Part shown: positions 1 through 32,847 of the stretch, piece after piece
Numbering within the stretch: the stretch's first letter is position 1
Layout: each line of letters begins with the position of its first letter
Assembly: GCA_018608565.1 (NCBI GenBank)
Contig: JABAZT010000004.1
Span: 4,404-37,250, forward strand
Direction of reading: 5' to 3'
DNA from: Candidatus Altimarinota bacterium
Lineage (GTDB): Bacteria; Patescibacteriota; Gracilibacteria; UBA4473
Length of the DNA stretch: 32,847 nucleotides
Program-made: the position numbers and the translations under genes
Notes under the pieces: model-generated
Database searches by the model: none
What the model was told of the DNA's origin: nothing
What the model saw: the letters and a program-made list of their open reading frames with translations, nothing else

Positions 1-64
1 TTTTTTTGTATTTTTTTCATCCATAGTATTGATAGCTGATTTTCATATTTTTTGCTACCGTTTT

Positions 65-93
65 TTGATTATTCTGGTATTTCTGCCTACAAT
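65..93 (+). promoter_or_regulatory. Promoter for the small membrane protein at 101
   Basis: TTGATT (65-70), a 17-bp spacer and TACAAT (88-93) lie 7 nt before the ATG at 101. The predicted transcript starts at or next to the ATG. No Shine-Dalgarno sequence is present. This promoter fixes the start at 101 rather than at the earlier in-frame ATG at 29, which lies upstream of the promoter. Confidence 0.55.
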
Positions 94-100
94 GATATCG

Positions 101-391
101 ATGAAATTACATAAAAAACAGAAAAAAGCTTGGTTTCGACCAAAATCCTATGGCGTTGGGCTTACTCCTTGTAGCTGGGAAGGCTGGGGAATGACTTTAT
201 TATTAGTACTTCTTATCATTGGACTTGCCTTTGTATTTGAGTTTTTTCAACCAACAGGACCTTCTATCGAAAATACGGTATATTTTGTACTTGGAGTCTT
301 TGGACTGACCTTTGCCTTTCTCTGGAGTCTACGAAAAAGAGTCCGAGGACAACTCGGATGGAAATGGGGAAAAAAGCTTATGAAACACTAG
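101..391 (+). CDS. Small two-helix membrane protein, unknown function
   Basis: This is a 96-residue protein. A basic N-terminus (KLHKKQKKAWFRPK) is followed by a conserved-looking YGVGLTPCSWEGW stretch, a first membrane helix (about residues 31-46), a short polar loop, a second helix (about 60-75) and a basic tail (RKRVRGQLGWKWGKK). From memory, CPR genomes often carry short proteins with a 'W...YGWGxxPxxWqGW' opening and two helices, and this looks like one. The function is unknown. An ATG at 29 would extend it by 24 residues, but the promoter at 65-93 makes 101 the better start. It converges on the next gene, and the two stop codons share the palindrome CTAG at 388-391. Confidence 0.7.
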   Translation: MKLHKKQKKAWFRPKSYGVGLTPCSWEGWGMTLLLVLLIIGLAFVFEFFQPTGPSIENTVYFVLGVFGLTFAFLWSLRKRVRGQLGWKWGKKLMKH

Positions 392-1752
392 AACTGCATT
401 GGAATCATTGCAAAGGCATCATTTTCTGCATCATATTTCTCAATAGCCTGGCTTAGATCCTCTCGATCTTTTTCTTGCTTCATAATATAGGGTTCCCCTT
501 GAAATAATAACGTTACAGATCCTGATGATGGATCTACCGTTTTGGTTATAAGATTTGGATCGTGTTCTACTACCTGAAATATTGTATATATCTCTAGTAA
601 TTCTAAGTTATGTGTCATAAGAGACTGGATAATTCCCTCTTGTGTTACAATTTTTTCAATAGTCCCTAGGGGGGTTAATCCTAAATGTTCCAAGACTCCT
701 TCAAATTTTGCTTCATTTCCATCAAGGCTAATATTGATTGGACCATGGGTAAATTTCCACCCGCGGCCCTGTTCCATTATGGCAGAGATCCTTGATGTCT
801 TTACGGCTTCTTTTTCAGCTGGATCTATACTTTCATCTTCCTCTTCTGTCTGAGCTACTGCGTCATTCACACTCTCGGCAATCCCTTTAAACTGATCTGA
901 AAATGAAGCTAGGATATTTAGGATCATAACTAGAAACGTTCGTACCTCTTCTGGCAAGTTATCCAACATAGAACCCTCCGCATTGTTTGTAATTTCACTT
1001 TGAGCTTTCTTTGCCGCGGCAACTTTCTCCTTCGCCCCAGATTCACGACCCGAAATATCTTGTAAATCTTTTGTAGTAATATTTAGTGAATTTTCTCTCT
1101 TAACCGTATTTAGTAACACTCCATACTCCCCCATAAATAAATCTTTTCCAACTTCAAATTCATCTTTTATCTGCTTCTCGATCGTCGCTGGCATTAATTT
1201 CCCTTTGTAGCCTAAAAGACCTGCATTCCCCTTTCCTTTTTTTCCAATTAAACCTCCTTCTTTATCTATAATATCCTTGATCTCTTTTATCTCTGGCATA
1301 AGTAGATATCCATTCTTTTCTGGTTTTGCAAGTGCCATTATTTTTGCCACTATAGCTTCTTTTTTCTGATCATATTCGGTTCCTAATATTATTTTTGCGG
1401 CTGGTACGGAGTCCATAAATTCATTTACTTTTTGTGTTACTTCTCGTTCTATTTCTTCTCTGCTTACTTTGATAATATCAGGAGACACCTCCAAATACTT
1501 TGCCCATAGCCCTATTGCTTCTGCTCTGCTTCCTGCATCCATCCCCTTTGTCACCTCTTTTATCAATCCTCGAATTTGTTTTTTTATTTCTATATTATTT
1601 TCATCTATTGGAGATAAAACTACTTTTATTTTTTCAATAAAATCAGGTACTGGCTCCACATCATCTCTCAAATGCTCCAGGTGCCCCTGTATTTTTTCCT
1701 GATTTTCACTCAGTATTGTTAACACTTCCGAATCTGATACCTCTGGAGCCAT
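388..1752 (-). CDS. Hypothetical protein, 454 aa
   Basis: I do not recognise this protein. It is a long, mostly helical, charged protein without a signal peptide. Residues about 1-120 look like amphipathic helices with many Glu and Lys. Residues about 155-190 hold a Gly/Lys-rich stretch (GGLIGKKGKGNAGLLGYKG). One hydrophobic helix (FLVMILNILASF) lies near residue 275, followed by an acidic linker (TEEEDESIDPAEKE). The C-terminal third looks more globular, ending QGEPYIMKQEKDRE and then a short helix. It could be a cytosolic or surface scaffold protein. A TGATATAAT sequence (extended -10, 1778-1786) lies about 25 nt upstream of the ATG. The composition matches other unknowns in the window (2629-3417, 17871-19238). 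Confidence 0.7.
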   Translation of the reverse strand: MAPEVSDSEVLTILSENQEKIQGHLEHLRDDVEPVPDFIEKIKVVLSPIDENNIEIKKQIRGLIKEVTKGMDAGSRAEAIGLWAKYLEVSPDIIKVSREEIEREVTQKVNEFMDSVPAAKIILGTEYDQKKEAIVAKIMALAKPEKNGYLLMPEIKEIKDIIDKEGGLIGKKGKGNAGLLGYKGKLMPATIEKQIKDEFEVGKDLFMGEYGVLLNTVKRENSLNITTKDLQDISGRESGAKEKVAAAKKAQSEITNNAEGSMLDNLPEEVRTFLVMILNILASFSDQFKGIAESVNDAVAQTEEEDESIDPAEKEAVKTSRISAIMEQGRGWKFTHGPINISLDGNEAKFEGVLEHLGLTPLGTIEKIVTQEGIIQSLMTHNLELLEIYTIFQVVEHDPNLITKTVDPSSGSVTLLFQGEPYIMKQEKDREDLSQAIEKYDAENDAFAMIPMQF

Positions 1753-1777
1753 AGTATAAATAGACTATAATCATAAG

Positions 1778-1786
1778 ATTATATCA
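1778..1786 (-). promoter_or_regulatory. Extended -10 promoter for the 454-aa protein
   Basis: Read on the minus strand, TGA-TATAAT is an extended -10 element (TGn plus consensus hexamer; hexamer at 1778-1783). I see no good -35 box, as expected for extended -10 promoters. The untranslated leader would be about 18 nt and has no Shine-Dalgarno sequence. Confidence 0.4.
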
Positions 1787-1808
1787 TAAACAAGAGTAAA
1801 CCTCCACT

Positions 1809-2591
1809 CTAAGTCACAAATATATCTACGTACTGTGGATAATGTGCGTGTATGAGAGCTAAAAATAATATCAAATCTACTAATAAATGAATCATGATTA
1901 CGTACGAGAGTGACTCTGTCCGGTAGTACACATTTCCCTGAAATATTGCAAAAACAAAGGTCATCACCCATCCCCAACTCGTAAACCCTAACTCATAGAG
2001 AAATGAGGAAAACAGCACTGCCTGTGCAAGATTGGCCCACCCAAACGGGATAAAAAGCAAAAATATGGCGAATACGGTGTTTATAAAAAAGAGTTCGTCC
2101 CAGATCCCTAGCCCATTGGTTCCTGCAAATAAACGTAATATAAAACTAGTTTCTAGTTCTACTGACCAGTTGAGATAAGCTCCTGTGGACGTGAGATAGT
2201 ACGGAATGAGTAAGTATGCAACTACACAAGTGAATAGCACATAGAGCCAATGTTTGTAGCCCCAGCAGTCATGTCCTTTCCAGGGAAACTGTATGACGTT
2301 GGATTTGTATATTTTCCGAGTAATTAAATATGGGATCGCCACCGCAAGCCCAAGCTTGATCCCCATAGAGAGCATATGAAAAAATCCTACATCCGTATTG
2401 ATATGAGTGAGTCCGAGCAATGTGATCATCGCATAGATCAGACCAATATGGTTTCGGAACTTTGGATCAGTCAGGAGCGTGACCGCAAATCCGATCAAGA
2501 GCAATCCCCACGCCCAATGCTGCTGAAACCCAATCAGAAACACACTACTGATACAGAGAATGAGAATACTCAGAAATCTAAAAAAAATCAT
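1809..2591 (-). CDS. CPBP-like (Abi/Rce1-type) membrane protein with degenerate motifs
   Basis: This 260-residue protein has about seven hydrophobic helices. Its C-terminal 110 residues follow the outline of CPBP intramembrane proteases. The expected EExxxR motif appears as DELFFIN (about residue 164), the FxxxH region as SFLYELG (about residues 195-201), and the final H-x-x-x-D/N motif as HLLVD near residue 234. In active members the first motif carries two Glu plus an Arg; here the first Glu is Asp and the Arg is Asn. It is therefore either a divergent protease or a non-catalytic relative. It starts 38 nt after the stop of the upstream gene (2629-3417), so the two may be co-transcribed. A weak -10 (TAAACT) sits 6 nt from its ATG. 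Confidence 0.6.
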   Translation of the reverse strand: MIFFRFLSILILCISSVFLIGFQQHWAWGLLLIGFAVTLLTDPKFRNHIGLIYAMITLLGLTHINTDVGFFHMLSMGIKLGLAVAIPYLITRKIYKSNVIQFPWKGHDCWGYKHWLYVLFTCVVAYLLIPYYLTSTGAYLNWSVELETSFILRLFAGTNGLGIWDELFFINTVFAIFLLFIPFGWANLAQAVLFSSFLYELGFTSWGWVMTFVFAIFQGNVYYRTESLSYVIMIHLLVDLILFLALIHAHYPQYVDIFVT

Positions 2592-2628
2592 ACTAATAGT
2601 TTATTTAGAAAATAAACCACAGAAATTT

Positions 2629-3417
2629 TTATTCCATTCCCTTAAGAAAATTTAAATGCTCAATCAAGCTATCCAAAGTTCCCGCAGGCAAAGCAAATCC
2701 AATTCCAGTGAGAATTCCAATCAATAATGTAATTCCAACCCCCCACTTCACTTTAATCTTGATAATAGCATCAAATACATCTATTCCCGCCTCCATTGCC
2801 TCAAGCAGTGAATCTAATATTTCTATAGCCTGCTCTGCCTCAATTCCAAATTCACCAATCATTATATCCTCCTCTAAGGCAGCCATAAGTGTCCCCTTTA
2901 CTTCTTTTGCTATAAGCAAAATATCTTCTTTTAGACGTTTATTTTTTATTACCGATGAAAATTGAACCAATGAAATATCTATAAATAGATTGAGTAACGC
3001 CGTTTGAAATTCAACTTGATTGATTAATTCATCTCCATTTTCATCCATTCCATCAATCGTATCTCTCAATACAGCAATACATTCTTTTGTTTTAGAAAAG
3101 GCTTTTTTTGAAACAATATTCCTCATACCTACTATCTCACCTAATGTCTTAAATAATTTTAGATATGACTCAGGAAGAAATCGATCTCCAACCTGATTCA
3201 CTGGAGTTAAAATACGTTCTTTTACTAATTTCAACCCCCTAGCTAAAGACCTGGGATCTTCATCTGCAATAACAATTTCATTAAATTCTTTTAAAATCTC
3301 TGGCAACTCTCTTTGCAGATTTTCAAATATTTGTTTTGCCCCTAGAGCTTCTGTGGTATTTTCCTCTAAATCTACTACTCGAGTTAGACCATCAGGACCA
3401 ATTCTCATAAGTGCCAT
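2629..3417 (-). CDS. Hypothetical helical protein with one EF-hand-like loop and a C-terminal membrane helix
   Basis: This 262-residue protein is mostly helical and has no signal peptide. Around residues 123-136 it contains MDENGDELINQVEF. The spacing fits a canonical EF-hand loop: D1, N3, D5, Ile8, N9 and E12, followed by Phe. The usual Gly at position 6 is Glu. A hydrophobic helix (ITLLIGILTGIGFALPAG) lies near residues 231-249, with a short cytosolic or periplasmic tail after it. I do not recognise the family. A calcium-responsive membrane-associated protein is a hypothesis only. The rpoB terminator (3482-3509) separates it from rpoB, so it should have its own promoter; a TTGACA at 3464-3469 is a possible -35 box. 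Confidence 0.7.
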   Translation of the reverse strand: MALMRIGPDGLTRVVDLEENTTEALGAKQIFENLQRELPEILKEFNEIVIADEDPRSLARGLKLVKERILTPVNQVGDRFLPESYLKLFKTLGEIVGMRNIVSKKAFSKTKECIAVLRDTIDGMDENGDELINQVEFQTALLNLFIDISLVQFSSVIKNKRLKEDILLIAKEVKGTLMAALEEDIMIGEFGIEAEQAIEILDSLLEAMEAGIDVFDAIIKIKVKWGVGITLLIGILTGIGFALPAGTLDSLIEHLNFLKGME

Positions 3418-3481
3418 AATATATATTGTTAATATGCACTCTTTTTATAATTTTTCATAATATTGTCAACCTGTTTTAAAA

Positions 3482-3509
3482 TAAAAGAAAACCACTCATT
3501 TCTGAGTGG
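3482..3509 (-). terminator. Rho-independent terminator of rpoB
   Basis: On the minus strand a perfect 7-bp stem (CCACTCA/TGAGTGG, 3503-3509 with 3492-3498) with a 4-nt loop is followed by TTTTCTTTT. It begins 26 nt after the rpoB stop codon. Its presence means rpoB is not continued into an rpoC gene. Confidence 0.85.
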
Positions 3510-3535
3510 CTTCTATAGCTTTGTCTTAATACTCC

Positions 3536-6500
3536 TTATTCTTTCTCTTTTTCTTCTTTTATTTCTTCTACTTCTACCTCCTCCACTGCCTCTATATCTC
3601 CTTCACCTGGTTCTATATTTTCTAGATTTGGATCATCATTAAGTCCATCATCCTCATCGTCGTCATCATTCCCTGTTACAGGAACTCCATCTTCTTCGAG
3701 ATGCATACTCCCATCCGCTTTTTCAGATCCTTCTTCTGCTACCATTTTGACATCGCCTGATTCTTGGATGGCATCATGATCTCGTTTGAAGTCTTCTGGT
3801 TCTGAGAGTGCAAGATCTGAAGCATCTGTAATCTCTTCTCCTGAGAGAAGATCTACTCTTAGACAAAGTGATTGAAGCTCTTTTACTAGAACGTTGAATG
3901 ATTCTGGTACGTTGATCGTATCGACTTCTGTTCCTTTTACGATTGCCTCATAGGCTTTTGATCGTCCATGAACATCATCTGACTTGATCGTAAGCATCTC
4001 CTGAAGTACGTGTGCTGCACCATAGGCCTCAAGTGCCCATACCTCCATTTCCCCGAATCTTTGTCCTCCGTTTTGGGCTTTCCCTCCAAGTGGTTGCTGT
4101 GTTACGAGTGAGTATGGCCCAACTGAACGTGCATGGATCTTATCTTCTACTAGATGGATCAGTTTTAGCATATACACCGTTCCTACCACCGTTCTGTGAT
4201 CAAATTTTTCACCAGTATTACCATCGAACAATTGCATTTTCCCATCTTCTGGTAGATCATTTTCCACCAAGAAGTCTCTCACTAGATCTACTTTTATTCC
4301 ATTTAGCACTGGTGTTGCTACTTTGATTCCCATTTTACTGGCAGCGGCTCCAAGATGTGTCTCTAGGATTTGTCCGATATTCATCCGTGATGACACTCCA
4401 AGTGGATTCAAAATAATATCTACTGGCGTCCCATCCTCAAGATATGGCATATCTTCTGAAGGAATGATTCGAGAGATAACTCCCTTATTCCCATGTCGTC
4501 CAGCCATTTTATCCCCAGCCTCTAGATGTCGAAGCTGTGCTACTTGTACTTTGATTCGTTTGAGTACTCCTGTAGGAAGATCATCTCCCATAGATCGATC
4601 AAGCACTTGTACCTTAATTACTTTTCCTCCAGACCCCCGTGGCAGTCGCAGAGAAGAATCTTTTACATCGTGCGCTTTTTCTCCAAAGATCGCTCGCAAT
4701 AGTCGATCTTCTGCAGAAAGCTCTGTTTCCCCTTTTGGAGTTACCTTTCCTGCTAGGATATCTCCTGCTAGAACCGTAGCTCCAATTCGGATCAAACCTT
4801 GCTCATCTAGATCGATCAGTTTTGCCGCTGCTACATTTGGAATATCGTTTGTTAATTCCTCTTGCCCTAATTTTGTATCTCGAACATCAAGTTCATACTC
4901 TTCGATATGAATCGAATCAAATAGTCCTTCTCGTACAATACGATCTGATACTATTACGGCATCCTCATAGTTATATCCTCCCCAGCTCATGTAGGCTACT
5001 GTTAGATTTTGTCCAAGGGCAAGGTCTCCTTTTTGAATAGAGGTACCATCTGCCAGTACGTCACCTTTTTTCACTTTATCTCCTGCATTTACTAGTGGTC
5101 GTTGATGCATACAAGTAGACTGATTCGTCCGAAGGTATGTCTCAAGATTAAATGTATGTTTTTTCCCTGATTTCCCAATAAATACAATTTTCGTTGCCTC
5201 AACCGACTTGATTTCTCCGTCTTCTGGAGCAATACAACAATCTGTTTCTGCCGTAATCATTTCCATACCTGTTCCACAGACTGGAGACGTTGCTTTTAGC
5301 AATGGTACAGCTTGCCGTTGCATGTTTGATCCCATTAGGGCACGAGTATTATCATCATGCTCTAGGAAGGCGATCATTGCGGTAGAGAGTGATACAATCT
5401 GCTTTGGTGAAACATCGATATGTGTTATTTCATCAACGTGATACGTTCCTGGTTCAAAATTCTTTCGAGCTGAAACTTGATCACTAGAGAATTGTCCGTG
5501 CTCATCTAGAATTGAATTCGCCTGTGCGATACTCATGTCTTTTTCTTCTTCTGCATCAAAGTATGTAACTTCTTCTGTTACGTGTGCTCGAACAGCTACT
5601 GTTTTCATATCCTTTACCTTGGCGAGCTTCTCTGCATCTGCTTTAGTAATTTCTGCGCCAGATTTTACTACTACTGTTTTACCGTCTTTTATATCTAATT
5701 CTGCCTTTCTTCCTATGGCTGATGTTCCATCATTTTTTACAACCCTAGATACAGTCCGATATGGAGTTTCGATGAATCCCATAGGATTTACTCGTGCATA
5801 GGCTGCCAGATGAAGTACTAGACCAATATTTGGCCCCTCGGGCGTCGTCACAGGACAGATTCGTCCATAGTGAGATGGATGTACATCCCGAACCTCAAAA
5901 GAGGCTCGTTCTCGCGACAACCCTCCAGGTCCCATCGCAGAAATCCGTCGCTTATGCTCTAGAGCTGCGAGTGGATTGGTCTGATCCATGAACTGAGAAA
6001 GCTGTGAACTAGCAAAGAATTCACGCATTGCAGCCGTAATTGGTCGACAATTGATAAGAGCTGATGGCGTAACTTCCTCTAAATCTACAATAGACATACG
6101 ATCTCGAACGATTCGTTCGGTTCGCATCAGTCCAACTCGGAACTTATTTTGTACGAGTTCTCCTACTCCTCGGATTCGTCGATTTGATAGATGATCAATA
6201 TCGTCTTGATAGTATCCGTCTTTTTCATGATTTAGGTTGATGAGATATTTCACCATCTCAATAAAGTCTTCAATTCTGAAAACTCGCCCTTCTTCATCAT
6301 CTTTTGTTTTGAGTTTAAATTTACGGTTTACTTTATATCTTGCGATTGGCCCAAGATCGTATTTTCGAAAATCATGAAAGAGTCCTTCCAAGAAATTTCG
6401 AGCATTTTCTGGTGTTGCTAGATCTCCTGGACGAATTCTTTTATACACTCCTTGCCATGCTTCTTTTGGAAGAGTTGATTCATCTTTATCAAGTGTTTTG

Positions 6501-7204
6501 AGAATTGGATTTTCTGCCAACCCTTTTGTTTCTTTTTCAAAAAGTGCCAAAATTTCTTCATTCGTTTCATATCCGAAAGCTCGCAGAAACATTGTTACTG
6601 GGATTTTTCGTTTTCTATCGACTTTAACCCACATTAGACCTCGCTTATCTGTTTCAAGCTCAAGCCATGCACCTCGTCGAGGAATCATTTTTGCTCCAAA
6701 CCATTGTGGATTGGCTACATCTCGAAGAAAGAAAATCCCAGGACTTCTTACTATTTGAGACACTACAACTCGCTCGATTCCATTTATGATAAATGTTCCC
6801 TCTCCTGTAATAAGTGGAATTTGACCAAAATACACGTCTTGCTCCTTGATCTCTCCTGTTTCAAGATTGGTCAATGCTACATGTACTCGCAAAGAAGCTT
6901 CGTAAGAAAGTCCTTTTTCTCGACATACTTGAATATCATATTTTGGGTCTTCGACTTCGCTTGAAAGGATTTCAAGTCTGAGTTTTTTCCCTGTTGCGTC
7001 TTCAATTGGATTGATTTCATGAAGGAGCTCTTGTAGCCCATCCTTAAGAAACCAGTCGTATGAATTTGTCTGGATTTCCGTCAGATCAGGAAATGGAAAA
7101 TCTCCACCAATATCATTGGTAAAGAAGTGTCGATTATTTTTTTCGGAGATTGGTTTCAACTTCGCTGGAAAAGAAACTTTTTTGATGGTAGATGCGTTGG
7201 CCAT
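3536..7204 (-). CDS. rpoB: DNA-directed RNA polymerase subunit beta
   Basis: This is the 1222-residue beta subunit, the catalytic half of RNA polymerase with beta'. Diagnostic stretches include GTFIINGIERVVVSQ (about residues 136-150), the rifampicin region SSQLSQFMDQTNPLAALEH (399-417), TTPEGPNIGLV (453-463) and GDKMAGRHGNKGVISRI with the catalytic lysines. The rifampicin-binding residues corresponding to E. coli D516, H526 and S531 are all present (D407, H417, S422), while L533 is Met (M424), so the pocket looks sensitive. The conserved protein ends near SFNVLVKELQSLCLRVDLL; a further 104 residues form a very acidic tail with a D/E run (NDDDDEDD) and a Glu-rich end. The usual neighbours rplJ, rplL and rpoC are absent; the gene is bounded by tRNA-Ser on the other strand and a strong terminator. 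No Shine-Dalgarno sequence precedes the ATG. Confidence 0.98.
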   Translation of the reverse strand: MANASTIKKVSFPAKLKPISEKNNRHFFTNDIGGDFPFPDLTEIQTNSYDWFLKDGLQELLHEINPIEDATGKKLRLEILSSEVEDPKYDIQVCREKGLSYEASLRVHVALTNLETGEIKEQDVYFGQIPLITGEGTFIINGIERVVVSQIVRSPGIFFLRDVANPQWFGAKMIPRRGAWLELETDKRGLMWVKVDRKRKIPVTMFLRAFGYETNEEILALFEKETKGLAENPILKTLDKDESTLPKEAWQGVYKRIRPGDLATPENARNFLEGLFHDFRKYDLGPIARYKVNRKFKLKTKDDEEGRVFRIEDFIEMVKYLINLNHEKDGYYQDDIDHLSNRRIRGVGELVQNKFRVGLMRTERIVRDRMSIVDLEEVTPSALINCRPITAAMREFFASSQLSQFMDQTNPLAALEHKRRISAMGPGGLSRERASFEVRDVHPSHYGRICPVTTPEGPNIGLVLHLAAYARVNPMGFIETPYRTVSRVVKNDGTSAIGRKAELDIKDGKTVVVKSGAEITKADAEKLAKVKDMKTVAVRAHVTEEVTYFDAEEEKDMSIAQANSILDEHGQFSSDQVSARKNFEPGTYHVDEITHIDVSPKQIVSLSTAMIAFLEHDDNTRALMGSNMQRQAVPLLKATSPVCGTGMEMITAETDCCIAPEDGEIKSVEATKIVFIGKSGKKHTFNLETYLRTNQSTCMHQRPLVNAGDKVKKGDVLADGTSIQKGDLALGQNLTVAYMSWGGYNYEDAVIVSDRIVREGLFDSIHIEEYELDVRDTKLGQEELTNDIPNVAAAKLIDLDEQGLIRIGATVLAGDILAGKVTPKGETELSAEDRLLRAIFGEKAHDVKDSSLRLPRGSGGKVIKVQVLDRSMGDDLPTGVLKRIKVQVAQLRHLEAGDKMAGRHGNKGVISRIIPSEDMPYLEDGTPVDIILNPLGVSSRMNIGQILETHLGAAASKMGIKVATPVLNGIKVDLVRDFLVENDLPEDGKMQLFDGNTGEKFDHRTVVGTVYMLKLIHLVEDKIHARSVGPYSLVTQQPLGGKAQNGGQRFGEMEVWALEAYGAAHVLQEMLTIKSDDVHGRSKAYEAIVKGTEVDTINVPESFNVLVKELQSLCLRVDLLSGEEITDASDLALSEPEDFKRDHDAIQESGDVKMVAEEGSEKADGSMHLEEDGVPVTGNDDDDEDDGLNDDPNLENIEPGEGDIEAVEEVEVEEIKEEKEKE

Positions 7205-7383
7205 GCACGTTTTTTAATTAGAATACAAAAAAATCAGACAAAACGTCCTTAAAACTAGGGCTTTACGATGTTTGCCTGGGGAATAGTATCATTCAAGATA
7301 ACCTAGGTTGAGAATTAATTCGTACGCGATATTAGAGAGTAGAAATTTGAAGTCAAATAGATTTCTCTTTACAATATCTTACT

Positions 7384-7411
7384 TTGACCAATCTATTTTT
7401 TCTCTTATTGT
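7384..7411 (+). promoter_or_regulatory. Candidate promoter of tRNA-Ser
   Basis: TTGACC (7384-7389), a 16-bp spacer and TATTGT (7406-7411) lie about 46 nt before the mature tRNA 5' end. This leaves room for a short 5' leader to be removed by RNase P. Confidence 0.4.
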
Positions 7412-7457
7412 TTCGATCGTGCTTTTATGAAGTACTTTGTAGCTCTGGAGTCAAGAT

Positions 7458-7547
7458 GGAGAGATGGCAGAGTGGTCGAATGCGCACGCTTGGAAAGCGT
7501 GTATACGGGCAACCGTATCGGGGGTTCGAATCCCCCTCTTTCCGCCA
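7458..7547 (+). tRNA. tRNA-Ser (anticodon GGA), CCA encoded
   Basis: This is a 90-nt class II tRNA. The acceptor stem is GGAGAGA/TCTTTCC with one G-T wobble, discriminator G and an encoded CCA (7545-7547). The anticodon stem is CACGC/GCGTG (7485-7489, 7497-7501) with loop TTGGAAA, giving anticodon GGA at 7492-7494 (reads UCC and UCU). The long variable arm has a perfect 6-bp stem ATACGG/CCGTAT (7503-7508, 7513-7518), typical of tRNA-Ser. The T arm is GGGGG/CCCCC around TTCGAAT. No clear terminator hairpin follows. Confidence 0.97.
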
Positions 7548-7852
7548 AGATAAAATTACAATGATCCTTACACAGGTTTATTTTGTTTTTTTTCGTAGAA
7601 ATAAAGGGGACTGAGAAGCAGGATTGATATTGAAGTGCAGCAGAAATCAGTACAAATATATACATTCTAACTTAAATACGTAATCCCCCTCTTTGAGCCT
7701 TGCTCCTTAAATTAACTTTGTTAATTTTATTTCTTGATATACCAAAAAGCTCAAAAAACCTGCACCTCCCAATCCAATTGAATACATTTTTTATACAAAC
7801 TTGCGTTTTAACTTTTCTCTGTTTACAATGATATAAATAATTTATTTTTTCT
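7548..7852. other. Gene-free interval after tRNA-Ser with a partial copy of the tRNA 3' end
   Basis: This 305-nt AT-rich stretch holds no convincing gene. At 7682-7694 it repeats 13 nt of the tRNA 3' part (AATCCCCCTCTTT; original at 7529-7541), as seen for worn attachment sites. Near its right end TGATATAAAT (about 7829-7838) is an extended -10 element likely to serve the gene at 7853. Confidence 0.5.
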
Positions 7853-8389
7853 ATGGTTTTATCTCGCGCACTTATCATTACGATCCTTTATTATTTTTCT
7901 ACCTTGATAGTAGGAATTCTAGCAGCTCTTCTTTTTAACGCCCCAGAAATAACTGAAAATACTACTCCAACAGGAATCCTCCTCCTTGGACAAGTGAGCA
8001 GTATTTTTCTTATGATTGTAGCAACTATAGCTTACTTTCGTCATCCATCGACTATCCCTGGTGCACGTAATGGACTCAAATTTTCTATTTTTGTTGTTAT
8101 TGTGACATTCTTCCTGAACTTAATAGTCTCTCGGCTCTTATTTGGATCCGATAATACCATCAACCTCAGTGATTTTTATCTCAATCCGTCTTTTTGGATC
8201 AACCTTTTACTACTTGGATGTGTTGGAGTTTTTCTTGGAAACAAATTTGCGACTGATACTTTTTGGCCCTTGGATTTCCGACACTACCACCCGGCCTCTA
8301 CTAAAAAGAAAAACTATTCTGAAGTTTTGCTAGAGGAAAACATACTCTTCAGCAATGAAGCCCAAAAAAAAGGAAACAAGAAATCTTAA
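7853..8389 (+). CDS. Four-helix membrane protein, unknown function
   Basis: This 178-residue protein has four predicted membrane helices: about residues 5-27 (ALIITILYYFSTLIVGILAA), 43-62, 78-97 and 112-128. A polar C-terminal tail of about 45 residues ends in KKGNKKS. I do not recognise the family. The basic tail after the last helix suggests a cytoplasmic C-terminus. An extended -10 (TGATATAAAT) about 15 nt upstream of the ATG gives a short leader without a Shine-Dalgarno sequence. It converges on the MsrAB gene with only 39 nt between the two stops, and I see no terminator hairpin there. Confidence 0.75.
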   Translation: MVLSRALIITILYYFSTLIVGILAALLFNAPEITENTTPTGILLLGQVSSIFLMIVATIAYFRHPSTIPGARNGLKFSIFVVIVTFFLNLIVSRLLFGSDNTINLSDFYLNPSFWINLLLLGCVGVFLGNKFATDTFWPLDFRHYHPASTKKKNYSEVLLEENILFSNEAQKKGNKKS

Positions 8390-8428
8390 CCTCATACGGA
8401 CTTATTTTTTAGACAAGAAACTATGGGA

Positions 8429-9604
8429 TTATTTGAAGAGATACAAATATTCTTCATAGCCACGTTCTTCCATTTGAGATAATGGAACAAACTCAAGAGA
8501 GGCCGAATTTATACAATGTCTTACTCCCGTCGGAGCTGGTCCATCATCAAATACATGACCTAGATGAGAATCTCCATACTTACTTCGAACCTCTGTCCGA
8601 GTCACGAAGAGCTTTCTGTCTACTTCCTCGACTATATATTCAGGTGCTATTGGCTGAGAAAAACTAGGCCATCCCGTACCAGAGTCATACTTGTGAACCG
8701 AAGCGTACAAAGGCTCCCCAGAAACTTTATCTACATAGATACCATCCGCCTTGTTATCCCAATATTCATTTGTAAACGCTCGCTCTGTCCCTTCTTTTGC
8801 GATAACCTTATAACTTAGCTCATCTAGATTTTTTCTTCGTTCTTCGATCTCTTCCTGAGTAAGCTCATAGTCATTTTCCGCAGCTACTTCATTTTCAGAC
8901 TTCAATACAACGATCGGCTCTTCTTTGATTTTTTTTTCTTTTTTTTGCTCAAAAAAACGACTTCGTCCTGATCCATTTTTATATTGTTTATATCGCTCCT
9001 TTGAATGGAGATAAAAATCCTGATGAAATTCTTCAGCGTGAAAGAATTTCCCAAGTTCTATAATTTTAACGGCAATAGGACCTTCATATTTTTCTTGTTC
9101 TACTTCTTTTGAGGCTTCTGCTATTTCTTTTTCAGCTTCATCTGCATAATAAATCGCCGTCGTATAGCTATGACCTCGATCACCAAACTGTCCTCCGCCA
9201 TCTGTTGCATCAATCGTATTCCAATACGTATTTACCAAGTCTTGGTATGTAATCTTGATTGGATCATAATAAACCCTCAACGCTTCCCGATATCCTGTAT
9301 GATTTTCATAGGTAGGATTTTCTGTTTCCCCCCCTGCATATCCCGAGATGGCTTCCTCTACTCCATCCAATTCCTGAAATGCTGACTCCGTACACCAAAA
9401 ACACCCTCCTGCAAAGGTTGCCTGTGAGAGTGTTGTATCTAATTCGAGCTGAGTAAACAATGCTTCGATTTCGGGTTTCCCTTCTGATGGATTGGCTGTT
9501 AACGTTTTATCTGAAGGAGTTGGAACAGAACAAGCGGTCATAAATAGTAAAATAAAAGGTAATAGTTTTTGCATACCTTCTTTATATCTTTGTTTCGTCC
9601 ACAT
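8429..9604 (-). CDS. msrAB: Bifunctional methionine sulfoxide reductase MsrA-MsrB, lipoprotein
   Basis: This protein repairs oxidised methionine: MsrA reduces the S-sulfoxide and MsrB the R-sulfoxide. The 391 residues open with a basic n-region, a hydrophobic core and a lipobox-like FMTAC (Cys25), so the protein should be a lipid-anchored extracytoplasmic enzyme. MsrA (about residues 60-220) carries [10 protein letters not shown] with catalytic Cys68. A Lys/Glu-rich linker follows. MsrB (about 265-391) shows [11 protein letters not shown] and the catalytic [11 protein letters not shown] (Cys364). The two CxxC zinc sites of many MsrB proteins are absent (SGEPLY where CGxPLF is common), as in streptococcal-type fusions. 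Cys68 and Cys71 of the MsrA motif and Cys364 are the only cysteines after the lipobox. The start could also be the eleventh codon (ATG at 9574). It lies 9 nt after the stop of the upstream unknown gene, so they form an operon. Confidence 0.93.
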
Positions 9605-9613
9605 TCCAAGTGC

Positions 9614-10051
9614 TTAGTTGTGACTCACGCTACTTTGTGCTGTAATTCGCACCTTCTCTAGAGCTTTTGCTATATCCTGAAAACTACAAAAAACTGCCCA
9701 ACCATCTACTTTGTTCAATTTATCTACGAGTTGCTCTGTCGTCCATCCTACACCTATAAACTCGGTAATTTCACTATCTAGATCTACTATGAAACTTTCA
9801 AATGCAGCCCCTCTCATCATATCACCAGGCTCATCCACTAGTATTCTGGATTCAGGCAATCGACCTAGTTCAAATGCCTCTTCCTCGATAAGATCCTGAC
9901 TATTCAACCCCATTGTATTTATTAATTTTTCTAGACTTGGCACTGATAAACTTTCAAATACTTCTATTAGTTTTCCTGTAAGATTCGACTCTTGATCCTT
10001 ACTTTCCATCCTTGCACCAGGCACGTTCAGAGTGTTTATTTGTTTAACCAT
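9614..10051 (-). CDS. Hypothetical protein, 145 aa
   Basis: I do not recognise this small, acidic, soluble-looking protein. It has no signal peptide or membrane helix. Residues about 20-60 look like helices (LTGKLIEVFESLSVPSLEKLINTMG), followed by an alpha/beta-like part (FESFIVDLDSEITEFIGVGW, then WAVFCSFQDIAKALEKV). An in-frame GTG at 10066 would add five residues, but those codons overlap a TATAAT box. The ATG at 10051 lies exactly 6 nt after this box and is the better start. It precedes msrAB by 9 nt and is probably co-transcribed, so a link to envelope oxidation repair is possible but unproven. Confidence 0.65.
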   Translation of the reverse strand: MVKQINTLNVPGARMESKDQESNLTGKLIEVFESLSVPSLEKLINTMGLNSQDLIEEEAFELGRLPESRILVDEPGDMMRGAAFESFIVDLDSEITEFIGVGWTTEQLVDKLNKVDGWAVFCSFQDIAKALEKVRITAQSSVSHN

Positions 10052-10057
10052 CAGACC

Positions 10058-10086
10058 ATTATACACTATTTTTTGATTAATGTGAA
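10058..10086 (-). promoter_or_regulatory. Leaderless promoter for the 145-aa protein and msrAB
   Basis: On the minus strand TTCACA (10081-10086), a 17-bp spacer and a perfect TATAAT (10058-10063) lie 6 nt before the ATG at 10051. Transcription should start at or within one base of the ATG. Confidence 0.65.
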
Positions 10087-10087
10087 G

Positions 10088-10128
10088 TTGTAGATCTAAT
10101 TGTCGCTCTTATACTGTTAGAGTATTTT
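10088..10128 (+). promoter_or_regulatory. Promoter region of the FKBP lipoprotein gene
   Basis: Two overlapping pairs are possible: TTGTAG (10088-10093) with TATACT (10110-10115, 16-bp spacer), or TTGTCG (10100-10105) with TATTTT (10123-10128, 17-bp spacer). The second gives a leader of only about 3-4 nt, in keeping with other promoters here. The first -35 lies next to the -35 of the divergent promoter (10081-10086). Confidence 0.4.
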
Positions 10129-10138
10129 TTATAAACCT

Positions 10139-10576
10139 ATGAAACAAACATTACTATCGGCTCTCGTACTTACTAGTCTTCTTATCACTGGATGTGGAGG
10201 CGATTCATCATCTACTAATGACCCAAATAACATGGCAAAATCTGAAGACAAAGCTGGTGTTGGAATTGAAATTACTAAAGCTGGCGATGGCGCTGTTGCC
10301 AAAGAAGGATCTAACGTCCTCGTCCACTATGTAGGAACACTTGAAGATGGAACTCAATTTGATTCGAGTCGAGACCGAGGAACTCCATTTCCATTTACAG
10401 TAGGAGGAGGACAAGTAATCAAAGGATGGGATATCGGAGTCGCTGGAATGAAAGTAGGAGAAACTCGAGTTTTGACTATCCCTCCAGCTCTTGGGTACGG
10501 AGAATCCGGAATTGGTCCAATCCCTGCAAATGCAACGCTTATCTTCGAAGTTGAACTAGTAGAAATCAAAGGATAA
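10139..10576 (+). CDS. FKBP-type peptidyl-prolyl isomerase, lipoprotein
   Basis: This 145-residue exported foldase catalyses cis-trans isomerisation of X-Pro bonds. A signal peptide ends in the lipobox LITGC (Cys19), then a Gly/Ser/Asn linker runs to about residue 42. A single FKBP domain fills the rest: [48 protein letters not shown], the active-site-type [13 protein letters not shown] and the closing [14 protein letters not shown]. The aromatic and hydrophobic pocket residues of the family (Tyr, Phe, Asp, Trp, Tyr) are present. Its length is typical of minimal FkpA/FkbP-like lipoproteins without a dimerisation domain. A bidirectional terminator follows directly. Confidence 0.95.
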
Positions 10577-10599
10577 ATTCTTTTTAATTTCACTCTTTA

Positions 10600-10626
10600 A
10601 AAAAAGCCCCTTCTTGGGGCTTTTTT
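10600..10626. terminator. Bidirectional Rho-independent terminator
   Basis: AAAAAAGCCCC, a 5-nt loop TTCTT, then GGGGCTTTTTT form an 11-bp stem with a T-run on both strands. It sits between two convergent genes, 24 nt after the FKBP stop and 5 nt after the stop of the minus-strand gene at 10631, and can serve both. Confidence 0.9.
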
Positions 10627-10630
10627 GATA

Positions 10631-11353
10631 TCATTTCTCAATTACTCCTAAAATTTTCTGAGGCGTCGCCTCAGACATTAATTTCAAATACTCCTCTGGA
10701 GCATTTTTCTTTATCTGACTTGATCTAATTATTGATTGAATTTCTACTAGATCCAAGGGACGCCCGACTGTATACACCGGCTTATTATTATACCCTGTAA
10801 ATTTCTGTATAAAACAAACCCAATACTTGAGTGATGGAAATCTATCATCAAAAATCATCATTGTTGGATTTCCAGCTCGTCCTTCTTTCCCAAAAACTTT
10901 TACATCCTCTAAAAAAATTTCATCCTCTTTCCCATCAATTTTCACTCGCACCCTTATATTAATTATATATGAAGCAATGCTTTCTTGAGATTCATTCTCA
11001 AAAGGATTGTCAGCATTCCATGAAACCGCTCCACCAAAACCAACTTCTGCAAGACCACAAATTGGTGCACGAGTTCTTTTTATTATTACCCCGCAATTTT
11101 TCCCGAACTCCTTATTCTTCCCTAAAAACTTACAATCAGGATTAGACCTCATATAACGAACACAAAAATCATTCCCTTTTAACTCTTTTTCATCTCGAAT
11201 AAATGTATCCATCTGAAATTGAGATGGAATATAAGTCAACGGTACCTCTTTTCGCTCTAGCTGAGTTAAAGAGAAATCCCCTCCTATACGATCAAAACCG
11301 TAGGCAGGACCAAATCTATCAACCTCTTCTATCTTATAATATATTAATACCAT
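10631..11353 (-). CDS. Hypothetical protein with four clustered cysteines, 240 aa
   Basis: I do not recognise this soluble-looking protein. Its first half contains four Cys in about 36 residues (FCVRYMRSNPDCKFLG...KNCGVI...APICG, residues about 64-99), which could bind a metal or form disulfides. The second half has alternating beta-like strands (YIINIRVRVKIDGKEDEIFLEDVKVFG) and a stretch around MMIFDDRFPSLKYWVCFIQKF. There is no signal peptide or membrane helix. The TGA stop followed by a terminator shows that UGA is a stop codon in this organism. Its promoter overlaps the 3' end of mraY. Confidence 0.65.
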   Translation of the reverse strand: MVLIYYKIEEVDRFGPAYGFDRIGGDFSLTQLERKEVPLTYIPSQFQMDTFIRDEKELKGNDFCVRYMRSNPDCKFLGKNKEFGKNCGVIIKRTRAPICGLAEVGFGGAVSWNADNPFENESQESIASYIINIRVRVKIDGKEDEIFLEDVKVFGKEGRAGNPTMMIFDDRFPSLKYWVCFIQKFTGYNNKPVYTVGRPLDLVEIQSIIRSSQIKKNAPEEYLKLMSEATPQKILGVIEK

Positions 11354-11359
11354 CTGTAG

Positions 11360-11388
11360 ATTATATCATTTTTTTTCTGATCCTACAA
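11360..11388 (-). promoter_or_regulatory. Leaderless promoter overlapping the mraY stop codon
   Basis: On the minus strand TTGTAG (11383-11388), a 17-bp spacer and a perfect TATAAT (11360-11365) lie 6 nt before the ATG at 11353. The last three bases of the -35 box are the TAG stop of mraY. Confidence 0.65.
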
Positions 11389-12447
11389 TATCCCAGCCTT
11401 CCCCATTCCTAGAATCCCGACAATCAATCCAAGCATCCCAAAGACTCCCCCAAGAATCCAAAAACGCATCGTAATCTGTGTTTCAGACCACCCCTTCGCT
11501 TCAAAATGATGATGAATTGGAGCAATAAGAAATAATTTTTTCTTAAATACTTTTTTCCAAAACAACTGTAATATCACCGATATGGTCTCTATCCCAAATA
11601 CACCACAGACAATAATCCATACAAAAAATGAATTTGTCATCATGGCGATCACCCCAAGAGTTGCCCCCAAAGGCAGACTTCCCGCATCACCCATAAATAT
11701 TGAGGCTGGTGGAACATTGAACCACAAAAAAGCTAATAAGGTCGCTACAATCAGAAAACAAAAGGTCGAGAGTATCGGTAATCCATACGCATATGAAATC
11801 GCTCCAAATACCGCAAATGCGACCGCACTCAGACCTCCCGCAAGTCCATCAAGTCCATCCGTAAAATTTACGGCATTGGCGCTCCCCACTACTACAAATA
11901 TAAAGAGTGGAACATACCAGAACCCAATATCAAAATCCCCAATCGCTGGAATATGAATCGAAGAATAACCCAGTCGAAAGAAAAACCAGAGAGCGCCAAG
12001 GACGGCAAAAAGTATTAACGTCCAAATTTTTACTCGAGCTGAGAGCCCTTTTTGTTTTGATCGTTCTGTAATGTTGAGATAATCATCGATAATCCCCAAC
12101 ACTCCAACACAGGCAAATGTCGCGAGTGGCAGATAGGTTTCTCCTCGATTGAGCAATGAATAATCCACTACCCCAAAATAAGCCAAAACACGTGAAATCC
12201 CCACTGTAGCTAATACCGTAAAGACAATTACGGCGCCTCCCATAGTAGGAGTTCCAGCTTTATGAGCATGTAATTTTTTAAACAAATTAGCAACTTTCCC
12301 GTCCATTGCTTCTTCTCGTATTTTTTGGGTTAGCTTATATTTTTGTATAAATTTTATAAACTCTGGAAATAAAACGATCCCAATTCCAAAGGCGAAAGCA
12401 CTGTAAAGGAGGATCTGTATAAAGTTTTGAGCGTGAAGCGAAAACAT
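11383..12447 (-). CDS. mraY: Phospho-N-acetylmuramoyl-pentapeptide-transferase
   Basis: This integral membrane enzyme makes lipid I by moving phospho-MurNAc-pentapeptide from UDP to undecaprenyl phosphate, the first membrane step of peptidoglycan synthesis. The 354 residues form about ten helices, as is usual. Family motifs are all present: HKAGTPTMGGAVI (about residues 62-74), the Asp pair IDDYLNI (Asp121 and Asp122), NAVNFTDGLDGLAGG (191-205, with the catalytic Asp) and the periplasm-side APIHHHFEAKGWSE near 310-325. It is separated from its usual mur/fts neighbours. Here it follows an O-antigen ligase-like gene by 19 nt, suggesting an envelope-assembly operon. No Shine-Dalgarno sequence precedes the ATG. 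Confidence 0.96.
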   Translation of the reverse strand: MFSLHAQNFIQILLYSAFAFGIGIVLFPEFIKFIQKYKLTQKIREEAMDGKVANLFKKLHAHKAGTPTMGGAVIVFTVLATVGISRVLAYFGVVDYSLLNRGETYLPLATFACVGVLGIIDDYLNITERSKQKGLSARVKIWTLILFAVLGALWFFFRLGYSSIHIPAIGDFDIGFWYVPLFIFVVVGSANAVNFTDGLDGLAGGLSAVAFAVFGAISYAYGLPILSTFCFLIVATLLAFLWFNVPPASIFMGDAGSLPLGATLGVIAMMTNSFFVWIIVCGVFGIETISVILQLFWKKVFKKKLFLIAPIHHHFEAKGWSETQITMRFWILGGVFGMLGLIVGILGMGKAGIL

Positions 12448-12466
12448 AGGAGGTAGTATTAAGAAG

Positions 12467-13756
12467 CTAAGCTTTTATCGTATTTTTACTCATCCAGGCG
12501 AAAAAGAAAAAGAAAATAATACTGATTGGAGTCATATCAAATATTGTTGCCATATTAGCTAATAGGAGCACCACTATCAAAAACACTCGTGATCGAAAGC
12601 TAAACCTCATCCATAATGACCAAAAAAATCCAAGAGCGAATACAAGCCCAAGCCATCCTAACTGCACAAAATAGTCCGCAAATATATTTTCAGCAATGGG
12701 CGCTGAATCATTATTATTTTCTTGTAAATTCTTAGCTCTTGCTGCTGGTCCCCATTGGCCTAGATGTCCAATAATTGGATTATGCATTCCCTGTTTTATA
12801 GCGGCTACTGGACGAGTAAAATGATCTGAAGTTCCTGCTCGAGAAATTAGTGAAGGACTGATAATAAAAAGCCCTAGAAAAGCTGCCAGAATCCCTCCTG
12901 CAAAAAAAACTTTAAATTTCCTACAGGAAGTTTTTTGGAGTTTTGCCTTATGACGAAGATAATCCCAGCCTTTGATCCCAAACAATACCATCACTCCTAG
13001 CAATGCTGCACGAGAATGACTCGCGTAAATACCAAGAAGAAATAATACTACCACCAGTAGATAAACTGTTTTGTTTAATTTTGAAGAAGCGGTCTGTAAA
13101 ATTGAAGAACTATAAAATAATAAAAAGAATAAACCAACTACCAGCAAATGTGAAAACTCTATTGGTCCGCTGGCAGTTCCTTGCATCCGCACTATGCCAC
13201 TAGCTTCATGATACAGAGGTAGCGTCTGCCCTGGCACCCAACTAGAAATCGTCTGAGAATACCACGAAGACAAGACCTCAAATCCTCCGAGAAACTGTGC
13301 CCAAACACCAAATAAAACAGAGAAGATCAATGATCCAAGGAAGCAACAGATCAACAGACCAACTGGTATATTGTTGGATAATTTTGCTCCGTCGTTCTGT
13401 GATGGTGTTGTTCTCCGTTTTAAAACTAAGCTAACTATCAAATATACCACATACCCAAGCCCTAAATATCGAAAAGCAATCAATGCGGTCTTTGGATCTG
13501 GATTGAGAGCTATCAATATGGCTCCCCAGAGGAGGAAGAGAAAGGCCCAAGTTTGAGATAATTTAAAAATATTTTTCCAATTCTCTTTTTTCCATTTTTC
13601 GCCTGTTATCTGTTTGGCTCCTTGCACTAGCACCATCAAACCCAATAGAATAATCACCCCTTCTTTCCAAAAACGCATCCACTCAGGCGCGAATACAGTG
13701 ATTGCTCCATGATGTGGAAGGAATGTAATAAGAAGGACAACTAAAAGACGAATCAT
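12467..13756 (-). CDS. O-antigen ligase/polymerase-like membrane protein (Wzy_C type)
   Basis: This 429-residue protein has about eleven membrane helices and one large extracytoplasmic loop. The helix pair around residues 200-255 contains SGPIEFSHLLVVGLFFLLF and then LLGIYASHSRAALLGVMVLFG, whose S-R-A-A-L-L-G pattern is the hallmark of the Wzy_C/WaaL domain. The long loop (about residues 305-355) carries a basic stretch and the AENIFADYFVQLGWLGLVFALG segment found after the loop in these enzymes. Members transfer or polymerise undecaprenyl-linked glycans outside the membrane; the substrate here is unknown. Its ATG overlaps the stop of the upstream antiporter by one base (TAATG), so translation is probably coupled. 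mraY follows 19 nt downstream. Confidence 0.8.
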   Translation of the reverse strand: MIRLLVVLLITFLPHHGAITVFAPEWMRFWKEGVIILLGLMVLVQGAKQITGEKWKKENWKNIFKLSQTWAFLFLLWGAILIALNPDPKTALIAFRYLGLGYVVYLIVSLVLKRRTTPSQNDGAKLSNNIPVGLLICCFLGSLIFSVLFGVWAQFLGGFEVLSSWYSQTISSWVPGQTLPLYHEASGIVRMQGTASGPIEFSHLLVVGLFFLLFYSSSILQTASSKLNKTVYLLVVVLFLLGIYASHSRAALLGVMVLFGIKGWDYLRHKAKLQKTSCRKFKVFFAGGILAAFLGLFIISPSLISRAGTSDHFTRPVAAIKQGMHNPIIGHLGQWGPAARAKNLQENNNDSAPIAENIFADYFVQLGWLGLVFALGFFWSLWMRFSFRSRVFLIVVLLLANMATIFDMTPISIIFFFFFAWMSKNTIKA

Positions 13757-14760
13757 TATATACTCTTAAATCTCCATAAGTTATACGCGTTATTGATGTA
13801 AAATAAAAGATTAACGGTTATCATGGCAGGAATCACAATTCCAACTAATTCTGAACCAAAAATAGGAATAGCAGAAATCAGGAGGACAATACTAGTGAGT
13901 CCTTGTTGTTGGTTGGAGGCGAGGAAGGCTTTGTCTTTTTTGTTATAGTTGGAGAGGAATAGATAGACCTGTGATCGTCGTGCGACGTAGACGAGTACAA
14001 AAGCAATAAAAACTCCGTAGTAGAGATTCTGAATATTAAATCCTGTAGGAAAGTAGAATCCGATGATAACATAGGATAATGCCGTCACGAGCGGAATCAT
14101 CCGATGAAATATTTTTTCATCCATTTTTAGATACCAAGCGACGAAGGCTGTGGCCATCGTGGTATTGCAGATGGCGCTCACGATGACGGAACTACTCCCG
14201 ATAAATCCTTTGTCTGGAAGTAAAAACTTGTGAGCGAGAATGAATACAAAGGCAAAGATAAAAATTAGCAAAATCGTCACACTTGAATCAAACGTGCTGT
14301 AAATCCCAAATACGGCTGGAAAGAGGATAAAACTCGTCCAGATAATACTAAAGAGATCATCAAATGAAGATTCTATCTTAGAGACTTGTTTTACTTTTTC
14401 ACTGACGTTGAGTCGTTCTACTACATAGGAGGTCAATACTGGATCAATCTGAGCCAGAATTCCTCCAATAACGAAATAGACTGGATCTTTAGTTAGAAAG
14501 AAACCAACACTCCCAATAAGTGCTGCCTTATAGATAACTCCCAATATTACGAGTGTAAAAATCTGTTTTTTGTTTTTATTGACGAAGTCTTGGTCGATTC
14601 CTGAAACATTGGAAAATATCGCAATCCCCAAAAGCACTAAACTTGTAATCCGTATGGCTGCAGAGTGATCCAGTGGTGTAAATCCAAAGTAAATAACCGT
14701 TAAAGCTCCCAGGGCACAAAATATTGCAGGCAGAAGGAACTGTTGGAGGATTATTTTCAT
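13756..14760 (-). CDS. Cation/proton antiporter family membrane protein
   Basis: This 334-residue protein has about ten to eleven helices. AQIDPVLTSYVVERLNVSEKV (about residues 102-122) and KIESSFDDLFSIIWTSFI (about 127-144) line up with the 'xxTDPVAxxxVLxxxxxxxxL' and 'ExxxNDxxxxVLF' helices of Na+/H+ exchangers (CPA superfamily). The ion-binding pair appears as Asp-Asp (SFDD) rather than the Asn-Asp of classical CPA1 proteins, which in this superfamily is often linked to electrogenic exchange; that reading is an inference. It is shorter than most NhaP proteins and lacks a cytosolic regulatory tail. It is the first gene of the operon with the ligase-like protein and perhaps mraY, behind its own promoter. 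Confidence 0.75.
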   Translation of the reverse strand: MKIILQQFLLPAIFCALGALTVIYFGFTPLDHSAAIRITSLVLLGIAIFSNVSGIDQDFVNKNKKQIFTLVILGVIYKAALIGSVGFFLTKDPVYFVIGGILAQIDPVLTSYVVERLNVSEKVKQVSKIESSFDDLFSIIWTSFILFPAVFGIYSTFDSSVTILLIFIFAFVFILAHKFLLPDKGFIGSSSVIVSAICNTTMATAFVAWYLKMDEKIFHRMIPLVTALSYVIIGFYFPTGFNIQNLYYGVFIAFVLVYVARRSQVYLFLSNYNKKDKAFLASNQQQGLTSIVLLISAIPIFGSELVGIVIPAMITVNLLFYINNAYNLWRFKSI

Positions 14761-14766
14761 ATAAAA

Positions 14767-14794
14767 AGTGTATCTCCAGCCTTGTTTTAGGCAA
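14767..14794 (-). promoter_or_regulatory. Leaderless promoter of the antiporter operon
   Basis: On the minus strand TTGCCT (14789-14794), a 16-bp spacer and TACACT (14767-14772) lie 6 nt before the ATG at 14760. Confidence 0.55.
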
Positions 14795-14810
14795 TATTTA
14801 CGACTGGCTT

Positions 14811-14838
14811 TTGACTTTATCTAGATACTTATTACTTT
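14811..14838 (+). promoter_or_regulatory. Near-leaderless promoter for the gene at 14847
   Basis: TTGACT (14811-14816), a 16-bp spacer and TACTTT (14833-14838) lie 8 nt before the ATG. It is divergent from the antiporter promoter, with 16 bp between the two -35 boxes. Confidence 0.5.
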
Positions 14839-14846
14839 TTATTTAA

Positions 14847-15332
14847 ATGAAAAAAGAGCCAACTTTTCCAATTACACATCATGAGTATGAAAATTCATAT
14901 TTTCAAGATTATGTATTCCTTCTTTCTGAAACAATTAGAAGACTATCCACTCTCAATGAAGCCAAACACCTCATCCCATTACTTCATGATCCCAGTCTTT
15001 TATCAAGAATTAAAGAAATATCAGAAATAGATTCTTCAAGAAATTCTGAAGATTTATTGCGAGAACACGTCGCTCTTTGTTTTTATAAAATAACAGATCG
15101 AAATACAATACTCCCGGCATTAACAATTATATCCACCGGCCTTTTAGCTCCTTACCTTGTTTGGAATCAAGATAGTTTTGACCTCTCCATAAAACTAATC
15201 TTAACTTCAATCTCTAGTGTAATCGCAATAAAAACACTCATTAGACATTTAATTAATGAGTATATTGAATCCAGTCCGGAATTTCATCAATTCCAAAATC
15301 AAGCCTATAAAGTAATTTCTCAATACTCTTAG
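14847..15332 (+). CDS. Hypothetical protein with two membrane helices, 161 aa
   Basis: I do not recognise this protein. Residues 1-85 are polar and probably helical (DYVFLLSETIRRLSTLNEAKHLIPLLHD, then LLSRIKEISEID). Two hydrophobic segments follow at about residues 89-107 (ILPALTIISTGLLAPYLVW) and 113-131 (LSIKLILTSISSVIAIKTLI). A short polar tail (INEYIESSPEFHQFQNQ) ends the protein. The layout suggests a cytosolic domain anchored by a helical hairpin. The gene is monocistronic, with its own promoter and a palindromic element right after its stop. Confidence 0.65.
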   Translation: MKKEPTFPITHHEYENSYFQDYVFLLSETIRRLSTLNEAKHLIPLLHDPSLLSRIKEISEIDSSRNSEDLLREHVALCFYKITDRNTILPALTIISTGLLAPYLVWNQDSFDLSIKLILTSISSVIAIKTLIRHLINEYIESSPEFHQFQNQAYKVISQYS

Positions 15333-15369
15333 CTCCTATATAAACTCAAACATTAATACCATTTGGTAG

Positions 15370-15465
15370 AGTTCTAGGAAATCCATCCCCGCCCCTTCCT
15401 TTCACAAGGAAGGGAGTCTTCTGTTTCTTCTCCCTCTTGATAAAGAGTGGGCTAGGGGGAGATTT
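15370..15465. repeat. REP-like palindromic intergenic element
   Basis: This GC-rich block in an AT-rich gap contains two hairpins. The first is a perfect 9-bp stem CCCTTCCTT/AAGGAAGGG (15393-15401 and 15406-15414, loop TCAC). The second has an inner stem CTCTT/AAGAG (15434-15438, 15442-15446) and an outer TCTCCC/GGGAGA (15429-15434, 15457-15462). Read on the minus strand, the pattern 'CTCCCCCTAGCCC...AAGAGGGAG...GGGGATGG' resembles short intergenic repeats dispersed in many bacterial genomes. It lies between convergent genes and could also stop transcription. Only one copy is in this window, so repetition is inferred. Confidence 0.55.
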
Positions 15466-15486
15466 ACCAATAGTTTCTGAGCTACT

Positions 15487-16818
<1,332 letters not shown>

Positions 16819-16897
16819 TTATTTTTATTATCTAAGGATCAAGAATCTAACTATCTATTGAAATAAAGAAAGACTTTTTATCTGGGAGTATTCTAGC

Positions 16898-17800
16898 CTA
16901 ATTCACAAAACTCAACCAGTCATGATATTTTTCAACCTTCCCAGTGACTACATCTCCATAGAGCTGCTTGAGTTTAGTTGAAATCAAATTGGACTGATCT
17001 CCGATCTGCTCTCTATCAAGAGACTTAATAAGAGTAACCTCTGCCGCCGTACCAGTATAAAACGCCTCATCGGCTTCAAGTAGATCTTTTAGTTTGAGTG
17101 TTTTCTCTAGTGTTTCAATCCCAAATTCTTCTTTGGCTAACTCCATAATCGTAGCTCTGGTAATACCTGGCAAGATACTTCCTAGCTGTGGAGTCATGAG
17201 TTTCCCGTCTTTGACGAGGAATAGATTTTCGCCCGGTCCTTCTGCTAGATTATCTTCGAAATCAAGTAGAAGGGCTTCGTGGTAGTTGTTTTTCTTAGCC
17301 CATTGATTGGAAAGCGTTGAATTGACGTAGTGTCCAGAGATCTTCGCATCACAGATAAGTGACTTTGGATGAATCCGAACATAGGGACTGAGTCCAACCT
17401 CTATCGGATCATCTGAGAGATATTTTCCCCAGGGCATGACGGCAATCACCGTCTCTACCGGATTCCCTGTTGGGTTAAGCCCAAGCTTATCTGCACCATA
17501 GAATGCTATCGGTCGTATATACCCATCACTAAATCCATTGGCTGATATAGTTTCAAGCGTGGCTTGATTTATCTCTTCTTGAGAATACGGGATCTCCATC
17601 TCTATCGTCCCAACAGAATAAAATAACCTCTTAGTATGTTCCTTGAGTTTGAATACCGCAGGCCCACGATCCGTGCTATAAAATCGAACGCCTTCAAATG
17701 CCCCCGTCCCATAGTGTGTTGCGTGAGACATACTGTGAACCTTCGAATCCTCTGTAGGAATAAGAGTGCCATTGTGCCAGATGTGAGTTCCGAAATTCAT
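16898..17800 (-). CDS. ilvE: Branched-chain amino acid aminotransferase
   Basis: This PLP-dependent class IV aminotransferase interconverts Leu, Ile and Val with their 2-oxo acids, using glutamate/2-oxoglutarate. The 300 residues match the usual length. Key stretches are HYGTGAFEGVRFY (about 29-41), the catalytic lysine in CDAKISGHYVN (Lys153), the phosphate-binding EGPGENLFLV (about 182-191), PGITRATIMELA and the TGTAAEVT segment near 255. No other branched-chain pathway gene is nearby, so it may work in salvage or in balancing scavenged amino acids. It has its own promoter and follows the Tat-type protein gene on the same strand only after an end-to-start gap, with obg downstream. Confidence 0.93.
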   Translation of the reverse strand: MNFGTHIWHNGTLIPTEDSKVHSMSHATHYGTGAFEGVRFYSTDRGPAVFKLKEHTKRLFYSVGTIEMEIPYSQEEINQATLETISANGFSDGYIRPIAFYGADKLGLNPTGNPVETVIAVMPWGKYLSDDPIEVGLSPYVRIHPKSLICDAKISGHYVNSTLSNQWAKKNNYHEALLLDFEDNLAEGPGENLFLVKDGKLMTPQLGSILPGITRATIMELAKEEFGIETLEKTLKLKDLLEADEAFYTGTAAEVTLIKSLDREQIGDQSNLISTKLKQLYGDVVTGKVEKYHDWLSFVN

Positions 17801-17827
17801 AGTTCTATCGTGAAAGATACGACAAGA

Positions 17828-17856
17828 ATCATACTCAAATCAGTACCCTGATACAA
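17828..17856 (-). promoter_or_regulatory. Promoter of ilvE
   Basis: On the minus strand TTGTAT (17851-17856), a 17-bp spacer and TATGAT (17828-17833) lie 27 nt before the ATG. The predicted leader is about 20 nt and has no Shine-Dalgarno sequence. Confidence 0.5.
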
Positions 17857-17870
17857 GTTGAGAAAAAATA

Positions 17871-19238
17871 TTAGTTAGCCCTTGTAAGTAATTTTGGGTT
17901 ATATTTTGGGATTGGAGCAGAAACGGGTCTTACTATTACTAATCTTTTAGTTTGTTTTTCAAACCCTTCCATAGCATAAACCATGTTGTGTGCCCCCGGA
18001 GGAAATCCTGCATGCTCTAGCTTACTTGCATCACTAAATATATACTCTTTTCGTTTATCATTTTTCCCAGTTGCTACCAATGCATGCCCTAGTCCTCCAT
18101 TTGGTCTATCTGTATTTCTCATAACGCTTTTATGATGCGTTCCTTTTCTTCTTTTTACTTCCAGCTCTGGATTATTTGATCGTAGTTCTCTTAACCATGT
18201 CATTGTATTTTGCCAATTTGAACCTGCGTCAATACACCAGATAGGAAGAAGCCCCAAAGAAAGATAATAGTCTATCAGTTCTGGATCTCCCTCCTCTGCA
18301 ACAAAGTGATCTTCAAGCCCTAAACCTTCTATCCCTTCTTGATAATTTCCTTCCCCCCAATCCTCTGGATCAACTTGTCCTTTTGCATTTGCTACCTGCT
18401 CTAAAGTCACACTAGAAATATCTGGATATAATCTATCTATCAAGGAGTTTAAAACTTTTGTTAGTGCAATAGATTCACACCAATTCGTATTATTCTGATT
18501 GAGCATATCTATCCCTGTTACAATTTCATCTCCGTCTTTACCTGATGCCATTCCGTTTAAACGCTTAATTGATTTAGACAAGGTTATATATTCTGGAGGC
18601 ATTACTAATTTTTTTGATTCAACCCTTTGTCCCTTTTTTGCCTCAGCCTTTATCATATCCTGTGTCTCTAGCGTCAGCAGTTTCATATCAAGATTCGGCA
18701 TTACTCTTTCTGTTGTCGGGGTCATCTGAACCACCAAGCTAACAGTGTTTCTGGTTGGATTATAGGAACTATTAAATCCATCTGAATCTATTATCGTAGT
18801 TCTAAATTTTGCTTTGTATTCTATTCCTGTATTGGCTACCGTTATTTTTAATGGAAATTCTTCTGCTTGTTCTTTGGTTTCAGCCATTCCATCGCTCATC
18901 ATTGACAGTAATCCTCCTCCTATCGCGGCTCCTACTGAGTTCTGGATAAACTGTCTTCGAGAATGCCCTAGACTTTCGTCCCCATTATCATCTTCAGATT
19001 CTGATTTAGAATGATTTCTTCTCTCTTCTTCTCTAAATTTAATTTCAAATTGATCTAAATCACCTGCCGTCCAACAATCTTCAAAATCAGGAACACCTCC
19101 CACCGTCTCCATGATTTGACTTGTGGTTTTGAGTTCAAATGGACTTACTGGGTTTACTATTTCTAGTGGAGCAGTTAGGACCTCTGCCGTTTTTTCAGTG
19201 GGAGTCCGTCTTTGAGCTTGTTCAATTTTAGGCGCCAT
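17871..19238 (-). CDS. Putative Tat-exported papain-like cysteine peptidase with N-terminal extension
   Basis: This is a 455-residue protein. After an unusual 92-residue polar N-terminal part comes HSRRQFIQNSVGAAIGGGLL (residues 92-111), which has the twin-arginine S-R-R-x-F-I signature and a mild Gly/Ala hydrophobic core. The mature part has a beta-like domain (about 128-215). It then shows MLNQNNTNWCESIALTKVL, with Gln248 exactly six residues before Cys254 as in papain (Gln19/Cys25). GGLGHALVATGKND (His385) and YIFSDAS (Asp403) follow in the order expected for clan CA or C39-like peptidases. I do not recognise a named family, and activity is inferred from this constellation only. The long part before the Tat motif is odd; no better start is visible after it. 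Confidence 0.6.
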   Translation of the reverse strand: MAPKIEQAQRRTPTEKTAEVLTAPLEIVNPVSPFELKTTSQIMETVGGVPDFEDCWTAGDLDQFEIKFREEERRNHSKSESEDDNGDESLGHSRRQFIQNSVGAAIGGGLLSMMSDGMAETKEQAEEFPLKITVANTGIEYKAKFRTTIIDSDGFNSSYNPTRNTVSLVVQMTPTTERVMPNLDMKLLTLETQDMIKAEAKKGQRVESKKLVMPPEYITLSKSIKRLNGMASGKDGDEIVTGIDMLNQNNTNWCESIALTKVLNSLIDRLYPDISSVTLEQVANAKGQVDPEDWGEGNYQEGIEGLGLEDHFVAEEGDPELIDYYLSLGLLPIWCIDAGSNWQNTMTWLRELRSNNPELEVKRRKGTHHKSVMRNTDRPNGGLGHALVATGKNDKRKEYIFSDASKLEHAGFPPGAHNMVYAMEGFEKQTKRLVIVRPVSAPIPKYNPKLLTRAN

Positions 19239-19423
19239 TTTTTTACAAATTTATAAATTTACATTAAAATAAAATGCACTTTTGTTTAGAAAAGTCAATT
19301 TAATTTTTATTCTTTGGTATATTTCTTCACCTATATTTTAGACTTGATGATGTACAAAAACCTTATCTCTCTTTGAAATAGTATTTATGTAGCTCATATT
19401 CAAACCATTGTCATTCTTGACCT

Positions 19424-20374
19424 CTAGTTTGTTACTGTTGCTTCTCCAGTACAGCTCCCTGTTCCTTGGATTGCGGTAATCTCAAAATCCATCGTAGACG
19501 CCGTTCCACTTCCGTTGTAGTTGAGTCGCTGTATATCGATGTTCGTTTCTCCTCCCTGTATTACGAAAGTTTGTATAGCCTCAAATCCATTATCTAGAAC
19601 TTCTAATACTACTTTCCCAATACTAGGACTACTTATCGGAACTGAAATTTTACCTGTACTAGAAGCACCTACCACAAAAGTCCCAGTAGCCGTTGGATTG
19701 GTCCCACAATCAAAAGTAAAAGTCCCTGCGGTAATCCCACAATTGGAAAGATTTCGATAGTTATTAGAGAGATCAATCCAGTGGGTTCCGTTGTATGTCA
19801 GAATCAATCCACAATCACTACTGTATATCTGATCTCCTGTCTCGGGAGATGGAGAGAGGGCTGCGATTTGAGCTTCTGTCTGAGCCATGTAGTGCGTGTA
19901 GGTTGGTTGCCATCCTCCGGCTCCTCCATGTGCTGCACTATCATAATACTGTGTTGAATGCGCATCTCGGTTATAGACTTTTTCTCCATCGGTAGGAGTT
20001 CCTGGCCAGGCGGTATTATCCGCTATGATCGAAATTCCTCGTCCAAGCTCCGTGGAAGTAAGGCAATTATTTCCATCTGTGTCACAGTATGCCATTGCCC
20101 CAGAACTTCCATCTATATCCATTGCTAGAGTTCTCCCACCTACCGAGGCTCCATCACTTGGGATGGTACTACCGATCCCAATTCTTCCATCAGAATAAAA
20201 CCCCAATCGTCCCACATCTCCAGTTGCACTTACAAAATCCCATTGAAATTTTTCAATTCCTCCAATCAATACCTCAGGAGGTTTTATCTTCCAGTGATTT
20301 AACAACAGACTTGCATCCGCGGTGAGGGGAATCAATACAATCAACATACAAAATATAAGAAAACGGATTAACAT
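19424..20374 (-). CDS. Secreted surface protein, head plus one 'FDCG-SCTGE' repeat
   Basis: This is the last gene of the surface operon (316 residues). A signal peptide ends near LTADA. A head region follows, with GRIGIGSTIPSDG and TLAMDIDGSSGAMAYCDTDGN, similar to the 'GIGTxxPxxxLDVxG' motif of fibre-like proteins. Two 'GxxVYNxDxxxxxxYDxxxWxxx' units come next (around GEKVYNRDAHS and GDQIYSSDCGLI). One C-terminal repeat of about 95 residues runs from FTFDCGTNP to GTGSCTGEATV; its two cysteines could pair. There is no LPXTG or membrane anchor. It starts 13 nt after the stop of the preceding gene. The function is unknown; a fibre or adhesin subunit is the natural guess. Confidence 0.75.
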   Translation of the reverse strand: MLIRFLIFCMLIVLIPLTADASLLLNHWKIKPPEVLIGGIEKFQWDFVSATGDVGRLGFYSDGRIGIGSTIPSDGASVGGRTLAMDIDGSSGAMAYCDTDGNNCLTSTELGRGISIIADNTAWPGTPTDGEKVYNRDAHSTQYYDSAAHGGAGGWQPTYTHYMAQTEAQIAALSPSPETGDQIYSSDCGLILTYNGTHWIDLSNNYRNLSNCGITAGTFTFDCGTNPTATGTFVVGASSTGKISVPISSPSIGKVVLEVLDNGFEAIQTFVIQGGETNIDIQRLNYNGSGTASTMDFEITAIQGTGSCTGEATVTN

Positions 20375-20387
20375 AGTATGTAATAAA

Positions 20388-21599
20388 TTATGGACTGATA
20401 GTAACTAAACCGGTACAACTCCCCGTTCCCTCATCTGAGGTAATAACAAGTGGATAGGTTCCAGCGGTTCCCTCTCCATCGTATTGTATTGAGGTAATGG
20501 CCAGTGAGGTCTCTCCTCCTGTGAAATCTATTTTTTCAGAAATAGTCAGATTATTTTGATGAGCCTCAATCAAAACACTTCCAGCAGTAGCTGTCGTGAT
20601 AGGTATATTTATGGTTGCATTCCCATTATTCCCGACGGTTAGAGTCCCAGTGGCTGTAGGGCTAGAAGCACAATCAAATATAAAACTCCCAACTGCTGCC
20701 ACCGTCACTTCCCCAGTACAACTCCCTGTCCCCTCTGCCGAGAGTATGTCAAAAGTCCGAAGCCCACTAGCTCCTCCACCATTGTAGTCAATTGGTTGAA
20801 TTCCAATCGTTGTCTCGGTCCCATCCAATACATAGGTTTGTGCGTGTACTAGACCATTTTGGTTTATGCTTATATTTACGGCTCCCGGGATAGGGCTTGT
20901 GATCGGCAAAAGGATGTAAGTTTCCTCTGGATGTCCTTCTATAAGAGAATTATTAGCTACAGGACTTGTCCCACAGTCAAACGCAAACCCCGCCCCACTT
21001 GCACCAATATTCATCTGATCACAAGACTTCCATTCGTTAGTGTCATAACACCACAGACAGTTACAATCTTGGTTGTACACGACGTCTCCTGACTCTCCTA
21101 GTGTAAGGGGGAAATCATCCGTCACATACTCCATGGCTGGTGTGTAGGTTGGTTCCCAGCTACTAGATGAATATTTGTAGGACTGGATTACTTGTCCGGC
21201 TTGATTGAATACCTGATCTCCCCCTGATGGACTCGAGGGCCAGGCATCATTATCCGCTATAACCGGAAAATTGTAGAGATCATCTGTCTGAAAACAATTG
21301 AGCCCATTACTATCACAATAGTAGTCAGCTCCTACCTCTCCAGTAACATCGAGCTTGAGGGACTGCCCCCCACTCCCACTCCCATCACTCAGAGTCGTCG
21401 CACTAATCCCTATTCCTCCATCTGCAAAAAAACTCAAATACTCTATCGCTGATGCTTCATCCCCGTAGGAAAACTGCATTCTCTGACTAACGGTATCTCT
21501 TCCAATCTGCCAATAGGCCGTAGGATATGCGGCCAAGACGACTCCAACACATCCACAGAGTAGTACTCCAGATCGTATCCAATATTTTATATGTTTCAT
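20388..21599 (-). CDS. Secreted surface protein, head plus two 'FDCG-SCTGE' repeats
   Basis: This is the middle gene of the surface operon. I chose ATG 21599 (403 residues) over the more distal in-frame ATG at 21716. The former gives a normal signal peptide (MKHIKYWIRSGVLLCGCVGV...LAAYP) and only a 2-nt gap to the previous stop; the latter would bury 115 nt in the upstream gene. The head repeats the plan of its neighbours: YPTAYWQIGRD, GIGISATTLSDG, LKLDVTGEVGADYYCDSNGLNC, GDQVFNQAG...WEPTYT and GDVVYNQDCNCLWCYD. Two tandem repeats follow, FAFDCGTSP...GTGSCTGEV and FIFDCASSP...GTGSCTGLV, ending the protein. No anchor is visible. Confidence 0.75.
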   Translation of the reverse strand: MKHIKYWIRSGVLLCGCVGVVLAAYPTAYWQIGRDTVSQRMQFSYGDEASAIEYLSFFADGGIGISATTLSDGSGSGGQSLKLDVTGEVGADYYCDSNGLNCFQTDDLYNFPVIADNDAWPSSPSGGDQVFNQAGQVIQSYKYSSSSWEPTYTPAMEYVTDDFPLTLGESGDVVYNQDCNCLWCYDTNEWKSCDQMNIGASGAGFAFDCGTSPVANNSLIEGHPEETYILLPITSPIPGAVNISINQNGLVHAQTYVLDGTETTIGIQPIDYNGGGASGLRTFDILSAEGTGSCTGEVTVAAVGSFIFDCASSPTATGTLTVGNNGNATINIPITTATAGSVLIEAHQNNLTISEKIDFTGGETSLAITSIQYDGEGTAGTYPLVITSDEGTGSCTGLVTISP

Positions 21600-21601
21600 G
21601 G

Positions 21602-24600
21602 TTATTGGATCAATGAGTTTATAAATCCTGATAAGGTATAGATACGAGGTACTAGTTCTGGAGCTACTGATGTACCAGACCCTGACCCACCACCCCCGTC
21701 GGGAATACAAGAACAATTACTGTCGCAGGTCTCACCACTAGAGCAATCTGAAGTTACTTCACAGCTTTCTCCAGCATCTACATTCCCATCTCCACAATAT
21801 GGAGGATCTGGATCACAAGGACCACAGGTTCCTCCACAATCTACATCCTCTTCATCTCCATCCATAGTTCCATTACTACAGGTATCCTCACAGGCCGTAC
21901 ATGATCCTCCACAATCTGTATCTTCTTCATTTCCGTTCATGGTTCCATCCGAGCAAGTCTCACAATCTCCAGAGTCATAGGTCGCTGAAGAATCATAATT
22001 ATGCGCTCCAGATGTCATACATCCCACAATTTCACAGGTATCATTTATTTCTACCTCTGGATCAGGACAAATACAAGCAGAACCATTCCCATCATCCACA
22101 AAAGGATCATTACAGGAAAGTGTACATTCATCAGTCCCCGTAATAGACATCGCTCCACTCGAACAATCTGCCGCTGTACTACACGACTCCTCTCCTTTCC
22201 CATCACTTACTGATTTTGTCCCACTGGCTGTCCCACTAGAACCAAATTCTACATCTGATTCAAATTCTATCTGAGTCCCTACTTTTGATTTACTATAGGC
22301 TTTTGGATCACCTCCAGCTTTACAGCTACAAGTTTCTCCTGACATGACTAACGGTGCTCCATTTGTACAGTTTGCATCTCCATAACAAGTTACTTTTCCA
22401 TCGGTTGAATCCTCCGTCCCAGTAGCTATTGTTTTTACATAGCCGATTGACTCTGTAATACCATACTTCAAATCTGGATATAATCTTGAAGGAACTTCCT
22501 CAGACGAACCTGTATTTTTATAACAAGGATCACAATCTTCAGGTCCCTTTTTAGTCCACCCTCCTGCATTTATCGAAGAACATTCGAATGTTGCGGTACA
22601 CTTACAGTCTCCGGCTCCTTCACAAGAATAATTTCCATTATTAAAATCATTATCATTGTCTTTTGCGCCTCCAGTCCCAATAGTTTTTGGATAAGCATTT
22701 TCGCTATTGTGAGTAAAACGCCGATGTCCATAACTATCTACCGCGGTTCCAACCGTATCGCCATCACACCCATAATTCCCTCCTCCTCCCCCATCATCAC
22801 AAAAAGGATCAACCATTGAGGATTCCCCACTACTTCCATTGGCATTTATATCGCAGCTCACCGTAAGCCAATAATCCGTACATCCAACTCTTGGTCCATA
22901 GTAGATCTTATCTGATTCTCCCGCACTCATACTTGTATTTACCGAATAATTGAATCCGGAAGTACCTCCTGTGATTAGTGGTGGAAAACTACAGTTATCC
23001 TGAATACAGACTCCATTTTGTTCTACATATCCAGGAGCACACTCCAATATACACACTCCATTCTGCTCTACATACCCTGGATCACAACCAATAACACAGA
23101 CTCCATTTTGCAGCACTGTTCCTTCTGGACATTCAATATTACAGACTTCATTAGATATTACCACGCTTCCATCTGCCTGACAGGTTAGATCCGCGGTACA
23201 GTCTCCATCTGTAGAAACAAGATCCGTCTCTGTCGCTGTAATTGGATCTATGGCTGGATAGACATAAAATCTAGATTGAGGACTTGCAAATATCCCTGGA
23301 GCACAAGCCGAACAGGTTTCGTTTTGTACTAGTAACTGTCCATTATCACAGAGTAAATCCCCTGTACATCTTCCCACGAGAAGAGGATTTCCAGAGTTAA
23401 TACTGTCTTCTCCTGTATTACTTATTCCGTCATCTAACTCTGTTGGATTGAGATAAAACTCACTTCCTGGATAGGTGTTACTTGGAGCTACCATCCCGGC
23501 TGGACATTGATCTGGTTCAGCTACGTAAATATTCCCTATACAGCTATTGGTCGCCTGTGGAGAGGTAACTAAAAACTGGACCAATCCCGGCCCACTCAAT
23601 CCATCGTATTGGATTGGATCTACTAATATACTTGTATCTGAGGAAAATACATTCACCCAATGATCTAAAGGAATCCCTGGCACTATCCCTGTATTTACTC
23701 CATTTGAGTTATTGATATTGATGGAGACTGCCTCGTTTGTTCCGGGAATAATAGGTATATACAACTGCCCCGATCCAGTCCGAGCAAAGGTAAAGTTTCC
23801 AATACCAAGTGCTTGACTCAAATTTTCCTCTGGCTGACAAAATGCAAGCTTTACTGGATTGGTATGACACCCTTGTTCTATCCCGCTTGTAACTTCGACC
23901 GTTCCTACTGGACAGACCGCCCCTGTCACTGCTCCTGCCGAGGCAGCCCAACTAGAGAGATCCAATCCCCCTGGCTTGTCACAGAGTCCTAGTTGATAGG
24001 TTCCACTTCCTCCACATGAACCACTAGAACCATCTCCGGTATGAGCCGCACTTCCCTGAGCCACAAGAGTGGCTCCTCCCGTACAAACAGGACTGGCATC
24101 CATCGCAAAATCAAAAGCTAACTCTGAACTCCAATCCACCGAACTCCAATCATCCTGACACACTCGAAGCATTACGCCCTCTGCAATACCGGTATGTTCC
24201 TCAAAATAAATAGATGTCTGTTGCGGATTACAACTTACCTCTGAAAAAGATTTCCCAACATTAAAATCTATTCCTGTAGCTCCTATATTACAATTGAAGG
24301 CAAAATCTCCCTGCGAACTTAATACCTCCGCCTCTCCCGTACAACTTCCAGTAATATCTGGAGAAGTAATTGCAAAATTAACCGTCCCTGGTGCTTGAGT
24401 TCCATCAAAATGTACTAACGGAATGTAGACCCCGGACTGTCCATCAACCACATATTCGGTATGAGAAACACTAAATCCATTTTGATTTATATTAAAGTCT
24501 ACAAATCCTTTTGAGACATTGCTCAATAATACCTCTAATCCACCATCTCCCTCTACCCCTGTAACAAAATTTGTATCTCGAATAGGACGAGGCGTCACAC

Positions 24601-26788
24601 AATTAAAATCTCCACTTCCTCTGGGATTTGTTATGGCCGCCTCCCCAGTACATGATCCAGCATTTGCTTGAGTTGAAGTGATTCCAAATGTTTTATTTCC
24701 TATTGATTCAATTCCATCATAGGTTATATCCATTTCAATTTCGGTCTCATTTCCACTCAAAACATCATTAAAATCTGCCGTAAATCCTTGCCCCCCAATA
24801 CTCAGTGTTACTCCCCCTGCTGTAGGATTTAGAATTGGAACCGTTATCTTTCCATCACTTGATGCCCCAAATTCAAATATATCAGGAGAAACTGGATTTG
24901 TTCCACAATCAAAATCAAAACCCCCTGATGAATCAGCAATTACTGCCTCTCCTGTACAAGATAAATTTCCTTCCGTAGAGGTGATTTGAAAGGTTCGTGT
25001 TCCAGCTACCCCAGTTCCATCAAACGTTATCGGAATTACCACTTCATAACTCGCTTTATTTTCTGGAACCGTCTCTGTGTGTGTAGTTGTAAACCCATTT
25101 TGACTAATCGTAAAATTAAGAGGGCCTTGTACTACATTTAGAAGTGTCACCGGGATTGCTCCAACTTTTGTTTCCCCTGTAAAGAAACTTGTAAATGAAA
25201 CTGGATTTGTCCCACAATCAAAATCAAAACCAGTAGCAACTACATTTGCTTGTGCCGTACAAGTTCCAGTCCCTTCCGAAGATGTTACATCAAACTGAAT
25301 CAACCCAGGCCCACTAGTACCATCATAAGACAATACTGGCAATGGAAGGGTTGTATCTCCTGGATTTCCTCCACTTGCCCCAATAACTGTTAATGGCTGT
25401 GTCGTAGAAAAACCATTCTGATTTATACTCACTGTTACCGAACCTGAACTGGCTCCAGTAATCGGAAAATCTAAAAAGGCCGAACTCGGGGTTCCAAATA
25501 AAAATTCTGAACGAGCGGTTGGAATTGGTGGCCCTACACAGTCAAAAGCAAATCCTCCAGTTATAGGGACAACATTAGCTCCCCCAGTACAACTCCCCGA
25601 AGCTTCAGGTGAAATAATATCAAATGAAACCAACCCACTCCCTGGAGTCCCATCAAAGGAAAACGGAAGAATGATTTCCAGCTCCCCCCCCAGCAAAAAA
25701 TGATCGTAGGTTGCCGTAAATCCATTTTGATTTACCTGAAACTTAACCCATCCTGTTTTTGCATTATGAATAGGAACGGAACCAAATCCAGCCGGATTTG
25801 AAGTTCCCGACAAAAACGAAATTGGCGTCCAAAAAGATCTATCAACACATTCAAATTCGAACTCCCCAGGAGGCGTCACAATCTCGGCCTCTCCAGTACA
25901 ACTCCCCGCCCCCGCATCAGAACTAATTGCGAATGTCTGTGTCCCGAGCTCCCCACTCCCATCATAAGATAATGGATATACAATAATCTCATCCTGTCCC
26001 TCCTCAAGTAATACCTCCTGAACTGCATAAAAGGCTCCATCCTCTATCTCAATTACAACATTCCCGGCATTCCCCGAGGTCACCGGGACGATAGGAATAG
26101 TCAATGATCGATCTGAAAAAGCTCCACGAATAAAATCCTCTGTTGGTGATGGATTTGTTGAACAGCTAAAGGTAAAAGCTCCAGGATTATTCACCTCAAT
26201 TTCTCCACACAAACCTGACCCATCACAATTTTCCCATAACACTCCATCATAACAACAATGCCTATTTCCATCTGTATTAAATACTACATCTCCAGCCTCT
26301 CCGAGAATCAATGGAAAATCAGAATCCTGATATTTCATATTTCTTGTATAGGTTGGCTCAAACGCCCCTCCTGATTGGTCATAAGTCTGCATACAACGAC
26401 AATCAAGATTAAATACTTTTTGACCATCATAGGGATTCTCTGGCCACGAAGCGTTACTTGATATGGTCTGTATTCCAGATTCGATGGCCCCCGCAGAGAT
26501 ACAATTAAGTCCGTCCTCATCACAATAATAATCAGCTCCCAGACTCCCCTGCACATCAAACTCAAGAGTACTCTCTCCTGAACTTGGGGCTTCTGTATTA
26601 ATCCCCGCTTTCCCTGTCGAAGTCACATTGAGTACCGATGAAGGACTCGCAACACTTCCATGACTAAACTGCAACATCTCCCCTGTCTCTCCAATTCGCC
26701 AATAGTCGGTTGGATATTCTGCATATACGCCAGACAAAAGAATCGATACCACCAATAATAATCCTCCAAGTAATTTATATTTTTTCAT
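21602..26788 (-). CDS. Giant secreted surface protein, head, about eight repeats and Cys-rich C-terminus
   Basis: This 1728-residue protein is the first gene of the surface operon. The signal peptide ends near SGVYA (about residue 23). The head (25-200) matches the two downstream proteins: YPTDYWRIGE, GKAGINTEAPSSG, FDVQGSLGADYYCDEDGLNC and two 'GxxVFNxD..YD' units. Six clear repeats follow at about residues 204-305, 310-406, 413-517, 521-618, 624-720 and 727-822, each with an opening F-x-F-x-C and closing GSCTGEA. Two degenerate ones lie near 828-908 and 998-1090. The rest is Cys-rich: PGYVEQNGVCI-type EGF-like units, GCMTSGAHNYDSSATYDSGDC (NYxxxAxxDxGxC type), two 'CSDGTMNGNEEDTDCGGSC' units and a Gly/Ser linker. 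It ends in a short tail IYTLSGFINSLIQ. There is no LPXTG motif. It is likely a fibre or adhesin; binding partner unknown. Confidence 0.8.
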   Translation of the reverse strand: MKKYKLLGGLLLVVSILLSGVYAEYPTDYWRIGETGEMLQFSHGSVASPSSVLNVTSTGKAGINTEAPSSGESTLEFDVQGSLGADYYCDEDGLNCISAGAIESGIQTISSNASWPENPYDGQKVFNLDCRCMQTYDQSGGAFEPTYTRNMKYQDSDFPLILGEAGDVVFNTDGNRHCCYDGVLWENCDGSGLCGEIEVNNPGAFTFSCSTNPSPTEDFIRGAFSDRSLTIPIVPVTSGNAGNVVIEIEDGAFYAVQEVLLEEGQDEIIVYPLSYDGSGELGTQTFAISSDAGAGSCTGEAEIVTPPGEFEFECVDRSFWTPISFLSGTSNPAGFGSVPIHNAKTGWVKFQVNQNGFTATYDHFLLGGELEIILPFSFDGTPGSGLVSFDIISPEASGSCTGGANVVPITGGFAFDCVGPPIPTARSEFLFGTPSSAFLDFPITGASSGSVTVSINQNGFSTTQPLTVIGASGGNPGDTTLPLPVLSYDGTSGPGLIQFDVTSSEGTGTCTAQANVVATGFDFDCGTNPVSFTSFFTGETKVGAIPVTLLNVVQGPLNFTISQNGFTTTHTETVPENKASYEVVIPITFDGTGVAGTRTFQITSTEGNLSCTGEAVIADSSGGFDFDCGTNPVSPDIFEFGASSDGKITVPILNPTAGGVTLSIGGQGFTADFNDVLSGNETEIEMDITYDGIESIGNKTFGITSTQANAGSCTGEAAITNPRGSGDFNCVTPRPIRDTNFVTGVEGDGGLEVLLSNVSKGFVDFNINQNGFSVSHTEYVVDGQSGVYIPLVHFDGTQAPGTVNFAITSPDITGSCTGEAEVLSSQGDFAFNCNIGATGIDFNVGKSFSEVSCNPQQTSIYFEEHTGIAEGVMLRVCQDDWSSVDWSSELAFDFAMDASPVCTGGATLVAQGSAAHTGDGSSGSCGGSGTYQLGLCDKPGGLDLSSWAASAGAVTGAVCPVGTVEVTSGIEQGCHTNPVKLAFCQPEENLSQALGIGNFTFARTGSGQLYIPIIPGTNEAVSININNSNGVNTGIVPGIPLDHWVNVFSSDTSILVDPIQYDGLSGPGLVQFLVTSPQATNSCIGNIYVAEPDQCPAGMVAPSNTYPGSEFYLNPTELDDGISNTGEDSINSGNPLLVGRCTGDLLCDNGQLLVQNETCSACAPGIFASPQSRFYVYPAIDPITATETDLVSTDGDCTADLTCQADGSVVISNEVCNIECPEGTVLQNGVCVIGCDPGYVEQNGVCILECAPGYVEQNGVCIQDNCSFPPLITGGTSGFNYSVNTSMSAGESDKIYYGPRVGCTDYWLTVSCDINANGSSGESSMVDPFCDDGGGGGNYGCDGDTVGTAVDSYGHRRFTHNSENAYPKTIGTGGAKDNDNDFNNGNYSCEGAGDCKCTATFECSSINAGGWTKKGPEDCDPCYKNTGSSEEVPSRLYPDLKYGITESIGYVKTIATGTEDSTDGKVTCYGDANCTNGAPLVMSGETCSCKAGGDPKAYSKSKVGTQIEFESDVEFGSSGTASGTKSVSDGKGEESCSTAADCSSGAMSITGTDECTLSCNDPFVDDGNGSACICPDPEVEINDTCEIVGCMTSGAHNYDSSATYDSGDCETCSDGTMNGNEEDTDCGGSCTACEDTCSNGTMDGDEEDVDCGGTCGPCDPDPPYCGDGNVDAGESCEVTSDCSSGETCDSNCSCIPDGGGGSGSGTSVAPELVPRIYTLSGFINSLIQ
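24323..26179 (-). repeat. Six tandem 'FDCG...SCTGEA' repeat units
   Basis: This part of the giant surface gene encodes six successive units of about 95-105 residues. The shared frame is FxFDCGTNP, then xxGKIxVPI, GxVxxxINQNGF, a TxIxIxxLxYDG stretch, GxxxFxITSxEG and GSCTGEA. Sequence identity between units is modest (core motifs only), so these are old duplications rather than recent DNA repeats. Each unit carries two conserved Cys near its ends. The same unit occurs twice in the next gene and once in the third. Confidence 0.75.
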
Positions 26789-26870
26789 GTATTACACTTT
26801 GATATTGTTTCCTTAAGAACATTGTAGCCTATCAAGACCATCAAAAAAGCGTTTTTACTGGAAAATTTTA

Positions 26871-27455
26871 CTATATATCGTTTTCTACATATACGCGAAG
26901 ATCTTTCAATGCACGAAGCTGCATAATTCGTATATTTCCCTCAGTTTTTTCTGAAATTTGTGCTATTTCTTTATTTGAGAAATCCTCCAAATATTTCAAC
27001 TCCAGTATCTCTCTGTAATTTGGCTTTAATTTTGAAAGATTTTTTCTCATTTTCTCACTTTCAAAGACTTGTTGTAATGCTTCATCTGGACCAGGAGCTC
27101 TCTCATCAGGAATTGCATCAAAATATGACTGAAACTCCTCATCTCCCTCCAGAGAGATAAGCACTTCCTTTTTTTTTCGATAATGATCTACTACCTGATT
27201 ATGAGCGATTCGAAATACCCAGGCACTAAAACTCGCATTTTTTTGTGTCGTATACTTCTGAAGATATTGAACTACTTTTAAAAACACATCAGATACCACA
27301 TCCTCAATATTCTCACCCTCTACCCGAAAACTTACATATCTATACACCCGAGGAAAAAAATAATCATAGAGTCGAGCAAAGGCCGCCGAATCTCCTTGTT
27401 GAGATTCAACTACGAGTGTCTCTGCTTCCTCTTTTGACAAATCCACCTCTCTCAT
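26871..27455 (-). CDS. ECF-type RNA polymerase sigma factor (sigma-70 family)
   Basis: This 194-residue two-domain sigma factor directs RNA polymerase to a special set of promoters. Region 2 (about residues 22-92) shows FARLYDYFFPRVYRYVSFRV, the ENIEDVVSDVFLKVVQYL core-binding helix and AWVFRIAHNQVVDHYRKKK for -10 recognition. Region 4 (about 130-188) has LSKLKPNYREILELKYLEDFSNKEIAQISEKTEGNIRIMQLRALKDL, the helix-turn-helix reading the -35 box. No region 1.1 or 3 and no anti-sigma gene follow. The next gene on the strand, 82 nt downstream, is the giant surface protein. Its own promoter is of the ordinary housekeeping type and overlaps the end of yqgF. Confidence 0.93.
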   Translation of the reverse strand: MREVDLSKEEAETLVVESQQGDSAAFARLYDYFFPRVYRYVSFRVEGENIEDVVSDVFLKVVQYLQKYTTQKNASFSAWVFRIAHNQVVDHYRKKKEVLISLEGDEEFQSYFDAIPDERAPGPDEALQQVFESEKMRKNLSKLKPNYREILELKYLEDFSNKEIAQISEKTEGNIRIMQLRALKDLRVYVENDI

Positions 27456-27461
27456 AAAATA

Positions 27462-27489
27462 ATATTAATTCTATATTCCCTTACAGCAA
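27462..27489 (-). promoter_or_regulatory. Leaderless promoter of the sigma factor gene
   Basis: On the minus strand TTGCTG (27484-27489), a 16-bp spacer and TAATAT (27462-27467) lie 6 nt before the ATG at 27455. The -35 box is formed by the last two sense codons (TTG CTG) of the upstream yqgF gene. Confidence 0.5.
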
Positions 27490-27927
27490 CTTCTTGTCAG
27501 CTATGTAAAACTCCAAAATTCGTAACGCGGCTAAATCATCGATCCGTTCATCCTTCTGTTTATACGTCAGAACTGAAGAATATTTTTCATTTATAAACTC
27601 CACTCTCACCGTATTAGATTGAAACTGTTTTGAAAAACGTTGTATTTCTTTACAGAGAGGATTTAGCCCTCCATCTTGACCTAGAGGTAATCCCATAACC
27701 AATATTCCAATCTCTTTTTCTTTAATATAATTTTTAATGACTCCCACCAATGTATTATCACTTTTACAGACTTGAAGAGGAATCATTCCTCCACCCTTAC
27801 CCATGAAGGCAATCCCTGTAAACTTACTTCCATAGTCAACTCCTAATACATTTGTATCAAGTTCTATTTTTTCTTGATGCTCATGCTCCAATTTCAGATT
27901 CTTGAGAATTTTCTGGTTTACTTTCAT
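27481..27927 (-). CDS. yqgF: YqgF/RuvX family nuclease (pre-16S rRNA processing / Holliday junction resolvase-like)
   Basis: This 148-residue RNase H-fold protein carries the family motifs in order: VLGVDYGSKFTGIA (catalytic Asp31), ILVMGLPLGQDGG, FINEKYSSVLTYKQ (Glu of the second site) and the closing DDLAALRILEFYI (third acidic site). Family members mature the 5' end of 16S rRNA, and earlier work proposed Holliday junction resolution. The N-terminus is about 28 residues longer than usual, and the ATG at 27927 overlaps the upstream gene by 47 nt. A TTG at 27891 would shorten the overlap to 11 nt, so the start is uncertain. It is co-transcribed with the peptide-binding protein gene. Confidence 0.85.
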   Translation of the reverse strand: MKVNQKILKNLKLEHEHQEKIELDTNVLGVDYGSKFTGIAFMGKGGGMIPLQVCKSDNTLVGVIKNYIKEKEIGILVMGLPLGQDGGLNPLCKEIQRFSKQFQSNTVRVEFINEKYSSVLTYKQKDERIDDLAALRILEFYIADKKLL

Positions 27928-29659
27928 CTATTTGATTTGTATCTTTTTTCTTCTGAAAAATCCAACGAAAGAAGGTTCCATATTTATTTTGATTCTCTAA
28001 ATCCCAATTTTCTTTCTCAAAAAAATGCCACTTTGAAATATTAGAAAATCTATCAGAATACTTTCTAATTTTCCCAAAGGCTTCATCAAATCCTTTTAAA
28101 TCCTTGGATACCAATAAGGTATATTGAGGAGTTGCCATCATTACTGCTGGTATAAGCTCATCTAGTTTTTGACTCAATTGAAAAAAGTCTGACTGCGCCC
28201 CACTAAAACGTATCTCAGAAACCAAGAAATCAATATCATCACGAGTTAAATTTGAAAGATTTAATCGTCCTGTTTGTGATGAATGCCAGGCGGAAAGTGA
28301 GTCAAAATTTTGAGAGAAATCACTCCCAAATAATATAACATCATAACTTCTCTCCTCAAGAGCTACTTGAAATTCTTGTTCTTCTAATACCGATATATTT
28401 ATCTCTATATCGAGCTCATCTTCCCAAGTCTTCGTAATGGATTGCAACATTCGAGAATATGAGGCTGGAGCGGTTGCAGTAATAGCATTCAAGACGACTC
28501 TCTCCCCCCCTTTTCCAAGTGTTCTGATATCTTCTGCCTTGCTATATGGAAATCCTGAATCCCTTAGAATATTTCGAGCCTCCTTAAAATCATTCACCTG
28601 ATACCCCGTCTCAATTCCCTCAAAGAAAAATGGGGAATCTATCCGTTGCCAGCCTTTCTCCTTATTTAGTATTTGATCCTTATTTACCCCATAAGATAGG
28701 GCTTTTCGAAACTTTGGAAATTTGGTAAATGGACGGTCTAAGTTGAAATGCAAACTTAGATACCGAGGAAGCAGATAATTTTTTTCAATATATTCATTAT
28801 TGAGTCGATCCTGAAGATCCTGAATATGAAATGACGATATCTGAGAAAGAATGGTGCTTTCAACTTCGTCTGCCTTGAGCTTCTCAATGTCGGGATAGAG
28901 ATATAGCACTATCTGTGGTATCAATGGCAAATCTCCGTAATAATATGGATTCCGTTCTAAAAACACCCTATATCGCCCTCCTCTATCTAGAATTATATTT
29001 TTTAATCTATATGGTCCAGCCCCTATTGGTTTTTGATTATAGGGATAACTCGAATCAATTACCTCATTGATCAACACTTTCTTGAAGTGATAGTGTGGTA
29101 AGATCGGGGTGGTTAACATACTCAGAAAAAATACATTTTGCTCTGGCAAGACAAACTGCACCGTCTTGTCATCTACAACGTCTATCGTCACATATTCAAA
29201 AGCTTTGTTGAGGTTCTCATTTCCAAAATGAGGATTTTGTATCACTTTTTCAAAAGTAAATAACACATCCTGCATGGTTACTTTTTTCCCATCTGAAAAT
29301 CGAGCAGAATCTTTGAGTATAACTTCATAGGTTTTCCCATCCTCCCCAATCCGCAACTCTCCCAATCCATCCTCTATTTTTGCGGTTACTGGATTATACT
29401 TTAACAATCCTGCAAATATCAAGGATTGAACACCTTGATCAAAAGTACTTTTTTCTTTTGAAAGCGGGTTTAAATTTTGAATCTTTCCAATGATCGATTC
29501 TGTATAAATCCCTCCCTCAGAAGGCACCAATTTGGAATGAGCATCAAAAAACTTTCCCCACATGACTACAAACCAAATAATTAGCAAAAGAGCTAAGAGA
29601 ATAAGCCACAAGGCTTTTTTCTTAAATACTTTCAAGGATTTTATTTTTCGTTTCCTCAT
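27881..29659 (-). CDS. Membrane-anchored extracellular solute-binding protein, family 5 (peptide/Ni type)
   Basis: This 592-residue protein has a very basic N-terminus (MRKRKIKSLKVFKKK) followed by one membrane helix (about 16-34) and no lipobox Cys. It should be held by an uncleaved anchor with its domain outside the cell. Family 5 binding-protein hallmarks are SARFSDGKKVTMQDVLFTFEKVI (about 116-138), PIGAGPYRLKN (about 211-221), FNLDRPFTKFPKFRKALSYGVNKDQI (about 307-332) and the late YDVILFGSDFSQNFD. Such proteins capture oligopeptides for ABC importers, but no permease or ATPase gene is in this window. The C-terminus is polar and charged. A hairpin after secG separates it from that gene, so it may have its own promoter, which I could not find. 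Confidence 0.88.
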   Translation of the reverse strand: MRKRKIKSLKVFKKKALWLILLALLLIIWFVVMWGKFFDAHSKLVPSEGGIYTESIIGKIQNLNPLSKEKSTFDQGVQSLIFAGLLKYNPVTAKIEDGLGELRIGEDGKTYEVILKDSARFSDGKKVTMQDVLFTFEKVIQNPHFGNENLNKAFEYVTIDVVDDKTVQFVLPEQNVFFLSMLTTPILPHYHFKKVLINEVIDSSYPYNQKPIGAGPYRLKNIILDRGGRYRVFLERNPYYYGDLPLIPQIVLYLYPDIEKLKADEVESTILSQISSFHIQDLQDRLNNEYIEKNYLLPRYLSLHFNLDRPFTKFPKFRKALSYGVNKDQILNKEKGWQRIDSPFFFEGIETGYQVNDFKEARNILRDSGFPYSKAEDIRTLGKGGERVVLNAITATAPASYSRMLQSITKTWEDELDIEINISVLEEQEFQVALEERSYDVILFGSDFSQNFDSLSAWHSSQTGRLNLSNLTRDDIDFLVSEIRFSGAQSDFFQLSQKLDELIPAVMMATPQYTLLVSKDLKGFDEAFGKIRKYSDRFSNISKWHFFEKENWDLENQNKYGTFFRWIFQKKKDTNQIDESKPENSQESEIGA

Positions 29660-29674
29660 TTCACTACAAATTAA

Positions 29675-29697
29675 AACAGAGACATTGTATCTCTGTT
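29675..29697 (-). terminator. Terminator hairpin after secG
   Basis: On the minus strand an 8-bp stem AACAGAGA/TCTCTGTT (29690-29697 with 29675-29682) with a 7-nt loop is followed by TTAATTT. It lies between secG and the solute-binding protein gene, 34 nt after the secG stop. The stem is AT-rich and the T-run imperfect, so termination may be partial. Confidence 0.6.
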
Positions 29698-29731
29698 CTA
29701 TTTCTTGTCACACTTATAACGTAGAAAAAAT

Positions 29732-29944
29732 CTAGAAAACCATCATATAAATCCCAAGCCCTGAAAAGGCAAGCGCTAGTATAATAGTAATCTGATGTAA
29801 AAACTTATCAGCCCCTCTCCTAGTTTGTACAATTTCGTCTCCAGAATCCTGCCCCATCATTGAACCAAGTGCTGAACTCTTTTGTTGCAAAAGAATTATA
29901 ATGATCAATAGCACGGCGATAGCGGTAAAAATAATCTGTAACAT
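29732..29944 (-). CDS. secG: Preprotein translocase subunit SecG
   Basis: This 70-residue protein has the SecG layout. Helix 1 is at about 2-20 (IIFTAIAVLLIIIILLQQ). A polar loop (KSSALGSMMGQDSGDEIVQTRRGADKF) and helix 2 at about 50-69 (HQITIILALAFSGLGIYMM) follow. The QQ after helix 1 and the RRGADKFLH lead into helix 2 are typical. SecG assists the SecYE channel in exporting proteins such as the lipoproteins and surface proteins of this window. A possible promoter TTGCAC-16 bp-TACTAT lies about 30-55 nt upstream (29975-30002). Confidence 0.92.
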   Translation of the reverse strand: MLQIIFTAIAVLLIIIILLQQKSSALGSMMGQDSGDEIVQTRRGADKFLHQITIILALAFSGLGIYMMVF

Positions 29945-30025
29945 AGTTCTCTAAATAATTTAATTCCCTTCGATAGTAGAAATGTTTTGTATTTGTGCAA
30001 ATACAATAGGTCTATTTTTTGTACT

Positions 30026-30391
30026 TTATGGAATTATTGTTGCAACAACTCCCATCATAGCTCCCACCAGAACATAAACCCACCAGACAGATACCTCCAT
30101 AGTTATCCCCACAGAAAGTATATCTAAACTCTTATCTATAATCCAAACTAGACCTGCATTGATCACAATTGAAAACAGTCCAAATGTCAGCAACTGAAAA
30201 GGAAGTGTTACCAGCTTTAAGACAGGCTTTAGTATTCCATTCACGAGACTAAAGATAAACCCAACGAAAAGATAGGATGATTGTTTGTCTGGAAGAATCT
30301 GAAACTGGTCTGGAAATATATACTCGCCTATAGCCCAAAATGCAGTGGCATAGAGAATAATGTGGACGATGAAGCGATAAATGTATTTCAT
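30026..30391 (-). CDS. Phage holin family 4 superfamily / YvlD-like membrane protein
   Basis: This 121-residue protein has four membrane helices. The central VNGILKPVLKLVTLPFQLLTFGLFSIVINAGLVW is the signature of the widespread 'phage holin 4_2' (YvlD/PF04020) family of bacterial membrane proteins. Despite the name, the chromosomal members have no shown lysis role. Nothing around it looks like a phage. It has its own promoter and reads toward secG with an 81-nt gap. Confidence 0.88.
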   Translation of the reverse strand: MKYIYRFIVHIILYATAFWAIGEYIFPDQFQILPDKQSSYLFVGFIFSLVNGILKPVLKLVTLPFQLLTFGLFSIVINAGLVWIIDKSLDILSVGITMEVSVWWVYVLVGAMMGVVATIIP

Positions 30392-30400
30392 ATTGTATGA

Positions 30401-30428
30401 ATTATTGCTGTTTTTGTATCTAAATCAA
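30401..30428 (-). promoter_or_regulatory. Promoter of the holin-4-like gene
   Basis: On the minus strand TTGATT (30423-30428), a 16-bp spacer and AATAAT (30401-30406) lie 9 nt before the ATG. The leader would be about 2-3 nt. Confidence 0.45.
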
Positions 30429-30527
30429 TTTCAATCACCTGATTATTCATTTTCCAAATGACCAACGACCATAAAAGCCGTTCCTCATTAATGAGAAGCG
30501 ACTTATCAGGTTTATAAGGAATCCTTT

Positions 30528-31571
30528 TTACAGTCTTTCTGCAAGATCCAAGATCATTTTCTCTGTTTTTTCCCATCCGAGACATGGATCTGTAATAGAA
30601 CATCCTGGTTTGAGTTCTGATGCTGAATTATAATTTGTCGCATTTTGTGCCCCTTCTACAAGAAAACTTTCGACCATAAATCCTTTTATATGAGACTTAA
30701 TTTTTTCGTCTTCATTCATATAGTCAATGACGTGATCTATTACCTCTGGTTGTAGATTTGGATCTTTTTTCCCTGTACTTGGATCAATACAATTCTCATG
30801 TGATGCATCTATCAAAATTGATGGATTTTGAATCTTTTTTTCCTGCATTTTTGATATAGCTTTTTCCACTGTTTGGAGGTTATAATTACTTTCTCCATTT
30901 CCTCCCCGAAGAATAAGATGTGCGTGTGGATTTCCATCTGTTTTCACCTGTTCTCGATGAATAGCAAATACATGGGAGTGTTGTGCTGCGATGATTGAAT
31001 TAATTCCTTTGTCTACATCCCCCGCGGTTGTATTTTTGATTCCAACAGGATGATCAATCATTGAGGCCCAGATACGATGTTCTTGATCTTCTGACGAACG
31101 AGCCCCAATCGCTACCCATGAAAGCAAATCTACAAAGTAGTTATCGTTGTGTGTGAACAGCGCTTCATCTGCAAGTGCCAGTCCAATTCGAACACATTCG
31201 ATCATCATCTTACGACAGTAGTAGGTTCCGGCTTCTATATCTGGTTCTGAAAATGGATCTGACTGATTGATCGGACCAAGCCAGCCGATAGTCGTTCTAG
31301 GTTTTTGAAGGTAGGTTCTGAGGACGATTTTAAGCTTATCTGAAACTTTTTCTTCCACGGCCTTTAGTTTCTTTGCATACTCTACTACATCTGTTTCTGG
31401 CCAGGCACTACACGGTCCAACTATTAGTAGTTTTCGATCATCTTTTCCTTCTAGTATATCTTTGATTTCTTGCTGATCTCGTTCTACTTGTGCAAATAGT
31501 TTTGGATCAAGAGGGAGTTTAGTAAGTACCTCGTGTGCTTTCGGAAGTGGTTTTTGTACAGTGAATGACAT
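30528..31571 (-). CDS. 3-deoxy-7-phosphoheptulonate (DAHP) synthase, AroG/F/H class I
   Basis: This enzyme joins phosphoenolpyruvate and erythrose 4-phosphate, the committed step to Phe, Tyr and Trp. The 347 residues align along their whole length with E. coli AroG: LLIVGPCSAWPE (metal ligand Cys54), LRTYLQKPRTTIGWLGPIN (84-102), DLLSWVAIGARSSEDQEHR, VGIKNTTAGD, LRGGNGESNY, LIDASHEN (metal-ligand His), FMVESFLVEG (Glu) and SITDPCLGWE (Asp). No other shikimate gene is nearby. The gene is preceded by an aromatic-rich leader peptide and a terminator (31614-31777), so its expression should respond to aromatic amino acid supply. Which end product inhibits the enzyme (the AroF, G or H type) cannot be told from the sequence by eye. 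Confidence 0.95.
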   Translation of the reverse strand: MSFTVQKPLPKAHEVLTKLPLDPKLFAQVERDQQEIKDILEGKDDRKLLIVGPCSAWPETDVVEYAKKLKAVEEKVSDKLKIVLRTYLQKPRTTIGWLGPINQSDPFSEPDIEAGTYYCRKMMIECVRIGLALADEALFTHNDNYFVDLLSWVAIGARSSEDQEHRIWASMIDHPVGIKNTTAGDVDKGINSIIAAQHSHVFAIHREQVKTDGNPHAHLILRGGNGESNYNLQTVEKAISKMQEKKIQNPSILIDASHENCIDPSTGKKDPNLQPEVIDHVIDYMNEDEKIKSHIKGFMVESFLVEGAQNATNYNSASELKPGCSITDPCLGWEKTEKMILDLAERL

Positions 31572-31613
31572 GATAAATGGTTAGTAGTTAACAGTTAATT
31601 ATTATTTTGCGTT

Positions 31614-31640
31614 AAAAAAAACTCCCACATAGTGTGAGAG
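31614..31640 (-). terminator. Attenuator terminator before DAHP synthase
   Basis: On the minus strand CTCTCACA (31633-31640), loop CTA and TGTGGGAG (31622-31629) form an 8-bp stem with one G-U pair, followed directly by eight T (31614-31621). It lies 42 nt upstream of the DAHP synthase ATG, inside its transcript leader, so it must be conditional. A competing partner for its 5' arm is GTGAGAG at 31681-31687. Confidence 0.85.
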
Positions 31641-31669
31641 GTCTCAAGGTCAGCATTAAAATCTTTTGC

Positions 31670-31738
31670 TTACGACCGGACTCTCACTCGTGAAGGAGCG
31701 AAATAGAAATTCCAGAAATAAAAGAAAAGGTTTTGCAT
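31670..31738 (-). CDS. Aromatic-rich leader peptide of the DAHP synthase attenuator, 22 aa
   Basis: This short ORF runs from ATG at 31736-31738 to TAA at 31670-31672. It encodes MQNLFFYFWNFYFAPSR and then VRVRS. Residues 5-13 contain five Phe, two Tyr and one Trp, interrupted only by Asn10. Such density is the hallmark of regulatory leader peptides (pheA, pheST and trp leaders), where the ribosome stalls when the charged tRNA is scarce. The end of the ORF overlaps the antiterminator strand (31681-31687). The ATG lies 11 nt after a -10 box, so it should be translated from an almost leaderless 5' end. Confidence 0.85.
   Translation of the reverse strand: MQNLFFYFWNFYFAPSRVRVRS
31681..31687 (-). 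promoter_or_regulatory. Antiterminator segment of the attenuator
   Basis: GTGAGAG (minus strand) is the exact complement of CTCTCAC at 31634-31640, the 5' arm of the terminator. It can also pair weakly with TTCAC just upstream (31688-31693) as a protective hairpin. A ribosome stalled on the aromatic codons (31700-31726) would cover the upstream partner and leave GTGAGAG free to block the terminator. A ribosome reaching the stop codon would cover GTGAGAG and let the terminator form. Confidence 0.7.
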
Positions 31739-31749
31739 TTACAAATCCA

Positions 31750-31777
31750 ACGATAAGAAGAATCATTCCGCTGTCAA
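31750..31777 (-). promoter_or_regulatory. Promoter of the leader peptide and DAHP synthase
   Basis: On the minus strand a perfect TTGACA (31772-31777), a 16-bp spacer and TATCGT (31750-31755) lie 11 nt before the leader peptide ATG. The predicted transcript leader before the DAHP synthase ATG is about 170 nt. Confidence 0.55.
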
Positions 31778-31779
31778 AT

Positions 31780-31807
31780 TTGATAAAATAGATACCTCGC
31801 CTATATT
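31780..31807 (+). promoter_or_regulatory. Near-leaderless promoter of prfA
   Basis: TTGATA (31780-31785), a 16-bp spacer and TATATT (31802-31807) lie 9 nt before the prfA ATG. Its -35 box is only 2 bp from the -35 box of the divergent DAHP synthase promoter. Confidence 0.6.
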
Positions 31808-31816
31808 CTCTATACC

Positions 31817-32847
31817 ATGATAGAAAAAGCCATCCAAGTTATTACTGAGTTTAAAGCTATTGAAGCTGAATTGGCTAACCCTGAAACTTATCAGGATCAG
31901 GCAAAGTCTGTAAAGCTGTCTCAACAGCGAAAGGCTTTTGAGCCTAAGTTTGAGGCAGCCAAAATTTATAAACAATACTACAATCAGAAGACTGATGCTG
32001 AAGAAATACTTAAATCAGAAAAGGATTCAGAGATGCTTGAAATGGGAAAAATGGAACTTGATGAAGCCAAGGCAAATCTTCCAGTGGCTGAGGAGAATCT
32101 TAAAACAGCTCTTATTCCTAAGGATCCTAATGACGATAAACCCTGTATCGTAGAAATACGAGCTGGAGTTGGAGGAGATGAATCTTGTCTTTTTGCTGAA
32201 GAGCTTCAACGAATGGTTCTTCGATACGCAGAACAACAGGAATTTAAATGTGAACTGATGAGTGATAGTATAAATGAAGCGGGAGGTATAAAAGAATGTA
32301 TCTTTCGAGTTGACGGTTTTGGAGCCTATGGACAGCTAAAATTTGAGGCTGGAGTCCATAGAGTTCAACGAATTCCTGATACGGAATCTCAAGGTCGAGT
32401 GCATACATCTGCTGTATCTATAGTCGTAATGCCTGAGGTGGAAGATGCAGAGATAGAGATAAATCCAAATGATGTACGAGTTGATGTTTTTAGATCGAGT
32501 GGATGTGGAGGACAGTCGGTCAATACGACAGATTCTGCTGTACGTCTTACTTATGTTCCTACTGGAATGGTAGTAACGTGTCAGGATGAAAAATCACAGC
32601 ATAAGAACAAAGATAAAGCTTTTAAAGTACTGAGAGCTCGTCTGGCTGCTATTGAGGCTGAGAAGAAGCAAGCCGCACTAGGAGAGAAACGTCTGGCTTC
32701 TATCGGTTCAGGAGATCGTTCTGATAAGATCCGAACCTATAACTTTCCACAAGATCGTGTTACGGATCATCGTATCGGACAGAACTTTTCTAATATTCCA
32801 TCTATCATGGATGGAAATATTGATAAGATCGTGGAAGCGCTTGCGGT
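31817..32847 (+). CDS. prfA: Peptide chain release factor 1 (partial, runs off the window)
   Basis: RF1 reads UAA and UAG stop codons and triggers peptide release. The frame is open from ATG 31817 to the window edge (343 codons; RF1 is usually about 355-360 residues, so only the end is missing). The domain layout is normal: N-terminal helical domain (about 1-95), [19 protein letters not shown] (112-130), the codon-recognition tripeptide P-x-T as PDT (187-189) in [16 protein letters not shown], and the catalytic GGQ (231-233) in [26 protein letters not shown] replaces the common GAGGQHVN; variants at these flanks are known in other phyla. UGA, read by RF2, is also used as a stop in this window, so an RF2 gene is expected elsewhere. 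Confidence 0.95.

Follow-up and report, generated by a model that had tools for sequence, protein, structure and literature searches.

How the entry into aromatic amino acid synthesis is controlled is the question raised by the minus strand of a 32,847-nt stretch of DNA (the window), in which a gene for DAHP synthase is preceded by a short ORF crowded with aromatic codons and by an intrinsic terminator. The DNA comes from a Patescibacteria genome, and members of this phylum are widely viewed as streamlined, almost none being culturable and their gene regulation being practically unknown. We regard the arrangement as, with very high probability, a ribosome-mediated leader-peptide transcription attenuator of the pheA/trp type that controls DAHP synthase. 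This reading, first proposed in an initial annotation of the DNA, is supported by the anatomy of the region, by conserved compensatory pairing and by the in-silico consistency of three states of the leader.

Anatomy of the leader and its genomic setting

The promoter, the 22-codon ORF, its FFYFWNFYF run, the GTGAGAG complementarity, the terminator with its T8 tract and the DAHP synthase gene were all recovered exactly where the initial annotation had placed them (Table 1). The two promoter hexamers give 10 of 12 matches, and GTGAGAG (31687-31681) is the exact complement of CTCTCAC (31640-31634), both on the minus strand. As expected of an attenuator, a short ORF rich in codons for end products of the pathway lies 5' of the gene, an intrinsic terminator stands between the leader ORF and the structural gene (also in relatives), and the antiterminator uses the terminator 5' arm, directly 3' of the regulatory codons.

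Table 1. Features of the putative attenuator and adjoining genes, in window positions
Feature	Positions	Strand	Basis or remark
-35 hexamer TTGACA	31777-31772	minus	sequence; recurs in relatives
-10 hexamer TATCGT	31755-31750	minus	16 nt from -35
Leader peptide ORF MQNLFFYFWNFYFAPSRVRVRS	31738-31670	minus	22 codons plus TAA; equivalents in relatives
Aromatic run FFYFWNFYF, putative regulatory codons 5-13	31726-31700	minus	8 of 9 codons aromatic
Arm 1 TTTCGCTC	31696-31703	minus	overlaps last Phe codon; partner arm 2
Arm 2 GAGTGAGAG	31681-31689	minus	near leader ORF end; partner arm 1 or arm 3 (antiterminator)
Arm 3 CTCTCAC, terminator 5' arm	31634-31640	minus	partner arm 2 or arm 4
Arm 4 GTGGGAG plus T8 tract, intrinsic terminator	31614-31628	minus	sequence
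Terminator hairpin CTCTCACA-CTA-TGTGGGAG	31640-31622	minus	8 pairs, one U-G; loop 3 nt
T8 after terminator stem	31621-31614	minus	sequence
DAHP synthase, type I, AroFGH family, 347 aa, putatively regulated gene	31571-30528	minus	TIGR00034, PF00793
prfA (peptide chain release factor 1), divergent neighbour	31817-32847	plus	PCRF 222 bits, RF-1 142 bits

Transcription is predicted to start near 31743. With 11 nt between the -10 hexamer and the leader ATG, the 5' UTR would be about 5 nt long, too short to hold a Shine-Dalgarno site. Judging from this distance, the leader mRNA is probably leaderless. A similar spacing recurs in relatives: the distance from -10 to ATG is 7-12 nt in most of those using genetic code 11, and by eye also in L134, L135 and L141, while TTGAC(A/T/C) with a 16-17 nt spacer precedes most leaders of standard-code relatives. 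At two loci (L006, L011) the TTGAC box is in place by eye and the promoter scan put sites elsewhere. Among 190 ORFs of the window and related loci, 13 strict promoter matches were seen 5-14 nt before the ATG versus 0.8 expected, and this clustering suggests that leaderless transcripts are common in the lineage. Upstream of the divergent prfA (31817), a TTGATA/TATATT pair ends 9 nt from the ATG.

The DAHP synthase ORF scored 289 bits against TIGR00034 (cut-off 173) and 176 bits against PF00793, and it was the single match in its own genome (1.66 Mb, 98.9% complete) in a search blind to the unrelated type II enzyme. Because the neighbouring prfA, which is cut by the window end and lies outside the switch, is divergent, the terminator serves no upstream co-directional gene. 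The genome's own trpE was ruled out as an attenuated gene, since it has no Trp leader and the gene before it encodes a TrpR-type repressor (PF01371, 60.7 bits), and no leader was found upstream of the tyrA-pheA fusion; together, these two findings locate attenuation at the common first step. The repressor gene encodes 94 aa and lies between a trpS-like gene and trpE (own contig C34, L119, minus strand), and in several genomes of the same family a TrpR-like protein likewise ends directly 5' of trpE. The fusion (L116:469-2223, own contig C32) is a 585-aa protein joining prephenate dehydrogenase to a prephenate dehydratase with an ACT domain. Elsewhere in the window, a 1728-aa ORF (21602-26788, minus strand) had zero NCBIfam or Pfam matches, and its end overlaps an ORF of 442 aa that matched class D beta-lactamase only weakly.

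Predicted states of the leader transcript

The window transcript was folded with a ribosome masking 18 nt before the A-site codon and 12 nt after it, which gives equilibrium estimates. Without a ribosome, the minimum free energy structure contains the 1:2 hairpin and the terminator. In agreement with the switch initially proposed, the antiterminator (2:3) is preferred over the terminator with the A site at any of codons 5-13, and the terminator forms with the ribosome at the stop codon. From codon 14 onward arm 2 is covered, so the antiterminator is sterically blocked and the terminator alone is possible. The switch point is codon 13, the last aromatic codon, as the antiterminator is possible only with the A site at or before it. 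The preference for it peaks at 6.3 kcal/mol when the A site holds Trp codon 9. At codons 5-7 arm 1 is left uncovered and the margin over the terminator shrinks to 0.6 kcal/mol, indicating that the early Phe codons may contribute little; for stalls at these codons kinetics would decide.

In the mechanism that we propose, transcription would start about 5 nt 5' of the leader ATG and a ribosome would initiate on the leaderless 5' end. Scarce charged tRNA-Phe, tRNA-Tyr or tRNA-Trp would halt it within codons 5-13, leaving arm 2 free to pair with arm 3, so that no terminator would form and DAHP synthase would be transcribed. With plentiful charged tRNAs the ribosome would reach the stop codon and cover arm 2, upon which arms 3 and 4 would form the terminator and transcription would end near 31614. 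If no ribosome were present, 1:2 and 3:4 would form and transcription would also end. That termination actually takes place we infer from the sequence, and tight coupling of transcription and translation is implied by the mechanism.

Conservation, covariation and rival explanations

Relatives of the DAHP synthase turned up in 14 of the 20 genomes from the window's family and in 78 of the 353 from its class, with few more elsewhere in the phylum; a search at the level of the order brought up the family only. At about 70 loci the upstream region was read, leaders and terminators being picked by script and curated by eye with some resulting bias, and 33 of these loci hold an aromatic leader ORF with a terminator behind it; in about half of the class loci read, no leader was detected. 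This anatomy precedes DAHP synthase or its operon in 35 class genomes and two elsewhere in the phylum, and the resulting 37 genomes are not independent, since some share a genus (the window's own genus consists of this genome alone). Within the family, 11 of the 14 DAHP-bearing genomes have the anatomy and three (L009, L012, L014) have no leader. In these three, DAHP synthase shows promoter-like sequence right at the start codon; L012 and L014, which belong to one genus, are also without prephenate dehydratase and trpE.

Examples of leaders in relatives are MKIFAFDFFYFWFRASEQN, MQRYFYGFYFWTGSRR, MSHIFLFFWSFYFPTVSRVSA, MNSFFYFWSYFYSVQPGERS, MYNTFFFWFFPYFYTK and MAQRQSYFYGFFFTPYLAGKEPYDLK, and two more (MRQYSFFFFFRA and MLSLKKSYFFFFFFNTSLLKD) come from genomes with in-frame TGA codons in their DAHP genes. 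Many DAHP genes of the class (L082-L106) carry 10-25 such codons, that is, TGA is sense, and their leaders stop at TAA or TAG. In two class genomes (L135, MAHTFFFNSFYYFAPQRGL; L138, MQHSVNTFGYYFWNFNNVKA) leader and terminator stand before aroA of an operon of the aroA-aroK-aroQ-aroE-aroG type; a genome outside the class (L141, MKHTSAANFYFYFFGNL) has them likewise before aroA-K-Q-E-aroG, and in a second such genome (L134) MKQLRSIQNWFFFTDTFIGGKFAVN lies directly before a divergent DAHP synthase. A leader also precedes tyrA-aroG in L008 and chorismate mutase-aroG in L010 (neighbours named by eye from sequence). The putative switch travels with the pathway, to the operon that carries DAHP synthase. 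No leader was found upstream of aroA in L136, L137 and L140, nor in L139, and no comparable one at 36 loci of DAHP relatives outside the phylum (mostly rumen Firmicutes and Planctomycetes). Weak 'aromatic' ORFs outside the phylum were rejected, as they have no terminators and look like parts of coding genes (MKDLQWSYFF...).

For 33 loci, the segment that follows the aromatic run was picked, along with the terminator 5' arm, irrespective of complementarity, and the duplex energies of cognate and swapped segments were compared. Cognate arm 2:arm 3 pairs averaged -14.15 kcal/mol versus -7.90 kcal/mol for non-cognate pairs, and the observed cognate mean was reached in 0 of 20,000 permutations, with the same result (0 of 20,000) for the 11 loci of the window's family and for a thinned set of 20 loci. 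Terminator arms vary widely across loci (CTCTCAC, GCCGGC, CTTCTCTATT, CCTTCCCC, TCCAGCT and others) and cognate pairing is nevertheless kept, which indicates that both segments changed together. At two loci (L007, L013) cognate pairing was no better than that with non-cognate arms. At 27 of 28 loci arm 2 has a predicted pairing partner upstream, a weak one in some. According to the initial annotation, finding no conserved leader ORF or pairing in related genomes would have spoken against the attenuator; in fact both are kept, and the pairing with compensatory change.

A constitutive partial terminator behind a spurious, untranslated ORF, whose aromatic codons would be a by-product of U-rich sequence, is very improbable. 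Phe is readily encoded by such sequence, and the leader, taken by itself, has an ordinary folding energy (z -1.1), so the case for the attenuator is built on arrangement and conservation rather than on stability. Across 28 leaders, however, aromatic codons make up 36.5% in frame versus 13.6% and 17.4% in the other two frames, arguing that the content is no by-product of U-rich DNA; moreover, the distance between promoter and ATG is fixed and the pairing segment holds its position after the aromatic run. Among 3000 dinucleotide shuffles of the intergenic region (245 nt), there was a single case of an ATG ORF with 8 or more aromatics per 10 residues and no case of an ORF with 6 or more that had a terminator behind it. 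Similar ORFs do occur in the same DNA, but the nine others with at least 6 aromatics that the window and 29 related loci contain (292 kb of strand sequence) have no terminator after them and none reached 8.

If the ORF is translated, stalling within it is common to attenuation and to an arrest-peptide switch of the TnaC or ErmCL type, in which the nascent aromatic peptide would sense a free aromatic amino acid and stall the ribosome, and a hydrophobic aromatic peptide directly 5' of an amino acid gene would suit such a switch. An arrest peptide needs conserved sequence, though, and no conserved stall-site peptide was found among the leaders: residue order and spacing vary freely between loci and aromatic content alone is kept, which favours codon sensing and makes arrest scarcely credible. 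Terminator/antiterminator logic is also shared by a T-box, a riboswitch or a protein-binding leader acting on the same terminator, an explanation whose probability we consider negligible. Rfam covariance models run on the leader at gathering and permissive thresholds returned nothing relevant, with no family at gathering score and the best permissive matches unrelated and far below threshold, and a T-box would not fit into so short a leader, which also has no conserved non-coding element.

Amino acids probably sensed and relation to known systems

The attenuator in all likelihood senses at least Phe, and sensing of all three aromatic amino acids, Phe, Tyr and Trp, is rather probable; a leader for three amino acids would make sense if one DAHP synthase has to answer to three end products. 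All 8 genomes with trpD and trpB have a Trp codon in the leader, versus 10 of 29 others (Fisher p 0.001; G003 counted as positive despite a partial trpB match, G151 as negative with trpD and no clear trpB). Counted by genus, the figures are 6/6 versus 8/19 (p 0.017), and since all trp-positive cases belong to one family, shared ancestry may inflate the association. Two genomes of one genus show the contrast: the leader run is FFYFWSYFY in G014, which has trp genes, and FFYFFF in G013, which has none. In the window's family, a leader is present in 11 of 12 DAHP-bearing genomes with prephenate dehydratase and in 0 of 2 without it (p 0.03).

It is a serious possibility, short of being probable, that the attenuator works as described and is effectively a Phe sensor, its Tyr and Trp codons being passengers or speed tuners. 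Phe is the commonest residue (150 Phe, 54 Tyr and 17 Trp codons over 28 leaders), and the runs in L082, L083 and L095 are nearly pure Phe. A precedent points the same way: in C. glutamicum, the aroR leader with Phe-Tyr-Phe lies 5' of the DAHP synthase gene aroF (Neshat et al. 2014, cited in PMC11802643; predicted in PMC4046766), and PMC11802643 describes an effect of Phe availability and none of Tyr despite the Tyr codon. With aroR regulated by Phe only, three-amino-acid sensing in the window is something we infer. Against a pure Phe sensor stand the Trp codon of all genomes with trpD and trpB, its absence from G013, and the position of the window's Trp codon at the largest antiterminator preference. 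With a probability somewhat below even, the locus may be one case of a leaderless multi-amino-acid attenuator that extends across this Patescibacteria class and beyond, reporting Phe, Tyr and Trp to the shikimate entry enzyme; its codons would be rewritten to the synthesis remaining in each genome (the Trp codon being kept with the trp genes), and it would move with the DAHP synthase operon in standard-code and TGA-recoded genomes. The leader series offers, in codon content versus retained pathways, a direct evolutionary test of what leaders sense.

Leader-peptide attenuation is textbook knowledge in Proteobacteria and is known in Actinobacteria and Firmicutes. The leaders of E. coli pheA (pheL), pheST (pheM) and trp (trpL) resemble the leader of the window in their short ORF, in regulatory codons that are clustered and set against arms 1 and 2, in arms 1-4 and in the intrinsic terminator. 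Unlike that leader, they sense one amino acid, are led by a Shine-Dalgarno site and have other target genes. The initial annotation had put the known cases at one or two amino acids sensed, an understatement in view of the E. coli ilvGMEDA leader, which senses three. Like the leader proposed here, the ilvGMEDA and thr leaders serve several end products of a branched pathway, but with branched-chain or Thr/Ile codons and in unrelated operons. What the initial annotation missed is the precedent at a DAHP synthase gene, C. glutamicum aroR, where an aromatic-codon leader peptide likewise controls the gene via ribosome stalling. The aroR leader has Phe-Tyr-Phe without Trp and is actinobacterial, whereas that of the window is aromatic in 8 of 9 codons including Trp and belongs to Patescibacteria. 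E. coli, by contrast, places its DAHP synthase genes aroH and aroF under TyrR and TrpR (PMC11802643), and DAHP isoenzymes under these repressors contrast with the single DAHP synthase detected in the window's genome. The predicted start of the leader ORF at or near the transcript 5' end, with no Shine-Dalgarno site, would be a feature in common with Streptomyces leuL, trpL and ilvL (PMC8079986) and with mycobacterial polycysteine sORFs (Canestrari 2020, as cited in PMC13236596). These leaderless actinobacterial attenuators differ from the leader of the window in their amino acids and genes and partly work without an intrinsic terminator.

In the literature searched, which includes a minority of subscription papers, no description combining Patescibacteria, attenuation and a leader peptide was found, in line with the initial annotation, which knew of no such example. 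The attenuator is new in its phylum, codon mix and breadth; the principle is already known. A conserved attenuator would mean that this lineage regulates amino acid synthesis by translation-transcription coupling, probably on leaderless transcripts, in a form that is purely RNA-encoded and readable from the genome. As for the lineage itself, ribosomal protein uL30 was not found in the window's genome (98.9% complete), as expected of Patescibacteria, by a search whose control was positive in 13 of 14 reference genomes; together with class genomes reading TGA as sense, this fits a Gracilibacteria/Peregrinibacteria-like lineage of the Patescibacteria.

Upstream of ilvB, the family showed no Ile/Leu/Val leader. 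For histidine, attenuation is probably in use there too, judging from loci of two genomes at which a His-rich leader ORF, followed by a terminator with a complementary segment, precedes a hisG-like gene: MKYINFASQHHHSEKHSLRFLM at L160:1348-1466 (plus strand) and MNFQISALQHHHRELHSRRFLM at L161 (minus strand; reverse-complement positions about 1351-1467). Their like build suggests that this mode of attenuation may be general in the family. A possible GTG-started His-rich leader (...LFGAHHHTNT) was seen at L156.
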